A stretch of 64,000 nt of DNA, from contig NZ_JAAIWK010000006.1 in assembly GCF_011008565.1 (NCBI RefSeq), positions 1 through 64,000 on the forward strand, given 5' to 3'. The first letter of the stretch is position 1; every line of letters starts with the position of its first letter. The position numbers and the translations under genes are program-made. The notes beneath the pieces are model-generated. The model saw only the letters and a program-made list of their open reading frames with translations, was not told the origin of the DNA and searched no databases. This DNA is from Heyndrickxia ginsengihumi (GTDB lineage: Bacteria > Bacillota > Bacilli > Bacillales > Bacillaceae_C). Positions 1 through 64,000 of the stretch are shown here, piece by piece.

Positions 1-340
1 AAACAACAAAGTTTACACAAACAGCCTTATAAGCAAAAACTAATTTTTTAAATGCTTTACTTGTTAGAAAAACAGTTGATTGAAGCGGAAGGATGCGAGC
101 CTCCTGCGGGATGAGCGGAATCGATGAGACCCCACAGGCGTGAAGCGCCGAGGAGGCTCAGCTTCCGCCCGCGGAAAGCGAGCATCCTGGAGCGGAAATC
201 AACCACTCCCTTTTAAAAACAACAAAGTTTACGAAAGTAGTCTATTTAAAAGCTCTTTGCTGTTATCTTTTATTAACTGTACAATACAACTAAAATTATC
301 TTTTTATATTATTATTCATACAGTGAAAGGAAGTGATTCG
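1..340. repeat. GC-rich palindromic intergenic repeat (family A, copy 1)
   Basis: A GC-rich block at about 73-204 stands out from its AT-rich surroundings. Its ends are imperfect inverted repeats: GTTGATTGAAGCGGAAGGATGC on the left resembles the complement of GAGCATCCTGGAGCGGAAATC on the right. Related blocks occur at 23690-23810 and 51510-51612 in the opposite orientation. A 16-base direct repeat, AAACAACAAAGTTTAC, lies at 1-16 and again at 217-232. This type of dispersed element is common in Bacillaceae intergenic DNA. The reading frame running from 140 into corA is an artefact of this repeat. No gene is seen before 341. Confidence 0.7.
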
Positions 341-1291
341 ATGATACGAATCATTGGCGTAACAAAAGAAAATAAGTTAATCAAACTTTCTAATATTGAT
401 GATATTCCTTCCGCCAATATGAAATGGTATTGGATTGATTTTGATAGACCGAGCGAAGATGAGGTGTCAAAGTTACGAACGCCCCTTCAGTACCATCCGC
501 TCGCAATTGAGGACTGTATACATAAATTACAAAGACCAAAATTAGATTATTATGAAGATCATTCATTTTTTGTCATACAAAGTATTGCTCACAAGCATTT
601 AAAAAAAGAAGAAATTAATATTTTTTTAAGTGAGCGCTTCATCACCACTTTTCATTATTCAAAATCAGAAGAAATCAATAAAGTGTGGACAACCATTGAA
701 TCTTCCCAAAAACTGAAACAATATGATACAGCACTCATTTTTTACCAAATATTAGATAATATCGTGGATAATTATTTCCCATATATATACAAAATTGAAG
801 ATCGTTTAAACGATATTGAAAACCATTCGAAGCATGAAACAATGGAGAAATTACTTGACAGCCTCTATAAAACAAGACACGAATTGCTTTCATTATGGCA
901 CACGATTTCACCAATGACAGATTTAGTATACAGAATGCTCAACTCTCATCGTTTAGAGGGAATCCATAAGCGGCTCGCCTATTTCTCAGATATACATGAT
1001 CATTTATTAAAACTTTCAGTACTCGTTGAAGCCAATCGTGAACTAACTGCGGATATTCGCGATAGCTATATTTCTTTAAACTCTTATCAAATGAATCGAG
1101 TGATGAAAATTTTAACTGTGTTTACAACCATTTTTATGCCGCTTACTTTTATTGTAGGCGTTTATGGGATGAATTTTAAATATATGCCAGAGTTATCATG
1201 GAAGTATGGCTATATTGCCTGTTTATTTGTCATGTTCATAATTGGCGCTGGTATGACCTACTGGTTTATTAAAAAAGGCTGGTTTAAATAA
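341..1291 (+). CDS. corA: CorA-family magnesium/divalent cation transporter
   Basis: A 316-residue CorA-type channel for Mg2+ and related divalent cations, working as a pentamer in the cytoplasmic membrane. The C-terminus has two hydrophobic helices separated by the signature YGMNF (GMN) loop and the acidic periplasmic stretch MPELSW. The N-terminal two thirds form the charged cytoplasmic funnel with long helices. The frame is open upstream to 140, but that part is repeat DNA; the ATG at 341 follows AAAGGAAGTG and gives a normal family length. It appears to be a single-gene unit. Transport of Co2+ or Ni2+ instead of Mg2+ cannot be excluded from sequence. Confidence 0.93.
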   Translation: MIRIIGVTKENKLIKLSNIDDIPSANMKWYWIDFDRPSEDEVSKLRTPLQYHPLAIEDCIHKLQRPKLDYYEDHSFFVIQSIAHKHLKKEEINIFLSERFITTFHYSKSEEINKVWTTIESSQKLKQYDTALIFYQILDNIVDNYFPYIYKIEDRLNDIENHSKHETMEKLLDSLYKTRHELLSLWHTISPMTDLVYRMLNSHRLEGIHKRLAYFSDIHDHLLKLSVLVEANRELTADIRDSYISLNSYQMNRVMKILTVFTTIFMPLTFIVGVYGMNFKYMPELSWKYGYIACLFVMFIIGAGMTYWFIKKGWFK

Positions 1292-1392
1292 CACAAAAAA
1301 GCAGAAACTTGTCGTATCCTACCGATTGGGTTTACAATAACAAGGAATAACGATTCCGACTTTTTAGACTCTTTACAAAGGGGGAAACAGAT

Positions 1393-2097
1393 TTGAAAAT
1401 TGTATGTTTTGGCGATAGTATTACACGCGGTGTTTCATATATAAAAGGCAGACTCCGCATTGTAAAAGAAAACTATCCTTCCATTCTAAACAGTCTTTGT
1501 TCAACAAAGCAAAATACAGTAGTCTTAAACAAAGGAGTTTTTAATGATAATTCAGATTTATTATTAAAGCGATTAGAAAAAGATGTTTTTAAAGAACAGC
1601 CTGATGCAGTTATCATCTGTATTGGCGGTAACGATTGTAATTTTAAATGGGATGAAGTTGCTGCTCGCCCCTATGAAGAACATAAACCAATTGTTCCGCT
1701 TGAAAGATACTTAAATAATATAAGAGAAATGGTAAAAGAAATAAATGAAAAAGGAATTGTACCGATCCTGCTTACACTGCCTCCGTTAGATCCTAAACGA
1801 TATTACCATACAATAAGCCAAAGACATGGTTCAGAAATTGCTCACTGGATCAGTAAAACCGGAGGAATTGAACATTGGCATGGTCTATATAACCGCCGTA
1901 TTAAAGATTTAATTAAAAATATAAACATTCCTTCGATTGATGTCCGAACCGCTTTAAAAAAGGCTGGTGATTTAAAGGAACTTATTAGTGATGATGGCAT
2001 TCATTTAACATCAACGGGATATAGCGTAATGGGGAAAAAAATATTTGAGGATTTTTTTTCTGTTATTTTTGAAGATAAAATACTTAAGCAACAATAA
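1393..2097 (+). CDS. SGNH/GDSL-family hydrolase (esterase/lipase-like)
   Basis: A 234-residue SGNH-fold hydrolase. Block I is GDSITRG near residue 7 (nucleophile Ser), block III is GGNDCNF near residue 80 (the oxyanion-hole Asn), and block V is DDGIHLTSTG near residue 205 (catalytic Asp and His). No signal peptide is visible, so it is probably cytoplasmic. It starts with TTG, 8 bases after AAAGGGGG. Substrate cannot be told; the family includes esterases, acyl-thioesterases and carbohydrate deacetylases. It lies between corA and an acyltransferase gene, which hints at acyl-group chemistry but proves nothing. Confidence 0.85.
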   Translation: MKIVCFGDSITRGVSYIKGRLRIVKENYPSILNSLCSTKQNTVVLNKGVFNDNSDLLLKRLEKDVFKEQPDAVIICIGGNDCNFKWDEVAARPYEEHKPIVPLERYLNNIREMVKEINEKGIVPILLTLPPLDPKRYYHTISQRHGSEIAHWISKTGGIEHWHGLYNRRIKDLIKNINIPSIDVRTALKKAGDLKELISDDGIHLTSTGYSVMGKKIFEDFFSVIFEDKILKQQ

Positions 2098-2379
2098 AAA
2101 AGGAAAGCGATATTTTTAAAAAATTGCCTCTTTTACCATTTCTTTCTTTAAACGTATAATATTGTACGAACAGACCAACCCTAAAAAGGAGAGGTCTTTT
2201 TATTTATAACAAATTTCCATTTAATTGTATTTTTATTAGTAATTTTCCATTTATTTTCATCTTTATTTAAAGGAAATATTACTTTCTTGTAATATTTCAA
2301 GAGTACAATAGAAAATAATAGCTATTTTGAGGTCTTTTTACATGAAGTTAAATATTAATTAATGGGAGGTCATTTTTTT

Positions 2380-3360
2380 ATGTCATCCAGTGGCAGAAAT
2401 CTTTATTTTGATAATGCCAAATTCGTGTTAATTTTTTTAGTTGTGTTTGGTCACTTAATTAGCCCGTATAAAAATAATGACGGAGTTTTATTTACTTTAT
2501 ATACTGTTATATTTTTATTCCATATGCCTGCATTTATTTTAATTTCAGGATATTTTTCAAAAGGATTTCAAAAAAAAGGTTACATCATTAAAGCAATTAA
2601 AAAAATATTAGTTCCGTATTTGATTTTTCAATTCATATACTCCATCTATTATTACTATACAGGTGTGGAAACAAAGTTTACGATTAATTTTTTTGAACCG
2701 CATTGGTCATTATGGTTCTTATTAAGTCTGTTTTTCTGGAATATTCTTTTATTTATTTTTGCCCGTTTCCGTTGGATCGGCTTAATAGTTGCTTCACTAA
2801 TTGGCATTGCCATTGGCTATTGGGATAATGCTGGAAGTTACCTAAGTTTATCAAGGACTTTTGTATTCTTCCCATATTTTCTGCTTGGATTTTTGTTAGA
2901 GCCTAAACATTTAAAGAAATTAAGATCAATTAAATATACGAAAACGATCGGTTTAGCGATTTTAATGATTACAGTTTTACTAAGTGTATCCTTTCCGAAA
3001 GATGCTATTCCTTGGTTATTAGGTGATACATCTTATGCTGGAATGGGTGTAAAGGACTTTCATGACGGCTTCCTTCGTGCCGGGCAGTATGTAGCTACAA
3101 CCATCATTATTATCGGTTTTCTTTTCCTCATACCAGAGAAAGGATTTAAGCTAACTGTAATTGGTCAAAGAACATTATATGTATATTTATTACATGGCTT
3201 TATTATTAAAAGCATCGATACTTTTGCCCCTGATAGCATACACGACTGGATTTCAAGTAACTATTTATTATTATTAATTATTTCTTTATCAATATGTCTC
3301 ATTTTAGGAAGCTATTTTACAAAAAAATACACGCGTCCAATTATAGAATTACGACTTTAA
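2380..3360 (+). CDS. Acyltransferase family 3 membrane protein
   Basis: A 326-residue polytopic membrane protein of the acyltransferase-3 family, which moves O-acetyl or other acyl groups onto sugars or cell-surface polymers. The family hallmark is at the N-terminus, LYFDNAKFVLIFLVVFGHL, where the His is the conserved catalytic residue. About ten hydrophobic segments follow. A later HGF near residue 275 is typical of the YfiQ/YkrP-like subgroup. Start: ATG 2380 is preceded by GGGAGGT; an in-frame ATG at 2362 would place the ribosome binding site inside the gene. A terminator follows directly. Confidence 0.85.
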   Translation: MSSSGRNLYFDNAKFVLIFLVVFGHLISPYKNNDGVLFTLYTVIFLFHMPAFILISGYFSKGFQKKGYIIKAIKKILVPYLIFQFIYSIYYYYTGVETKFTINFFEPHWSLWFLLSLFFWNILLFIFARFRWIGLIVASLIGIAIGYWDNAGSYLSLSRTFVFFPYFLLGFLLEPKHLKKLRSIKYTKTIGLAILMITVLLSVSFPKDAIPWLLGDTSYAGMGVKDFHDGFLRAGQYVATTIIIIGFLFLIPEKGFKLTVIGQRTLYVYLLHGFIIKSIDTFAPDSIHDWISSNYLLLLIISLSICLILGSYFTKKYTRPIIELRL

Positions 3361-3376
3361 GGATGATAAAAAATAG

Positions 3377-3407
3377 GCAGGGATTTTTAGTCCCTGCTTG
3401 TTTTTTT
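3377..3407 (+). terminator. Intrinsic terminator after the acyltransferase gene
   Basis: Stem GCAGGGA/TCCCTGC with a 7-base loop, followed by a T-rich run, between convergent genes. Confidence 0.85.
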
Positions 3408-3423
3408 AAACATTATTGATTGT

Positions 3424-4833
3424 TTAAAGTCGATTTCGTTGAACCGTTTTTCCGTCATACGAAAATAACATCATTTTATCTTCCACAACTGTCTCAATAT
3501 GGACCTTTCTGCCCCATAGTTGATAAAGATAGGGCAACACTTTTTCTAAATATTTCAAATCCAATTCAATGCCTTCATACCAATGTTTAATATACAATTC
3601 CCCATATTTTTGATAATCCCCGTCGACAACAGTTAAATAAGGAAATCCTCCATTTACCCGCATTCCTACAAGTTGATCACGAACTTCTGTCCATTGTTTA
3701 TCTACAATTTTATAATCGCGGCCTTGCTTTTGAAATAAATACATGTCTTCCCGGGTTACTAAATCTTTTGTTAAATAATTTCGCAAAAAAGAAATATCTG
3801 ATTCGATTTCACGAACTTCAAATAGTTTTTCACGTCCTGTTCCTTCTTTAACGCCTCTTTTTTTCATCTCTTCCGTTGGATGATTCCAACGTTCTTCAAT
3901 ATCTTCAAATATTTTAATCCCTAAATAGTACGGATTGATCCCTGTACGAGAAGGCTGGACAACCCCAGCATTTAATTTCGCATATTCGATTGCTTCGCTC
4001 GTTGTAAGATCAAGTTCTCTCATAATGCGCTGATGCCAATAAGAAGCCCAGCCTTCATTCATAATTTTTGTTTCTAATTGCGGCCAAAAATAGAGCATTT
4101 CTTCTCGAAGCATTGTCATGATATCGCGCTGCCATTCTGTTAATTCTCGGCTGTAATGTTCAATAAATAATACAATGTCTTTTTCTGGCCTTGGTGGAAA
4201 TTTTTTCGTCTTCTTCTTTACTGCTGGTTCAACTTTTTTCTCATCTAATGACCACAAATCATCATATGGAGTTTGCAAAGGACTTGCTTCTTCCTCCACA
4301 TTGCTATCATCTTCAATATTCCAATTTAATTTCGATCTCATGAGAGATGGATCTATATGTTCCTCAATTGCTAACACGGCATCAAGAAACTGTTCAACTT
4401 CCTTTTTTCCATATTTATTTTCGTAAGCTCGAATCCTTTCAGCTGTTGCAGTCATGCTTTCCACCATTTCTCTCTTTGTGTTTTGAAAGCGAACATTATT
4501 TTTAAAAAAGTCGCAATGTGCTAAAACATGGGCAACAATCATCTTATTTTGAATAAGTGAATTAGAATCTAATAAAAATGCATAACATGGATCAGAGTTA
4601 ATAACAAGCTCATAAATTTTACTTAAACCTAAGTCATATTGCAGCTTCATTTTATGAAATTGCTTTCCAAAGCTCCAATGGGAAAACCTTGTAGGCATTC
4701 CATACGCACCAAATGTATAAATAATTTCAGCTGGGCAGATTTCATACCTCATTGGGTAAAAATCAAGACCAAATCCGCTTGCAATTTCTGTAATTTCCTC
4801 GATAGCATATTGCAAATCATCATGACCACTCAT
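3424..4833 (-). CDS. spoVR: SpoVR family protein (spore cortex formation)
   Basis: A 469-residue SpoVR protein, matching the family length of about 468. It is needed for normal spore cortex formation in B. subtilis, with unknown biochemistry; homologues accompany PrkA kinases and YhbH/YeaH proteins in many bacteria. Recognisable stretches include [23 protein letters not shown] at the N-terminus, [23 protein letters not shown] near the middle and [15 protein letters not shown]. The start is ATG 4833 after GGGGAGGAGAG; the longer frame to 4863 would include the ribosome binding site. A sigma-E-type promoter lies just upstream, agreeing with mother-cell expression. Its usual partners yhbH and prkA are 20 kb away in this window. 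Confidence 0.93.
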
Positions 4834-4878
4834 ATAACTCTCCTCCCCTAATAAGACGAACATATTGCCTTTTATCTA

Positions 4879-4907
4879 AATGTATGATGTTAAGAAAAAA
4901 AAGATGA
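4879..4907 (-). promoter_or_regulatory. Sigma-E promoter for spoVR
   Basis: On the minus strand, -35 TCATCTT (4901-4907), a 14-base spacer and -10 CATACATT (4879-4886). The -10 fits the sigma-E consensus CATACAnT exactly and the spacer is canonical. It lies about 46 bases upstream of the spoVR start codon. This is a consensus match read by eye. Confidence 0.65.
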
Positions 4908-5249
4908 AGTAATTAGGGGATTTTTACTTTTTTTAAAATGTTTTCTCTAAATGAAGAGCATTGATTTCCGCTCAAATAACTTTAAAACGATGTTAACCAA
5001 CAAAAAAGATTGAATCTTTCATGTTACGGTTTATTAGTTATGTTTTATTCATTCCTTCTTTTAGGTAATTTTCCAATCCTAACAACATACTGAAACACCA
5101 AGTTTTTCTGTGAGCAAAACAAGTGAAACAACATACACTAAAGATACACCTACTTAAAAGGTGAATGGATAAATATATCCGTTTGTAAGGAGCTTCATTC
5201 TTTAAACCAATCTCATTAGTGATATGAATGAGATAAAGGAGGGTTATTG
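4908..5249. other. Intergenic gap between divergent spoVR and yhdB
   Basis: AT-rich, with no convincing coding frame. A sigma-E-like -10 (CATACACT, 5141-5148, plus strand) is present but lacks a matching -35. AAAGGAGGG at 5235-5243 is the ribosome binding site of the next gene. Nothing else is recognised. Confidence 0.5.
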
Positions 5250-5501
5250 ATGAATCCCCTTGATTATGATCGTGCATTATATTACACCCATCGGTCTCAA
5301 TGGGACAATTTGCTAATTTTAATGGTGCGGACAAAAGATCATTTTCTCTCGAAGAAAATTGAACAAGTATTACACGCATACTATTTTTCACATGATTATT
5401 CGATTATTGAACGCCGACTCTACTCATTGTTTCGTTATATAGATCATGCTAATGAAATGGTACAGGAAGGCATCTCTGAGCCAAATTATTTCACAAGTTA
5501 A
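5250..5501 (+). CDS. yhdB: YhdB-like small conserved protein
   Basis: An 83-residue soluble protein that resembles the B. subtilis YhdB family, of unknown function. The start is ATG 5250, six bases after AAAGGAGGG; an in-frame TTG at 5247 is less likely. It is rich in aromatic residues and Arg (for example DYDRALYYTHRSQWDNLL) with no membrane segment. It is divergent from spoVR, a gene found in the same general chromosomal region in B. subtilis. Monocistronic, with a strong terminator three bases after the stop codon. The family assignment is from recall. Confidence 0.7.
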   Translation: MNPLDYDRALYYTHRSQWDNLLILMVRTKDHFLSKKIEQVLHAYYFSHDYSIIERRLYSLFRYIDHANEMVQEGISEPNYFTS

Positions 5502-5503
5502 TT

Positions 5504-5535
5504 GCTAAGGGGTCATTCCCTTAGCTTTTGTATTT
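5504..5535 (+). terminator. Intrinsic terminator after yhdB
   Basis: Perfect 8-bp stem GCTAAGGG/CCCTTAGC with a 6-base loop, followed by TTTTGTATTTTTT. Confidence 0.85.
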
Positions 5536-5611
5536 TTTGTTACGATAATTTCATTTTACTTTCCCCCTGAATCAATCTTATAATTTAATAAAGGATTTCA
5601 GGAGGGTCTAT

Positions 5612-6040
5612 ATGCAATTAAAAAAAATTGAACATTTATGGTTTTTCGCATGGACTGTTTCAGTAATTGCAATGGCAGGTAGCTTATATTTTTCACAAAT
5701 TAGAGGTTATGAGCCCTGTGAATTATGCTGGTATCAGAGGATTTTAATGTACCCAATGACTATTTTGATCGGCATTTCCGTTGTGAGAAAGGAATATAAA
5801 TTATCTTTATATACAGCTGTTTTATCTTGTATCGGAATATGTGTATCGTTTTATCATTATAGTCTACAAAAGATATCTTTATTAACAAACCATGCACCAG
5901 CATGCGGACGAATCCCATGTACTGCGGAATATATAAATTGGTTTGGTTTTATTACGATTCCTTTTTTAGCACTTATCGCCTTTATCTTAATTTTTATATC
6001 AAGCGTATTAGTTTGGAAATGGACAAGGGCTGAGCAATGA
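5612..6040 (+). CDS. bdbC: Disulfide bond formation protein, DsbB/BdbC family
   Basis: A 142-residue quinone-linked disulfide oxidoreductase of the cytoplasmic membrane. Four transmembrane helices are visible. The first periplasmic loop has the redox pair CELC (EPCELCWYQRILMYP) and the second loop has CGRIPC, as in DsbB. It should reoxidise a thioredoxin-fold partner; the next gene, 21 bases downstream, encodes exactly such a membrane-anchored CPHC protein. The ATG follows GGAGGG. Length fits BdbC/BdbB (138-148 residues). Confidence 0.92.
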   Translation: MQLKKIEHLWFFAWTVSVIAMAGSLYFSQIRGYEPCELCWYQRILMYPMTILIGISVVRKEYKLSLYTAVLSCIGICVSFYHYSLQKISLLTNHAPACGRIPCTAEYINWFGFITIPFLALIAFILIFISSVLVWKWTRAEQ

Positions 6041-6061
6041 TCACTCGGAGGTATTAATAAA

Positions 6062-6541
6062 ATGAAAAAAGTTATTATATTTTTAGCAATTATTGTTGTT
6101 TTATTTGCTGGTATAGCATTTATTACGAAATATCAACAAAGTAAAAATACAACACATAATCCTTATGCAAAAGCCAAAAGTGTAAATGAATTAAAACCAG
6201 AAACAAAAGACCAGTTGGATGATCCATTGTATCAAAACATTATTTTACCAAATGAATTAAAATCTAAGTTGCAAGATAAAAAAGATGTGACTGTCTATTT
6301 TTTCAGCCCGACATGCCCACATTGTAAAAGAACATCACCAATTGTTGTGCCCCTTGCTAAAAAAATGGGCATTGATCTTAAGGAGTTTAATTTGTATGAA
6401 TTTGATGATGGTTGGGATCAATATAAAATTGAAGCAACACCAACGATCATCCACTACAAAAATGGGGTTGAAGATGCAAGGATTGTTGGAGAACATACAA
6501 AAGCAGAATTTAAACAATGGTTCAATAAACATGTTAAATAA
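6062..6541 (+). CDS. Membrane-anchored thioredoxin-fold thiol-disulfide oxidoreductase
   Basis: A 159-residue extracytoplasmic oxidoreductase. Residues 1-22 form an uncleaved-looking membrane anchor. A thioredoxin fold follows from about residue 70, with the active site PTCPHCKR near residue 86 and the cis-Pro motif EATPTIIHY near residue 125. CPHC is the DsbA-type dithiol, suggesting an oxidase. It is probably the partner of the BdbC-like quinone oxidoreductase encoded 21 bases upstream, the two making one operon. It is shorter than B. subtilis BdbD and closer in size to BdbA. Confidence 0.85.
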   Translation: MKKVIIFLAIIVVLFAGIAFITKYQQSKNTTHNPYAKAKSVNELKPETKDQLDDPLYQNIILPNELKSKLQDKKDVTVYFFSPTCPHCKRTSPIVVPLAKKMGIDLKEFNLYEFDDGWDQYKIEATPTIIHYKNGVEDARIVGEHTKAEFKQWFNKHVK

Positions 6542-6548
6542 ACATAAT

Positions 6549-6592
6549 AAAAAAGGAGTCAGCATAGACAATGTCCATGTTGACTCCTTTTT
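6549..6592 (+). terminator. Strong, potentially bidirectional terminator
   Basis: Stem AAAAGGAGTCAGCAT paired with ATGTTGACTCCTTTT (one G-T pair), with A and T runs at the two ends, between the convergent thioredoxin and yhcU-like genes. Confidence 0.85.
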
Positions 6593-6598
6593 AACATG

Positions 6599-6988
6599 CT
6601 AAATTAACAAATCATTTGCTGCCTTTTCAAACATACTAATAGACATACGTGTTTTCCTAGTGAACTGTTCATATTCGAATGGAAAATATATATCATATTG
6701 TTCTAAAAAATATTTATTAAATTGAAAAAGTTGCTCGTAATGATGCGAATCTCTTTTTAACTCTAAAATCGAGATAATGGTTTGCAGGCTAGAAATAATT
6801 TGATAGCCGTCTTTTAACGTATTTACTTGCTTGAAAGGATTATTAGCAAGATATAATACTTTTTTTGATTTGTAGTCCAAAATCTGTCTATCAGTAAAGT
6901 ATGTAGGAAACACTTCTTGATACATATATTGGACCAATTCCTCAATTTTTTCAATTTGATCTTCCGTAGATGCAAATGCTACTTTCAC
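6599..6988 (-). CDS. yhcU: YhcU-like (DUF5365-type) conserved protein
   Basis: A 129-residue soluble protein of unknown function, resembling B. subtilis YhcU: N-terminal MKVAFASTEDQIEKIEELVQYMY followed by an all-alpha, aromatic-rich body. The GTG at 6988 is preferred because the sequence GGGTGA lies eight bases upstream; the GTG at 6994 is too close. A small upstream frame ends nine bases before, suggesting an operon. Assignment is from recall of the N-terminal pattern, so moderate. Confidence 0.6.
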   Translation of the reverse strand: MKVAFASTEDQIEKIEELVQYMYQEVFPTYFTDRQILDYKSKKVLYLANNPFKQVNTLKDGYQIISSLQTIISILELKRDSHHYEQLFQFNKYFLEQYDIYFPFEYEQFTRKTRMSISMFEKAANDLLI

Positions 6989-7002
6989 AAACACTTCACC
7001 CT

Positions 7003-7215
7003 TTACTTGAAACTTAACGAATCTAATATCATTGACTTAAGATTAACATATTTAGATTCAATAAAATCATGGTAAATGTGACCAACCTTGTATGAAGCAT
7101 TTTCGCAATATTGCTTATTACATGTGGGGCCTATTACCATCTCTTTTGATTGTGACAAAGAAGTAGCCTTTTTAAATAAAATAGATAGCAGTTCTCCAAA
7201 GCTTATCACGGGCAA
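7003..7215 (-). CDS. Small hypothetical protein
   Basis: A 70-residue frame starting with TTG, eight bases after an AGAGG sequence. Its stop codon directly abuts the ribosome binding site of the yhcU-like gene, which argues for a real, coupled gene. The sequence has two Cys (PTCNKQYCEN) and a charged, aromatic C-terminus; no domain or membrane segment is recognised. It could also be the 3' remnant of a larger gene. Confidence 0.35.
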   Translation of the reverse strand: MPVISFGELLSILFKKATSLSQSKEMVIGPTCNKQYCENASYKVGHIYHDFIESKYVNLKSMILDSLSFK

Positions 7216-7426
7216 GCACCAAGCCTCTTTTTAGACTACCGTCTAATAGAAGTCTTTGTCAGCAGCTTGTGTAGTGAAATGTACAGGCAAATGCATAATC
7301 TAAAGAAAATGTGAAAAGAATCTTTCCCAGGTTGTGTACGATAAAAAAGCTCCCCCCGAATATACATTCAATAAGGGAACTTGTGCACTGAGCAGTAAGA
7401 TGCATGTTGCAACTCACATTTAATGT

Positions 7427-8257
7427 TTACCAATCAAAATGATCTGGGTCTTTACCAAAGCGGTGGTCTTCATTTAATTGATCAATTTGCTTCATATCCT
7501 CGCTAGTTAATGTAAAAGCAAATAAATCCTTATTCTCCTCTATTCGACTTTCATGAACAGACTTAGGAATAATAATAACATCATTTTGTAGATGCCATCT
7601 TAAAATAATTTGTGCCGGGCTTTTTTCATATTTCTCAGCCAATTGCGTAATAAGTTCATGGTTAAGTAAGCGCCCTCTTGCAATTGGTGACCATGCTTCT
7701 ATTGCGATTTCATGCTCAGTACAAAAACGGATTAATGGCTTTTGCGTTAAATATGGATGTAATTCTACTTGGTTAATAACCGGTTTTTCATTCGCATGAG
7801 CAAATAAAGTTTCTAAATGATGTTCTTTAAAATTACTAACACCTATCGCTTTAACTACTCCCTCATCATAAAGTCTTTCTAATGCTTTCCACGTTTCTAA
7901 ATATGTATCTGGTCGAGGCCAATGTATCAAATATAAATCGATGTAATCCATATTTAATTGTTTTAAGCTTCTTTCAAAAGCTTTTAAAGTTGAATCATAA
8001 CCCTGTTCATCATTCCACACTTTTGTTGTTATGAATAACTCTTCACGCGGAATGCTTGACTGTTTAATCGCCTCCCCAACGCTATCTTCATTTTGGTAAA
8101 AACTTGCCGTGTCAATTAAGCGGTATCCTGACTGCAACGCATATAGAACAGACTGCATCGCTTCACGCTTATCCTCCATTTTATATACACCTAAACCAAC
8201 ATACGGAATTTGCACACCATTATGTAATGTTTTTTTGTCATGAAAACTCTTTACCAT
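7427..8257 (-). CDS. Aldo/keto reductase (YvgN/YtbE-like)
   Basis: A 276-residue NADPH-dependent aldo/keto reductase with a TIM-barrel fold. The catalytic tetrad can be read: Asp in LIDTASFY, Tyr in the same segment (FYQNE), Lys in ITTKVW and His in LIHWPRP. The NADPH-binding IIIPKS sits near the C-terminus. Length and motifs fit the Bacillus YvgN/YtbE group, which reduce glyoxal and methylglyoxal. The ATG follows GGAAGGTGAG. It appears monocistronic. The true substrate cannot be fixed from sequence. Confidence 0.88.
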   Translation of the reverse strand: MVKSFHDKKTLHNGVQIPYVGLGVYKMEDKREAMQSVLYALQSGYRLIDTASFYQNEDSVGEAIKQSSIPREELFITTKVWNDEQGYDSTLKAFERSLKQLNMDYIDLYLIHWPRPDTYLETWKALERLYDEGVVKAIGVSNFKEHHLETLFAHANEKPVINQVELHPYLTQKPLIRFCTEHEIAIEAWSPIARGRLLNHELITQLAEKYEKSPAQIILRWHLQNDVIIIPKSVHESRIEENKDLFAFTLTSEDMKQIDQLNEDHRFGKDPDHFDW

Positions 8258-8571
8258 TTATCTCACCTTCCAATTTTTAATGATTTCAAGCTTTTTTCCT
8301 TCAACAATAAAAAATAATCAAAACTTCTTTGGAAGTAGTAACTTATATTATATATTTTAACACATTGCTTAATTATTTTGATAATTGTAACATGTGCCCT
8401 GGTACTTCCCCAAAATGAAATTATGTAAAAAATGTATGTTTAATGATTTTATGTTGAGAAAACATATAAATAAGGATAAATAAAAAAATTTTCGACATTC
8501 TTCTTTTATATTCTTGTAAAATCAGATAAAATAAAGTCGTTTGATAATTTAAGTCTATAGGGGGCTAAAAA
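8258..8571. other. Intergenic gap, divergent promoter region
   Basis: AT-rich DNA between the divergent reductase and phosphate-uptake genes. It must carry both promoters, but I could not read an unambiguous -35/-10 pair. No riboswitch or small gene is seen. Confidence 0.4.
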
Positions 8572-9192
8572 ATGGTATTTAAAAATAAAAAAGATAAATT
8601 TGCTGTTTTACTAGGGAAAATTTCGTCAAACCTCTGTGAAGCCACAAATTATTTTGTAGATTATAAACTTCAAAATTCCGATGATTTAAAAACCTTTGCA
8701 AATAAGATGAAGGAATATGAGACAAGTGGAGACACACTTGTACATGATATGATTTTGGAATTAAATGATGCATTTATTACTCCAATTGAACGCGAAGATC
8801 TCCTCACATTAACAAACAGTCTTGACGATGTACTAGATGGAATTGAAGGCTGTTCCAGTCTATTCGAAATGTATAATATTACAAGCGCAGACAATTTTAT
8901 GATTGAGTTCGTTAACATGATTCAAAAATGTGTTGAAGAAATTGAAATAGCAATTGATATTGTCTTCACGAAAAAGCTTGATAAGATTCGTCCTCATGCG
9001 ATAAAAATTAAAGAATACGAATCTAAATGCGATGATATTTTAAGAAAATCTCTTATTAACCTTTTTAAAAACGAAAAAGATCCAATTCGCCTTATCAAAT
9101 ATAAAGATCTTTACGAAAATTTAGAAGATGTTGCAGATTATTGTCAATCAGTTGCGAACATTCTTGAAACGATTATTATGAAAAATGCTTAA
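8572..9192 (+). CDS. ykaA: PhoU-like DUF47 protein, Pit accessory factor
   Basis: A 206-residue all-helical cytoplasmic protein of the DUF47/PhoU-like family. It has the repeated charged helices and an E-x-x-x-D metal-binding character (SLDDVLDGIEGC, NLEDVADYCQSVAN). In Bacillus the ykaA gene sits directly upstream of pit, as here (12-base gap), and the family is thought to modulate the low-affinity phosphate transporter. ATG with AGGGGG upstream. Regulatory mechanism is inferred from family context only. Confidence 0.88.
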   Translation: MVFKNKKDKFAVLLGKISSNLCEATNYFVDYKLQNSDDLKTFANKMKEYETSGDTLVHDMILELNDAFITPIEREDLLTLTNSLDDVLDGIEGCSSLFEMYNITSADNFMIEFVNMIQKCVEEIEIAIDIVFTKKLDKIRPHAIKIKEYESKCDDILRKSLINLFKNEKDPIRLIKYKDLYENLEDVADYCQSVANILETIIMKNA

Positions 9193-9204
9193 GGAGTCTG
9201 TATA

Positions 9205-10206
9205 ATGAGTAGCGTTTTGATTATCACAATTTTGATCGTATTTTGCGCCCTTGCTTTTGACTTTATTAATGGCTTTCATGATACAGCAAATGCAATTGCA
9301 ACTTCTGTGTCAACAAAAGCACTTAAGCCTCGTCATGCTATTATTATAGCGGCTACTATGAACTTTCTCGGTGCCATTTCATTTACAGGGGTTGCAAAAA
9401 CAATAACAAAAGATATTGTAGATCCATTTACCATTCCAAATGGTCATATTGTCATTTTATCTGCTTTAATTTCAGCTATTTTATGGAACTTAATTACATG
9501 GTATTTCGGAATTCCAAGTAGCTCTTCACATGCTATTATTGGTTCTGTTGCCGGTGCTGCTATCGCATCTGCAGGATTTAGCATCATAAAATATCATGGT
9601 TTTTTAAATATTATTGAAGGTCTTGTAATATCACCAATTCTTGCCTTTGCTATTGGTTTTATTTTGTATAGTATTTTTAAGGTGGCTTTTAAAAACTTTA
9701 ACTTAAGTAAGACAAATAAACGATTTAGAATAATACAGATTTTTACAGCTGCACTTCAATCTTATACACATGGAACGAATGATGCGCAAAAATCAATGGG
9801 GATTATTACAATGGCATTAATGTCTGGTCAATATTTGTCTGCTAACGCTGGTATACCATTTTGGGTACAATTATGCTGTGCGATTGCAATGGGAATGGGA
9901 ACTTCCATTGGAGGCTGGAGAATTATTAAAACAGTCGGTGGAAATATTATGAAAATCCGCCCTATAAATGGAGTTGCCGCTGATTTAAGTTCCGCCTTTA
10001 TCATTTTTGGTGCAACTTATGTTCATCTACCTGTAAGTACTACGCATGTTATATCCTCATCTATACTAGGTGTCGGCACAAGTCACAGAGTTAAAGGGGT
10101 TAAATGGGACACTGCAAAGAGAATGATTATTACTTGGATCATTACTCTCCCCATCTCAGCAATCCTTTCTGCTGTCATCTTTTCGATCTTAAATCTAATA
10201 TTTTAA
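9205..10206 (+). CDS. pit: Low-affinity inorganic phosphate transporter, Pit family
   Basis: A 333-residue polytopic membrane protein. It has the Pit/PNaS signature FINGFHDTANAIAT at the N-terminus and the inverted copy SYTHGTNDAQKSMG near residue 192, which together form the substrate pathway. About ten hydrophobic helices are evident. It imports metal-phosphate using the proton or sodium gradient. Co-transcribed with the DUF47 gene upstream and closed by a strong terminator. Confidence 0.93.
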   Translation: MSSVLIITILIVFCALAFDFINGFHDTANAIATSVSTKALKPRHAIIIAATMNFLGAISFTGVAKTITKDIVDPFTIPNGHIVILSALISAILWNLITWYFGIPSSSSHAIIGSVAGAAIASAGFSIIKYHGFLNIIEGLVISPILAFAIGFILYSIFKVAFKNFNLSKTNKRFRIIQIFTAALQSYTHGTNDAQKSMGIITMALMSGQYLSANAGIPFWVQLCCAIAMGMGTSIGGWRIIKTVGGNIMKIRPINGVAADLSSAFIIFGATYVHLPVSTTHVISSSILGVGTSHRVKGVKWDTAKRMIITWIITLPISAILSAVIFSILNLIF

Positions 10207-10207
10207 T

Positions 10208-10254
10208 ACATAAAAATAGAGCAAATCTTATCAGATTGCTCTATTTTTATGTAT
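10208..10254 (+). terminator. Intrinsic terminator after pit
   Basis: Long near-perfect stem TAAAAATAGAGCAAATCT/AGATTGCTCTATTTTTA with a short loop and T-rich 3' arm. Confidence 0.85.
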
Positions 10255-10396
10255 TGCTTGCCATTATCATGAATGAAAGCTTACATAAAAGTTGAAACTT
10301 AAGATAGACAGTTCTTTAATTACAATGTATCGTTCTTCAGTTCGTACAAAAATTGTCGAACTTTGTATGAATTTGTTAATTTTTTTCAAAAAAAGG

Positions 10397-10457
10397 TTGC
10401 GATACAGCTTTTAAACGAATATTATATAATATGTGTTTTTAAAACGTTCGTATTTTG
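10397..10457 (+). promoter_or_regulatory. Sigma-A promoter with paired PurR boxes
   Basis: Promoter: -35 TTGCGA (10397-10402), 17-base spacer, -10 TATTAT (10420-10425). One PurBox-like sequence AAACGAATATTA (10413-10424) overlaps the -10. A second, inverted one (AAAACGTTCGTATTTT, 10441-10456) lies in the leader. The CGAA and TTCG cores are 27 bases apart, the arrangement known for B. subtilis PurR, which binds two inverted boxes separated by 16-17 bases. The leader is too short for a purine riboswitch. Confidence 0.65.
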
Positions 10458-10468
10458 GAGGTAACCTC

Positions 10469-11767
10469 ATGTTTAAACTTACTGAAAATGGAACAACGAT
10501 GAAAACGGAAATTTTATCAGGGATCACAACATTTCTGACAATGGTTTATGTGATTGTGGTAAATCCAGCGATCCTTTCAAGTGCTGGCGTTCCATTTGAT
10601 CAAGTCTTTATGGCTACTATTATCGGTACTGTTATTGGTACTTTATGGATGGCCTTATGTGCAAATTATCCGATCGCTGTTGCCCCTGGTATGGGATTAA
10701 ATGCTTATTTCGCGTTCTCAGTTGTTGGCACACATGGTGACATTAACTATGTAACAGCTTTTGGCACTGTATTTGTTGCAGGGATAATTTTCGTTATTTT
10801 ATCTTTAACTGCTTTTCGTGAAAAATTAATTGAAGCTATTCCTGATAATTTACGCTCTGCTATTACGGCAGGAATCGGTTTATTTATAGCCTTTATCGGT
10901 CTTCGCAGCTCCGGCATTATCGTTGCTGATAAAAGCAATTTAGTGAAATTAGGTGAATTGCACTCTATTTCTGCAGAACTTACAATCATCGGATTAGCTG
11001 TAACACTTATCTGTTTGGCTTTGAACATAAATGGTGCACTATTTATCGGTATGATTGTAACAGGAATCGTCGCTTTCTTTACTGGGCAATTATCCTTTAA
11101 GAAAGGTTTTGTATCCATCCCTCATCTATCTGAAGGGATTGTAGTGAATCATCCGATCCATGCATTTATAGATGTGTTTCAACATAGTTTGTATGCGGTT
11201 GTTTTTTCATTCTTGCTTGTAACTATTTTTGACACAACAGGAACTATGATCGCCGTCGCAAAACAAGCGGGCTTAATGAAGGGCAACAAACTTCCACGTG
11301 CTCGTCAAGCGTTGCTTGCTGACTCTATCGCTACTACAATCGGTTCACTTTTTGGGACAAGTCCAACAAGTGCTTATATTGAATCTTCATCAGGAGTTGC
11401 TGCTGGTGGACGAACTGGATTAACAACTTTAACAGTAGCCATTCTGTTCATCATTTCTGCTTTCTTTAGTCCGTTAGTAGGCGCAGTTGCAGGATTATCT
11501 GCTATTACAGCTCCTGCATTAATTATTGTTGGAAGTATGATGATCGGCAGCATTGCTGATATTAAATGGAATGAAATTGATGAAGCATTTCCAGCGTTTT
11601 TAATTATTTTGGCGATGCCATTGACAAGCAGTATATCAACAGGAATTGCGTTAGGCTTTATTTCGTATCCAATTTTAAAAATTGTAAAAGGAAAATGGAA
11701 ACAAGTTCATCCTCTCGTTTATTTATTTGCTGTTCTTTTCTTTATTCAATTAGCCTTTTTACAATAG
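10469..11767 (+). CDS. pbuO: Purine (hypoxanthine/guanine/adenine) permease, AzgA-like
   Basis: A 432-residue nucleobase permease with about 12-14 helices. Family motifs include the N-terminal GITTFLTMVYVIVVNP, the NPIA-like VAPGMGLNAYFAF and GTSPTSAYIESSSGVAAGGRTGL near residue 295, the substrate-binding loop of the AzgA/PbuG/PbuO group. The ATG at 10469 follows GGAGG; the longer frame to 10433 crosses the promoter. The paired PurR boxes upstream imply repression when purines are plentiful. PbuG and PbuO cannot be separated with certainty; length and PurR-only control favour PbuO. Confidence 0.85.
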   Translation: MFKLTENGTTMKTEILSGITTFLTMVYVIVVNPAILSSAGVPFDQVFMATIIGTVIGTLWMALCANYPIAVAPGMGLNAYFAFSVVGTHGDINYVTAFGTVFVAGIIFVILSLTAFREKLIEAIPDNLRSAITAGIGLFIAFIGLRSSGIIVADKSNLVKLGELHSISAELTIIGLAVTLICLALNINGALFIGMIVTGIVAFFTGQLSFKKGFVSIPHLSEGIVVNHPIHAFIDVFQHSLYAVVFSFLLVTIFDTTGTMIAVAKQAGLMKGNKLPRARQALLADSIATTIGSLFGTSPTSAYIESSSGVAAGGRTGLTTLTVAILFIISAFFSPLVGAVAGLSAITAPALIIVGSMMIGSIADIKWNEIDEAFPAFLIILAMPLTSSISTGIALGFISYPILKIVKGKWKQVHPLVYLFAVLFFIQLAFLQ

Positions 11768-11800
11768 AATGATAAACCTTTAACCGCTTTGACGCTCAAG

Positions 11801-11827
11801 CTGCCGAGTTTATCGGCAGTTTTTTTA
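11801..11827 (+). terminator. Intrinsic terminator after the purine permease
   Basis: Stem CTGCCGA/TCGGCAG with a 5-base loop, followed by a T run. Confidence 0.85.
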
Positions 11828-11937
11828 TTTTAGAAAGATAGTGGTTCTTCACCGCTTACTACTCGCTTTTCACGAGCGAGCGATGTATACTTTCGTTGCC
11901 ATAAAGTGAAAAGAAATTGATTAGTGTAAGCTTAAAA

Positions 11938-12075
11938 GAAGCTAGGACAAAACTCAGAAATGGTTAGCGAAAGATGAACATTGCACAAATCAGCTCTGGA
12001 AAGCAAAGTCAAAGTATATTCCTGAGCGGGTTTGGAGCACAATATTCGGGTTCTCTTCAGTTATATACTTTCTGA
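11938..12075 (-). repeat. Dispersed repeat family B, partial copy
   Basis: Matches the reverse complement of the elements at 30548-30744 and 34625-34768. Shared landmarks are TAGGACAAAACTCA, GAACATTGCACAAATC, the GGAGC..CAATATTCGGG core and TATACTTTC. The 3' terminal repeat is lost. No coding potential. Confidence 0.65.
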
Positions 12076-12454
12076 CGATTAGTCAAATATCTTTCAGTAA
12101 TTTCTTTTTTAGTTAGGAGAGGTCCCTCTCCTAACTAAAGCTAAATTTTCGCATGACGAAAAGACCTCACGATTTTTTCGAAAGGTCAGTATGTTATAGA
12201 GAATATAAACTCGATTACGATTTCTGAGCTGGTAGTGCGGACTCATAATCGTAAAGTATGCCGTATGTCAGTAGCTTGAAACGTCACTTTCAGAAATTTA
12301 TTGATACACACGATAATCGCGACCTTATGTGGCTTCTCTGAGGTTGCATTTTTAATTTGTAATAGTCCACTAAATGATTGGGTTTTCCTTTTGCCATAAG
12401 CATTGTGCAAACATAAAAAATAAAATCTTTCGTAGCTTTTTACTCTAGTGGATG
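12076..12454. other. Non-coding gap with a perfect 12-bp palindrome
   Basis: Contains a hairpin AGTTAGGAGAGG/CCTCTCCTAACT at 12111-12136. No T run follows on either strand, so it is not an obvious terminator. A second weak hairpin (GCGACCT..AGGTTGC, 12319-12347) is followed by ATTTTT. No gene is recognised; the rest looks like decayed sequence. Confidence 0.4.
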
Positions 12455-14602
12455 CTATTCAAAAAGCTTACTCATCTTCGCCTTTTTCACGAACTTCTCT
12501 ATGAATGCTTTGAGTGGTTTTTTCAGACCAATTCCAATTGCAGCAGTGGTCAGTGCAAATACCAATAATCTAAATAAATCTGTTTGTACAGTCTCCTTTA
12601 ACATGCCACCAAGCGCTTCTCTCATCAAACTAATCGCATATGAAAATGGCAGAAATGGATGAATGCGCTGAAAAAATGCCGGTGTTACTTCAATTGGAAA
12701 TGTACCGCTAGAAGCGGAGATTTGTAAAACTAATAAAATAATTCCAAAGGCTTTTCCTATATTGCCAAATACTGATACGAGTGTGTATACAATGAACATA
12801 AACAGCAAGCTAATACCAGCTCCAAATAAAATAAACCATAGCTTCTCCTTTACATATACATTGAGCAGAAATATATCACCAATCGTAACGATGGCCGATT
12901 GTAATATGGCGATTGTTAAAAATAATAAAAGTCTTCCTAAATAGATCTGCACACTTTTTAAATGGACTTCATCATGTAGTTCAACTGAAACTAATGATAC
13001 GAGAAGCATTGCACCTACCCAAAAAGAGAGCACGGTATAAAAAGGCGTCATTCCTGAACCATAATTTGGCACATAAAAAAATGTTTTTTCTTTTAATACT
13101 ACTGGTTGCTTCAAAAAATCACTTTTTTCCTCTACATTATTTTTTAATAAAGCGATTAATTGATTGATGTTTTCTTCCTTTTCAAACGTACGAATTTTCT
13201 TTGCTAACTGTACCACCTTTTGTTCAACAGTCGGCAAATGGGCTTTGATATTCTTGATTTCTCTCTTACCAAACATTAAGCCATTTTCCGTGTCATTTAG
13301 AATACTCTCCACTCGTGGAATTGTTAGATGTGTAGCAGTTAATAATCTATTTGCATCAGCATTATCTCTTTCTGCTTGTGTGATTGCTTTCCGAATTGCT
13401 GGAGCAAAAGTTGTATCATATTGATTGACTATATGATGCAAATTGCTTGCTACTTCATTTGCTTGTTCAGATAAATTTCTTCTTTGACTATCTGACAGTT
13501 GCTCATTATTCTGTAAAACATTTAATAGTTGATTATTTACATCAATATCTTTTTGAAGCTGTGTTTTTATATTTGAAAATTGATTATTCAGCACGTTAAG
13601 TGTATTGTTCCCATTCATTTGATCAATATTTGCAAGCAATGTTTGCAGTTGCTTAATGATGCTAATCCCTTGCTGCAATTGAATATTATGACGATTAGCT
13701 GACTCCTCTATATCTGTGATCGACCAATTATTCGTTTGTACCCCATTTACAAATTGACTTACATCACTTGCTGTTATAGCAAGCATCATTAATTGATCTC
13801 GGACAATTGGCTCAACATTATTTAATTTATTATTTATATCAGTAAAAAATGTTGTTAACTCATTTGAAACTGTTTGTCCATGTGATACAATTCTCGATAC
13901 TGTTGGCATTGCTCCTTGGGTTTTTTTTACAATACTATCTGCTTCCTTTATATCTTTATCGGCAGTATTGACAAGCCGATTAATAACAGGAATATCGTGT
14001 TCTAACTTAAAGACCCACATTTTGAAATTCTCTATATCTGGTAAATCTTGTTGAAGTTCAATGCCTAGTTTATTAAAAATGGAAAAAATCGCTTTACTTA
14101 CTGTTTTGACAAATTCCGAACTAATATTTTCTACTATTGAAGAAGCCCCAGATGAAGTCATTTTCGGGGCAACTGCATTAATTTTTTCATTTACTATATA
14201 TTCAATGCTCGGTTTAGTCTGATGCTGAGTTGTGATCGAAGCTAAATCTTTCGAAAAATCTGGCGGTACCGAAATACTGGCATAATATTTTCCCGTTTTC
14301 ACACCATGAATTGCATCTTTTTCCGAGACGAACGTCCACCCTAATTTATGATTCTGTTTTAACATTTGAACTAGCTCATTTCCAACATTAATGGCTTTCC
14401 CATTTACCTTATAACCTTTATCATGATTAACAACCGCAACCTTTATTCCTTTCGTATTCCCATATGGATCCCAAGATGCTTTTATATTAAACCATGCGTA
14501 AAAAGATGGGAGAATGATTAAAGCGAATATCATTAAAAGAGCCGCCCAATTTGTTACAATATGATGTATATCCGTTCGATATATTTGCAAAATCCTCTTC
14601 AC
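12455..14602 (-). CDS. yhgE: YhgE/Pip-domain membrane protein
   Basis: A 715-residue membrane protein of the YhgE/Pip family (phage infection protein, EsaA-related). There is one transmembrane helix near residues 20-40 (LLMIFALIILPSFYAWFNI), followed by the YhgE N-domain with WDPYGNTKGIKVAVVNHDKG. A large extracellular, coiled-coil-rich region covers about 190-490, and an ABC-2-like group of five or six helices covers 520-690. Family members act as phage receptors in Lactococcus or type VII secretion components; the role here is unknown and no Ess/Yuk genes adjoin. Likely monocistronic. Confidence 0.85.
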   Translation of the reverse strand: MKRILQIYRTDIHHIVTNWAALLMIFALIILPSFYAWFNIKASWDPYGNTKGIKVAVVNHDKGYKVNGKAINVGNELVQMLKQNHKLGWTFVSEKDAIHGVKTGKYYASISVPPDFSKDLASITTQHQTKPSIEYIVNEKINAVAPKMTSSGASSIVENISSEFVKTVSKAIFSIFNKLGIELQQDLPDIENFKMWVFKLEHDIPVINRLVNTADKDIKEADSIVKKTQGAMPTVSRIVSHGQTVSNELTTFFTDINNKLNNVEPIVRDQLMMLAITASDVSQFVNGVQTNNWSITDIEESANRHNIQLQQGISIIKQLQTLLANIDQMNGNNTLNVLNNQFSNIKTQLQKDIDVNNQLLNVLQNNEQLSDSQRRNLSEQANEVASNLHHIVNQYDTTFAPAIRKAITQAERDNADANRLLTATHLTIPRVESILNDTENGLMFGKREIKNIKAHLPTVEQKVVQLAKKIRTFEKEENINQLIALLKNNVEEKSDFLKQPVVLKEKTFFYVPNYGSGMTPFYTVLSFWVGAMLLVSLVSVELHDEVHLKSVQIYLGRLLLFLTIAILQSAIVTIGDIFLLNVYVKEKLWFILFGAGISLLFMFIVYTLVSVFGNIGKAFGIILLVLQISASSGTFPIEVTPAFFQRIHPFLPFSYAISLMREALGGMLKETVQTDLFRLLVFALTTAAIGIGLKKPLKAFIEKFVKKAKMSKLFE

Positions 14603-14695
14603 TTAATCAACCCCTGCAATATGATTATGGTTATTTTCCCCTATTAAAACCATAATATTTGGCAGAGTGAATGATTGATCTAATCGTACATCGAT

Positions 14696-15820
14696 TTATT
14701 TCTTATTATACTGATAGGCGATCTCCTTTATTGTCTTTCCTAAATAAATGATTTCTTCCTCAGTTGTATGTTTGCCAAAAGATATTCTAAAAAATTGATT
14801 AACAGCACTGCTAGAATAACCGATTGCCTCAACTGCTTTTACCCCGCCCTCTTGCCCCTCTTGGCAAGCACTTCCAGTGGAAATGGCAAATCCACGCTTA
14901 TTACATTCAAGCATAACGAGCTGTCCTTCAATATGAGATATCATCCCACCAATAATGGATGGCAATTGTGATTCTGCTTCTCCCTCAATAAACATCATTG
15001 CATCACGAACAATATCTTGAAATGCTTTCCTCAATTCCCAGTCGCGTTTCAAATGGTCGCTAGACGGCACTTCTTCCACAGCGACAATAAAACTAATAAT
15101 TCCCGGAATATTTACAGTCCCCCCGCGAAATCCATTCTCATGGGTCAGACCTGGAAAGACAGGTTTCCATATAGATGACGGATTCATATACACTGCACCT
15201 ACACCTTTAGGTCCATAAACTTTGTGTGAAGAAATTGTAATGCTGTCCACGTAAGGAATGATAGACTTAACATCGATTTTTCCAAATGATTGAACACAAT
15301 CTGTATGAAAAAGAATCTTTTCGCCTCTAATCATATTCGAAATTTCTTTTATCGGCTGTATAGTACCTATTTCTTGATTGACGTGCTGGATTGTTACTAA
15401 AATCGTGTCCGGTCTTACCGCCTTCTTTAGCTGTTCTAAATCAACCGTCCCATTATTTAAAAACGGGATTTTAGTAATTTCGTAACCATTTTCCTCTAAG
15501 TAAGATAAAGCAGAATGAACAGAAGTATGCTCCGCCATTGATGAAATAATATGTTTTCCTTTTTTACTTGCTCCTTTTGCTAATGAAATGATTGAAAGTA
15601 AATTTCCTTCTGTTCCGCCAGAAGTAAAATAAATGCTATGCGCAGGTACTTGTAAAAATTCTTCTAAAAACTTCCTACCTTTTTCTACAACCTCATGAGC
15701 ATTTGAACCAATATCATGAAGGCTTTCGCTATTCCCATAAAAATGTTTTGCTGTTTCTATATACGCTTCTAATGCTCTTTCTCCCATTCTTGTTGTTGCT
15801 GCATAATCGAAGTAATACAT
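14696..15820 (-). CDS. nifS: Cysteine desulfurase NifS (NAD-biosynthesis associated)
   Basis: A 374-residue PLP-dependent cysteine desulfurase of the NifS/IscS class. The PLP Lys is in SSHKVYGPKGVGAVY near residue 200, the cofactor-binding TSGGTEGN near residue 68 and the catalytic Cys loop STGSACQEG near residue 316. In B. subtilis the gene divergent from nadBCA supplies sulfur for the NadA [4Fe-4S] cluster, and the arrangement is the same here. The usual downstream repressor gene nadR (yrxA) is not present; a YhgE gene follows instead. Confidence 0.9.
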   Translation of the reverse strand: MYYFDYAATTRMGERALEAYIETAKHFYGNSESLHDIGSNAHEVVEKGRKFLEEFLQVPAHSIYFTSGGTEGNLLSIISLAKGASKKGKHIISSMAEHTSVHSALSYLEENGYEITKIPFLNNGTVDLEQLKKAVRPDTILVTIQHVNQEIGTIQPIKEISNMIRGEKILFHTDCVQSFGKIDVKSIIPYVDSITISSHKVYGPKGVGAVYMNPSSIWKPVFPGLTHENGFRGGTVNIPGIISFIVAVEEVPSSDHLKRDWELRKAFQDIVRDAMMFIEGEAESQLPSIIGGMISHIEGQLVMLECNKRGFAISTGSACQEGQEGGVKAVEAIGYSSSAVNQFFRISFGKHTTEEEIIYLGKTIKEIAYQYNKK

Positions 15821-15845
15821 ATTCGTCCCCCATTTAAAAAAGTAC

Positions 15846-15890
15846 TTGTAAATAGTTTAATTTTATGTAAATATAGGTGTCAAGACAGAT
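15846..15890. promoter_or_regulatory. Divergent nifS/nadB control region with a dyad operator
   Basis: A dyad TGTC-AA-GACA (15878-15887) lies between the divergent genes. On the minus strand its TTGACA (15878-15883) is the -35 of a nifS promoter with an 18-base spacer and -10 TAAACT (15854-15859). An operator overlapping the -35 suits a repressor; in Bacillus this intergenic region is bound by NadR (NiaR/YrxA) with nicotinate. The factor is inferred from gene context. Confidence 0.5.
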
Positions 15891-15918
15891 GTAAACTCAA
15901 AAACTCAGGAGGAGAACA

Positions 15919-17517
15919 ATGAGTGAAAATGTCATTATCATCGGAAGCGGAATTGCTGCCTTACAGTTAGCAACTCATCTTCAAAACCATATGAATGTGA
16001 TCATTATCACAAAGTCATTAAAAAACATTAGTAATTCTTATAAGGCACAAGGTGGCATTGCCGCTGTTATATCAGACAAAGATGATTATCAATCACATAT
16101 TGAGGATACTTTAAGTGCAGGAAGATATCATCATTCTTATCAAGAAGTGGAAAAGCTTGTGAAAGAAGGTTCTGTAGCTGTTCAAGAATTAATAGAAAAT
16201 GGTTTATTAATTGATAGACATAAAAATGGAGAAATCGCTTTAGGATTAGAAGGTGCGCACCACCATAAAAGAATTGTACATTGCGGTGGTGACGCAACAG
16301 GGAAGTTTGTAATGGAACATTTATTTCAGCAGCTCGGCGCTCATGTTACGATTGTCGAAAACGAGCTCGCCTATGAATTAATTTTAGCAAAGGACCACCA
16401 CAAAGTAGTTGGTGTAAAGACAAAGACAGAAAATGACGATATAAAAAAATATTTTGGCCGGCATATTGTCCTAGCAACAGGAGGCATTGGCAGCCTATAC
16501 CCATATACATCCAACCATGCTGAATTGATTGGCGATGGCATTGCAATGGCGTATCGTGCAGGTGCTGAACTAGTAGATTTAGAGTTTATCCAATTTCATC
16601 CAACACTCTTATTTGTCAATGGCAAAGCAAAAGGACTTGTTTCTGAAGCCGTTCGCGGTGAAGGTGGCATTTTAATAGATGAAAATGGTACAGAAATTAT
16701 GAAACATATTCACCCCTTGAAAGATTTAGCACCTAGACATATCGTGGCACAGCAAATCTTTCAAACATTAAAACAACATAAAAACGTCTATTTAAATATT
16801 AAACAAATAAAAGACTTTCAAAAAAAATTTCCAACGATCACACGTTTATGTGAAGAAAGTGGCATCAATTTAGAAAACGGTCTCATCCCTATTGCACCTG
16901 GAAGCCATTTTTTCATGGGAGGTATTTTAATAGATTGTTATGGGAGAACGACTGTTCAAGGTCTATATGCTATTGGGGAAGTAGCTTGCAGCGGTGTTCA
17001 CGGCGCAAATCGCTTGGCAAGTAATTCATTATTAGAAGGACTTGTTTTCGGAAAAAGAGTGGCCCAGTTTATTAATCAGTCCGATTGTTATACGGTTGCC
17101 GATAATCAAGATCAAGATAAAAAACATGATAAACCACTTACACAGCAAGCCTTAGCAAACTTATCTATACAAGAACTAAAGCAAAACATGTTAGAGAATG
17201 TTGGTATCATTCGCGAACAATCAACATTAAAGCACCATTTAGACTGGCTTTGCCATTTAAATGTTACGTCATTTTTTGATTGCCCACTTGATCAGTTATC
17301 GAAAGATGAAATAGAAAAAATTACGATGTTCACGAATAGTTATCTCATTACAAAAGCGGCATTAATGCGAACAGAATCTAGAGGAGCCCATATCAGAACG
17401 GACTTCCATAAGGAACTGGATAATTGGAAAGGAAAGCATATTGTACACTCGATCAACAAAGAAATTGAAATAAGGAGCGGTTTTCATGAACAACATCAAG
17501 TTACACTCCATGCTTAA
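15919..17517 (+). CDS. nadB: L-aspartate oxidase
   Basis: A 532-residue flavoenzyme that oxidises L-aspartate to iminoaspartate, the first step of de novo NAD synthesis. The FAD-binding GSGIAALQLA is at residues 8-17, QGGIAAV near 48, the substrate-site arginines in AVRGEGG and PRHIVAQ near 250-280, and HGANRLASNSLLEGLVFG near 362. The C-terminal helical domain is complete. ATG after CAGGAGGAG. Its 3' end overlaps nadC by 32 bases, implying translational coupling. Confidence 0.95.
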   Translation: MSENVIIIGSGIAALQLATHLQNHMNVIIITKSLKNISNSYKAQGGIAAVISDKDDYQSHIEDTLSAGRYHHSYQEVEKLVKEGSVAVQELIENGLLIDRHKNGEIALGLEGAHHHKRIVHCGGDATGKFVMEHLFQQLGAHVTIVENELAYELILAKDHHKVVGVKTKTENDDIKKYFGRHIVLATGGIGSLYPYTSNHAELIGDGIAMAYRAGAELVDLEFIQFHPTLLFVNGKAKGLVSEAVRGEGGILIDENGTEIMKHIHPLKDLAPRHIVAQQIFQTLKQHKNVYLNIKQIKDFQKKFPTITRLCEESGINLENGLIPIAPGSHFFMGGILIDCYGRTTVQGLYAIGEVACSGVHGANRLASNSLLEGLVFGKRVAQFINQSDCYTVADNQDQDKKHDKPLTQQALANLSIQELKQNMLENVGIIREQSTLKHHLDWLCHLNVTSFFDCPLDQLSKDEIEKITMFTNSYLITKAALMRTESRGAHIRTDFHKELDNWKGKHIVHSINKEIEIRSGFHEQHQVTLHA

Positions 17518-18322
17518 ACAATTTTTGATAGAAGATATTGGCGATGGAGATATCAATAGCGAGTTTATATTTCCTCCTGAACAGCAAGGAGTATTAACTT
17601 TTATTGCAAAAGCAGATGGAATCTTTTGTGGCAAGTCCATCATTGAAGAGGGCTTTCATCTCATGAATGAAAACATCAATGTTCGTGTCTTCTTAAACGA
17701 CGGGGAACCTATTTATAAAGGGGATACTTTAGCAGAAATACAAGGTCCAATAGCAAACTTATTAGCGACAGAACGAGTTGTGTTAAATCTCATTCAAAGA
17801 ATGTCCGGAATTGCCACGATCACAAATGAAGCCGTACTGCAAACGGAAGGAACAGCAGCAAAAATTTGTGATACTAGGAAAACAACTCCAGGATTACGTA
17901 TGCTTGAAAAATACGCTGTAAAATGTGGCGGTGGTTTTAATCATCGAAGAGGTTTATATGATGCTGTCATGCTTAAAGACAATCATATTGCATTTGCAGG
18001 GAGTATCGAAAATGCTATTCGCACAGTAAAGGAACATATCGGCCACACTGTAAAAATCGAAGTAGAAATTGAAACGAAAGAACAATTATTAGAGGCCATT
18101 GACGCAAATGTAGATATTATTATGTTTGATAATCGGACTCCTGAAGAAATAAAAGCATGGATTTCTCTTGTCCCTTCTCACATTGCAACAGAAGCATCAG
18201 GCGGAATCACATTAAATAATATTAATGATTATGCTCAGACAGGTGTTGATTGGATTTCTTTAGGATTTTTAACGCATTCGGTTAAAGCGCTCGATATTAG
18301 TGCAATTGTACAAAACAATTAG
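17486..18322 (+). CDS. nadC: Nicotinate-nucleotide (quinolinate) phosphoribosyltransferase
   Basis: A 278-residue type II phosphoribosyltransferase that converts quinolinate and PRPP to nicotinate mononucleotide. Key stretches are [34 protein letters not shown] (substrate-binding Arg and Lys), [15 protein letters not shown] and [11 protein letters not shown]. The start ATG at 17486 has AAGGAGCGG upstream and lies inside the end of nadB. The enzyme completes the nadB-nadA pathway encoded by its neighbours. Confidence 0.95.
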
Positions 18323-18333
18323 GAGGAACGGTT

Positions 18334-19440
18334 ATGAGCTTTTTGCAAACATTACAAACAGTCGATCATATTCTTCCAGAAAAATACTATTCCCTTTCAC
18401 AGGAAGAAATGGAAAATAGAATAAAGGAAATAAAATCTCAATTAGGCAGCAAATTATTCATTCCTTGCCATCACTATCAGAAAGAAGAAGTATATCAATT
18501 TGCTGATGCAGCAGGTGATTCCTTGCAGCTTGCACAAATATCTGCAAAAAATCGCGATGCATCTTATATTGTTTTCTGTGGCGTCCATTTTATGGCTGAA
18601 ACAGCTGATATATTAACATCTGAAGATCAAACAGTTATTTTACCGGATATGAGAGCAGGCTGCTCAATGGCAGATATGGCAAATATTCATCAAACAGAAC
18701 GAGCATGGAATACATTACAGCAGTTATTCGGGGACACGATTCTTCCGCTTACTTATGTCAATTCAACAGCTGCAATTAAAGCATTTGTAGGACGCAACGG
18801 CGGTGCAACTGTTACATCATCAAATGCCAACCAAATGGTTAAATGGGCTTTTACCCAAAAAGAAAGAATATTATTTTTACCTGATCAACATTTAGGAAGA
18901 AATACTGCTTATGATTTAGGCATTCGTCTAGAAGACATGGCCGTATGGGATCCAATCCAACATGAACTTTTGTATGAAGGACCATTAGAAAAGATTAAAG
19001 TTATCTTATGGAAAGGACATTGCTCTGTCCATGAACACTTTACGGCAAAAAATATTGAATTTGTACGGAAACATCATCCTAATATGAACATTATTGTCCA
19101 TCCAGAATGTAACCATGAAGTAGTCGAGCTAGCAGATAAAAGTGGATCTACAAAATATATTATCGAAGAAATCGAAAAAGCGCCATCTGGAAGTGAATGG
19201 GCAATTGGAACCGAAATGAATTTAGTTCAGCGTATTATTAACGACCATCCAGATAAAAAAATTATTTCTTTAAATCCAATGATGTGTCCATGCTTGACAA
19301 TGAATCGAATTGACCTCCCTCATCTGCTTTGGTCTCTAGAAAATATCGTTGAAGGAAAGGAAACAAATATTATTAAAGTGGATGATACAACAGCAAACGA
19401 AGCCATTTTAGCGTTGGAACGGATGTTAAAAAGAGCATAA
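18334..19440 (+). CDS. nadA: Quinolinate synthase
   Basis: A 368-residue [4Fe-4S] enzyme condensing iminoaspartate with dihydroxyacetone phosphate to quinolinate. It is the long Bacillus-type NadA. The conserved parts are [22 protein letters not shown], the Cys of [14 protein letters not shown], the histidine-rich [11 protein letters not shown] and HPECNHEV and the C-terminal [11 protein letters not shown]. Cys residues near 110, 230, 259 and 318-320 supply the cluster. The last gene of the nadBCA operon, 11 bases after nadC with AGGAGG. Confidence 0.95.
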
Positions 19441-19539
19441 CATTTTATAATAGGAAAAAATTTTCTCTATAAAAAACTGTGTTCATTTTATTAAGACGGG
19501 TATAATAAAAAACACAAAGTTTTGCAAGGGGGAATGAAA

Positions 19540-20805
19540 ATGAATAAAAAATATATACTCTTTTTTATCATATGTATATTGGGATTCTATTTTATTTCCC
19601 CTTCTCTTTCCTTTGCCGCCACAAATCAGACGTTTACACTTTCTCCTAATAGTGAACCATACGAAAATCACTATACGCATTATCATACTTATAATGCATA
19701 TACAAAACAATATTATTCACTGCGTTCTTACTTAGAACATTTAGAAGAAACACAAGGCGGTACCCTTATATTAACAAAAGGTACGTATACTATTTCAAAT
19801 ACACTGTATGTCCCGTCAAACGTCACAATTATTTTAAATGACGGCGTTAAAATTATAAAAGGAAATAAAACAGGTATTAAAACCCTCATACCGTCTCATT
19901 CTATTTTCCAGCTTGTCCGTCCTTCTCGCGCTGCTAAAAAAAATGTTTACGGAAAGTATACTGGTGAAAAAAATATCGCATTCATAGGAAAAGGAAATGC
20001 GACGATAGATATGAAGTTCAAAAAAGACGGTATTGCGATTATTGCTGGTCATAACGAAAATATTAAAATCAACAATATTCATTTTCAAAATATGTATTCA
20101 GGACATTTTATTGAAATGGATGCAACTAATCATGCCTCTATTACAAATAATGTTTTTAGAAATTCAATTGCATCTGCGAATAAAAATAAAGAAGCTATAA
20201 ACTTAGATACACCCGACCGTTCAACAAGAGGATGGAGCCAACAATGGAGTACATTCGATAAGACAGCGAATCGTTACATTACGATTGCAAACAATACTTT
20301 CTCCAATCTTGATCGCTCGATTGGTACGCATAAATATTCAGGCGGTAAGTTTCATGACCATATTATGATACGCAATAATAAAATCGACCATATGAGAAAT
20401 GATGCCATTCGCGTTATGAACTGGTCGAATGCAACGATTGAAAATAATACGATAACAAATGTTGCAAATAGAAAAGGGATTTTTCGTGCGATTTTAGCAA
20501 GCGGAGCTATAAATCCAACATTTCAACATAATGTAATTGAAAATGTATCCCGTCCTATTCAGTTTATGGCTTGGAAAAACAGCGGTCCCGGATCTCAATA
20601 TGCGATCACTTATAACCGTTTAACGAAGAACAATATAAAAGCGCTGATGACCAACAAAACAATCCATACAAATGAAAATTTCATTAGAATCAATCATAAA
20701 TATAATGTCTTCGATCATCCACAAAAAATCTATTTGAAAAATCATATGTTACAGGCAGGTCTCCATCGTATCATGTACTTATTTACGACAGGAGACCTTT
20801 TTTAA
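19540..20805 (+). CDS. Secreted right-handed beta-helix protein
   Basis: A 421-residue exported protein. Residues 1-26 form a clear signal peptide (MNKKYILFFIICILGFYF..SLSFA) with cleavage after SFA. From about residue 75 the pattern is a parallel beta-helix: GGTLILTKGTYTIS at the N-cap, then NITNN/NNTI-type rungs (ITNNVFRNSI, IANNTFSNL, IENNTITNV). The fold occurs in pectate lyases, rhamnogalacturonases and other polysaccharide-active enzymes; no catalytic set was identified. The ATG at 19540 follows AAGGGGG. An apparent terminator overlaps the last codons, so the final residues may be unusual for the family. Confidence 0.75.
   Translation: MNKKYILFFIICILGFYFISPSLSFAATNQTFTLSPNSEPYENHYTHYHTYNAYTKQYYSLRSYLEHLEETQGGTLILTKGTYTISNTLYVPSNVTIILNDGVKIIKGNKTGIKTLIPSHSIFQLVRPSRAAKKNVYGKYTGEKNIAFIGKGNATIDMKFKKDGIAIIAGHNENIKINNIHFQNMYSGHFIEMDATNHASITNNVFRNSIASANKNKEAINLDTPDRSTRGWSQQWSTFDKTANRYITIANNTFSNLDRSIGTHKYSGGKFHDHIMIRNNKIDHMRNDAIRVMNWSNATIENNTITNVANRKGIFRAILASGAINPTFQHNVIENVSRPIQFMAWKNSGPGSQYAITYNRLTKNNIKALMTNKTIHTNENFIRINHKYNVFDHPQKIYLKNHMLQAGLHRIMYLFTTGDLF
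20757..20803 (+). terminator. Terminator embedded in the 3' end of the beta-helix gene
   Basis: Stem AGGTCTCC (20757-20764) with GGAGACCT (20791-20798) followed by TTTTTT. An inner CGTA/TACG pair supports the fold. The hairpin lies within the last coding codons. Confidence 0.7.
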
Positions 20806-20815
20806 ACTCAGTCTT

Positions 20816-21349
20816 TTAAAATACTAGCTCAATTTCCTTTCGCAGTTTTTCTAACAAAGGAAATGATGGACCTTGTTCTAAGCTTGTAACAATATTTTTG
20901 TAATACCATTCTTGTTGCCTTCTTCCTCGCTTAAATTTTTTCCATACTTCTTCCCCATTATGTTCAAGATCATCTCGAATGGAACGGAGATTGTGAAACT
21001 TGTCAGCACATGCAACTAATCGAACGCTTTGATCAGCCGTTTTCAAGTATTGAATCGTATGCCGTTTTCGTTCTTCCCACGATAATGATTTATTTGGTTC
21101 TGAGCACCCTTCTACAATATGTGCAACCGTATCTCCAAAATTGATCTTTATATCCTCCAATGTTACATTTGTGTCTTCCACCGTATCATGTAAAAGCCCT
21201 GCGGCAACTACCTCATCCGGGCATCCTTCTGATCGCAGTAACATCGCAACTGCAAATGGATGCGTAATATACGGAATATCCGAGCCTTTTCGGTATTGAC
21301 CGTCGTGTGCTTTTGTCGCAAACTGAATAGCATGCTCAACAATATCCAA
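20816..21349 (-). CDS. HD-domain hydrolase, Mesh1/SpoT-hydrolase-like
   Basis: A 177-residue HD protein resembling the (p)ppGpp hydrolase domain of SpoT and the small alarmone hydrolases. It shows AHDGQYRKGSDIPYITHP, then LLHDTVEDTNVT (the HD metal site with the ED pair) and ACADKFHNLRSI. A synthetase domain is absent. The TTG at 21349 is preferred because AAAGGAG lies eight bases upstream; the GTG at 21367 would precede it. It lies 25 bases after the ABC permease gene, in the same probable operon. Activity on alarmones is inferred from motif similarity. Confidence 0.82.
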   Translation of the reverse strand: MDIVEHAIQFATKAHDGQYRKGSDIPYITHPFAVAMLLRSEGCPDEVVAAGLLHDTVEDTNVTLEDIKINFGDTVAHIVEGCSEPNKSLSWEERKRHTIQYLKTADQSVRLVACADKFHNLRSIRDDLEHNGEEVWKKFKRGRRQQEWYYKNIVTSLEQGPSFPLLEKLRKEIELVF

Positions 21350-21373
21350 ATAACATTCTCCTTTCACTTATTA

Positions 21374-22519
21374 TTAATGACTTGCCGATTTCAAAAATGG
21401 TTTAAATCTGACTATTGCAATGATAAAGCCAATACATCCAAACAACAGCAAGACAAGAAATGATTTCCAAAGATCTCCGATACTGGCATTATGGACCATA
21501 ATATCTTGAAGACCGTGAAGCGCCCAATATTGCGGTGTAAAATATCCTACCGTCTGGGCAATTTTCGGCAGCATGTCTGATGGAAACCATAGCCCTGCTA
21601 CGATTGCTCCTCCTAAAGAAATTAGTTGCGTGTAACCTATCCCTTGATTTTCACTTCTTGATATTAAAGATAAAGCCAGACCAATTCCCGTCCCACAAAA
21701 AGCTAAACAAAGGACAATTAAAGAGATGGCAAATATATTCCCTAAATGTAAATGATAAAACACATAACCAAAACCTAAAAGAACCGTACATTGCACTAGA
21801 ACTGTAATGAATGGCGGGATCCACATACCGAGTAAATATTCATAAGATTTCATTGGTGTACCGCGCAGCCGAGAAATCATGCCCGATTCTTTTTCCTGGA
21901 AAAACCGTCTGACCATTGAAATCATAATAAAAAACACAAACATAACAGTATAGCCTGGAACAATTTGTGAGACCATATCTACATGTTTCGAATTTTCTGT
22001 AATACTATGTATCTCCATTGGCGGCTGTAAAATCTTTTCTGCCTCTTTTTTATTATTCCCCTCATGAATAAGTGTTGTCACGAGTTTTTGTTCACGATAT
22101 TGATTCGCTACATTTTGTAGCACTGCTTCAATTGGTGACGTTGAACTTACAGATGCCGCATCTTGATAAAAATGAATGTTCGCTTGGCCATTCCCTGTTT
22201 TTAATGTATCTCCAAATCCTTTCGGTATAACAACTAACGAAGTTAATTTTCCGCTTTTAATTTGAGCAATTTGCTTGTTCTCTGTTTGTTGATTATTTGT
22301 TTTGACTTCAAAACCTTTCATTTTATCAAGTTGCTTAATTAATGCTTTAGATACTGCAGATCGATCCTCATCTTTTACATGAATCGTTATTGACGAATCA
22401 GTGTGATTAAAAATAGAACCGAAAATGATGATAAACAATACTGGCATTAAAATTAGATAAAATAAGTTTCCCTTTTCTTTGACCATTAATTTTAGTTCTT
22501 TCATTACCATGCTTTTCAT
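21374..22519 (-). CDS. ABC-2 type transporter permease
   Basis: A 381-residue permease. There is an N-terminal helix (LFYLILMPVLFIIIFGSIF), a large extracytoplasmic domain to about residue 180, and five or six C-terminal helices, the YhaP/DrrB-like layout. The preceding gene encodes its ATPase, 18 bases away. Such exporters move drugs, peptides or lipids, often self-protection substrates. ATG preceded by a G-rich AGGGGGGAAC. Confidence 0.88.
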   Translation of the reverse strand: MKSMVMKELKLMVKEKGNLFYLILMPVLFIIIFGSIFNHTDSSITIHVKDEDRSAVSKALIKQLDKMKGFEVKTNNQQTENKQIAQIKSGKLTSLVVIPKGFGDTLKTGNGQANIHFYQDAASVSSTSPIEAVLQNVANQYREQKLVTTLIHEGNNKKEAEKILQPPMEIHSITENSKHVDMVSQIVPGYTVMFVFFIMISMVRRFFQEKESGMISRLRGTPMKSYEYLLGMWIPPFITVLVQCTVLLGFGYVFYHLHLGNIFAISLIVLCLAFCGTGIGLALSLISRSENQGIGYTQLISLGGAIVAGLWFPSDMLPKIAQTVGYFTPQYWALHGLQDIMVHNASIGDLWKSFLVLLLFGCIGFIIAIVRFKPFLKSASH

Positions 22520-22537
22520 CTTGTTCCCCCCTTTTCT

Positions 22538-23461
22538 TTAATCTCTCAAACTCGTTCCTGTTAAAGATAAAAATACCGTTTCTAAAGATGGCTTCATAAT
22601 CTCTAATCCAATAATTTCCATATTCTGCTGTTTTGCTTCCTGTAAAATATCCTCCATTGTTTCTAACGGATAAGCTGTTTCTAGAATCCATCCATTATGC
22701 TTCTTTGTATACTTTGTTACATACTTAAATATCGATGGATCTTCAATATTTATTCGTGTTTCTAAATAAACAGCCTTTTGTCCATATTGTGTTAACAATT
22801 CATCCAAATTGCCTTGTGCGATCACTCTTCCTTGATCAATAATTGCAATATCATCACATAAAGCCTCCACCTCTTCCATATAGTGAGTGGAATAAATAAT
22901 GGAAATTCCCTCTTTTTTCAGCTGGCGAATCATTTCAAAAATATGGTTACGGGATTGCGGATCAATTCCAACTGTCGGTTCATCTAAAATTAATAATTTC
23001 GGTTCATGCAATAACGCAGCTGCAATATTGATTCTCCGCTTCATTCCTCCGGAAAAGCTTTTAATCGTATCTTTAGCACGGTCTAAAAGACCTGTTTGTA
23101 TTAATACAGCCTTAATCCTTTCTTTTAACACATTTCCCTTAACACCATACATTTCTCCAAAAAAAAGCAAGTTATCATATGCCGATAATTTATCATACAA
23201 AGTGATTTCCTGCGGCACGTAGCCCACATTTTTTTGCACCTCTGTACGCTGCTTTATAATATCCATATCTAACACAGTCGCGCTTCCACTATCAGCTTTT
23301 ATGATTCCTGTTAAAATTTTCATAGTAGTTGACTTTCCCGCTCCATTTGGTCCCAATAGTCCAAAGCATGTCCCTTGTTTTACAGAAAAACTTACGTGAT
23401 CCAATGCCGCTTTCCCACTATATTTTTTTCTCAGCTCGTGAATCTCTAATACATTTCCCAT
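22538..23461 (-). CDS. ABC transporter ATP-binding protein
   Basis: A 307-residue ATPase. Walker A is GPNGAGKST (about residues 36-44), the Q-loop YVPQEIT, the signature FSGGMKRR, Walker B LLILDEPTVGID and the H-loop STHY. The C-terminal 80 residues resemble the regulatory tail of DrrA/NatA-type exporters. First gene of a probable three-gene operon with the permease and the HD hydrolase. ATG with AGGAGG upstream. Confidence 0.93.
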   Translation of the reverse strand: MGNVLEIHELRKKYSGKAALDHVSFSVKQGTCFGLLGPNGAGKSTTMKILTGIIKADSGSATVLDMDIIKQRTEVQKNVGYVPQEITLYDKLSAYDNLLFFGEMYGVKGNVLKERIKAVLIQTGLLDRAKDTIKSFSGGMKRRINIAAALLHEPKLLILDEPTVGIDPQSRNHIFEMIRQLKKEGISIIYSTHYMEEVEALCDDIAIIDQGRVIAQGNLDELLTQYGQKAVYLETRINIEDPSIFKYVTKYTKKHNGWILETAYPLETMEDILQEAKQQNMEIIGLEIMKPSLETVFLSLTGTSLRD

Positions 23462-23991
23462 CAGCTTCCTCCTATAATTGCAATAGTTCTAACACTTACT
23501 TTTTTATATACGAATAAAGATATGAATAGATTCACAATTAAACTGCATTTTCACAAAATAAAAAATAGATGCTGTATAACATCTATTTTATACCTGTAAT
23601 ATTTCAAAAAAAATGTATTTGAAAATGATTGTTATAACGATTAAAAAATATTTGTTTGCTTATACGTTATAAAAAGGAACTGTGAGTATGCTCGCTTTCC
23701 GTGCGGTCGAATGCTGAGCCTCCTCGGCGCTTCACACCTGCGGGATCTCATCGGATTCCGTTTTTCCCACAGGATTCTCGCATCCTCCCGCTCCAATCCT
23801 CTTCTTTACAAAAAGGAGTTGAAATTTGATTGTTAATCATAAGTCTAAAAAGCTTTTAAGAAGAGGCATGTCCATTGATCGCCTGAAAAGGCCATAAAAA
23901 GGCCAGACACTGCATTGCACTATATAGATTGATAACTTAAATGCTTTATACCATCTATATAAGATTCGCTGTTATGTCTGGCTTTATAAGA
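23462..23991. repeat. Intergenic gap holding repeat family A (copy 2) and a terminator
   Basis: A GC-rich block at about 23690-23810 matches the 73-204 element in reverse orientation (GCTCGCTTTCCG, GAGCCTCCTCGGCGCTTCACACCTGCGGGATCTCATCGGATTCCG, with diverged ends). The rest is AT-rich and non-coding. The yhbH terminator lies at 23896-23982. Confidence 0.7.
23896..23982 (-). terminator. Long imperfect hairpin terminator of yhbH
   Basis: Arms GCCAGACA..TATATAGAT and ATCTATATA..TGTCTGGC pair across about 80 bases. On the minus strand the hairpin ends in CCTTTTT. Confidence 0.75.
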
Positions 23992-25161
23992 TCACGCATA
24001 TGTCTTTGTATTTTCATCCCTTTTAAAAAAGCTCTTCATCGCATTGAATACGTCATTTTTATGCTTAAGAATATAATATTGAAATTTCTCATCTTTAATA
24101 TTTTTATAGGCAGTCATTAACGTGGAGTGACGGTTGTACTGGTTCACTTCTCCATAGCCGAACATATTGGAAACTTTCATAATCTCTTCCACAAGTTTCA
24201 CACATCTAGCGTTATCAGAAGTAAGATTATCTCCGTCAGAAAAGTGGAAAGGATAAATATTATATCGATACGGATCATATTTCTGTTCAATTAGGCTTAA
24301 TGCTTTTCGATAAGCAGATGAACAAATCGTTCCTCCGCTCTCTCCCTTCGAAAAGAAATCTTGCTCAGAAACAACTTTTGCCTCTGTATGGTGGGCGATA
24401 AATTCAATTTCAACAGTCTCATATTTTGTCCGTAAAAATCGGGTCATCCAAAAGAAAAAACTGCGCGCCATATACTTTTCCCAAATCCCCATACTTCCGC
24501 TTGTATCCATCATTGCTAATACAACTGCTTTTGACTCTGGCTTTTCGATCTCATTCCATGTACGGAATTTTAAATCCTCTGGAACAATTGGATGAAAACT
24601 TGGTTTGCCTTTCATCGCATTGCGTTTGAAAGCAGACATCATCGTGCGTTTTTTATCAATATTTCCCATCAAACCTGTTTTGCGAATATCATTAAACTCA
24701 ATATCTTCTACAATATTTTCATCTCGTTCTTTCTTTTGTAAATTTGGCAGTTCAAGTTGACTAAATAAAGCTTCTTGAATATCCATCATAGATACTTCTG
24801 CTTCGTAAAAATCTTCCCCAGGCTGGTCGCCAGCTCCTTGCCCTGTACCAGCAGCAGGTTCTGGTGCTCCGTCCCTTGCTACGACGTCACCGACTTGGCT
24901 ATCTCCATTTCCTTGGCCAACATGTTTATTTTTATCATAGTTATAACGGATTTTATATTCATCTAATGAGCGAATTGGAATTTTTACAACATCACGGCCA
25001 TCTGACATGATAATACTCTCTTCTGTGATCAAATCTGGTAGATGATTTCGAATAGCTTCTTGGACTTTTTCTTGGTGACGAACTTGATCATCATGTCCTT
25101 TGCGATGGAGAGACCAATCTTCCTCTGAAATTACAAAATGCTTTTGGCCTGACTTTTCCAT
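23992..25161 (-). CDS. yhbH: Sporulation protein YhbH (DUF444, von Willebrand-type)
   Basis: A 389-residue DUF444 protein, close to the 392 of B. subtilis YhbH, which is a sigma-E-controlled protein needed for proper spore formation. The C-terminal half carries a von Willebrand A-like metal site, [10 protein letters not shown], followed by [12 protein letters not shown] and [16 protein letters not shown] low-complexity Gly/Ala/Asp linker sits near residue 115. The ATG at 25161 follows GAGGAGGAG. It is the known companion of PrkA, encoded just upstream, and of SpoVR. Confidence 0.93.
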
Positions 25162-25383
25162 ATAACTCCTCCTCGATCTTAAACCTAGAAACTGCACCTA
25201 CTTTTCAAGCAAATAGTCACCAAAATGAAAAATCCTGCATACATTATCTTGGCTTTCAAAATGAATGTCTTCTTATTACGTGAATTACTTCATTTTATGC
25301 AAACTTTCTAAATGATTGACAGTAATTGTGGAAAACAATCTTTTTTCCTAAATTTTTTCATTTTTAGGACGAGAATTGATATG

Positions 25384-25415
25384 AAAAAGGGTAGGCTCAT
25401 TTAAGAACCTAACCC
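25384..25415 (-). terminator. Terminator of prkA
   Basis: On the minus strand GGGTTAGGTTC pairs with GAGCCTACCC (with wobbles), then a T run. It separates prkA from yhbH. Confidence 0.8.
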
Positions 25416-25430
25416 GCAAACCGATTCATA

Positions 25431-27326
25431 TTATCGATTGAGTAAGCTTCCAACATAGCGTAAAAGTTCATTGGCAGAAGTTGAATTATAACCATGCTCA
25501 TCAATGAGTCGTGCTACAACTTCATTAATTTTCTTCAGTTGTTGTTCATCTGGTGTTTTTGTAGAAGTTGTAATTTTAACTACATCTTTCAAATCAGCAA
25601 ACAGCTTTTTCTGTATTGCTTCACGAAGTCTATCATGCGAATAGTAATCAAAACGTTTCCCTTTACGAGCATACGCTGAAATGCGAATCAAAATCTCTTC
25701 ACGGAATGCTTTTTTTGCATTTTCAGAGATACCAATTTGTTCCTCAATCGAACGCATTAATTTTTCATCTGGATTGATTTCTTCGCCAGTAAGCGGATCA
25801 CGAAGTTTTACTTTATTGCAATAAGCTTCAACATTATCAAGATAATTATCTAGCAATGTTTTAGCCGATTCCTCATACGAGTAAACAAATGCCTTTTGAA
25901 CTTCTTTTTTGGCAATTTCATCGTACTCCTTTCGTGCCAACGAAATGAAGTTCAAATATTTTTCCTTTAATTCTTCTGTTATAGAAGGATGTTGATCAAG
26001 CCCATCTTTTAATGACCGTAAGACATCTAAAGCATTGATACTTTTAATCTCTTTACGGATAATCGTTGAAGAAATACGGTTAATGACGTAACGCGGATCA
26101 ATTCCAAACATTCCTTCATCCTGATATTCGTTTTTCAAGTCTTTAATATCTTGTGAATTGTAGCCTTCTACTGTTTTTCCATCATATAATCTCATCTTTT
26201 TCAAGAGATCAATATCCGCACGTTTCGGCTCCCTTAATCTCGTTAAAATCGTAAACATTGCAGCCACTTTCAATGTATGCGGTGCAATGTGCACATCTGC
26301 AACATCACTCTCACGAATCATTTTTTCATAGATTTTTTCTTCCTCTGAGACCTTTAAATTGTATGGTACAGGCATCACGATAATACGAGAATGTAAAGCT
26401 TCATTTTTCTTATTAGAAATGAATGAACGATACTCTGTTTCATTCGTATGAGCAACAATCAATTCATCTGCACTAATCAACGCAAATCTTCCTGCTTTAA
26501 AATTGCCCTCTTGCGTCAATGATAGTAAATGCCAGAGAAATTTTTCGTCACATTTTAACATTTCTTGAAATTCCATTAAACCACGATTGGCTTTATTCAG
26601 TTCACCATCAAAACGATATGCGCGTGGATCCGATTCTGAACCGAATTCTGCAATCGTTGAAAAATCTATACTACCCGTTAAGTCTGCAATATCTTGTGAT
26701 TTTGGATCTGATGGACTAAATGTTCCAATGCCAGTACGTTTATCTTCAGAGAAGAAAATTCTTTCAACTAAGACATCTTCAATTCTGCCGCCATATTCTT
26801 CTTCCAATCTTAACGTGTTTAGCGGTGATAAATTTCCTTCAATGCGAATTCCATATTCATCATAAAAATCTGCACGTAAATGTTGTGGTATTAGATGAAG
26901 CGGATCTTCATGCATCGGGCATCCTTTGATCGCATAAACAGCGCCTTTATCTGACCGTGTATAAGCCTCTAATCCCCTTTTTAACATCGTAACTAATGTT
27001 GATTTACCGCCACTAACAGGACCCATTAATAGCAATACACGCTTTCTAACATCTAGCCGTTTAGCTGCAGGATGAAAATATTCTTCTACTAATTTCTCAA
27101 GCGCCTCTTCTAATCCAAATAATTGATGACTAAAAAAACGATACTTTTTGACTCCGTCTACTTCTTCTATACCAGCGTCTTTAATCATATTGTAAACACG
27201 AGAATGTGCGGATTGAGCCACCCATGGTTTCTCTTTCAACAAGTCTAAGTAATCAGCAAAAGTACCTTCCCACTTTAATTTTTCCTCTTCTTCACGATAG
27301 TTTTCCAGCTTTTTTAGAATATCCAT
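25431..27326 (-). CDS. prkA: PrkA AAA+ protein / serine kinase-like sporulation factor
   Basis: A 631-residue PrkA. The N-terminal AAA+ domain has Walker A LLMGPVSGGKSTLV near residue 100 and conserved stretches such as KGCPMHEDPLHLIP, RGLMEFQEMLK (Walker B region) and LISADELIVAHTNETEY. The C-terminal third is the kinase-like domain. In B. subtilis it is expressed in the mother cell, accelerates sporulation and has been reported as an ATP-dependent protease. The ATG is preceded by AGGGGAGG. A sigma-E-like promoter is visible upstream. Confidence 0.95.
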   Translation of the reverse strand: MDILKKLENYREEEEKLKWEGTFADYLDLLKEKPWVAQSAHSRVYNMIKDAGIEEVDGVKKYRFFSHQLFGLEEALEKLVEEYFHPAAKRLDVRKRVLLLMGPVSGGKSTLVTMLKRGLEAYTRSDKGAVYAIKGCPMHEDPLHLIPQHLRADFYDEYGIRIEGNLSPLNTLRLEEEYGGRIEDVLVERIFFSEDKRTGIGTFSPSDPKSQDIADLTGSIDFSTIAEFGSESDPRAYRFDGELNKANRGLMEFQEMLKCDEKFLWHLLSLTQEGNFKAGRFALISADELIVAHTNETEYRSFISNKKNEALHSRIIVMPVPYNLKVSEEEKIYEKMIRESDVADVHIAPHTLKVAAMFTILTRLREPKRADIDLLKKMRLYDGKTVEGYNSQDIKDLKNEYQDEGMFGIDPRYVINRISSTIIRKEIKSINALDVLRSLKDGLDQHPSITEELKEKYLNFISLARKEYDEIAKKEVQKAFVYSYEESAKTLLDNYLDNVEAYCNKVKLRDPLTGEEINPDEKLMRSIEEQIGISENAKKAFREEILIRISAYARKGKRFDYYSHDRLREAIQKKLFADLKDVVKITTSTKTPDEQQLKKINEVVARLIDEHGYNSTSANELLRYVGSLLNR

Positions 27327-27367
27327 TTAGAACCTCCCCTTGTCATCTTTTGAAGAGACGTTTCTAT

Positions 27368-27396
27368 ATGATATGCTCCCAAGCAGGTGAACATGA
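27368..27396 (-). promoter_or_regulatory. Sigma-E-like promoter for prkA
   Basis: Minus strand: -35 TCATGTT (27390-27396), a 14-base spacer and -10 CATATCAT (27368-27375). The -35 and spacing equal those of the spoVR promoter; the -10 deviates at two positions. Located about 42 bases before the start codon. Confidence 0.5.
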
Positions 27397-27536
27397 ATAA
27401 AAGAGACAACTTCAATGCGGAAATCAAATAAAAGTGTTTGTAAATCGAGGTGTGATCGATTTTCAAAAGGGAGGAATTTTTGCTAAATTATTTCGTTAAA
27501 TAGATAAGATGGAGAAAACGAAAGCCTTCAAAGTAA

Positions 27537-27582
27537 TAAAAAAGAGCAGACATAACATCTATTGTAAGATGTACATCTGCTC
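27537..27582 (-). terminator. Terminator of trmL
   Basis: Minus strand: GAGCAGATGTACATCT pairs imperfectly with AGATGTTATGTCTGCTC, followed by TTTTTT. Confidence 0.8.
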
Positions 27583-27590
27583 ATAACATT

Positions 27591-28064
27591 CTATTTCAAA
27601 TTCGGATATCCTTGTTGTCTCAATGCTTCGTATACTAATATTGCGGCTGTATTAGAAAGATTAAGAGATCGAACTTTATTCGTCATTGGAATTCGCAAAC
27701 AATGATCTTTATGCTGTTCAATTAATTCCATCGGCAGGCCCGTTGTCTCACGGCCAAACATAAAATAAATATCTTTCTCGCTATCGCTAAAATCAAAATT
27801 CGTAAAGGCCTTTTCTCCAAATGTTTCAATAAAGTAAAATTCTCCACCGGCGTGTTTTTCAAAAAATTCGTCTAATGAATCATAATAAAAAATATTCACA
27901 TGTTTCCAATAGTCTAATCCCGCTCTTTTTAGCATCTTATCATCTGTTGAAAATCCTAGTGGCCGGATTAAGTGCAAAGCAGTATCGGTACCTGCGCAAG
28001 TTCGTGCAATATTTCCAGTATTGGCTGGAATTTCTGGTTGATATAATACGACATGTAAACTCAA
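27591..28064 (-). CDS. trmL: tRNA (cytidine/uridine-34 2'-O)-methyltransferase TrmL
   Basis: A 157-residue SPOUT-class methyltransferase that modifies the wobble nucleotide of tRNA-Leu (called CspR in B. subtilis). Motifs: HVVLYQPEIPANTGNIARTCAG at the N-terminus (motif 1), FMFGRETTGLP (motif 2) and RIPMTNKVRSLNLSNTAAILVYEA (motif 3, trefoil-knot SAM site). The length is exactly typical. In B. subtilis it also lies next to yhbB and queG, as here. Confidence 0.95.
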   Translation of the reverse strand: MSLHVVLYQPEIPANTGNIARTCAGTDTALHLIRPLGFSTDDKMLKRAGLDYWKHVNIFYYDSLDEFFEKHAGGEFYFIETFGEKAFTNFDFSDSEKDIYFMFGRETTGLPMELIEQHKDHCLRIPMTNKVRSLNLSNTAAILVYEALRQQGYPNLK

Positions 28065-28097
28065 AATTTTGTCACCTCAAGCATATTATAGCATGTT

Positions 28098-28976
28098 TTA
28101 TGAGCGGTCATCTTGAATAGAAAAAAACTTATATTGAATATTTGGAGTATAAGCCGAAGAATCTTCATAGGACCAATACCGTTTTCTACTATTCGATGTA
28201 TGCGCGTTAACAAGCGGCATTCCGTATACGTCAAATCCTGTTATCATCGTATTATGATCAAAACGCCCATCCCCTTGAAAGTCATAACAAATGACATCTC
28301 CTAATTTTAACTCTTCAGGAGAGGAAACTTGATTTGTACGTAAGCCCGTTTTTGAATAAGATAAATAAGTTTTTAATGAATTTGCGACAGCCCAACTATA
28401 GCTCCAATTATTATTCCGCATCCACCACCCTTGACTGCGATTAGGATAACCTCTCATCGGTGCACCACCGGCGTGAAGACATTGCGAAATAAAATTGGTA
28501 CAATCATCTGTGAACTTTTTGTAGGCTGGATTAAATTCATTCCACCAACGTTCCGCATATTGTACTGCTTTCATACGGTCATAAACAAACGCTAAGCGCG
28601 TATCATCTGAACGTTCATCAAATAGTGACTCATTGCTTTCGTCTCGTTGAAACAGGGGATACTCCATTATCATTTCCTGATCCTCATATAAACGATTATT
28701 ATAAAAGGAAGCCTTTCTATTTTCAACATTTTCTTCTATATAGTATTGTTCTTTTTGTTTAATTAAATATTGCATATGGGCCTGATATTCAATAAAACAG
28801 TGCTTTCCTTCTCTGCTTATATGAAGAACTTGTGCATCGGCTTTTACTTTTATCAAATCAGCTTTTCTGCGTGCAAATAACTCTTTCTTTATTTCAACGT
28901 CAGGAAATGTGTCAGTCTCGCGATGAAAAAATTGTTCAATTCGATTCTTTAAATGAGCTTGAATTTGCTCCTTCAA
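28098..28976 (-). CDS. yhbB: YhbB-like amidase-domain protein
   Basis: A 292-residue protein with a C-terminal amidase-6 domain: TDDCTNFISQCLHAGGAPM near residue 155 carries the catalytic Cys, and the region around GDGRFDHNTMITGFD the His. The N-terminal half is charged and helical. The TTG at 28976 is preferred because AAGGAGGG lies seven bases upstream. Related proteins are probably peptidoglycan or peptide amidases; no signal peptide is visible. It lies between trmL and queG as in B. subtilis. Confidence 0.83.
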   Translation of the reverse strand: MKEQIQAHLKNRIEQFFHRETDTFPDVEIKKELFARRKADLIKVKADAQVLHISREGKHCFIEYQAHMQYLIKQKEQYYIEENVENRKASFYNNRLYEDQEMIMEYPLFQRDESNESLFDERSDDTRLAFVYDRMKAVQYAERWWNEFNPAYKKFTDDCTNFISQCLHAGGAPMRGYPNRSQGWWMRNNNWSYSWAVANSLKTYLSYSKTGLRTNQVSSPEELKLGDVICYDFQGDGRFDHNTMITGFDVYGMPLVNAHTSNSRKRYWSYEDSSAYTPNIQYKFFSIQDDRS

Positions 28977-29036
28977 GGCAATCCCTCCTTCCCCTATCAC
29001 TATATGTCGGAAGGAATGTCTATAATAGTCAATTCC

Positions 29037-30182
29037 TTAATCGGCGGTGTTTTCTTTAAAAAATGCCAAACCTTTGCGAATTTCTTGTAAAGCTTCAGAG
29101 TCTTCTTCCCTTAATTCTGCTACTTCTAGTGCAACTTTAGCCTCTTCTCCGCCTATTTTCCCTAAAGCCCAGGCAGCAGTTCCCCGCATCACAGGCCGAG
29201 AATCTTCCCGCAACACTTTAATTAGATCTGGCACTGCACTTTTCTCTTTAAAATGAGCTAAAGCAATAATCGCATTTCTTTGAATAGGCTTTTTACCACG
29301 CCATGAACCTGATACGTGCCCGAATACTTCCTTAAATTCTCTGTTACTGATCTTTAAAAGCGGCGTTAATTTTGGTTTGGCAATTTCCGGATCTGGCTCC
29401 ATTTCCTCATGAAAGTGAAAGTCAATTCCTTTATTTTTTGGACAAATGGTTTGACATGAATCACATCCATAAAGCCGATTTCCGATTTTTTCTTTAAATT
29501 CATCATCAACAAAGCCTTTTGTTTGTGTAATAAAAGCAATACATCGTTTTGCATTTAACTGTCCCGGTCGCACAAGGGCACCAGTTGGACAAACATCTAA
29601 ACATTTTCGGCATTCACCACATTGATCTTCCATTGGCACATCCGGGTCAAACGGAATATTGGTAATCATTTCCCCAAGATACACGTATGAACCAAATTCA
29701 GGAGTAATAATGGAACAATTTTTCCCACTCCAGCCAATACCAGCTCTTTCAGCAACAGCCCGATCTACTAGTTCACCTGTATCGACCATTGATTTGCACC
29801 GGGCACCTTCTACCTTCTCTTTAATAAAAGTCTCTAGCTGCTGAAGTTTCTCTTTCAGAATATGATGATAATCTTGCCCCCAAGAGGCTTTACAGAACAC
29901 GCCTCGACGGTCACCCTTCACTCCTTTAGGAGGATTTTCAATTTTTGCAGGGTATGCAAGTGCAATGGCGATAATAGATTGTGGACCATCAAAAATCAGT
30001 GATGGATTCACTCGTTTTTCAATATCTTTCTCTTCAAACCCTGATTGGTAATTTAATTGTTGCTGACGTATTAACCGCTGTTTCATTTCTGTGAAAGGAT
30101 CTGCTGTTGTGAAACCAATTTTGTCTATACCGATTAATTGACTAAAGGCAATAACTTCTTTTTTTAGCTTCGTGATGTCCAT
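29037..30182 (-). CDS. queG: Epoxyqueuosine reductase QueG
   Basis: A 381-residue cobalamin- and iron-sulfur-dependent reductase, the last step of queuosine synthesis in tRNA. It contains two 4Fe-4S motifs (CGECRKCLDVCPTGALV near residue 190 and CDSCQTICPKNK near 245), the substrate/cobalamin region ending in GWSGKNC, and C-terminal HEAT-type repeats (AIIALAHFKEKSAVPDLIKVL, RGTAAWALGKIGG) that bind tRNA. The ATG at 30182 follows GAGAGGTGAG. Precursor-making genes are not in this window. Confidence 0.94.
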   Translation of the reverse strand: MDITKLKKEVIAFSQLIGIDKIGFTTADPFTEMKQRLIRQQQLNYQSGFEEKDIEKRVNPSLIFDGPQSIIAIALAYPAKIENPPKGVKGDRRGVFCKASWGQDYHHILKEKLQQLETFIKEKVEGARCKSMVDTGELVDRAVAERAGIGWSGKNCSIITPEFGSYVYLGEMITNIPFDPDVPMEDQCGECRKCLDVCPTGALVRPGQLNAKRCIAFITQTKGFVDDEFKEKIGNRLYGCDSCQTICPKNKGIDFHFHEEMEPDPEIAKPKLTPLLKISNREFKEVFGHVSGSWRGKKPIQRNAIIALAHFKEKSAVPDLIKVLREDSRPVMRGTAAWALGKIGGEEAKVALEVAELREEDSEALQEIRKGLAFFKENTAD

Positions 30183-30321
30183 TCTCTCACCTCTCATAGC
30201 GGTTTAATTCATTTATTAAATAATTGTAGTTCTTCAGGTCAATTGTGAAACAAATCGTTCACAGAAAAAAGTTAACTCGAGATTGTATCAACAATATCGT
30301 TAGATTATATCAAACAAACAA

Positions 30322-30367
30322 TAAAAAAACGCAATACTTCATTCTGAAATGAACGAAACACTGCGTT
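30322..30367 (-). terminator. Terminator downstream of tRNA-Gly
   Basis: Minus strand: AACGCAGTGTTTCGTTCAT pairs with ATGAAGTATTGCGTT, followed by TTTTTTTA. Confidence 0.8.
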
Positions 30368-30384
30368 AAATTTGTTATGTATAA

Positions 30385-30458
30385 TGGAGCGGGTGATGGG
30401 AATCGAACCCACGACAACAGCTTGGAAGGCTGTAGTTTTACCACTAAACTACACCCGC
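30385..30458 (-). tRNA. tRNA-Gly (anticodon TCC)
   Basis: A 74-nucleotide tRNA with encoded CCA. The acceptor stem is GCGGGTG paired with CACCCGC, the D-loop is TAGTTTAGTGGTAAAACTA, the anticodon loop is CTTCCAA (TCC at 30426-30424) and the T-loop is GGTTCGAATCC. All arms pair as expected. It stands alone, followed by an intrinsic terminator. Confidence 0.97.
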
Positions 30459-30547
30459 ATAAGTACTTGTCTCTCAAGCACATTTATATTATATAAAATA
30501 ATTTACGCTTTGTAAATAGTTATATAAAAAAATGTTTTATATAACTA

Positions 30548-30744
30548 AGGCTGGGACAAAAGGATAGTAACTAAAAAAATCCCGAATATTGCGCTCCAAC
30601 CCTGCTCCGGAAATATCCTTTGCTTTCCGCAGGCGGCTGGTGAGCCCGCATGCTAATGCACTGCGAGGCCTCACCGATGCCTTCTGGAACTAATTTGTAC
30701 AATGTTCGTCTTTAGCTAACCACTTTTGAGTTTTGTCCCAGCCC
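30548..30744. repeat. Dispersed repeat family B, full copy
   Basis: About 197 bp bounded by perfect 13-bp inverted repeats GGCTGGGACAAAA and TTTTGTCCCAGCC. The core contains CCCGAATATTGCGCTCC and CAATGTTCGTCTTTAGCTAACCACTTTT. Shorter copies occur at 34625-34768 and 11938-12075. Non-coding; it may act as a terminator-like structure for the FMN reductase gene that ends beside it. Confidence 0.8.
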
Positions 30745-30749
30745 ATCTT

Positions 30750-31295
30750 CTATTCTTCGATAAATTCTTCGAAGTTTCCAATTACTTTATCTAAAAACTC
30801 AATCGTTGATTGATCTATTAGTTTTCCTGCTTCATCAAATTTTTCAAACGCTTGTGTAATAACAACTTCGTTTTGGGAAGGCGGTAATACACGGGCTTGA
30901 ATGCCTGGACTTGCTAATACTTGACGCAATTGCAATTGTGCCCTTATCGTCCCCATAATACCAGGACTTGCACCAAGAAGCATTGTAGGTTTACCAGTCA
31001 TTTCGCGCTCTACTCTTGATAACCAATCAAGGGCGTTTTTCAAAACTCCGGAGAACGACCAATTATATTCTGGAGTTGCAATAATTACACCGTCAGCTTC
31101 TTTCACTGCTTTTTTAAACGCCACAACAGATTGGGGCGGTTCAAGTTCAATATCCTGATCGTAAAATGGTAGTTGTTTTAAATCTAATATTTCAATATTT
31201 AAACGATCTTTATAACGTTCTTTCAAATGCTTCACCAAATTCATATGAATAGAATCTTTGCGGATACTTCCAACTAAAGCGACAATTTGTTTCAT
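30750..31295 (-). CDS. NADPH-dependent FMN reductase family protein
   Basis: A 181-residue flavodoxin-fold reductase. It has the FMN phosphate loop VGSIRKDSIHMNLVKHL at the N-terminus and the family signature PEYNWSFSGVLKNALDWLSR near residue 80, with GASPGIMGTIRAQ after it. Related enzymes reduce FMN, quinones, azo dyes or chromate. The ATG at 31295 follows AAAGGAGT. A strong sigma-A promoter lies just upstream. Confidence 0.9.
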   Translation of the reverse strand: MKQIVALVGSIRKDSIHMNLVKHLKERYKDRLNIEILDLKQLPFYDQDIELEPPQSVVAFKKAVKEADGVIIATPEYNWSFSGVLKNALDWLSRVEREMTGKPTMLLGASPGIMGTIRAQLQLRQVLASPGIQARVLPPSQNEVVITQAFEKFDEAGKLIDQSTIEFLDKVIGNFEEFIEE

Positions 31296-31319
31296 TGTAA
31301 ATACTCCTTTTCTCATTGA

Positions 31320-31366
31320 GTTACTTTATGTAATCAAGTATATATTTGTAATTGTTTATTTGTCAA
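31320..31366 (-). promoter_or_regulatory. Sigma-A promoter of the FMN reductase gene
   Basis: Minus strand: consensus -35 TTGACA (31361-31366), 18-base spacer, -10 TATACT (31337-31342). A small dyad TTAC-TTTAT-GTAA (31321-31333) overlaps the start site and could be a MarR-type operator; that is speculative. Confidence 0.6.
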
Positions 31367-31378
31367 CCATTTTCTGTT

Positions 31379-31578
31379 TCATTTTATATAATGACTAGGT
31401 AGATATAGATCACTTAAAACCAATGTAACTATTTTAATCGCTCTTTCTAAAGAAACACCTCTCTCTAGAGACAATGTTGCAATGTTCGCAAAGATGATGC
31501 ACTCTTTTAGTGCTACTAAATCAATTGAAAGCACAGGCTTTATGTTAAATAAGCCCGTAAAATATCGTTTTTATTGAA
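31379..31578 (-). pseudogene. Gene remnant (unidentified)
   Basis: The minus strand can be read without stops for about 65 codons, from 31578 down to a TGA at 31379-31381. The C-terminal part looks protein-like (ECIIFANIATLSLERGVSLE, then IKIVTLVLSDLYLP). No start codon with a ribosome binding site exists and the upstream frame stops, so it is probably the tail of a decayed gene. Family not recognised. Confidence 0.3.
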
Positions 31579-31740
31579 TAAAATAAAGAAGATTCCATAA
31601 ATTAAAAATCGTACTTCTTTTATTATTATGATTGTGGCAATGTTCATTGTTATTTTTGTTCCTTTTGAGAAAACGTACGTAGAGAAATCGGGGACGCAAA
31701 TGAAGAAATGCGTATGAATATCGCTGAATATCATTTTACG
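31562..31740 (+). pseudogene. Decayed membrane protein fragment (ABC permease-like)
   Basis: The plus strand reads a hydrophobic N-terminus-like piece, KNRTSFIIMIVAMFIVIFVP, followed by EKTYVEK and then, after a one-base shift, IGDANEEMRMNIAEYHF. In-frame stops and a shift interrupt it. The pattern is like the first helix and loop of bacteriocin-type ABC permeases. Low certainty. Confidence 0.3.
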
Positions 31741-32095
31741 TGATCTAGATATAAAAGCATTTTGATGTTTTAAAAGAAGGAGCATTTACACGTAAAAACG
31801 AAATTAGTCAAACCACCACCTCTTTCTTTTGCACATGTAGAATTTGTTCTGTATTAATTATTGAGTAGGGGATTGCAGAAAATTTCATGAATGCAATCGA
31901 GGAAATGGATAATATGAGGTATTTGAAAATTGCAATGATATGTCGGGTGTAGCATATAAATATTATGATGGGATAGAAATGATAGGCGAAACCTGAATGT
32001 TTACGAAAATATATTGGTTGGGATGCTATTTGTAAGGATATGAGGATTAGGAGACGTTTATCAATATAGAACTGGTACTTGGATAGAATACATAG
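31741..32095. other. Degenerate DNA without a gene
   Basis: All six frames are broken by stops; short protein-like stretches can be read but not joined. It is probably decayed coding sequence continuing from the fragment upstream. Confidence 0.4.
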
Positions 32096-32130
32096 GATGA
32101 TGTGAGAAATAAAGGTCTCGCATCATTTTT
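32096..32130 (+). terminator. Intrinsic terminator just before the RNA locus
   Basis: ATGATGTGAGA pairs with TCTCGCATCAT (one G-T pair) and is followed by TTTTT. It ends six bases before the next promoter. Confidence 0.7.
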
Positions 32131-32135
32131 ATTTG

Positions 32136-32163
32136 TTTACAGGCTCTAAAATTTTGGTATACT
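32136..32163 (+). promoter_or_regulatory. Strong extended -10 promoter of the candidate RNA
   Basis: -35 TTTACA (32136-32141), 16-base spacer and -10 TATACT (32158-32163) preceded by TGG, an extended -10. It is among the best sigma-A matches in the window and drives no recognisable protein gene. Confidence 0.65.
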
Positions 32164-32189
32164 TTAAGTAGAAACAGACATAATTATAA

Positions 32190-32249
32190 ATGATGTGGTT
32201 ATCGTTTTTGTTCTTCATGTCTGGGAAAACGATTTTGGGAACTCTTTAG
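32190..32249 (+). CDS. Possible 19-residue leader peptide
   Basis: ATGATG opens a hydrophobic mini-frame (MMWLSFLFFMSGKTILGTL) ending at TAG just inside a terminator-like hairpin. No good ribosome binding site precedes it, so translation is doubtful. A chance frame is possible. Confidence 0.2.
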   Translation: MMWLSFLFFMSGKTILGTL

Positions 32250-32444
32250 GTGTGTGGCCGGGAGTTCCTTTTGCTTTATTAAGAAGGCAAGAGCCCTTCA
32301 CTCAGTCCCATAATTTAAAGTCGGACGTACCGTTGTGTGGTGGTGATACGAGTTAGGCTTTGCCTTCAGGTTACTACCAATGAAGGTAATGCTTGATTGC
32401 CTCTACGATTCCTCGTGAAAGCGCATTAATGCAGGATTGTGGCA

Positions 32445-32516
32445 CTAAATTATGGTAGTTGATGTGGTCTTGTATTTATGCTTGTGGCTCTTCATGCTGG
32501 GCTCACCTCCTTTCAT
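32445..32516 (-). CDS. Possible antisense micro-ORF with sequestered ribosome binding site
   Basis: On the minus strand a near-perfect Shine-Dalgarno AAAGGAGGTG (32513-32504) lies eight bases before ATG 32495, opening a basic 16-residue peptide, MKSHKHKYKTTSTTII; an ATG at 32516 would give 23 residues. The Shine-Dalgarno can pair with CACCTTCTT just upstream. Sequestered sites and antisense RNAs are features of type I toxin loci, but this peptide lacks the usual hydrophobic toxin helix. Confidence 0.3.
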   Translation of the reverse strand: MKGGEPSMKSHKHKYKTTSTTII

Positions 32517-32583
32517 AAAGACAAGAAGGTGGAACCGTCCGACAATATTATTTAGCATTGGTTTTAATAAAGCGTACAAAAAA

Positions 32584-32613
32584 TAAAAACGGCCTTGTTT
32601 GGGGTCGTTTTTA
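32584..32613 (+). terminator. Terminator of the candidate RNA (bidirectional form)
   Basis: AAAAACGGCC pairs with GGGGTCGTTTTT around a TTGTTT loop, with T run after it and A run before. Confidence 0.7.
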
Positions 32614-32736
32614 TTTCATTCAAATATAATTTATCAAATGGATTTACATATAGTGGATAATATGTGATTTTTACGTATTTTTGATGAATTTGCTTATAGA
32701 GGTAGTATCATTTTTAAATGTTTTTTAAAATAACAT

Positions 32737-33146
32737 TTAAAATCTAAAAAGAACTCGTTTTTCTAAAATGACTAATCCTTCTCTTCCATATATCATCCGT
32801 TTAATTGTTCTTAAACGATTGATTTGTCCTTCAAACAAGCCGTTACTGTACGGGGATAAAAAAGCATTCTTTACTGCTTGAAGATCACTCTGTAATCTAA
32901 ATGCATAATAAATAATAAGGATTTTTTTATTTGATAATTGTTCACGAAGCCATTGTAAAAACATGTCCAAATTTTTCGTTTCAATTGCTCTGCGAAACGA
33001 CTGAATAATCGCTTTAAAGGGGGATATCGCTCAAAATATTGATTTAAATCACGTTGCTCCTTTAGCTTCCACATCCATATAAAATGGCAACCCTGGCCCG
33101 AGTGGATAAAGGCATCTTCATGGATGGTACCTTTCTTGCTGTTCAT
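32737..33146 (-). pseudogene. ISL3-family transposase, C-terminal remnant
   Basis: Two overlapping minus-strand frames together read like the C-terminal part of an ISL3 transposase. The last part, SPYSNGLFEGQINRLRTIKRMIYGREGL, is the family's hallmark ending; the earlier part contains FERYPPLKRLFSRFAEQL. A frameshift near 32965 joins them. The DDE core and N-terminal zinc finger are missing. No inverted repeats were recognised, so only a relic remains. Confidence 0.75.
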
Positions 33147-33369
33147 CAGTTTATAGATTGTCTATGTTGCGATGTCCAATGTGATGCGATCAGACATATG
33201 ATAAGCCAGAATTCATTAATGGATGCATCTTTTATTACAATTAATGAAAATGTGAATATTACATGCTTGGAAACGATAGCCGTTGAAAAAAGAATGATTG
33301 ATAGAATTAAGGGCAACCGAAAATAGGGATAAGTGGCAATGCCCCCTTATCTATCCATCATTATAGCAT

Positions 33370-33527
33370 ATGAAAAGATTTGATTCATCGGATATTATTG
33401 CTCTATTGTTGTCAGTGGTATATTTAACATCAATTAATTTCCATGATTTAGGTTCCTTAGTATCGTGGGATTCATGCTAGTTTGTATCTATGTTGTGATA
33501 TTCGTGGTAAAGATTTTTCTTAAATAA
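33370..33527 (+). pseudogene. Frameshifted small membrane protein gene
   Basis: ATG 33370 opens KRFDSSDIIALLLSVVYLTS and runs into a stop at codon 37. One base out of frame the reading continues as LSIVGFMLVCIYVVIFVVKIFLK to a stop at 33525-33527. Together they would make a protein of about 52 residues with two helices. No clear ribosome binding site is seen. Family unknown. Confidence 0.35.
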
Positions 33528-33856
33528 GGGAGTAAAGTTATCTCACTTGTTTTTAATTATTAATTTTAAAGATCATTAATCGATAATATAACCATAAAAA
33601 ATACGACCATAAAAATAGTGAAAAGAATATGAGTAGAATAACAATGTAATCATGATTAAAACGGTATAAAAAATTTGATTTTCAAACAAAAGGAATTAGC
33701 CCAAAGTAACTGATGTATTAATCGGGGCTGAGGACACATTCAGCATTGGCATCCAATTAAAGAACAGTACTGCATTGTCACGATCCATAAAGGCATGAGT
33801 TTGTCGGTTTCATTTTTCTTGAATGGGGTATTCTACAAGTATAAGGATGTGAAACC
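33528..33856. other. Intergenic gap before marC
   Basis: AT-rich. No coding frame, hairpin terminator or riboswitch is recognised. It presumably holds the marC promoter. Confidence 0.4.
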
Positions 33857-34480
33857 ATGATTGCATATATTTTAAAACTAGGCTTTAGTTTTTTTGCGGT
33901 TATGAACCCGCTTGGAAACATTCCAATTTTTATATCACTTACAAATCACTATAGTATTAAAGAAAAACGGCAAACAGCTAAAAAGGCAGTAATCGTTTCT
34001 TTCATTATTTTGACCGTTTTTTTAGTTTTAGGAAATGTCTTATTTAATTTATTTGGCATAACAATCCATGCTTTCCGTATTGCTGGAGGTATTTTAATTT
34101 TCGGGATTGCCTTTAACCTACTGCACGCAAAAACCTCAAAAGCACAAAGTCCGGAGGCTGCAGAACAAAAAGAGGCTTATGAAAAAGAGGATATTTCCAT
34201 TACACCTCTTGCACTTCCAATACTTGCTGGACCTGGTACAATTGCTACTGTGATGGCCCACTCTTCTTCACATGCACCGATTCATTTATTAAGTGTTGTC
34301 ATTGGGTATACTGTTGTCCTTGCCCTAACATTTCTATTGTTTTATTTCTCATCTTCTATCATTTCAAAAATTGGTCAAGGGGGACTAAATGTTATTACAA
34401 GGCTAATGGGCTTAATATTAGCAGTTATGGCCGTTCAAATGATAGCTAGCGGTATTCACGGCCTATTTCCAAAATTATAA
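33857..34480 (+). CDS. MarC family (UPF0056) integral membrane protein
   Basis: A 207-residue protein with six hydrophobic helices. It has the MarC pattern FFAVMNPLGNIPIFISLT at the N-terminus and ITPLALPILAGPGTIATVM in the second half, with NVITRLMGLILAVMAVQMIASG at the end. Function is unknown; despite the name, MarC is not an antibiotic-resistance factor. The ATG follows AAGGATGTG. Likely monocistronic. Closest B. subtilis equivalent is probably YvbG. Confidence 0.9.
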   Translation: MIAYILKLGFSFFAVMNPLGNIPIFISLTNHYSIKEKRQTAKKAVIVSFIILTVFLVLGNVLFNLFGITIHAFRIAGGILIFGIAFNLLHAKTSKAQSPEAAEQKEAYEKEDISITPLALPILAGPGTIATVMAHSSSHAPIHLLSVVIGYTVVLALTFLLFYFSSSIISKIGQGGLNVITRLMGLILAVMAVQMIASGIHGLFPKL

Positions 34481-34527
34481 AAAAAGGATAGATTCTCCTC
34501 CCTCTTAAACTGCCGACTATCTTTTTT
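34481..34527 (+). terminator. Terminator after marC
   Basis: AAAAAGGATAG pairs with CTATCTTTTTT across a 25-base loop. Confidence 0.65.
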
Positions 34528-34624
34528 AATTTTGCGTTCCTCCCTAAGCTTTCCGCAGAAGTTCTAGTGAATGCTTCTATAAACAAAACATGTCCGGTTT
34601 GGATGTCAGCTAAAAACAGGAAAG

Positions 34625-34768
34625 AGACTGGGACGAAAGTATATTAACTAAAGAATCCCCGAATATTGCGCTTTTCCCCCGCTTCGGAAATATCTTTCGC
34701 TTTCTGGAGCCGATTTGTGCAATGTTCGTCTTTAGTTAACCACTTTTAAAGTCTTGTCCCAGTCTCTT
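34625..34768. repeat. Dispersed repeat family B, internally shortened copy
   Basis: About 144 bp between inverted repeats GAGACTGGGAC and GTCCCAGTCTC. The core matches the 30548 copy (CCCCGAATATTGCGC, CAATGTTCGTCTTTAGTTAACCACTTTT) but lacks about 50 bp of its middle. Confidence 0.8.
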
Positions 34769-34819
34769 GGCTTTTCTATCTCTGAGAGCAGACATTCTCC
34801 CTGCCCAATCAGTTAAACA

Positions 34820-35746
34820 TTATCCATTAAAAGCTTCTGTTAATACAGGTACGATTTGTTTTTTACGAGATACGACGCCTTTTAGAGTAGCAGTATTGTT
34901 TTCAAGTTTTACATTATAAGCTTTTTCAACAACATCAGCTGATTTTCCAAGGGCTAGTCCAACAGAATCGTTTGTTAAAATATCTGTTACAACAAATAGA
35001 AAAAGATCTAATCCTTTTGTATCAATTGTAGCTTGGATGACTTGTTCAAGTTCGCTTTGACGAGCAAGTACATCATTCGTATCAACAGCGTTCACTTGAG
35101 CAATTTCAACTTTATGACCAGCCATGTCAAATTCTTTTGCATCTAAAGTAACCAATTGTTCTGTTGTTTTTTCGCTAAGGTCCGCACCTGCTTTAAGCAT
35201 TTCTAAACCATATGTATTTGCATCAACACCCGCAATTTCAGCTAATTCTTTCGCAGCTGCTACGTCTTCATCAGTGCAAGTAGGTGATTTAAATAACAAT
35301 GAGTCAGAAATAATTGCAGATAGCATTAATCCAGCAATTTCTTTACGAATCTCTACACCGTTTTCTTTGTACAACTTATTTAAAATCGTTGCTGTACATC
35401 CAACAGGTTCTGCACGATAGTATAGAGGATCATTCGTTTCAAAATTAGCAATACGGTGATGGTCTACTACTTCTAATACACGGACATCATCAATATCATT
35501 TGCGCTTTGTTGACGTTCGTTATGATCTACTAAAATTACTTGTTTCACTTCGTTCGCAACTGACTCTACGAAACGCGGTGCGTCAATTTTAAATGTATCT
35601 AACGCATATTGTGTTTCACCGTTTACATCCCCTAAACGTACAGCCTCTGTTTCAAATCCCAATTTTGCCTTTAGTTCAGCATACGCAATTGCAGAGCAAA
35701 TTGCATCTGTATCTGGGTTTTTGTGTCCAAAAACAAGAATTTTTTC
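34820..35746 (-). CDS. ppaC: Manganese-dependent inorganic pyrophosphatase
   Basis: A 308-residue family II pyrophosphatase (DHH phosphoesterase). Metal-binding motifs: [13 protein letters not shown] at residues 7-19, ILVDHNE near 75, and the DHH signature [10 protein letters not shown] near 97. The C-terminal DHHA2 domain ends with the substrate-binding SRKKQIVP. The ATG at 35746 has AAGGAG eight bases upstream; the longer frame is rejected. It drives biosynthesis by removing pyrophosphate. Length matches B. subtilis PpaC (309). Confidence 0.95.
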
Positions 35747-35983
35747 CATGTTCATGCTCCTTATCAAAAGATTTTCATTTGTTGCTGCTTCCATTATAAA
35801 ACATTCTCTGCAATATTTTAACTTGTAATGTAATCACTCGTCAAAACATTCTTTCATTAAAGGACAAAAGGAATCCTGTATCTTTTTAGTGGATGAATTT
35901 TATTTCTTCGGTTACAATACAAAATGGTGGATAAAAACTTTATATTATCTATACCAAAGTATTTTTATAGAAATTGGGGGATA

Positions 35984-36790
35984 ATGATGAAAAAATATTT
36001 AAAATGGTTTGCGATTGCAACGCTTGTCGTTGTTTTAGCGGCTTGTGGCAATGGCCAATCATCAGACAAAAACAAATCATCAAAATCAGATCTTTACAGT
36101 AAAATCAAAGATAAAGGCGTACTTGTAATCGGTACGGAAGGAACTTATGCTCCATTCACTTTCCACGATAAAAGCGGAAAATTAACTGGTTATGATATAG
36201 ATGTTGCAAAAGAAGTAGCAAAACGTCTTGGTCTAAAAACACAATTTAAAGAAACGCAATGGGATTCTATGTTTGCAGGATTAAACTCAAAACGATTTGA
36301 TATGATTGCAAACCAAGTAGGAATTCAACCCGACCGTCAGAAAAAATATGATTTTTCTAAACCATATACTGTTTCTAGTGCTGTTGTAATTGTTAACAAA
36401 AATAATAAAGACATTCATTCATTTAAAGATCTAAAAGGAAAAAAAGCGGCTCAAACATTAACAAGTAATTACGGAAAAATGGCGAAACAATACGGAGCAA
36501 CAATTGTAAGTATTGATGGTTTTGAACAAGCTATTCAATTGCTATCATCTAATCGAGTAGATGCTACGTTAAATGATTCGTTATCTTATCTTGATTACAA
36601 AAAACAAAAGCCAAATGCTCCAATTAAAACAGTAGCTAAAAGCGGCGATGCTTCAAAGAGTGCCTTTATGTTCCGCAAAGGTTCAGGCAAACTTGTTGAT
36701 GAAGTTAATAAAGCTTTGGATGATATGAGAAAAGACGGTACTTTAACAAAAATTTCTAAGAAATGGTTTGGTGAAGATGTATCTAAATAA
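35984..36790 (+). CDS. tcyA: Cystine ABC transporter substrate-binding lipoprotein
   Basis: A 268-residue lipoprotein with signal peptide and lipobox VVLAAC (Cys about residue 20). A type-3 solute-binding domain follows: [34 protein letters not shown] and [21 protein letters not shown]. Length and gene order match B. subtilis TcyABC, the L-cystine importer. The ATG at 35984 follows GGGGGAT; the frame upstream is not supported. Its end overlaps the permease start, so translation is probably coupled. Confidence 0.9.
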
Positions 36791-37472
36791 TATAGAAATT
36801 CAAGATCCTAATCGTTACATCCACATTGCTGAAAGTTCCCTTCTTCCTATGTTGAAGGGAGCTTTGTATTATACGCTGCCACTGACATTAATTACATTCT
36901 GTATTGGTATCATCCTTGCACTTTTAACGGCACTTGCAAGAATATCCAATATTAAACCGCTCCAATGGTTAGCTCGTTTTTATGTATCGATTATTCGTGG
37001 AACTCCATTATTAGTGCAATTATTTATTATTTTCTACGGATTGCCTTCCATTAACGTTACAATCAATCCGTTCCCAGCCGCGATCATCGGATTTTCATTA
37101 AATATTGGTGCTTATGCATCAGAAATTGTTCGAGCAGCGATTCTTTCCATTCCAAAAGGACAATGGGAAGCAGGCTATTCGATTAACATGAATTATTCAC
37201 AAATTTTACGAAGAATTATTTTACCGCAGGCGGTTCGCGTATCAATCCCGCCACTCTCTAATACTTTCATTAGCTTGGTGAAGGATACTTCACTTGCTTC
37301 ACTTATTTTAGTAACTGAGATGTTTAGAAAGGCGCAAGAAATTGCTGCTACCACATATGAATTTTTACTATTATATACAGAAGCAGGACTGCTTTATTGG
37401 ATTATTTGTTTCATTCTCTCATTAATCCAGCAAAGATTAGAGAACCATTTTGAAAAGTACGTTACCCATTAA
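36777..37472 (+). CDS. tcyB: Cystine ABC transporter permease
   Basis: A membrane protein of 231 residues from ATG 36777 (TTG 36768 or GTG 36771 are alternatives; none has a strong ribosome binding site, in keeping with coupling to tcyA). It shows the HisMQ-type permease pattern: [20 protein letters not shown] near residue 70 and the EAA motif [25 protein letters not shown] near residue 135. Five helices are seen. Partner of the adjacent binding protein and ATPase. Confidence 0.9.
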
Positions 37473-37520
37473 TAAGCTTAATTTTGTTTACAGCTTTTAT
37501 AAAGGAGTATGAACTATCGT

Positions 37521-38258
37521 ATGATTACGATTCATAATCTACACAAACGTTTTAATCAACATGAAGTATTAAAAGGAATTGATATGACGATTGAAAAAGG
37601 GAAGGTTATCGTGATTATTGGTCCTTCAGGTTCAGGGAAAACGACCTTTCTCCGTTGCCTTAACGCCCTTGAAATTCCATCAGCAGGAAATATTCAAATT
37701 GGCAAAGTAAGCATTGACTTTTCTAAATCCGTCTCTAAAAAAGAGATTGCTGCATTACGCAGGGAGTCAGGTATGGTTTTTCAACAATACAACCTCTTTC
37801 CGCACAAAACAGCCCTCGAGAATGTAACAGAGGGGCCGATTGTTGTAAAAAAGCAGGCAAAAAACGAAGCTATTCAAAAAGCAGAAAAACTGCTACAAAA
37901 AGTTGGCCTGCTTGAGCAAAAAGATAAGTACCCATTTCAATTATCTGGTGGGCAGCAACAACGGGTTGGAATTGCTCGCGCTTTAGCAATGGAACCTGAA
38001 TTAATGCTATTTGATGAGCCAACGTCTGCATTAGATCCAGAGCTTGTTGGTGAAGTATTAAATGTCATGAAAGAACTTGCAAACGAAGGAATGACAATGG
38101 TTGTTGTTACACATGAAATGCGCTTTGCAAAAGAAGCCGCAGACGAAGTGATATTTATGGATCAAGGAATTGTGATCGAAAAAGGGACTCCTGACGAGAT
38201 TTTCACAGCCCCTAAAGAACAACGAACAAAACAATTCCTTCAACTTCTTCATGATTAA
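37521..38258 (+). CDS. tcyC: Cystine ABC transporter ATP-binding protein
   Basis: A 245-residue polar amino acid ATPase. Walker A is GPSGSGKTT, the Q-loop [10 protein letters not shown], the signature [15 protein letters not shown], Walker [17 protein letters not shown] and the H-loop [15 protein letters not shown] lies 13 bases before ATG 37521 and only one base before ATG 37509, so the start is uncertain; the shorter form begins like homologues ([11 protein letters not shown]). Last gene of the tcyABC operon. Confidence 0.92.
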
Positions 38259-38276
38259 TTACGAAAAAAAGCCTTA

Positions 38277-38326
38277 ATAAAAATGGTTTCCAGCATGCTC
38301 GTCATAATGCTGGAAACCATTTTTAT
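38277..38326. terminator. Bidirectional terminator between tcyC and the FNT gene
   Basis: Nearly perfect stem AAAAATGGTTTCCAGCAT/ATGCTGGAAACCATTTTT with A and T runs, serving both convergent genes. Confidence 0.9.
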
Positions 38327-38352
38327 TTTAACGATGTTGATGTTGTTGCACT

Positions 38353-39192
38353 TTATTTAGATTCAGCAGCTATTTCTGCTTTACTGGCTTCTCTTTTTTC
38401 AAGTAAAAGAACGGGTGCTTTCTCCTTTTTCTTTGAAGTTAAAAAGGCGTATAGTCCGCCAACAAACAGACCGCCACCAATCATATTTCCAATTGTAACG
38501 GTAATTAAATTATGGGCAATTCCGGCCATAGTAATTGTATCCGGGTGCGATACAGAAAGAGAAAGAGCAAACAATACCATATTGGCAATACTATGTTCAT
38601 AGCCCGAAATAACAAAACCAAAGACAAGAAGCATCATTGAAGCAATTTTCGCGCCATCTCCCTTTACATTTAAAGGAATCCAAAAAGCTAAACAAACTAA
38701 CCAATTACATAATATTGCCCGAATCAACATTTGCGTTGTTGTTAAACTCACCTTTGTACTTACAACACTCATTAATAGCTTACTAGAGTCTTTTTCTGAA
38801 AACAAGCCAGAATAATGAATGAAGACTGCAAATATTACAGCACCAATAATGTTTCCAGCATAACATGTAATCCAGTTTGAAACGGTGTCTTTCCATGTCG
38901 TTTCTTTTTTTAGTGTACTCATCGTAAAGATCATCGTATTGCCAGTGAACAGCTCTCCCCCACCAAACATAATAAGGACAAGGGCAGCACCAAAAAATAT
39001 TGCACTCATAAATGAAGTGCCAGGAGATTTCACATCAAAAAAAGGCTCAGCAAGACGATAACAAAGAATAATGGCAAATCCAATAAAAATACTTGCAAGA
39101 GCCGCTCGTGTTACATATTGTAAAAGAGAGTTCTCTAAAATCCTTTTTTTACTTTTAGCCATACCGATAACAGACTGAACAGCTTCATTCAT
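38353..39192 (-). CDS. ywcJ: Formate/nitrite transporter (FNT) family channel
   Basis: A 279-residue pentameric FNT channel for formate, nitrite or related anions. Family signatures are FGGGELFTGNTMIFTM near residue 95 and the NWLVCLAFWIPL segment near 175, with six membrane helices. The ATG at 39192 has GGTGAG five bases upstream. A perfect Rex/Fnr-type palindrome lies 94 bases before the start; in B. subtilis the FNT gene ywcJ is in the redox-controlled Rex regulon, so YwcJ is the best equivalent. Formate versus nitrite specificity is open. Confidence 0.85.
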   Translation of the reverse strand: MNEAVQSVIGMAKSKKRILENSLLQYVTRAALASIFIGFAIILCYRLAEPFFDVKSPGTSFMSAIFFGAALVLIMFGGGELFTGNTMIFTMSTLKKETTWKDTVSNWITCYAGNIIGAVIFAVFIHYSGLFSEKDSSKLLMSVVSTKVSLTTTQMLIRAILCNWLVCLAFWIPLNVKGDGAKIASMMLLVFGFVISGYEHSIANMVLFALSLSVSHPDTITMAGIAHNLITVTIGNMIGGGLFVGGLYAFLTSKKKEKAPVLLLEKREASKAEIAAESK

Positions 39193-39285
39193 AATACTCA
39201 CCATCTCCGTGTTTTTTGTGAATTCATTCACATAACTAATCCTTTATTATCATATATCGACTTCTCCAATTTGCATATGGATATT

Positions 39286-39303
39286 TTGTGAACTTTTTCA
39301 CAA
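39286..39303 (-). promoter_or_regulatory. Rex (or Fnr) operator
   Basis: TTGTGAACTTTTTCACAA is a perfect match to the Rex consensus TTGTGAAnnnnTTCACAA. It also fits the Fnr half-sites TGTGA-n6-TCACA. Flanking bases extend the palindrome (GATAT..ATATC). It lies upstream of the FNT gene and predicts induction at high NADH/NAD ratio or low oxygen. Confidence 0.75.
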
Positions 39304-39335
39304 TATCTAAACACTTTTTCTTCATTACAATCAAA

Positions 39336-39372
39336 CCTATAGTTTGAACCATTTGCTAGAACCAACTATAGG
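39336..39372 (-). terminator. Hairpin after the esterase pseudogene
   Basis: Perfect 9-bp arms CCTATAGTT/AACTATAGG with a 19-base loop; followed on the minus strand by a weak T-rich stretch (TTTGATT). Confidence 0.45.
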
Positions 39373-39375
39373 TCT

Positions 39376-40896
39376 TCACGTACTCCTACACTGTTCGCGG
39401 ATATTCATTTTAAATGCTGGAATTGGGAGATGTTCTTCATTAAAAATGGTTGGATGCGAAAAATTTTCAAAGCAATATGAAATGTAGCTTGTTGATTCCT
39501 CAATATTGATTCGCAATTGCTGATTATTGGCTACATTTATTCGTCGTTCAACTTTATTCCCTTTGGTGTCAACTAGTGTACAAACTGGTTTTCCCTTTAC
39601 GCTCCAAGTCTTAACATACTTATATGTGATGATCACCTCATGATCGTTCACTTCAATCGTTTTCATTTCCGGTGCATATCCTTTTTCATCTTTTTTGTAA
39701 CTATGACTTAATACGAGATTGGCAGCCCGTGTGCCAATGATGTTTTTGGAAGCAGGATGGATAGCATGGGCTTCACCTGTATCAAAAGTTGTAATAAAAA
39801 AAGAAAACGGCTCCTTTGATGTTACCATTCGCTGTTGTTCACGCAGGAATGCCCATGTATCTTTTTCAGCTTCATCATAGGCAGGGAGCTGAATCACATA
39901 AAATGGCAATTGTTCTTGATAAAAAAGCTTTCTCCACTCCTTTATTAAATTGTACAGCAATTTATCGTACACTTGATGGTACTGAGCATCCTCTTCCCCT
40001 TGATACCATATAATCCCCCTAATCGAAAATGGTATAATTTTTTTCAACATTGTTTCAAATAAACCTGCTGGTCGAAGAAGTCCTTTTCTTGTTTTAGGCG
40101 GTGGCCATGGCGTGTGGCCAATAATTTCTTTAACTTCTGCAATAGATAATTGTGGATGAGTTCTTACAAACTCTTTTCTCGTTTGTAAGTACTTTTCAAC
40201 TTTTTCTTCAAATTGTTGTAATAATCTTTCTTCTTCCTCATCTGTCTGATCCTTAACCGCTTCTTTGTGCGGTAATACATATGTTCCATACACTTCAAAA
40301 TCGGATTTTAGCGCATCAATCGATTGCCAGCAAGATGCGGATGTTCCCCCTTTATTCATAGAAACAAGACCAATTGGCACATGGTTCATATAAGAAACAA
40401 GCTGTTTTACAAAATAAAAGCCTACTGCTGATACATCACCGCAGTTTTCTGAAGACAGTTTCTCCCACTTATTCTTTTGAATTTCTCTCGGTACTTGTGC
40501 CTGTTCATCTTCGTAAATAATTTTTGGAACATTATAATAGTAGACATCCATGTTGTTCATAGACTCTTTTTCTTGACAGAAGTCGCGGTCTTCAGAAAGT
40601 TTAAACTCAATATTCGATTGGCCTGCCAATAAATAAACATCTCCGATTTGAACAGAGTGAATGACTTCTTGCTCAGAACCATATGTAATGATTAAATCGG
40701 ATCGTACACCACCTTCTTGGGGATCCATCCACACGCACCAATTACCATTCTTCACAATTGTTGTATATTCCTTTTCAGCAAATTACACTCGGATATGCGT
40801 TCCGTCTGCTCCGGTACCAAATACAGGAACTTCTTGATGTCGTTGTAAAACCATTCCATCCGAAAAAATATTTGCGACTTTATTCAGTGTTTTCAT
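39376..40896 (-). pseudogene. Sialate O-acetylesterase with an in-frame stop
   Basis: The gene would encode 506 residues of an SGNH-type sialate O-acetylesterase. It starts at ATG 40896 after GGAGAGGAG with KTLNKVANIFSDGMVLQRHQ. Codon 38 is TAA (40785-40783); the frame then continues without shift through FAEKEYTTIVKNGNWCVWMD, the serine block LLAGQSNIEF, the GGTSASCWQS motif and WYQGEEDAQYH. Everything except one codon looks intact, suggesting a recent nonsense mutation (CAA to TAA would suffice), a base-call error or rarely read-through. The product would remove acetyl groups from sialic acids or plant polymers. Confidence 0.85.
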
Positions 40897-41067
40897 CTTC
40901 TACTCCTCTCCTATGATCTGCTCTGCTTCTATAGATATAGCTTTATGTCATAAAGATCTCTCTTTTATATCACCTAGACATTAAATTCGGAATGGATCAA
41001 ATGAAATGCACATAGCCATCAACGATCTTTTAGCTATGACTGAAGCTGTTCATAAATACAACCTTTA

Positions 41068-41106
41068 TAAAAAAACCCCGTGCTACCAAATAGGTTAACA
41101 CGGGTA
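41068..41106 (-). terminator. Terminator of bdhA
   Basis: Minus strand: ACCCGTGTTAACC pairs with GGTAGCACGGGGT, followed by a run of seven T. Confidence 0.85.
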
Positions 41107-41113
41107 GAAAAAA

Positions 41114-42166
41114 TTAGTTTGGCTGAATTAAAATTTTGACATGATTTTTTTCACGTACAAGTGCTTCGAATCCTTCTTCAACAAGATCATCTAATTTGAT
41201 TTTTTTCGTTATTAATTTTTCTGCAGGTATTTGCCCGCTAGAAATGAGTTTTATTACCGCTGGAAAAATATCACGATAGGCAAGTATTCCTTTAATCTCA
41301 CGTTCTGCAAGTACGAGCATATTTGGTAAAATATTTGCCTTTCCTTCCCATACACTAACAATCACTGTTTGTCCGCCATAAACAGTGCTTTCAATTGCAT
41401 TATTTAAAACAACATCTACTCCTGTTACTTCAAATGCAATATCAACTCCACCATTTGTTAAGCGGTTTATTTCTTGTACAGCATCGGTTTCACGAGGATC
41501 AATGACCGCTGTTACACCTAATTCTCTTGCAATTTGTTTTCTTTCCTCAGATAATTCAACAACATAAATCTCACTTGCTCCACCTGCTTTAGCGGCTAAA
41601 ACAGTTAACAGTCCAATTGGGCCTGCCCCAAAAACAGCAATTCTATCACCGGCTTTTAGCTTGCTTTGACGTACTGCGTGTACAGCAACCGCCGTTGGTT
41701 CTACAAGTGCACCTTGTTCAAACGTCATTTCATCGGGAATTTTAAATACTTTTTCCGCATCAAAAACTGTATATTCGGAGAAACCTCCGCCACCACCTGC
41801 TAAACCATGGAAACCAAGATTTGGACATTCATTGTAGCGGCCAGCTTTACATTGTGGACATTTGCCGCAAGCATAAATCGGCTCCACACAGACGCGATCT
41901 CCAACCGCTAAATGTTCTACCCCTTCACCTACTTCAGTTACAACACCCGCATATTCATGCCCTAGTACGACTGGAGCAACTTCATTTGTCAATGGATGTG
42001 GCGTTTCTTTCGGAATAAAAATCGGACCTGCTAAATATTCATGGAGATCTGTACCGCAAATCCCTGCCCATTTTACTTCAATCTTTACCGTTCCAGGCTG
42101 AATAACCGGTTCAGGTATATCTTCAATTCTAATATCTTTTTGGTTGTACCATAATGCTGCTTTCAT
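41114..42166 (-). CDS. bdhA: (R,R)-butanediol dehydrogenase-like zinc dehydrogenase
   Basis: A 350-residue medium-chain zinc dehydrogenase. It has the catalytic zinc site CGTDLHEY and GHEYAGVVTEVG, the structural zinc cysteines CGKCPQCKAGRYNEC, and the NAD-binding VFGAGPIGLLTVLAAKAGG. The insert PIFIPKETPHPLTNEVAPVVLGHE is characteristic of BdhA/acetoin reductases, which interconvert acetoin and 2,3-butanediol and recycle NADH. The ATG at 42166 is used; the upstream extension is not supported. It lies near a redox-controlled FNT gene. Confidence 0.9.
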   Translation of the reverse strand: MKAALWYNQKDIRIEDIPEPVIQPGTVKIEVKWAGICGTDLHEYLAGPIFIPKETPHPLTNEVAPVVLGHEYAGVVTEVGEGVEHLAVGDRVCVEPIYACGKCPQCKAGRYNECPNLGFHGLAGGGGGFSEYTVFDAEKVFKIPDEMTFEQGALVEPTAVAVHAVRQSKLKAGDRIAVFGAGPIGLLTVLAAKAGGASEIYVVELSEERKQIARELGVTAVIDPRETDAVQEINRLTNGGVDIAFEVTGVDVVLNNAIESTVYGGQTVIVSVWEGKANILPNMLVLAEREIKGILAYRDIFPAVIKLISSGQIPAEKLITKKIKLDDLVEEGFEALVREKNHVKILIQPN

Positions 42167-42337
42167 TTTACCAACCCCTCTGACTGTTATGAATACCCTT
42201 ACATTATAACATTTTAGAATTATAAGAAAATAACTATATGTATAGAAATATGAACATTTTGTTAATAATCCATTAAAAAGCAATCTCTTTACGAAAAAGA
42301 AATTGCTTTCGATCACACTGACTTCCTTCGATTTCGC

Positions 42338-42538
42338 TTATAAAACAATAAAGACATCACCATCTACGACTTCGGTTTTATATGTCTTAACACAGCCAGT
42401 ATCAGGATCTTGCCCTTTTCCATCCACAACGTTGATCTTCCAATCATGCATCGGGCAGAAAACATACGCTCCGCTGATCATCCCTTCTGCTAAAACCTCG
42501 TCCCTTGCATTCAAATTTATACATCTTATGGCAAAAAA
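42338..42538 (-). pseudogene. nirD: nirD remnant (nitrite reductase small subunit)
   Basis: The C-terminal part of a Rieske-type NirD can be read: [20 protein letters not shown], then [20 protein letters not shown] to the stop. The second cluster pair CPMH is intact, but the first CxH has become CIN and the N-terminal half has no recognisable counterpart. No nirB is nearby. The gene is a relic of a lost assimilatory nitrite reductase locus. Confidence 0.85.
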
Positions 42539-42718
42539 GTATTTTAAATATTCCGTCAAATCACAAATAAAGCTAACACAAAACCATTTGAAATGCTTGA
42601 AAGGGTAAAGAGAAAGCATCATAACAAACGCTTAATCTTTCTTGAAGCAAATCAGTTGAATATTTATATAAATAACGTATGATTGTAAAGTACTAATTTC
42701 ATCGAGGAGGGTTCAATA

Positions 42719-43615
42719 ATGCTTTCACGAACAAGAGCAGCATTACTGCTTGGATTTCTTGTGCTTTTATGGGGAGTCAATTGGCCGTTGTCGAAAATTG
42801 CCCTAAATTATACACCACCAGTTCTTTTTGCTGGTATTCGGACACTTCTCGGCGGAGTCATCTTACTCTTTTTTGCGCTGCCTAGAATAAAGCAGCTGCA
42901 ATTCAAAAAGACTTGGTATTTTTATTTCATTTCTGCATTTCTTAATATCGTTCTTTTTTATGGGCTGCAAACGGTAGGTCTTGGATATATGCCTGCAGGA
43001 TTATTTTCAGCAATTGTATTTATTCAGCCAGTATTACTAGGAATTTTTTCTTGGTTATGGCTTGGAGAATCGATGTACAAATTAAAAATTATTGGGTTAA
43101 TACTAGGTTTTATCGGTGTAGCCATCATAAGCGCTGGCGGTCTTTCAGGAAATATTTCATCAATAGGAATTCTTTTTGCCCTCGGCTCAGCAGTCGGCTG
43201 GGGACTTGGAACAATTTTTATCAAAAAGATAGGCAATGCTGTTGATTCAATATGGATGGTTTCGCTCCAACTTATTATTGGTGGTATCTTTTTACTATGT
43301 GTTGGCTCAAATATGGAAAACTGGTCTAGCATTCAATGGAATATCCCATTCGTTTCAAATCTATTATTTATCTCAATTTTTGTTATTGCCTTTGGCTGGC
43401 TTGCCTTTTTCACACTTGTTGGATCAGGAGAGGCAAGTAAAGTTGGCTCTTATACATTTCTCATCCCATTAATTTCAATTATTGCGAGTTCCATTTTTCT
43501 CCATGAATCTATCACCATTAAATTAGTCATTGGATTATTATTTATTGTAACGAGTATTTGTTTTGTAAATATAAAATTTAAACAAAAAGGGATAGAAGCC
43601 CAAATAGATTCATAA
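42719..43615 (+). CDS. EamA/DMT family transporter
   Basis: A 298-residue drug/metabolite transporter with ten hydrophobic helices in two EamA repeats. The first repeat holds LLWGVNWPLSKIALNYTPPVLFAGIRTLLGG, the second LGSAVGWGLGTIFIKKIG, and an ALL-GLE-type end LHESITIKLVIGLLFIVTSI follows. Such proteins export amino acids, purines or drugs; the substrate is unknown. The ATG follows GAGGAGGG. Its terminator appears to have been split by the IS element downstream. Confidence 0.9.
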   Translation: MLSRTRAALLLGFLVLLWGVNWPLSKIALNYTPPVLFAGIRTLLGGVILLFFALPRIKQLQFKKTWYFYFISAFLNIVLFYGLQTVGLGYMPAGLFSAIVFIQPVLLGIFSWLWLGESMYKLKIIGLILGFIGVAIISAGGLSGNISSIGILFALGSAVGWGLGTIFIKKIGNAVDSIWMVSLQLIIGGIFLLCVGSNMENWSSIQWNIPFVSNLLFISIFVIAFGWLAFFTLVGSGEASKVGSYTFLIPLISIIASSIFLHESITIKLVIGLLFIVTSICFVNIKFKQKGIEAQIDS

Positions 43616-43781
43616 TTTTCTGGCCTTGAATAGCTATTTTCTTTCATCATTTTATAGGGAAACGAAGAAAAAATCAGCAAATCATCTTCGCTATGATGGA
43701 CTAACCTAAAAAAATAAGACAATATAAAACACCTCCTAAGTGTTACACTGTAAACAGTACATTTATCGGGGGTGTTTTTGC

Positions 43782-44099
43782 ATGGAAAAAAACGTATATT
43801 CAGGAGAAACAAAATAGGCGGTAGTCAGAGATAAAATTGAAGGTAAATTGACTAATAAAGAGATTATGGAGAAGTATGGGATAAGAAATACTTCTCAGAT
43901 TAAAACGTGGATGAAATGGTATAGAGATGGCGAGATTTATCGGTTTGATCAACCTATTGGCAAACAGTAAACATTTGGTCATGGTCCAGAATTCGCCAGT
44001 AAAGAGGAGCGAATGAATAATCAATTAACACATTTAAAAATGAAGAATGAAATCTTAAAAAAGTATTTAGCCATGAAAAAGGAGTTGATAAAAGAGTAA
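43782..44099 (+). pseudogene. IS3-type orfA (helix-turn-helix protein), two nonsense codons
   Basis: The frame starts MEKNVYSGETK, then TAG at codon 12 (43815-43817), continues AVVRDKIEGKLTNKEIMEKY with a typical helix-turn-helix, and hits TAA at codon 63 (43968-43970). It then resumes TFGHGPEF and a leucine-zipper-like tail to 44099. Both stops replace residues normally coding in this family. Confidence 0.8.
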
Positions 44100-44119
44100 T
44101 CGTACAATTAGTTGAGAAA

Positions 44120-44944
44120 ATGCGTAAAAAGTACACTGTTACGGCTATCTTGAACGTTTTAGGAATTCCTCGTTCCACCTATTATCGTTGGTTGAAAGAG
44201 CAGGAAGATTATAAAAATGAGCACGAGGATTTAATCATTGAAATTTGTAAAGCGACAAATTATCGGAATGGTCATCGAAAGATTAAAGCCATGTTAAAAC
44301 ATAAATATCACATAAGTTTAAATCGAAATAGAGTGCAAAAGATTATGCAAAAACATCATTTGCAGTGTAGGGTGAAACCAAAGCGTAAATGGAAATCACA
44401 AGGAAAAAGCGAAGTTATTGCGCCCAATATTCTTAACCGTGATTTTAATGCGAGGAAACCCAATGAAAAATGGGTAACGGATATAACATATATTCAATAC
44501 GGTAGTGAAACTATGTATCTATCAACAATAATAGATTTATACAACAATGAAATCGTCGCCTACAAGAGTTATCCTCACCAACAAACCCCTTTAATAATTG
44601 ATACGTTGGAGGAGGCTTTAAATAAGCGGAATTATCCTGAGGGTATTATCCTTCACTCTGATCAGGGCAGTGTGTATACTTCGTATACTTTTCAAGATTA
44701 CGTAAATGAACATCATTTAATTAGCAGTATGTCTAGAAGAGGAAATTGTTGGGATAATGCAGTTATTGAATCATTTCATTCTAATTTAAAAACGGAAGAA
44801 TTTCAGTATTGTAAATTTAATTCGCTAACTAATTTTAACGTTGTAAAGAAAATTGATAATTATATGTACCACTATAATGAGGGAAAAATTCAAGAAAACT
44901 TAGGCTACCTCACTCCAAAAGAATTTGGGAATAAGGCAGCCTAA
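44120..44944 (+). CDS. IS3-family transposase OrfB (DDE integrase core)
   Basis: A 274-residue transposase subunit. It contains an HTH_21-like N-terminus (ILNVLGIPRSTYYRWLKEQ, NYRNGHRKIKAML) and a complete rve core: first Asp in WVTDITYI, second Asp in ILHSDQGSVYTS, and Glu in NAVIESFHSNLKTE. Normally it is made as an OrfAB fusion by -1 frameshifting; with orfA broken this cannot occur. Confidence 0.92.
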   Translation: MRKKYTVTAILNVLGIPRSTYYRWLKEQEDYKNEHEDLIIEICKATNYRNGHRKIKAMLKHKYHISLNRNRVQKIMQKHHLQCRVKPKRKWKSQGKSEVIAPNILNRDFNARKPNEKWVTDITYIQYGSETMYLSTIIDLYNNEIVAYKSYPHQQTPLIIDTLEEALNKRNYPEGIILHSDQGSVYTSYTFQDYVNEHHLISSMSRRGNCWDNAVIESFHSNLKTEEFQYCKFNSLTNFNVVKKIDNYMYHYNEGKIQENLGYLTPKEFGNKAA

Positions 44945-45016
44945 AAGGTGTTTTATATGTGTCTTATATGTGTCTTATATAGCTGGGTAAGTTCAATGAT
45001 TCGCTGGTTTTTTATA

Positions 45017-46048
45017 TTATGATTCAATCATTACTTTAATTTCACTGCCAGCTAACGCCGCTTCAAATCCTTCTCTCCATCTATCAAATGGAACAATCTT
45101 TGTAATCATTTCTTCCACTGCGATCTCCCCATTTTTTAAAAGTTGCAAAGCAATATGCCAAGAACTGGGCTTTTGAGAGCGAGAGCCGATATATTGGATT
45201 TCGCGTTGAATAATAGATTCTTGATCCAATGCATTTAATTTGTTGGCGAAAATACCAACTTGAACAAATGTACCTTTTTTTCTTACCAATGGTAGTCCTT
45301 GATTTAAGGCAGGAACAGCCCCGGAGCATTCAAAAGCTCGATCTACACCATAACCATTAGTATGTTCTAATACAATTCTTTCTATATCCTCTTCCAAACT
45401 GTCTATTACAATATCTGCACCTAACAATTTTGCCAATTCTAGTCTTTTTCTATCTTTTGTAATTCCTGCCATCATCACAAATGCACCTTGAGATTTTACA
45501 ACTTGTAATAATAATAGACCAATTGGACCTGGACCAAAAATTAAAACCGTATCATCTTTCCTGATCGTCGTCTTTTCCAGTGCTGCATGGACACAGCATG
45601 CTAATGGCTCAGTTAATGCAGCTGCAAGCAGGCTCACTTCATCAGGAAGGACATGAATACTTTCCTCTCTTGAAATAACAAATTCAGCTAAACTTCCATT
45701 TACTTGTGTACCAATCCCTTTTCGCTCTGAGCAAAGATTGTAATCTTTTTCTAAACAATATTGACACTTTCCACATGTAGTAAAAGTCGTTTCACTTGTA
45801 ACCCGATCCCCAACTTTCACCGTTTTCACATCTTTTCCAACTTCAACGATAACACCCGAAAATTCATGTCCTAATACTAAGGGGGGTCTAAAATTTTTAT
45901 ATTCACCTTTAAACGTATGGATATCTGAACCGCAAATTCCAGTATATGCCACCTTAATTTTCACTAAATCATGTTTTACTTGGGGTTCAGGAATGTTTTT
46001 TACCATCATATGATCGTATCCTTGTTCAACTTTCATGACTGATCTCAT
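45017..46048 (-). CDS. Zinc-dependent polyol dehydrogenase (sorbitol DH-like)
   Basis: A 343-residue medium-chain dehydrogenase. Catalytic zinc: CGSDIHTFKG and GHEFSGVIVEVG; structural zinc: CGKCQYCLEKDYNLC; NAD site: IFGPGPIGLLLLQVV. It is the last gene of the first PTS locus, 10 bases after the galactitol-1-phosphate dehydrogenase-like gene. It likely oxidises a second polyol or polyol phosphate intermediate. The two dehydrogenases are clearly paralogous but not close copies. Substrate inferred from context only. Confidence 0.85.
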   Translation of the reverse strand: MRSVMKVEQGYDHMMVKNIPEPQVKHDLVKIKVAYTGICGSDIHTFKGEYKNFRPPLVLGHEFSGVIVEVGKDVKTVKVGDRVTSETTFTTCGKCQYCLEKDYNLCSERKGIGTQVNGSLAEFVISREESIHVLPDEVSLLAAALTEPLACCVHAALEKTTIRKDDTVLIFGPGPIGLLLLQVVKSQGAFVMMAGITKDRKRLELAKLLGADIVIDSLEEDIERIVLEHTNGYGVDRAFECSGAVPALNQGLPLVRKKGTFVQVGIFANKLNALDQESIIQREIQYIGSRSQKPSSWHIALQLLKNGEIAVEEMITKIVPFDRWREGFEAALAGSEIKVMIES

Positions 46049-46058
46049 TAATCACCAT

Positions 46059-47105
46059 TCACTCCTTGTTTGGAATTATCATTACTTTGTTGTACTCCTC
46101 TTGACGTTCGATCATCATATTGAAAGCATATTGTGTATCCCTTAATGCAAATCTATGAGAAATAAAGTCTTTTAACTTAATTTTTCCTGCCTTAGCAAAT
46201 TCGATCGTATTCGACCATTCTTTCCCGGGAAAAGGTGATGAATAACAATTCCAAAACCCCTTTAATATCAGTTCCTTTCTAAAAATATTTTCGAACGCTT
46301 TTTCTGAAAGTGTCACATCCGAGTATGCAATTCCTAAGTACCCTACCTTTCCTTGTTTCCGAGTCACTAATAAACATTGCTCCTGAGTAACTTTTGAGCC
46401 AGCACACTCAAGGGCAATATCAACCCCCATTTCATTTGTATATTGGTGAATTTTCGCCACTAAGTCTTCTTTTAACGGATTAATCACCTTTTCACAGCCA
46501 ATTTTAACTGCGTCCTGTAATTTTTTATCTGATATATCAATTGCAATGATTTCTTTAACACCAGCAATCTTTAGCCATTGAATGACTAACATTCCTATCG
46601 TTCCAACACCAAATACAGCAACTACATCACCTATTTGCGGTCTTATATTTAGTACCCCATGAAGCGCCACAGCCGATGGTTCAATCATTGCAGCATCTTC
46701 GAAATCCATATTCCCTATTGATAATATATTTGTAGCCTTTATGTTGACAAATTCAGCAAACGCACCATATGATTTCGAGCCAATCATTCCGTAATGATCA
46801 CATAATGAATATTGTCCCCGCAAACAATATTCGCATTTACGACATGGTAAAAATGGAATACCGACAACACGTTCACCAATATTCACATCTGTTACTTTAC
46901 TCCCTTTTTCTACAACATAGCCTGAAAATTCATGCCCCATTATTGCCGGTAAGTCATATTTCCATTTTTGGATCATTTTATGTGTATCTGATCCGCAAAT
47001 ACCCGCTGCCATTACTTTTACCTTTACTTCATCTGGTTGACATTTTCTTATTTCCATATCCTTATATACAATATGATTTTTTTCATATAAAACAGCTGCC
47101 TTCAT
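46059..47105 (-). CDS. gatD: Galactitol-1-phosphate 5-dehydrogenase-like enzyme
   Basis: A 348-residue zinc dehydrogenase of the GatD type. Zinc ligands lie in CGSDTHKMIQKW and GHEFSGYVVEKG; the structural site is CRKCEYCLRGQYSLC; the NAD site is VFGVGTIGMLVIQWL. GatD converts galactitol 1-phosphate to tagatose 6-phosphate. The ATG at 47105 follows AGGAGGAAAC; the longer frame overlaps the IIC gene. It is directly downstream of PTS IIA, IIB and IIC genes of the galactitol family, which supports the assignment. Confidence 0.83.
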   Translation of the reverse strand: MKAAVLYEKNHIVYKDMEIRKCQPDEVKVKVMAAGICGSDTHKMIQKWKYDLPAIMGHEFSGYVVEKGSKVTDVNIGERVVGIPFLPCRKCEYCLRGQYSLCDHYGMIGSKSYGAFAEFVNIKATNILSIGNMDFEDAAMIEPSAVALHGVLNIRPQIGDVVAVFGVGTIGMLVIQWLKIAGVKEIIAIDISDKKLQDAVKIGCEKVINPLKEDLVAKIHQYTNEMGVDIALECAGSKVTQEQCLLVTRKQGKVGYLGIAYSDVTLSEKAFENIFRKELILKGFWNCYSSPFPGKEWSNTIEFAKAGKIKLKDFISHRFALRDTQYAFNMMIERQEEYNKVMIIPNKE

Positions 47106-47130
47106 ATGTTTCCTCCTAATTTGTTTTAAA

Positions 47131-48402
47131 TTAGAAAATGGCATGACATATTTCTGCAAACTTTAAAATAAGCCAATTGAATAAATTCCCGCCTAGATCT
47201 AAACTAGAAATTTGTGTTGCCCCTTTTGGCATATTGAATTTAGCACCTGACATCATAGCAGTATGAACTGTTGCAAAATCTGTTGCCATATAAAGTGCTA
47301 ACGCAATCATGATCGTACCCGCTATTAATGAATGAATAATATTCCCTTTCCGCGAGCCAACAACGAATGCAATATAAAACGGGATCGTTGATAAATCACC
47401 AAAAGGTAATACTTTATTGCCGGGTAAAATGACTGCTAAAAATAATGTAATTGGAACAAGTAATAGTGCAGTTGCCATTACAGAAGGGTGCCCAACAGAT
47501 AATGCTGCATCTAATCCGATATAAAGCTCCCGATCGCCATAACGTTTTTGGAGAAAAGTTCTAGCAGCTTCTGAAATCGGAATTAAGCCCTCCATCAAAA
47601 TTTTTACCATTCGGGGCATGAGCAACATAACAGCCCCCATTGAGATGCCAATTTGCAAAACTTTCCCAACATCATAGCCAGCTAATATCCCAATAATGAG
47701 TCCTAAAATGATTCCCATCATCATCGGCTCCCCGAAAATGCCAAAACGCTTTTGAATACTTTCTGGATCAGCATGCAGTTTTCTAATACCTGGAATCTTT
47801 GCAACTAACCAACCAACAAGCATCCCGATAGGTCCAAATGCTGCTGTAGAACCTGTCGGCAGGGAAATCCCTTCTAATCCATAAAATTTTTGAACCATAG
47901 GAGCTGTTTTATCTGCGACGAACAACACTGCAACTTCATAAATGATTGCGCACAATATCGCAAACCACCAGCTTCCCGTGATAATATATCCGGTTGCTCC
48001 GGCAGCAATAAAATGCCAGTAATTCCAAATATCAATATCGAGTGTTTTAGTTAATTTCAATAAGATTAGTAGAATGTTAACGATTAAACAAATTGGTATT
48101 AATATAGCTGCAACTGGTGATGCCCATGACAATGCCGCAGCAGAAGGCCATCCAGTATCAATCACTGTTAAATGCAGTCCAAATCTCTCCACCATTTTTT
48201 GTGCAGCAGGACCTAAGTTATCTACTAATAAACCAATTACTAAATTAATACCGACAAAGCCAATGCCGATTGTAATACCTGATTTAAGCGCTTTCTTAAA
48301 CCCTGTTCTAAAAATAACTCCGATAATGATGATCGCGATTGGTAAAATAACAGTGGGTCCCAGATTTAGTACATACTGTATAGAAGATAATAATTTATCC
48401 AT
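47131..48402 (-). CDS. gatC: PTS galactitol-type permease IIC (locus 1)
   Basis: A 423-residue EIIC of the Gat family with about ten helices. It shows the GatC-like start YVLNLGPTVILPIAIIIIGVIFR, the SAAALSWASPVAA segment and DAALSVGHPSVMATALLLVPI near residue 295. It translocates and helps phosphorylate a hexitol or pentitol. Organised with its own IIA and IIB genes. It is a paralogue of the IIC in locus 2 (58197-59546). Confidence 0.9.
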   Translation of the reverse strand: MDKLLSSIQYVLNLGPTVILPIAIIIIGVIFRTGFKKALKSGITIGIGFVGINLVIGLLVDNLGPAAQKMVERFGLHLTVIDTGWPSAAALSWASPVAAILIPICLIVNILLILLKLTKTLDIDIWNYWHFIAAGATGYIITGSWWFAILCAIIYEVAVLFVADKTAPMVQKFYGLEGISLPTGSTAAFGPIGMLVGWLVAKIPGIRKLHADPESIQKRFGIFGEPMMMGIILGLIIGILAGYDVGKVLQIGISMGAVMLLMPRMVKILMEGLIPISEAARTFLQKRYGDRELYIGLDAALSVGHPSVMATALLLVPITLFLAVILPGNKVLPFGDLSTIPFYIAFVVGSRKGNIIHSLIAGTIMIALALYMATDFATVHTAMMSGAKFNMPKGATQISSLDLGGNLFNWLILKFAEICHAIF

Positions 48403-48455
48403 ACTTTACCTCCAATTGACACTTTTAAGTTTTTCAAATGAACGAGAGCAGCTAA

Positions 48456-48737
48456 TTATTTAAGATGCGCAAGAATTTTTTTATCTAAAGCTTCCATCCC
48501 TATGCCAGTAATATAGGATGTAGCTATTAAAGAAGGTATGTTATATGTTGTCGGTAAAATGGTAGTAGAAATAATTAAATCTGCTCCTTCTTGACGAGAT
48601 GCGACTTCAGAAATTTTACATTGCACTACTTCAGCATTCACATTATTTTCTTTTAATAATTTTTCCACTCTTTCACAAACTACTGTTGACGTTGCAATTC
48701 CAGCTCCGCATGCTACGATAATCGTATATTTTTTCAT
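48456..48737 (-). CDS. gatB: PTS galactitol-type IIB component (locus 1)
   Basis: A 93-residue IIB protein. The phosphorylated Cys lies in the P-loop IIVACGAGIATSTVV at residues 5-19. It passes phosphate from IIA to the incoming sugar. The ATG at 48737 follows GGAGTG; the in-frame start three codons upstream overlaps that site. Paralogue of 59559-59840. Confidence 0.92.
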   Translation of the reverse strand: MKKYTIIVACGAGIATSTVVCERVEKLLKENNVNAEVVQCKISEVASRQEGADLIISTTILPTTYNIPSLIATSYITGIGMEALDKKILAHLK

Positions 48738-48761
48738 TTTCAACACTCCTCATATTTTTTA

Positions 48762-49217
48762 TTATTGAATAAATAGATGACGTATTTCTTTAACAGATGT
48801 GGAAGAAGCAATTTGTTCTATTTTTTTCTCATCCTGTATCATTTGGATAAGCTGTTGAAGAACGTTCAATTGATCATGTGGCTCATTTAAACCTAAAAGG
48901 ATGACAATTTTTACATTTACCTTTTTAGAACGATCGTCCATTAATTGAAATGGGATCGGTCTTTTTAACGTCGTAATGGCAATAAATTGTTTAAAGACAT
49001 ATTCTGGATCTGTGTGGGGAATTGCAACATTATAATTATTTATACTTAGTCCTGTAGGAAAACTCTCCTCTCTTTCTTTTATTTTTTCTAAAAATTGTTT
49101 GCTAACATAGCCTTTTGAATATGCTTCCTGATATAATGTTTGAAATAATTGATCCTGATTAACACAATCAAGACCAATTTTAATGAAATCATCATCTAAA
49201 AAATCCTCTAAAGACAT
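48762..49217 (-). CDS. gatA: PTS IIA component, fructose/mannitol-type (locus 1)
   Basis: A 151-residue PTS_EIIA_2 protein. The phosphorylated His is in NVAIPHTDPEYV near residue 62, with FPTGLSINN just before. The ATG at 49217 follows GGAGGG. It lies between the regulator and IIB genes and is the phosphate entry point from HPr. Confidence 0.92.
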   Translation of the reverse strand: MSLEDFLDDDFIKIGLDCVNQDQLFQTLYQEAYSKGYVSKQFLEKIKEREESFPTGLSINNYNVAIPHTDPEYVFKQFIAITTLKRPIPFQLMDDRSKKVNVKIVILLGLNEPHDQLNVLQQLIQMIQDEKKIEQIASSTSVKEIRHLFIQ

Positions 49218-49250
49218 TAAAATCCCTCCGTAAAACACGATGAAAGTAAA

Positions 49251-51296
49251 TTAGTGAGAATAATAATTAATAAGTCTATGAACTTCATCCTTTTCTTCCA
49301 TCTGAATGATCTTCTCGATATCTTTCGAACTTTCTGCCAGCTTCATAAGCTGCATTAATGCTTGAAAATGCTCGTTTTTATCAACGGCAGCTATGACGAC
49401 AATAACATGTACTCTTTGACGATCATCTAATAAGATACCATCATTAATTTTTAATAAACTCATTCCGATTTTGTTCACTCCATCTTCTGGACTGGCATGC
49501 GGAATAGCGATGTTCATTCGTAATACAATGTGAGGAGAAATGGCTGGATATTGTTGGATCATTTTTTGAATATAATGTTCTGTAATACATCCTCCATGTA
49601 ATAATGGTTCAGATGCCGCTTTAATAGCTTCCTCCCAGCTGGTAATTGTGTCTCTGAAAACGATTCTCTCAGGGGTGATTAAGTCAGATAAATGATAGTT
49701 TTGCTTTTTTTCCAAATTGGTTGTTTCTTGAACTGAAAAATAATTTTCTAAGGCACCTATTAGTTGCTGCTTTTCCTCTATCTTTGAATATTTCTCAACA
49801 ATATGAATAATTTCATTTACATTGATAATGGGGGAATTTAAGTTAAACAGTTCTTTTATTACCCTTTGCCTTAATTGAAACTTATCAAAATCTGCAATAA
49901 AACGATCTACAAGAAATAGCTGCTTATCTGTTTGAAGTGGAACTGGAGAAAATACAATATCAATATCTAAATTTTTCTTTTCAAATTCTCTAATGGACAT
50001 AACACGATAAAAATATAATTCTGGGAATAACTCTTTCAAACTACTTTCCATTAAGTTAGAAATAGAAATCCCATTAGGGCATACGACTACAGCTTTTTTC
50101 TTTTTCTGGATCCTCTCACTATGATTAATTAAATGACTCCCAATAATGATTGAAATAAACCTCATTTCATTTTCAGGTATTTTCGTTCCTATATATTCTT
50201 CTAATGGTTTTATTGAATCTTTCACAATGTAGTGAATCGGCTTAAATTCATCGAGAACTTTTTCAAGCATTGAATACTCAGTTGTTAAGTGATACTTAAT
50301 CCGATAATAAGCTGGTTTCATGTGCAAAATTAATCGTTTTAACAAGCTTTCTTTATCCAATAAATAGACACATGCTATTTTTTCAAACAAATCCAAGCTT
50401 GCTCTCAGTGCATCTATGAAGTGTGAAAGTTCATTTTTAGTTAAAAAGTTGGCCTCCAATGTATTTGCTGTAAGTAATTGGAGTGTGATAAATAAACGCT
50501 CTACTTTAGGAATACGTTCTACGTTTTGAATCAAGATCTCTGTTGCCTCAAATTCTTTCGTATCTGAGAGCTCCTCATAGTCAATATGATAAGAATCGGT
50601 AATCCATTTTCCTTTACTTATTCTTTTTAATAAAATTGCAATAACATAGGGGAGTATTTTGATCCGCTCATCGCTAAACTTTAGTGCTAAACGATTTTCA
50701 ACTTCCTCAAGTCGCTGTTTACAATTGGCAATTTCATATTTCGATAAATCTGTTAAATGGTGAATATACCCTTCGTCATGATGGATAATGAAAATGGAAT
50801 GCAATATATCAATCATAAGTTTGCGAACATTCCATTCATTCCCTGAAAGATCATATCCATTTAATCTTGAATAAACAATTTCGAGATCATATTTGTGAAC
50901 GATGTTTTGGGCATACTTTATATCCCTTAATACTGTATTTTTGCTTACATTTAATGCCGATGTAAAATGATACAACGACAATTGTTCATCACTGCTTAAA
51001 ATCATAAGTAAAATAAACTGTGACCTTTCTCTCTCTGATAGAATATAGTTCCTAGTTGAAATATCTACTTTTTCCGCAAACAATTCAATTAGGATTGGGT
51101 TTACTATAAACTTGCCGCTCTTTGTTCTTTTAATAGTCGGATAATTATTTTCGCTTAGCCAATCGTTGACTTTTTTGAAGCTATAGCCTACTTGTCTTCT
51201 GCTGAGCTGATATTTCTCTTCTAAACTTGCATGTGAAATTTCAGGATTGCCTATGACTTCTTGTAATAGCAAATTACTCCTCTCATCAAGATACAT
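49251..51296 (-). CDS. PRD-containing PTS-responsive transcription activator (locus 1)
   Basis: A 681-residue BglG/MtlR-type regulator. Order: N-terminal HTH (about 1-60), a second HTH (about 85-150; LYHFTSALNVSKNTVLRDI), two PRD modules (about 190-400), a IIB-like domain with AVVVCPNGISISNLM near 407, and a IIA-like domain (about 535-680) with IAIPHASPEDGVNKIG. Phosphorylation of PRD, IIB and IIA residues by the PTS would set activity according to sugar supply. It heads the operon IIA-IIB-IIC-gatD-dehydrogenase. A cre-like site lies 50-63 bases upstream. Confidence 0.9.
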   Translation of the reverse strand: MYLDERSNLLLQEVIGNPEISHASLEEKYQLSRRQVGYSFKKVNDWLSENNYPTIKRTKSGKFIVNPILIELFAEKVDISTRNYILSERERSQFILLMILSSDEQLSLYHFTSALNVSKNTVLRDIKYAQNIVHKYDLEIVYSRLNGYDLSGNEWNVRKLMIDILHSIFIIHHDEGYIHHLTDLSKYEIANCKQRLEEVENRLALKFSDERIKILPYVIAILLKRISKGKWITDSYHIDYEELSDTKEFEATEILIQNVERIPKVERLFITLQLLTANTLEANFLTKNELSHFIDALRASLDLFEKIACVYLLDKESLLKRLILHMKPAYYRIKYHLTTEYSMLEKVLDEFKPIHYIVKDSIKPLEEYIGTKIPENEMRFISIIIGSHLINHSERIQKKKKAVVVCPNGISISNLMESSLKELFPELYFYRVMSIREFEKKNLDIDIVFSPVPLQTDKQLFLVDRFIADFDKFQLRQRVIKELFNLNSPIINVNEIIHIVEKYSKIEEKQQLIGALENYFSVQETTNLEKKQNYHLSDLITPERIVFRDTITSWEEAIKAASEPLLHGGCITEHYIQKMIQQYPAISPHIVLRMNIAIPHASPEDGVNKIGMSLLKINDGILLDDRQRVHVIVVIAAVDKNEHFQALMQLMKLAESSKDIEKIIQMEEKDEVHRLINYYSH

Positions 51297-51832
51297 ATTA
51301 GATCCCCCTTGTTTGTTATTAGTATATCAATCGCCATCCGCTAAATGAACACGCTTTCATATTCATTTATCGTCTTGCAATTGTTCAACATGATGATGAA
51401 AAATATATAAAGTTCATTATATATACAGAATCTTAAAATTATTTTTGAAATTACGAAATAAATACGTTATATTGGTTCTATAAACACTGGTTTCATAAGG
51501 AGTAGTTGAATTTCGCTCCAGGATGCTCGCTTCCTGCGGGCGAATGCGAAGCCGCTTCGACGTCTTCACACATGCAGGTTCCCATTCATATGAGGGTCTC
51601 GCTCTTTCTGTTCAAGCAACTTCTTATAAAAGATGAAAAAATTTAATTGCAAAAGATCAGATGTTTCATAAACTGCTTTTAGATATCAACGAAAGCCCAA
51701 ATTCGGGAAAGATTTCAAGCATTGAACAGGTTCAATCAATCATCATTGATTCACAAACAATAATGCCGCCTTACTAATAAAAACATTTTTGAAAGCCTTT
51801 TTACATAACAAATGAATCGAGGTGAATAACAC
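51297..51832. repeat. Intergenic gap with repeat family A (copy 3, degenerate)
   Basis: Between divergent genes. A GC-rich block at about 51510-51612 resembles the 73-204 element in reverse (GCTCCAGGATGCTCGCTTCCTGCGGGCG, then GCCGCTTCGACGTCTTCACACATGCAGG) but is diverged. The cre site lies at 51346-51359. The remainder holds no recognisable gene. Confidence 0.6.
51346..51359. promoter_or_regulatory. CcpA cre-like site, PTS locus 1
   Basis: TGAACACGCTTTCA matches the cre consensus TGWNANCGNTNWCA at all fixed positions but one. It lies 50-63 bases before the regulator gene, predicting carbon catabolite repression. Confidence 0.6.
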
Positions 51833-52801
51833 TTGCGTCCAATACTTTTAGGAATTTGTGCTGCCTTCTTCTTCGCATTTACTTTTATTCTTAATCGGGC
51901 AATGGAATTATCAGGAGGAAGTTGGATTTGGAGTGCATCTTTAAGATATATATTTATGGTTCCATTTCTTATTCTTATCGTGATCTCCAGAAAAAATTTC
52001 TTGGCTTTATTAAAGATTATGAAAGAGAAACCTTTGTCCTGGTTATGTTGGAGCTTTGTAGGATTCGTACTTTTTTATGCACCTTTATGTTTTGCTGCTA
52101 CATTTGCCCCAGGATGGCTTATAGCAGGTACTTGGCAAATTACAATCATATCTGGTTCATTGCTCGTCCCCTTTTTCTCAAAAACAATTGTAACTACGAA
52201 TGGACCAATACAAGTTCGAGAAAGATTGCCAATTAGAGGATTGTTCATGTCTGTTATTATTGTGCTAGGTATTGTCATTATCCAGCTCGAACAAGCAAAT
52301 CACCTATCTATACAAAATGTCATACTTGGAGTATTGCCTGTTATCATTGCTTCCTTTGCCTATCCACTTGGCAATCGTAAAATGATGGATTTGTGCGGTG
52401 AACGCTTAGATACTTTTCAACGTGTACTTGGGATGACGTTAGCGAGCTTACCATTTTGGCTGCTATTGTCTTTATACGGTCTATTTACTACAGGAGCACC
52501 GAGTAGGCAACAAACCTTTCAATCTTTTATCGTTGCCATTTGTTCAGGGGTGATTGCCACTGTACTATTTTTTAGAGCAACTGATTTAGTTAAAGGAAAT
52601 ATGCAGAAGCTTGCTGCTGTTGAAGCGACGCAATCTATGGAAGTATTATTTTCTGTTATTGGTGAATTAGTACTGCTTTCTGCTCCGCTTCCATCGCTTT
52701 TGTCTTGGGGTGGAATGTTCGTCATTATGGTTGGCATGATTTTACACAGTTATTTCTCTCATAAAAGTGAACAATCGAGCACCCAAGAAATCAGTGCTTA
52801 A
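51833..52801 (+). CDS. EmrE-like DMT superfamily transporter
   Basis: A 322-residue protein with ten hydrophobic helices, of the multidrug-resistance-efflux (EmrE-type, ten-helix) group. N-terminus RPILLGICAAFFFAFTFILNRAM with GGSWIWSASLRYIFM, middle FVGFVLFYAPLCFAA and end VEATQSMEVLFSVIGELVLL. It starts with TTG, seven bases after GAGGTGA. Substrate unknown. Monocistronic with its own terminator. Confidence 0.82.
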   Translation: MRPILLGICAAFFFAFTFILNRAMELSGGSWIWSASLRYIFMVPFLILIVISRKNFLALLKIMKEKPLSWLCWSFVGFVLFYAPLCFAATFAPGWLIAGTWQITIISGSLLVPFFSKTIVTTNGPIQVRERLPIRGLFMSVIIVLGIVIIQLEQANHLSIQNVILGVLPVIIASFAYPLGNRKMMDLCGERLDTFQRVLGMTLASLPFWLLLSLYGLFTTGAPSRQQTFQSFIVAICSGVIATVLFFRATDLVKGNMQKLAAVEATQSMEVLFSVIGELVLLSAPLPSLLSWGGMFVIMVGMILHSYFSHKSEQSSTQEISA

Positions 52802-52812
52802 TAACATCCGCT

Positions 52813-52847
52813 TAGTCTTTCTTTTACAATGAGAAAGACTTTTTTTA
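52813..52847 (+). terminator. Terminator after the DMT transporter gene
   Basis: AGTCTTTCTT pairs with GAGAAAGACT around a 7-base loop, followed by seven T. Confidence 0.85.
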
Positions 52848-53037
52848 ATGTCCTTTTCTAAAAACACTGTTTTTAAATCTTTTATAATCATTATTTTTGT
52901 ATATTATTTAAATTTGTAATTTATTTTACTTTTGGGATAAATAACAATATTATAACATTGTATTTATGCATTGTTTCAGTTTATCTATTAGTATAAAATG
53001 ATCATTATCCAAAGAAAAAATGATCATAAATAACTAT

Positions 53038-53107
53038 CCTTGTATAATATCAGTTACATGGCCTGATAGTCTCTACCTGACAGCCGTTAAAATGTCAGAC
53101 TACAAGG
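53038..53107 (+). promoter_or_regulatory. Purine riboswitch aptamer, guanine class
   Basis: P1 is CCTTGTA/TACAAGG, P2 ATCAG/CTGAT, P3 CTGACA/TGTCAG. The conserved junction elements TATAAT, GTCTCTACC and GACTAC are present. The specificity base before the final TAC is C (GACTAC), which pairs with guanine or hypoxanthine; adenine switches have T there. It lies about 160 bases before nupG. Confidence 0.92.
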
Positions 53108-53169
53108 AAGTATGAAAAGATAAGAATAGAAGTAGTGAATGTCCATTAGGAAATTCATCTCATTTCATG

Positions 53170-53228
53170 AAACCCTTATTTTTTCATGCTTTCTGTCTCG
53201 AGACTGAAGGTATGGAAAAATAAGGGTT
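53170..53228 (+). terminator. Riboswitch expression platform, nupG leader terminator
   Basis: AAACCCTTATTTTTTCAT pairs with ATGGAAAAATAAGGGTTT around a long loop and is followed by CTTATTT. Ligand binding upstream would favour this hairpin and stop transcription before nupG. Confidence 0.75.
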
Positions 53229-53265
53229 TCTTATTTATGAAAAAATGAATGTAGGAGTAGATGAC

Positions 53266-54459
53266 ATGTATTTTATATTAAATATATTAGGTGTGCTCAT
53301 CGTTAGCGGTCTTGTCTTTCTTTGCTCACCTGCAAAAAGAAAAGTGAAATGGCGTTCTATTCTTAGTCTTTTTATCGTTGAATTACTAATAACGTGGTTT
53401 ATGCTTGCAACACCAGTAGGAACATGGACTATTAATAAAATTGCCTCCTTTTTTAAATGGCTAGTTTCGTGTGCAGATGCAGGAATTTCATTTGCCTTCC
53501 CTTCTGTCATGGCGAATCAACAAGTTGATTTCTTTTTTAGTGCTTTAATGCCTATCATCTTTATCGTTACTTTTTTCGATATCTTATCTTACTTTGGCAT
53601 TATGACTTGGATTATTGACAAAGTGGGCTGGGTAATTTCAAAAGTTTCTGGTTTGCCTAAATTAGAAAGCTTTTTCTCGATTCAAATGATGTTTCTTGGC
53701 AATACTGAGGCGCTTGCCGTCATCCGTCAGCAATTGAAAGTACTAAAAGGCAATCGTCTGCTTACTTTCGGAATTATGAGTATGAGCAGCATTAGCGGTT
53801 CCATCATTGGTTCATACTTAACGATGGTCCCTGCTGACTATGTATTTGCTGCTATTCCTTTAAACTGTTTAAACGCACTGCTCATCGCAAGTATTTTAAA
53901 CCCTGTTGAAATTAGCAAAGAAGAAGATATTGTGTATGTTCCACCAAAAGAAGAAAAGAAAGACTTCTTTTCAACTATTTCAAACAGTATGCTCGTTGGT
54001 ATCAAGATGGTCATCGTCATTTTAGCCATGGTTATTGGTTATGTTGCGATAACAACATGCTTAAATGGAATTTTAGGCTTTATTGTTCATGGATTAACAA
54101 TACAAAAAATATTTGGCATTATTTTTAGCCCATTTGCTTTCTTGCTCGGTTTAGGTGGTCACGATGCAATGTACGTTGCTTCATTGATGGGAATTAAAAT
54201 ATCGACAAACGAATTTGTTGCGATGATGGATTTAAAAACACATCTAAAAACGATGGCACCACATACTACTGCCGTTGCTGTAACGTTTTTAACTTCATTT
54301 GCTAACTTTAGTACTGTAGGTATGATCTATGGCACATATGAATCTATTTTTGGCGAAGAAAGTTCCGGGATTATTGGTAAAAATGTGTGGAAGCTATTAG
54401 TGAGTGGAATGGCTGTATCTTTATTAAGCGCCATGATTGTTGGACTATTTGTTTGGTAA
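53266..54459 (+). CDS. nupG: Purine nucleoside transporter NupG
   Basis: A 397-residue concentrative nucleoside transporter (CNT family), the exact length of B. subtilis NupG (YxjA), which imports guanosine and inosine. CNT features are IMTWIIDKVGWVISKVSGLPKLESF, MMFLGNTEALAVI near residue 150 and ISGSIIGSYLTMVP. The ATG at 53266 follows AGGAG; the ATG at 53245 would put that site inside the gene. Controlled by the guanine riboswitch in its leader. Confidence 0.93.
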   Translation: MYFILNILGVLIVSGLVFLCSPAKRKVKWRSILSLFIVELLITWFMLATPVGTWTINKIASFFKWLVSCADAGISFAFPSVMANQQVDFFFSALMPIIFIVTFFDILSYFGIMTWIIDKVGWVISKVSGLPKLESFFSIQMMFLGNTEALAVIRQQLKVLKGNRLLTFGIMSMSSISGSIIGSYLTMVPADYVFAAIPLNCLNALLIASILNPVEISKEEDIVYVPPKEEKKDFFSTISNSMLVGIKMVIVILAMVIGYVAITTCLNGILGFIVHGLTIQKIFGIIFSPFAFLLGLGGHDAMYVASLMGIKISTNEFVAMMDLKTHLKTMAPHTTAVAVTFLTSFANFSTVGMIYGTYESIFGEESSGIIGKNVWKLLVSGMAVSLLSAMIVGLFVW

Positions 54460-54464
54460 AGTGC

Positions 54465-54510
54465 AAAAAATAAGAAGGAGCTTGGCATCCAAGCTCCTTC
54501 TTATTTTTTT
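54465..54510. terminator. Bidirectional terminator between nupG and rlmN paralogue
   Basis: Perfect stem AAAAAATAAGAAGGAGCTTGG/CCAAGCTCCTTCTTATTTTTT with a very short loop. It touches the stop codon of the convergent gene. Confidence 0.9.
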
Positions 54511-55570
54511 AGTTAGCTTTTTTAATCTGTTTACTGCGCAGCTGACCACATGCTGCATCAATATCTGTTCCATGTTCCTGACGAACAACACAATTGATTC
54601 CGTTCTTTTTCAACGTATCATAAAATTCCATAATTGATGCTTGCTCGCTTCTTTCATATTGAATATGCTCATTTACAGGATTATATGGAATTAAATTTAC
54701 ATAAGTTAAATGACGTTTATTTTGAAGCAATTTCGCAAGTTGCAATGCTTCTTCTTTATGATCGTTTACATCCTTTAATAAAATATATTCGAATGTAATT
54801 CTTCGATTCGTTTTTTCTAAATAATAATCAATCGCAGGCATTAATTTTTCTAATGGGAATGCCCGGTTGATCTTCATAATTTTTGTTCTAAGCTCATTAT
54901 TTGGCGCATGTAAAGAGATTGCTAAATTCACTTGTAAGTCAAGATCAGCGAACTCATATATTTTATGAGCAAGTCCACTTGTCGATACTGTAATATGTCT
55001 TGCACCAATAGCAAGTCCTTTTGGTGAATTCACCACTCTTAAAAACTTCACAAGATTTTCGAAGTTATCAAATGGTTCACCAATCCCCATTACAACAATA
55101 TGGCTTACCCGTTCGTCTTTTCCAACTTCATCTAAATGTTTTTGAACATACATGACTTGTTCAACAATCTCACCGCTCACTAAATCACGATTCTTTCTTA
55201 ATAATCCACTTGCACAGAAAGAACAGCCAATATTACAGCCAACCTGGGTTGTAACACATACGGATAAACCATAATGTTGTCTCATTAGTACCGTTTCAAT
55301 TAAATTGCCATCTTTTAATCGGAATAAAAATTTAATAGTGCCGTCTTTTGACTCTTGTTTAACTACTTGCTTCAACGTATGAATATAAAAATGCTCATCC
55401 AATAATTGAAGGCATTCTTTATTCACATTACTCATTTCCTCAAAATGTGTAACACGCTTCTTGTACAACCATTCCCATACTTGTTGTGCTCGAAACTTCT
55501 TCTGACCGTGCTCGATCATCCATGCCGCTAATTCATCTATTGTCAATCCGTAAATGGATTCTTTATTCAT
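54509..55570 (-). CDS. rlmN: Radical SAM 23S rRNA (A2503-C2) methyltransferase, RlmN family
   Basis: A 353-residue RlmN/Cfr-family enzyme that methylates C2 of A2503 in 23S rRNA (and possibly A37 in tRNA). The radical SAM motif is CNIGCSFC near residue 115; the two methyl-transfer cysteines are in SVCVTTQ just before it and DIDAACGQL near the C-terminus. The segment after the cluster is [18 protein letters not shown]. From recall, Bacillus housekeeping RlmN reads CASTLGGLKRNL there, while streptococcal, enterococcal and Listeria proteins read CASGLIKKQRDL. This copy therefore looks like the Lactobacillales type and is probably a second paralogue. Confidence 0.88.
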
Positions 55571-55742
55571 TCATAACCCTCTCTCTTCAAACTTACTCAT
55601 ACTCATAAGATCTATTTTAACTGAATCGACGACGAATTTCCAACGGTTATTATTTCTAGCTCTTGTATTCATTGTGATATTAATTTTTCACATCATCTGC
55701 ACATAGCAAAATTATACTAATAAGAAGAAAAACATATTTATA

Positions 55743-56483
55743 TTAGATGAAGCCACCATTCACGCGAATCGTTTGACCAGTAATCCATTGCGACTGTTCA
55801 CTTACAAGTAATGCGACAACATTAGCGATGTCTTCAGGTTCACCTATTCTTCCAAAGGCATTCATCTTACTAAGTGCCTCTATCTGTTCTGGAGTTTTAT
55901 CGGCGCTGAACAACTCAGTATTTACTGGACCAGGGGCAACAGTATTGATCGTAATTTGCTTTGGACCAAACTCTTTTGCTAATTGTCTTGTGAACTGTTC
56001 GACTGCCCCTTTCGTTCCAGAATAAACGCTGTAAGTCGGGAACATTTGACCGTTTACAGATGTAGAAAAATTAATAATGCGTCCACCGTTTTCCATATAT
56101 TTCATCGCCTGCTGTATTGCAAAATAAGTACCCTTTACATTCACAGCAAATAACGTATCAAATTCTTCTTCGGTTACATCTGCTATCGCTTTATAAAGAA
56201 TACGTCCTGCATTATTGATTAATATATCAACTTTTCCAAACCGGTTTATCGTTTCTGAAAATAACTTTTCAATTTCTGAAATGCGGCCGATATCTGCTTG
56301 AATGGCAATCGCAGCCCCGCCTTGTTCCTCAATCTGTGCGACAACCTCATTTGCCTTATCACTGCTCTGGCTATAATTAACAACAACTTGGACACCAAGT
56401 GACGCCAATTTCAAAGCGATCACACGGCCAATGCCACGTGAAGCCCCTGTTACAATTGCAATCTTTCCATCTAATGAACCCAT
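55743..56483 (-). CDS. Short-chain dehydrogenase/reductase, FabG-like
   Basis: A 246-residue classical SDR. The cofactor motif TGASRGIGRVIALKL is near residue 13, NNAG near 88, catalytic Ser in NFSTSVNGQ, and YSGTKGAVEQF carries the Tyr-x-x-x-Lys pair. It resembles 3-oxoacyl-ACP reductase and glucose dehydrogenase-like SDRs. The ATG at 56483 follows AAAGGAGTG. No fatty-acid genes adjoin, so a role in sugar or xenobiotic reduction is equally likely. Confidence 0.88.
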   Translation of the reverse strand: MGSLDGKIAIVTGASRGIGRVIALKLASLGVQVVVNYSQSSDKANEVVAQIEEQGGAAIAIQADIGRISEIEKLFSETINRFGKVDILINNAGRILYKAIADVTEEEFDTLFAVNVKGTYFAIQQAMKYMENGGRIINFSTSVNGQMFPTYSVYSGTKGAVEQFTRQLAKEFGPKQITINTVAPGPVNTELFSADKTPEQIEALSKMNAFGRIGEPEDIANVVALLVSEQSQWITGQTIRVNGGFI

Positions 56484-56796
56484 TTCAATCACTCCTTTTT
56501 TTAGCATAAATATACTTTCCCTGCTAGCATAATTTCTAGCCCTTTCACGAAGGTCGTGTTTTTCACTAACAAATGACTATGATTTACAAATTGAAAATAT
56601 TTAAACCTTCCTATGTAGTTTCATAGAAACTAAACTTTTATCTCATTTTAAAAATTATATCTTATTCATAAAACCGGGCCAACTTAAATGAATCGTCACT
56701 TTTTTACATGTTTGCGGTAAAGCATTAAAAAAATTGTTGACTATTTTCTGAATGTTTAATATAATCTTCACAAAATAGAAGATAGGAGCCAACGAA
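56484..56796 (+). promoter_or_regulatory. Promoter region of the lone PTS IIC gene
   Basis: A near-consensus sigma-A promoter: TTGACT (56737-56742), 17-base spacer, TATAAT (56760-56765). A palindrome TAGTTTC-AT-AGAAACTA at 56616-56632 lies further upstream. No gene is seen in this stretch. Confidence 0.65.
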
Positions 56797-57834
56797 ATGA
56801 AAGAATTCTTCAACAAGTTGTTAACAGGAATGAGTATTGGCATTGTCGCGTCATTAATCCCTAATGCTCTCCTTGGAGAAGTGCTCAAACTATTAATACC
56901 ACATTTTCCAATTTTAAAGCCCATATTAGATATTACCGTCATTGTAATGAGTTTATTGCCGGTTATGATCGGAGTAATGGTTGGAATCACTTTTAAATTT
57001 ACTCCTATCCAAATAGCAAGTTTAGGGATAGCTGCTATGGTAGGAAGCGGGAATATTCAAAAGACCGCCGATGGATTATTTGCTCTGAACGGTATTGGAA
57101 TCGTTATCAATACAGGAATTACCACTGCCCTAACAGTATTATTTATTAAGCTAATTGGAAACCGTTTAAAATCTTACTCTACACTATTAATGCCGACATT
57201 AAGTATTTTAATACCCGGTTTAATCGGTTATTCAATTTTGCCATTTGTTAGAACTGGTACAGGATTTATAGGGATTGTTGTTTCACATGTAACAGCCTTA
57301 CAACCGATTGTAATGGGGGCTATCATCTCTGTTATCTTTTGTGTCATTATTCTTTCGCCGATCTCGACAGTTGGGGTGGCTACGGTGATCATGCTTTCAG
57401 GTATTGGATCAGGTGCAGCTAATCTCGGAATTTGTGCTGCAGGCGTAGGATTAGCAATTGCCAGTTATAAAGCCAATTCGCTTGGGACTGCCTTAGCACA
57501 TGTGTTAGGTTCACCGAAGATTCAAATGAGAAACTTTTTTATGAAGCCAAAAATTGCCGTCCCTATGTTAATTACTGCAGCTATCCTCGGAGCTCTCGCT
57601 GGCCTATTAAATATTAAAGGTACGCCTTACAGCGCTGGCTTTGGATTATCAGGTTTAGTCGGACCATTAAATTATATTCACTTAGCTTCAGGCGGATGGT
57701 CTGTAAAAAATATCGCAGTAATGCTTAGTACTTTCTTCATTCTTCCATTTTTATTAAATATTGGACTTATTTACCTATTTTCTAGAAAATTAAAAATGAT
57801 TAAAGCAGATGATTACAAACTATCGTTCGATTAA
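56797..57834 (+). CDS. PTS_EIIC_2-type membrane permease (PfoR-like)
   Basis: A 345-residue polytopic protein of the second EIIC family (PTS_EIIC_2/PfoR-like): ten or so helices, with GSGNIQKTADGLFALNGIG near residue 85 and FGLSGLVGPLNYIHLASGG near 280. No IIA or IIB genes are next to it, so it must use shared components or act as a facilitator or sensor. The ATG follows AGGAGCC; the leader is only about 25 bases. Substrate unknown. Confidence 0.78.
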   Translation: MKEFFNKLLTGMSIGIVASLIPNALLGEVLKLLIPHFPILKPILDITVIVMSLLPVMIGVMVGITFKFTPIQIASLGIAAMVGSGNIQKTADGLFALNGIGIVINTGITTALTVLFIKLIGNRLKSYSTLLMPTLSILIPGLIGYSILPFVRTGTGFIGIVVSHVTALQPIVMGAIISVIFCVIILSPISTVGVATVIMLSGIGSGAANLGICAAGVGLAIASYKANSLGTALAHVLGSPKIQMRNFFMKPKIAVPMLITAAILGALAGLLNIKGTPYSAGFGLSGLVGPLNYIHLASGGWSVKNIAVMLSTFFILPFLLNIGLIYLFSRKLKMIKADDYKLSFD

Positions 57835-57867
57835 ATAATAGATTTCGAAATACACTTGCGTAAATAC

Positions 57868-57914
57868 AAAAAAACTGCTATTGATTCATCTAACTATCAA
57901 TAGCAGTTTTTTCT
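57868..57914. terminator. Bidirectional terminator
   Basis: AAAAAACTGCTATTGAT pairs with ATCAATAGCAGTTTTTT around a 10-base loop, between convergent genes. Confidence 0.9.
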
Positions 57915-57923
57915 ATTTTCATT

Positions 57924-58166
57924 TTATAATGAAGGATCGCTGTTCTCTTTTTGCTGTTTTTTTCGCCGCATTTTTTCATACGCTTCTCTTTTCACCTGCA
58001 ATCGTTTTTCATATTTCCCAAATAATATATCATGCGCTTGATAACGAATAAGCAAACCGATTGCAAGTGCTACTATCCACATGCGAATATCTTGTGTTAT
58101 AAATCCAATGACCATTAAACATACTGCCAGTAACAACATAAATATCCAAAACCATTTACTTTTCAT
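57924..58166 (-). CDS. Small two-helix membrane protein
   Basis: An 80-residue protein: two hydrophobic helices (WFWIFMLLLAVCLMVIGFI and MWIVALAIGLLIRY), then a strongly basic coiled tail (KRLQVKREAYEKMRRKKQQK). The ATG at 58166 is chosen over 58175. It follows the PTS IIC gene by 30 bases and may be the last gene of that operon. Family not recognised. Confidence 0.6.
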   Translation of the reverse strand: MKSKWFWIFMLLLAVCLMVIGFITQDIRMWIVALAIGLLIRYQAHDILFGKYEKRLQVKREAYEKMRRKKQQKENSDPSL

Positions 58167-58196
58167 CCCAATCATCTCGATTCTATAGAAATCAAG

Positions 58197-59546
58197 CTAT
58201 TTCGTATCAATTTCTGCCTCTTTTAATTCCTTAGACTTTGCTTTGTAGAACCATACAAATATTGCAAGCCAAATGATCGCGCCAATAATGCCGAGAATAT
58301 TTCCGTTCGCCGCTTGACTAAATATAAAGCGAAAATCTGCGTTCTCAATTGTACTCCATGTAAGTGCTGTACCATCCGCTACCTTTACTACCTTTGTTGT
58401 CTTTGCCAAGTCTGTAATAGCCGGTGTAAAATATGTTGCGACATAAAGGAACAGCGGTGTGCTAATAATGCCCAGCACCAGCATACGCAATAAATTTCCT
58501 CCTGTTAAAAGCAAGCCGGCAACAACAAACGAAAGGTTGATAATGCCGGCAAATGGTAGAACATCATTCCCTGGCAAAATCAATGCAAATAATAATTCGA
58601 ACGGTACAAGTAAAATGGCTGTTACCCAGATCTCATTTCTGCCGGCAAGAATTGGCCAATCGAGCCCTATAAAAATATCTCGATCCCCAAAATGTTTGCG
58701 CATAAATTCTGATACGCCATCAGATATTGGAGACAGCGCTTGCATAAACAGCTTTGAAACCATTGGGAATAATGTCATAGCCGCTGCTGCTTTAACGGCT
58801 AATATTAATGATCCTGAAAATCCATATCCTGCAACCAAACCTAATAAAAATCCGATAATTCCCCCCATAATATGGTTTTCAGCAAAAATTCCAATTTTTT
58901 CTTTAAGTGCATCTGCATCCATTTTTCTATTAAATATCGGAAAGAAATCTAATAATCTATTAATTGGATAAAGTAACGAAGCTAATATTGTCATATGGTG
59001 TGGGACAGTAACACCAGGGATTCCTGTTAAGTTTTCAACATGTTTCCCCCAAATATCACCAATTTTTAATTCAATGACAATTTGAAGAATCGCAACAGCA
59101 AAAGCTAAATAAATATTTCCAGATATATAATTAACTAATACAGCTGTAAAAATTTTTCCCCATACATTCCACATATCAACATTCAATGTTTTTGTCCACC
59201 CAAGCAGAAGTAATAGAGCATTTACACCGATTGTGATTGGGAACATTAGGAATGCAAGTGGCCAAGCCCAAGTGATGGACGCCATGCTGGTCCATCCTCC
59301 ATCAATTGCTGTCAAATTAATTCCTGTTCGATGTGCAAATGCTTGCGCAGCCGGACTGATAGAGTCTAACATAAAACTGACAACGAGACTCATTCCTGTA
59401 AAAGCAATCCCTAAAGTGATGGCAGCACTAATTGCATCTTTTGCCTTCATACGGACAATGAGCCCAATTACAAGCATAATAAATGGAACAAAAACAGCCG
59501 CACCTAAATTTAGCACGTAATTGACAACCGTTTGCAGTACATCCAT
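58197..59546 (-). CDS. PTS galactitol-type permease IIC (locus 2)
   Basis: A 449-residue Gat-type EIIC, paralogous to 47131-48402. It shows the same landmarks: NYVLNLGAAVFVPFIMLVIGLIVR, SMASITWAWPLAF, MRKHFGDRDIFIGLDWPILAGRNE and LPGNDVLPFAGI. It has a longer C-terminus with an extra extracytoplasmic loop (KTTKVVKVADGTALTWSTIE). About ten helices. It operates with the IIA and IIB encoded upstream. Confidence 0.9.
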   Translation of the reverse strand: MDVLQTVVNYVLNLGAAVFVPFIMLVIGLIVRMKAKDAISAAITLGIAFTGMSLVVSFMLDSISPAAQAFAHRTGINLTAIDGGWTSMASITWAWPLAFLMFPITIGVNALLLLLGWTKTLNVDMWNVWGKIFTAVLVNYISGNIYLAFAVAILQIVIELKIGDIWGKHVENLTGIPGVTVPHHMTILASLLYPINRLLDFFPIFNRKMDADALKEKIGIFAENHIMGGIIGFLLGLVAGYGFSGSLILAVKAAAAMTLFPMVSKLFMQALSPISDGVSEFMRKHFGDRDIFIGLDWPILAGRNEIWVTAILLVPFELLFALILPGNDVLPFAGIINLSFVVAGLLLTGGNLLRMLVLGIISTPLFLYVATYFTPAITDLAKTTKVVKVADGTALTWSTIENADFRFIFSQAANGNILGIIGAIIWLAIFVWFYKAKSKELKEAEIDTK

Positions 59547-59558
59547 GTTGTCTCCCCC

Positions 59559-59840
59559 TTATTTTTTTGTCACTGCATCAATCAGTTTCTGCAATTCTCG
59601 TTCCATACCTATCCCAGTTAAAAAGGCAATACCATCAACTACCGGAATCGGGTACGTTTCTTTCGGCTTTGTAATAGCAACATACACATCTGCCTGTTTG
59701 ATATACGTACGAATTGATTTAATATCAACTGCTTCCACTTCGGCTTTTACTTTTCTCTCATCTAGTAGTTTTTTAATTTTTGATGCAACAGTTTGTGAAG
59801 TAGCGACACCTGATCCACAAGCTACAATAATTTTTTTCAT
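59559..59840 (-). CDS. PTS galactitol-type IIB component (locus 2)
   Basis: A 93-residue IIB with the phosphocysteine loop IIVACGSGVATSQTV at residues 4-18 and a C-terminus GIAFLTGIGMERELQKLI like the locus 1 IIB. The ATG at 59840 follows AGGGAGA; the longer frame overlaps the IIA gene. Only two bases separate it from the IIA stop. Confidence 0.92.
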   Translation of the reverse strand: MKKIIVACGSGVATSQTVASKIKKLLDERKVKAEVEAVDIKSIRTYIKQADVYVAITKPKETYPIPVVDGIAFLTGIGMERELQKLIDAVTKK

Positions 59841-59842
59841 AT

Positions 59843-60331
59843 TCAATCTCTCCCTTTTATAAAATATTGAATTTCTTTTAACCACTCTTCCTGATCAGCT
59901 ATACGTAATAGTTGTTTCATTTTCTGTTCATCCAGAAATAGGTCCATGAGCTTTTGAAGTAGCAGCACTTGATTTCCTTCTCGTTGCAGTCCTAATATAA
60001 AAATTAATGCTGCGTCTACATGATCTTGCTCCATTCCCATCGCCTGAAAATCAAGGGGAGGATCAGGGCGAACCGCCACAATAAACGGGCGTTTAATATG
60101 GACAGGATCAGTATGAGGAATGGCCACATCAAAGGCAGGCGCATGAAGACCTGTTGGATACTCTTTTTCTCTTGTTTGCAATGATAGTAGAAATCCTGAA
60201 TCAACATATGATTGTGAATATAGTCGCGCACTAATTTTCTGAAACAAGTCAGCTTGATCTTCAAAATGTTCATTTAAAAAGATAAGTTCTTTTTGGAAAA
60301 GAAGATCGAAATATTCCTTATCTCCACTCAC
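59843..60331 (-). CDS. PTS IIA component, fructose/mannitol-type (locus 2)
   Basis: A 162-residue EIIA_2 protein with the active His in DVAIPHTDPVHI near residue 70, preceded by YPTGLHAPA. Its start overlaps the stop of the regulator gene by four bases (ATGA), indicating translational coupling. Paralogue of the locus 1 IIA. Confidence 0.92.
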   Translation of the reverse strand: MSGDKEYFDLLFQKELIFLNEHFEDQADLFQKISARLYSQSYVDSGFLLSLQTREKEYPTGLHAPAFDVAIPHTDPVHIKRPFIVAVRPDPPLDFQAMGMEQDHVDAALIFILGLQREGNQVLLLQKLMDLFLDEQKMKQLLRIADQEEWLKEIQYFIKGRD

Positions 60332-62388
60332 AACCTCATTCCCTCTTTCTCTTTTATTTTCTGTACGGTTGTTTTAATAAATTCGGCAATCATAGCTGGA
60401 CTATTCATGTTAAGAATTTGCTGTACACAATGCGGATCAAATAACAGTTCATTTAACTGCATAAGGGCATTTAAATGTGATTGATAATCGCTGGCGGCAA
60501 TCATCACAAGCAATTGTACAGGATGACGTTCTGTAAACAGCACAGGTTCTTTTAATGAAAGGAGACTCATTGATAACCTGTTCACACCATCTTCAGGACT
60601 AGCATGTGGAATGGCTACATATGGAGCAATAACAATGTAGGGTTCCTTAGGATTAAATTGATGAATAATCGTTTCTATATACCTTTTCTCAATAAAATCT
60701 TGTTCTAATAATGGCTTAGCAGCTAACCAAATTGCCTCAGAACAGGTGGATACAGATTTAGCAATATGAATATTTCTTTGAACTAATACTTCGTCTAGAT
60801 CTAATTCGACTCTTTTTTGAGCAGTTGTTACATCTGTTTTGGAGAAATACATCTCTAAATCTTTTTTCAATTCCCGTTGATTAATATTTTCTGCATGGCG
60901 TGAAATAATATCTAATAACTGCGAATAGTTAATTTGATCAACATGGTAGCCGCGCAATGAACGATTCACATTCTGCTGCAGCATGAGCTTATCTTTTTCC
61001 GTTAAAAATGGTTGAATCACGAATATCCTTTTTTCAGTTTCTAAAGGGATTGTAGAAAAAACGAGATCAAACTTTTCTTTACTTTGATAAAATCCGCGTA
61101 CAGATAAGTGATTCACAAATTCAATATCGGGAAAAAGCTGTTTTAAATTGATCAATAGGAGGCGTGAGACAGATATCCCATTCGTACAAACAACAACCGC
61201 TTTTAATCTTTTTTGCGGATATTCACCATTTTTGCTCATCCAACCAATCATGAACATTGTGATATATGCTAATTCTTCTTCAGGCATTTTTCGCTGTAAT
61301 AGCAGCTCGATAGGAGTGATACTTTTCTTAACGAATTCGTGGACATCTCCATGTTCCTTTTTTACTTCTGCCAATAATGGATTTACCTCAATTACCCCAT
61401 ATTGAATGCGAAACATTGCCGGTCGTATATGCTGATAAAGTTTTTGCAACAAATCCAGACGATTTTGAAACTGGATACAAGAAAGCAATTCGAAAGTATT
61501 CATCATGTTTTCAACGGCTTGATAAATATCATCATCTATTCTGTCATCTTTATAACAATCAATAACGTTTGCTGAAAGCATTTGGACTGTGAAAAATAAT
61601 ATATCTGTTTCATTCATTACGCCTTCGAATTCAGCGTTTGTTACTTGATATTCCTTTGTTTCTTTAATTAAGAATCTCTCCTCAACATCATGTACTTCCA
61701 ATGATTTTGCTTGTAAACTTCTAATATAGGAAAAATAAGCAATATACGGCAATTCTAAAATTTTGGCATCGGAGAATTGAACTTCAAGAGCAGCTTCAAT
61801 TTGATGAACATGTTCAATAAAAGACTGTAAAAGAGAGGCATCTATTGTGATAATTTGATTAATCCAGCTTTCCCCGTTTGGATGATGCAGCAGTTTATTT
61901 AGAACAAATAATAATACTTTTCTTTTTTCTAATTCATTTCCAGTTAAGTAATAGCCTTTGACCCGATTAAATTTAATATTTACATGAAATAAACCTAGTT
62001 CTTGATGAATCTTTTTCATATCTGCTAATATCGTATTTTTACTTACTTGAAGTGCTGATGATAAATGGTACAAAGATAATTCCTCTTGACGAACAAGAAT
62101 TGTAAGTAAAATGAGATAGCCTCTCTCTTTCTCAGAGAGAAAATGGTCAAAAACACTCTCTTCCTCTAGTAATTCCGGTATTTTATTTACAATATCTATA
62201 TGACAGAATAATCCTTTATTCTTTCTTTTAATACTTGGTAAATCTTTATCAGTTAACCATTGATTTGTTTTTTTTAATGTATATTCCAACTGACTCCGGG
62301 TGCTATTTAATTCTGATTCAAGCATTTTCATTGTAATTCCTGGATTCGCAAATACTTCCTTTAAAAAGTAGTAGATGCGCTGCTCCAT
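60328..62388 (-). CDS. PRD-containing PTS-responsive transcription activator (locus 2)
   Basis: A 686-residue regulator with the same architecture as 49251-51296: HTH (1-60), second HTH (LYHLSSALQVSKNTILADM near 105), two PRDs (about 190-400), IIB-like AVVVCTNGISVSRLL near 408 and IIA-like YVAIPHASPEDGVNRLS near 610. It likely activates its own operon and perhaps the divergent kinase-aldolase genes. The cre-like site and a perfect 17-bp inverted repeat lie in the shared upstream region. Confidence 0.9.
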   Translation of the reverse strand: MEQRIYYFLKEVFANPGITMKMLESELNSTRSQLEYTLKKTNQWLTDKDLPSIKRKNKGLFCHIDIVNKIPELLEEESVFDHFLSEKERGYLILLTILVRQEELSLYHLSSALQVSKNTILADMKKIHQELGLFHVNIKFNRVKGYYLTGNELEKRKVLLFVLNKLLHHPNGESWINQIITIDASLLQSFIEHVHQIEAALEVQFSDAKILELPYIAYFSYIRSLQAKSLEVHDVEERFLIKETKEYQVTNAEFEGVMNETDILFFTVQMLSANVIDCYKDDRIDDDIYQAVENMMNTFELLSCIQFQNRLDLLQKLYQHIRPAMFRIQYGVIEVNPLLAEVKKEHGDVHEFVKKSITPIELLLQRKMPEEELAYITMFMIGWMSKNGEYPQKRLKAVVVCTNGISVSRLLLINLKQLFPDIEFVNHLSVRGFYQSKEKFDLVFSTIPLETEKRIFVIQPFLTEKDKLMLQQNVNRSLRGYHVDQINYSQLLDIISRHAENINQRELKKDLEMYFSKTDVTTAQKRVELDLDEVLVQRNIHIAKSVSTCSEAIWLAAKPLLEQDFIEKRYIETIIHQFNPKEPYIVIAPYVAIPHASPEDGVNRLSMSLLSLKEPVLFTERHPVQLLVMIAASDYQSHLNALMQLNELLFDPHCVQQILNMNSPAMIAEFIKTTVQKIKEKEGMRL

Positions 62389-62432
62389 CTTATCACCTCC
62401 CTTTCTACATTATATTTATTTCATAAATTTAT

Positions 62433-62446
62433 TGAATGCGCTTTCA
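62433..62446. promoter_or_regulatory. CcpA cre-like site, PTS locus 2
   Basis: TGAATGCGCTTTCA matches the cre consensus with one deviation. A second weaker version, TGAATGCGCAATCA, lies at 62530-62543. Both are in the divergent region between the regulator and the kinase gene. Confidence 0.6.
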
Positions 62447-62466
62447 TCAAAACTTTTATAAAAAGC

Positions 62467-62509
62467 TTTTTCTCCATTGTGATGAAATAACGATCACAAT
62501 GGAGAAAAA
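62467..62509. promoter_or_regulatory. Perfect 17-bp inverted repeat, putative operator
   Basis: TTTTTCTCCATTGTGAT and ATCACAATGGAGAAAAA surround a 9-base centre. The T run is on the 5' side and the A run on the 3' side of both strands, so it is not a terminator. Its place between divergent genes of one pathway suggests an operator, most simply for the adjacent PRD regulator. Confidence 0.5.
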
Positions 62510-62673
62510 ATGGATAATAAAAATTTAAATGAATGCGCAATCAAAGATTAGTTTTTATCTTCTATAATAACTATATAGCAGAATATCTATCTTTCATTCA
62601 CTCCAGCCATTAGCTTTCCAACTACCTTTTATGAAATAGATAAGAAAAGTTTTTAAAGTAGGAGGTGAATTGA

Positions 62674-63609
62674 ATGATCTACACCGTTACATTAAACCCT
62701 GCAATTGACCGTATTGTTCATATTCCCGGCGAATTAACAAGAGGACAAAATCATCGCTCTACTGCAACTTCATTTGACATCGGAGGGAAAGCAACACATG
62801 TTTCCGTTGTATTATCTTCATTAAATATTGCCAATATCGCTACTGGATTTATGGGCGAAGGACGTCAAGATGTACTGATTGACCTTTTAGAAAAGAAAGA
62901 AGTATGTCATGATTTTCTCACCTTGCCTAATGAGGAAGTAAGAGAAAGCATTGTGATTGTAGATGAAACGAACAAAGGAAGTTATATGATCACAGAAAAA
63001 GGCCCGAACGTGTCTCCAAACATGCTCCAACAGTTTAAAGAAAAGTTGCAAACGACCATTCAGAAGAATGATATTGTTGTGTTTGCTGGAAATCCTTCAA
63101 CACAAATGGACCCAAAAGATTATCGCGAAGTACTTGAAATGATAAAAAGTAAACATTGCCGATTAGTTGTTGATGCTTCCGATCGCTATTTGCAAGAAGC
63201 GCTCGCGGTTAAACCATATCTTTTAAAGCCAAATCAATATGAATTTAAAGAATTAATTGGAAAACCTCTAAATACTTTAGAAGATTATATTCATGCAGCT
63301 TTTCATTTTATGTGTGATGACATTGAATATTTCTTTATTTCATTAGGAAAAGAAGGATCACTGCTTTTACACCATCAAGAGATTTATCACATTATTCCTC
63401 CTACTGTCAAACAGGTAAACGATACTGGCTGTGGAGATGTCTTTATTGGAGGACTCGTCTACAGCATCGCTCAGAAATTTTCAGTAGAAAAAATGTGCCG
63501 GTTCGCCACTGCTATAAGTGCATCAAAAGCTACTCAGCACTCTAGTTCTGATTTTGAGTTAGAGCAAGTGCAAGCTTTAATGGAAAAGGTTAAAGTGAAC
63601 CAACTTTAA
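62674..63609 (+). CDS. PfkB-family sugar-phosphate kinase (1-phosphofructokinase/LacC-like)
   Basis: A 311-residue hexose-phosphate kinase of the FruK/LacC group. It begins MIYTVTLNPAIDRIVHIPGE, has GGKATHVSVVLSSLNI near 37 (sugar binding), KPNQYEFKELIG near 185 and the catalytic C-terminal motif NDTGCGDVFIGG near 252. The usual GAGD anion hole is GCGD here. The ATG follows AGGAGGTG. It would phosphorylate tagatose 6-phosphate, fructose 1-phosphate or a similar ketose phosphate; the aldolase gene 14 bases downstream would split the product. Confidence 0.87.
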   Translation: MIYTVTLNPAIDRIVHIPGELTRGQNHRSTATSFDIGGKATHVSVVLSSLNIANIATGFMGEGRQDVLIDLLEKKEVCHDFLTLPNEEVRESIVIVDETNKGSYMITEKGPNVSPNMLQQFKEKLQTTIQKNDIVVFAGNPSTQMDPKDYREVLEMIKSKHCRLVVDASDRYLQEALAVKPYLLKPNQYEFKELIGKPLNTLEDYIHAAFHFMCDDIEYFFISLGKEGSLLLHHQEIYHIIPPTVKQVNDTGCGDVFIGGLVYSIAQKFSVEKMCRFATAISASKATQHSSSDFELEQVQALMEKVKVNQL

Positions 63610-63623
63610 AAGGAGGAATCGTT

Positions 63624-64000
63624 ATGCTCTATCAACAAGAGCGCCAAGATGTATGTGAAGTTACAAAAATGATGTTTAATCGTTTTGTGACAAATGCCGC
63701 TGGTGGCAATATTAGCGTTAAAATCAATCATGAACATTTTATTATGACCCCTACTTTAATGGCTCAGCAAAAATTTTGCGACTTATCGCCTGATGATATT
63801 CTCGTTTTAACTCGTGACGGCGAAATCATTGAAGGAAAAGGAAATATTACCCGGGAATTTAACATGCATATAGGCACATACGATACGTTGCCAAATGCAC
63901 AAGCTATTATTCATGCCCACCCAAAAGAATTAATGGTATTTGCTTCCTTAGGGCTTGAAGTGTCTCATTTGACAGAAAGCACGCGAAAACTTGGAGAAGT
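63624..64000 (+). CDS. Class II aldolase/adducin family protein (truncated by window end)
   Basis: The first 125 residues of a class II (FucA/AraD/adducin-type) aldolase or epimerase. The phosphate-binding NAAGGNISVK is near residue 26, the catalytic Glu region is in REFNMHIG near residue 75, and the zinc-binding HAHP is near residue 95. The ATG follows AGGAGG. Co-transcribed with the PfkB-type kinase. Family members cleave fuculose, rhamnulose or ribulose phosphates; the exact substrate is unknown. The 3' end lies outside the window. Confidence 0.88.
   Translation, partial: MLYQQERQDVCEVTKMMFNRFVTNAAGGNISVKINHEHFIMTPTLMAQQKFCDLSPDDILVLTRDGEIIEGKGNITREFNMHIGTYDTLPNAQAIIHAHPKELMVFASLGLEVSHLTESTRKLGE

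Follow-up and report, generated by a model that had tools for sequence, protein, structure and literature searches.

A candidate orphan structured RNA with its own promoter and terminator in a decaying stretch of the Heyndrickxia ginsengihumi genome

OLE, ROOL and GOLLD are large, ornate, free-standing bacterial RNAs. RNAIII of S. aureus has 14 stem-loops and two domain-closing helices formed by long-range pairing, as well as C-rich motifs that target ribosome-binding sites and are described as accessible; the same source (PMC3053349) presents another RNA, SprD, as island-borne. In type I toxin mRNAs, sequestration of the ribosome-binding site is a known arrangement (PMC8309996). In this paper, we describe a locus in Heyndrickxia ginsengihumi that can be compared with each of these systems and that we read, tentatively and at less than even odds, as the gene for an orphan, free-standing, structured non-coding RNA of about 444 nt, possibly acting in trans and RNAIII-like in plan.

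The window, by which we mean the whole stretch of DNA analysed, comprises 64,000 nt of H. ginsengihumi (assembly GCF_011008565.1, contig NZ_JAAIWK010000006.1, positions 1-64,000), and all coordinates given below are those of the window. The promoter scan places a sigma-A-type promoter on the plus strand at 32136-32163 (TTTACA, 16 bases, TG-extended TATACT). A preliminary description of this DNA had counted it among the best promoters in the window: its elements and coordinates are exactly as described there, but when the 64 kb were scanned with one extra point for a TG, 40 sites scored 10 or more out of 12 and this one shared a place among the best nine (TG precedes the -10 element in four of the 40, this one included), so that its quality is good, not exceptional. 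Promoter-like sites per se show no enrichment over shuffled sequence (13 observed vs 21.0 expected). The insulating terminator proposed upstream is present as a plus-strand terminator-like hairpin with a T-run at 32094-32129, which stops 6 bases 5' of the -35 element. With a start inferred 7 bases 3' of the -10 element, the predicted transcript runs from 32170 to 32613 (plus strand, ~444 nt) and would end in the closing terminator, a hairpin with a U-run at 32584-32613 (plus strand; 13 pairs, predicted at a probability of 0.94) that is followed by TTTC. The segments 32581-32594 and 32603-32616 are 93% complementary and bring an A-run and a U-run to the two sides of this hairpin, so that it may be bidirectional. 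It is absent from the terminator scanner's list, an omission that we ascribe to the U-run being counted within the stem.

At the level of sequence, then, the candidate has a promoter and a terminator of its own, as a small RNA of the RNAIII type should. The main rival to the small-RNA reading, which we judge to be on a par with it, is coincidence in decaying DNA, in which a promoter has arisen by chance near residual hairpins and terminators and no functional RNA is made. Promoter quality of this grade at 40 sites in 64 kb is what coincidence would lead one to expect, as is the fact that both flanks are relics; the signals themselves, on the other hand, are intact and lie in gene-like order and spacing, and the G+C content of the candidate (41% overall, 38-46% by part) exceeds the 31% found in either flank.

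The predicted fold consists of two 5' hairpins followed by a branched domain of ~300 nt under two nested long-range helices, all on the plus strand. The first hairpin (32175-32223) has an outer 7-bp stem with a probability of 0.98, and the second (32237-32269) a 10-bp stem, after which comes TTTGCTTT. The outer long-range helix joins 32272-32282 to 32564-32574 (mean probability 0.93), whilst the inner one joins 32320-32327 to 32536-32543. The arms of the latter, GTCGGACG and CGTCCGAC, are exactly complementary, with pair probabilities of 0.86-0.99, bearing out the perfect pairing first noticed between 32320 and 32536. The closed domain of about 208 bases that was drawn from that pairing does not stand as such, as the outer helix widens the domain to about 303 nt. 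Within it lie a hairpin at 32351-32398 (17 + 3 pairs, probability about 0.95) and another, with several G-U pairs, at 32423-32481 (probability 0.96).

How far such helices could be expected by chance depends on whether they are taken singly or together. Inverted repeats of 8 bp that contain five or more G/C and have their arms separated by 100-300 turn up in 7% of 1000 shuffled sequences, and 12 of 287 tiles of the real sequence have one; the inner helix alone is weak evidence and is compatible with coincidence. The nested pair of 10- and 8-bp long-range helices speaks against coincidence, being found in just 10 of 4000 shuffles and at two of 573 tile positions in the window (starts 7993 and 32191). 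The stretch at about 7993-8436 is the sole other tile in the window with such a nested pair.

The transcript has a predicted fold energy of -136.3 kcal/mol, corresponding to z = -3.65 and -4.21 in two runs, in each of which none of 100 shuffles did as well. Amongst 193 scanned 444-nt tiles, the one starting at 32101 (z -3.64) ranks seventh. Six tiles reach z <= -3.65: two of them, starting at 52801 and 53101, belong to the purine riboswitch, the tile at 30301 to a tRNA and a repeat and that at 34501 to a repeat, and the other two start at 1 and 11701. Tile 1-444 folds strongly in its own right (z -4.8). Without the terminator, the z of the plus strand falls to -2.73, with two of 100 shuffles doing as well, a further point for coincidence. 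Across four sub-stretches, z lies between -2.47 and -3.05 for the plus strand and between -1.21 and -4.24 for the minus strand, and in three of five stretches the minus strand is at least as unusual for its composition (z -3.96 to -4.24 vs -2.73 to -3.05); it is less unusual for the whole transcript (-3.75 vs -4.21) and for the inner part (-1.21 vs -2.47). The folding statistics thus leave the strand undecided, and it is the promoter and terminator that point to the plus strand.

Comparison with the 16S rRNA of the same genome reveals a 12-nt copy of the rRNA 3' end, that is, of the anti-Shine-Dalgarno (anti-SD) sequence, at 32503-32514 on the plus strand. Its 11-nt core occurs once in the 64 kb, counting either strand, against an expectation of 0.04, although the stretch was noticed post hoc and serves two readings at once, as a plus-strand seed and as a minus-strand Shine-Dalgarno sequence. 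In the predicted ensemble, the bases of the anti-SD stretch mostly pair with 32520-32531 in a hairpin at 32504-32531, the probability of being unpaired lying below 0.26 at 11 of the 12 bases, whereas an RNAIII-like small RNA should offer an accessible C-rich or anti-SD seed. A plus-strand mRNA-binding seed would consequently need a switch.

Read on the minus strand, the same stretch is a perfect Shine-Dalgarno sequence, AAAGGAGGTGA (32503-32513), unique in the window and located 7 bases before the ATG of a 16-codon frame (32445-32495, minus strand). The functional product might then be a short minus-strand gene or leader, for example what is left of a type I toxin-antitoxin system in which the plus-strand RNA acted as the antisense partner; we regard this as unlikely. 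It gains from the minus-strand z of -4.24 without the terminator and from the predicted pairing of the Shine-Dalgarno sequence in a hairpin on this strand also, which would match the sequestration noted above for type I toxin mRNAs (PMC8309996). It loses from the peptide, which at 16 residues is hydrophilic rather than hydrophobic, and from the promoter scan of 32000-32900, in which no minus-strand promoter-like site reached the scanner's threshold at 32540-32900. Thr and Ile codons abound at the end of the frame, a pattern resembling that of amino-acid leader peptides. A search for the minus-strand leader pattern, allowing up to three mismatches, found one copy in the genome itself (the present one) and seven weaker matches (2-3 mismatches) in six other genomes of the family, the reversed control giving one match. 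We also considered a repeated toxin leader, an idea to which these counts, in the genome and in the family, lend no support.

Between 32140 and 32600 there are 14 stop-to-stop frames with 20 or more residues, and not one of them attains a Pfam cut-off (best E 0.058); ten of the 14 were scanned against NCBIfam with no match, and three start-to-stop frames against PHROGs gave a best E of 0.88. A tblastn search with one 30-residue frame gave nothing in phages and, in plasmids, two records at E 4, none of it meaningful. The 44-codon plus-strand frame at 32452-32586 has a hydrophobic start and then turns basic; by eye it is without a good Shine-Dalgarno sequence, and it matches no family better than E 0.88. 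A protein relic inside the RNA was rejected as an explanation, the matches being weak (E 0.058 or worse) and no cut-off being reached.

The Infernal/Rfam search that had been suggested for the locus was run with Rfam 15, at gathering thresholds over the window and, for the candidate, also up to E 10. No family exceeds its gathering threshold in the candidate, where the lowest E is 0.017 (22.8 bits vs a threshold of 114); the matches at threshold in the window are a purine riboswitch and a tRNA, both outside it. The overall view put forward in the preliminary description, of a structured RNA that has its own promoter and terminator and does not belong to the housekeeping RNAs, agrees with the sequence, with the folding statistics and with the lack of any Rfam match above threshold. 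DNA searches show the sequence to be single-copy in its own genome. Two of 60 relatives matched, one being the genome itself and the other matching the terminator over 34 nt, and amongst 34 genomes of the family the genome itself alone matched (0 of 33 others). The order and class sets were samples of larger groups, with two first-look candidates scored per genome: at E 0.05, 53 of 397 order genomes matched, including its own, the remaining pieces of 19-43 nt being judged chance. The class sample of 398 genomes yielded three matches, of which one was the genome itself and the others, each about 30 nt long, were put down to chance as well. No DNA match at E 0.1 was obtained in plasmids or phages, whilst a 141-nt minus-strand query drew 16 plasmid and six phage records at E 1-5, likewise judged chance.

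Covariance and pattern searches led to the same result. A 230-nt covariance model (R1), built from one sequence, found the genome's own copy alone in the 397 order genomes (first look, stricter filters, five candidates scored per genome). On 19 + 29 + 83 + 54 + 17 further sources, its lowest E values outside the window were 0.044 (L033), 0.08 (L028) and 0.11 (L110), the matches at L033 and L028 being 21-22 nt around the anti-SD stretch. Four loci (L028, L029, L033 and L042) were considered as true relatives by way of that stretch and set aside, resembling by eye gene starts or coding sequence. Pattern matches in viral and genome contigs were checked with model R1 or for the complementary arm. 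An exact 16-mer scan of genome contigs gave 84 stretches in scattered taxa, 80 of which were taken as loci, and behind none of the 81 16-mer matches in these loci was the complementary arm found; the scans of viral contigs gave 16, 3, 29, 0, 0, 17 and 0 stretches. No relative of the candidate was thus found in Rfam, plasmids, phages, the family or the sampled order and class genomes, a result that counts towards coincidence. The preliminary description took the retention of intact signals amid decay to suggest function; on the present evidence the candidate is a plausible but unproven regulatory RNA.

The setting is one of gene decay. In two congeners (G001 and G002), the genes for a NAAT-family (MarC-like) transporter and queG (NCBIfam names) are a few hundred bases apart; a third congener has a merely partial transporter match and a fourth has none. 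In H. ginsengihumi the gap between the two genes is about 3.7 kb (30197 to 33857) and contains a tRNA-Gly gene, an inverted-repeat element, an FMN reductase gene, a decayed cation-diffusion-facilitator (CDF) gene, the candidate RNA and an ISL3 relic. The CDF relic (about 31400-31870) lies just 5' of the RNA and has, judging by the spacing of its pieces, an internal loss of ~360 nt; the pieces match intact genes in five of 397 order genomes, and the two proteins checked are CDF transporters. At 31880-31914 there is a 35-37 nt antisense match to the mannitol PTS gene mtlA of two other genera, either relic or chance. A short repeat has three copies in the window (30549-30743, 34625-34762 and 11941-12071; 81-88% identity), of which the first has 13-nt perfect inverted ends at 30549/30731; strong folds are predicted for its tiles, with z from about -4.6 down to -9.6, and it is probably a MITE-like intergenic element.

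Downstream, a minus-strand ISL3 transposase relic matches NCBIfam at E 2.1e-14, below the full-length cut-off, and falls just below the cut-off of Pfam; its best plasmid match has 55.7% identity. An end sequence that follows the stop of the transposase is common to the three plasmid copies nearest to it, and the counterpart of this end here lies, by eye, at about 32662-32676, some 50 bases beyond the RNA terminator; no match was found for the left end. Since the right end falls outside the terminator, the RNA most likely lies beside the ISL3 element and not within it, in keeping with an earlier suspicion that any link between the two may be chance. The closeness of this end to a transcript that finishes in a terminator would also fit a different history, in which the RNA once served a downstream gene as a cis-acting leader (an attenuator or something riboswitch-like) and the insertion of ISL3, about 50 nt 3' of it, removed that gene. 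No gene start is seen behind the terminator (after 32613), and we consider such a leader improbable; its likeness to T-box leaders is taken up below.

Under the small-RNA reading, transcription from the extended -10 promoter would run for about 444 nt, up to the gene's own terminator, in a lineage-specific and otherwise decaying stretch. The RNA would be a trans-acting riboregulator with an architecture like that of S. aureus RNAIII: the anti-SD hairpin (32503-32531) would open and pair with the ribosome-binding sites of target mRNAs, blocking their translation. We favour this reading because the locus forms a complete promoter-to-terminator unit, its fold beats 100 of 100 shuffles twice and takes seventh place amongst 193 tiles, nested long-range helices are so infrequent in shuffled sequence (10 of 4000), no frame of 14 reaches the Pfam cut-off, the G+C content stands at 41% between flanks of 31%, there is a 12-nt identity to the 16S 3' end with a core unique in 64 kb, and RNAIII offers a precedent for both long-range helices and C-rich motifs. 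We hold it tentatively because no homologue appeared in the genomes, plasmids and phages searched, the anti-SD stretch is mostly paired where RNAIII-type motifs are described as accessible, in three of five stretches the fold of the minus strand is no less unusual than that of the plus strand, the plus-strand z is just -2.7 without the terminator and the candidate's features were selected post hoc. Every single mechanism stays below even odds; summed over the plus-strand readings, the chance that some functional RNA is made from this strand is close to that of a coin toss. A bolder proposal, that the locus represents a new, narrowly distributed class of domain-closed RNAs of ~440 nt in which a switchable hairpin with a copy of the 16S tail gates ribosome access to mRNAs, strikes us as doubtful. 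If transcribed and functional, the RNA would be a lineage-specific regulator kept intact amid gene decay, an unusual mimic of the rRNA tail and a testable case of new regulatory RNAs arising in islands; if not functional, the locus shows how closely chance alone can bring the signals of a promoter, a terminator and helices into agreement.

Against this background, the described systems can be set beside the candidate. Its multi-branched domain under terminal helices, as predicted, brings to mind a large ornate RNA class, new or known, forming an RNA-only or RNA-protein assembly. OLE, ROOL and GOLLD are longer than the ~444-nt candidate and give no covariance match to it in Rfam, and it is confined to one genome among those searched; we think membership of such a class very unlikely. 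With T-box leaders, which sense tRNA upstream of amino-acid genes, it shares a 3' part that resembles the T-box core motif, followed by a terminator. The list of 11 Rfam matches with E values up to 10 contains no T-box, no alternative pairing of the terminator is predicted (the T-box-like strand pairs instead with 32320-32327) and no downstream gene is seen. The Bacillus type I pairs bsrG/SR4 and txpA/RatA have in common with the candidate an extended Shine-Dalgarno sequence hidden on one strand and a short structured RNA with a terminator, but here the corresponding frame has 16 codons and is hydrophilic, where a type I toxin would be a hydrophobic peptide of under about 60 residues; the scan of 32540-32900 showed no promoter-like site for the minus strand, and no family match was found. 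RNAIII itself is likewise missing from the Rfam list up to E 10, no delta-hemolysin-like frame is recognised in the candidate and the candidate's anti-SD stretch lies within a predicted stem. In plan, the candidate resembles S. aureus RNAIII and the C-rich-motif small RNAs RsaE and SprD, which are like the candidate in being long and multi-hairpin, with domain-closing long-range helices and a sequence able to pair with Shine-Dalgarno sequences; the comparison with RNAIII suggests how the RNA might work, not the family to which it belongs.
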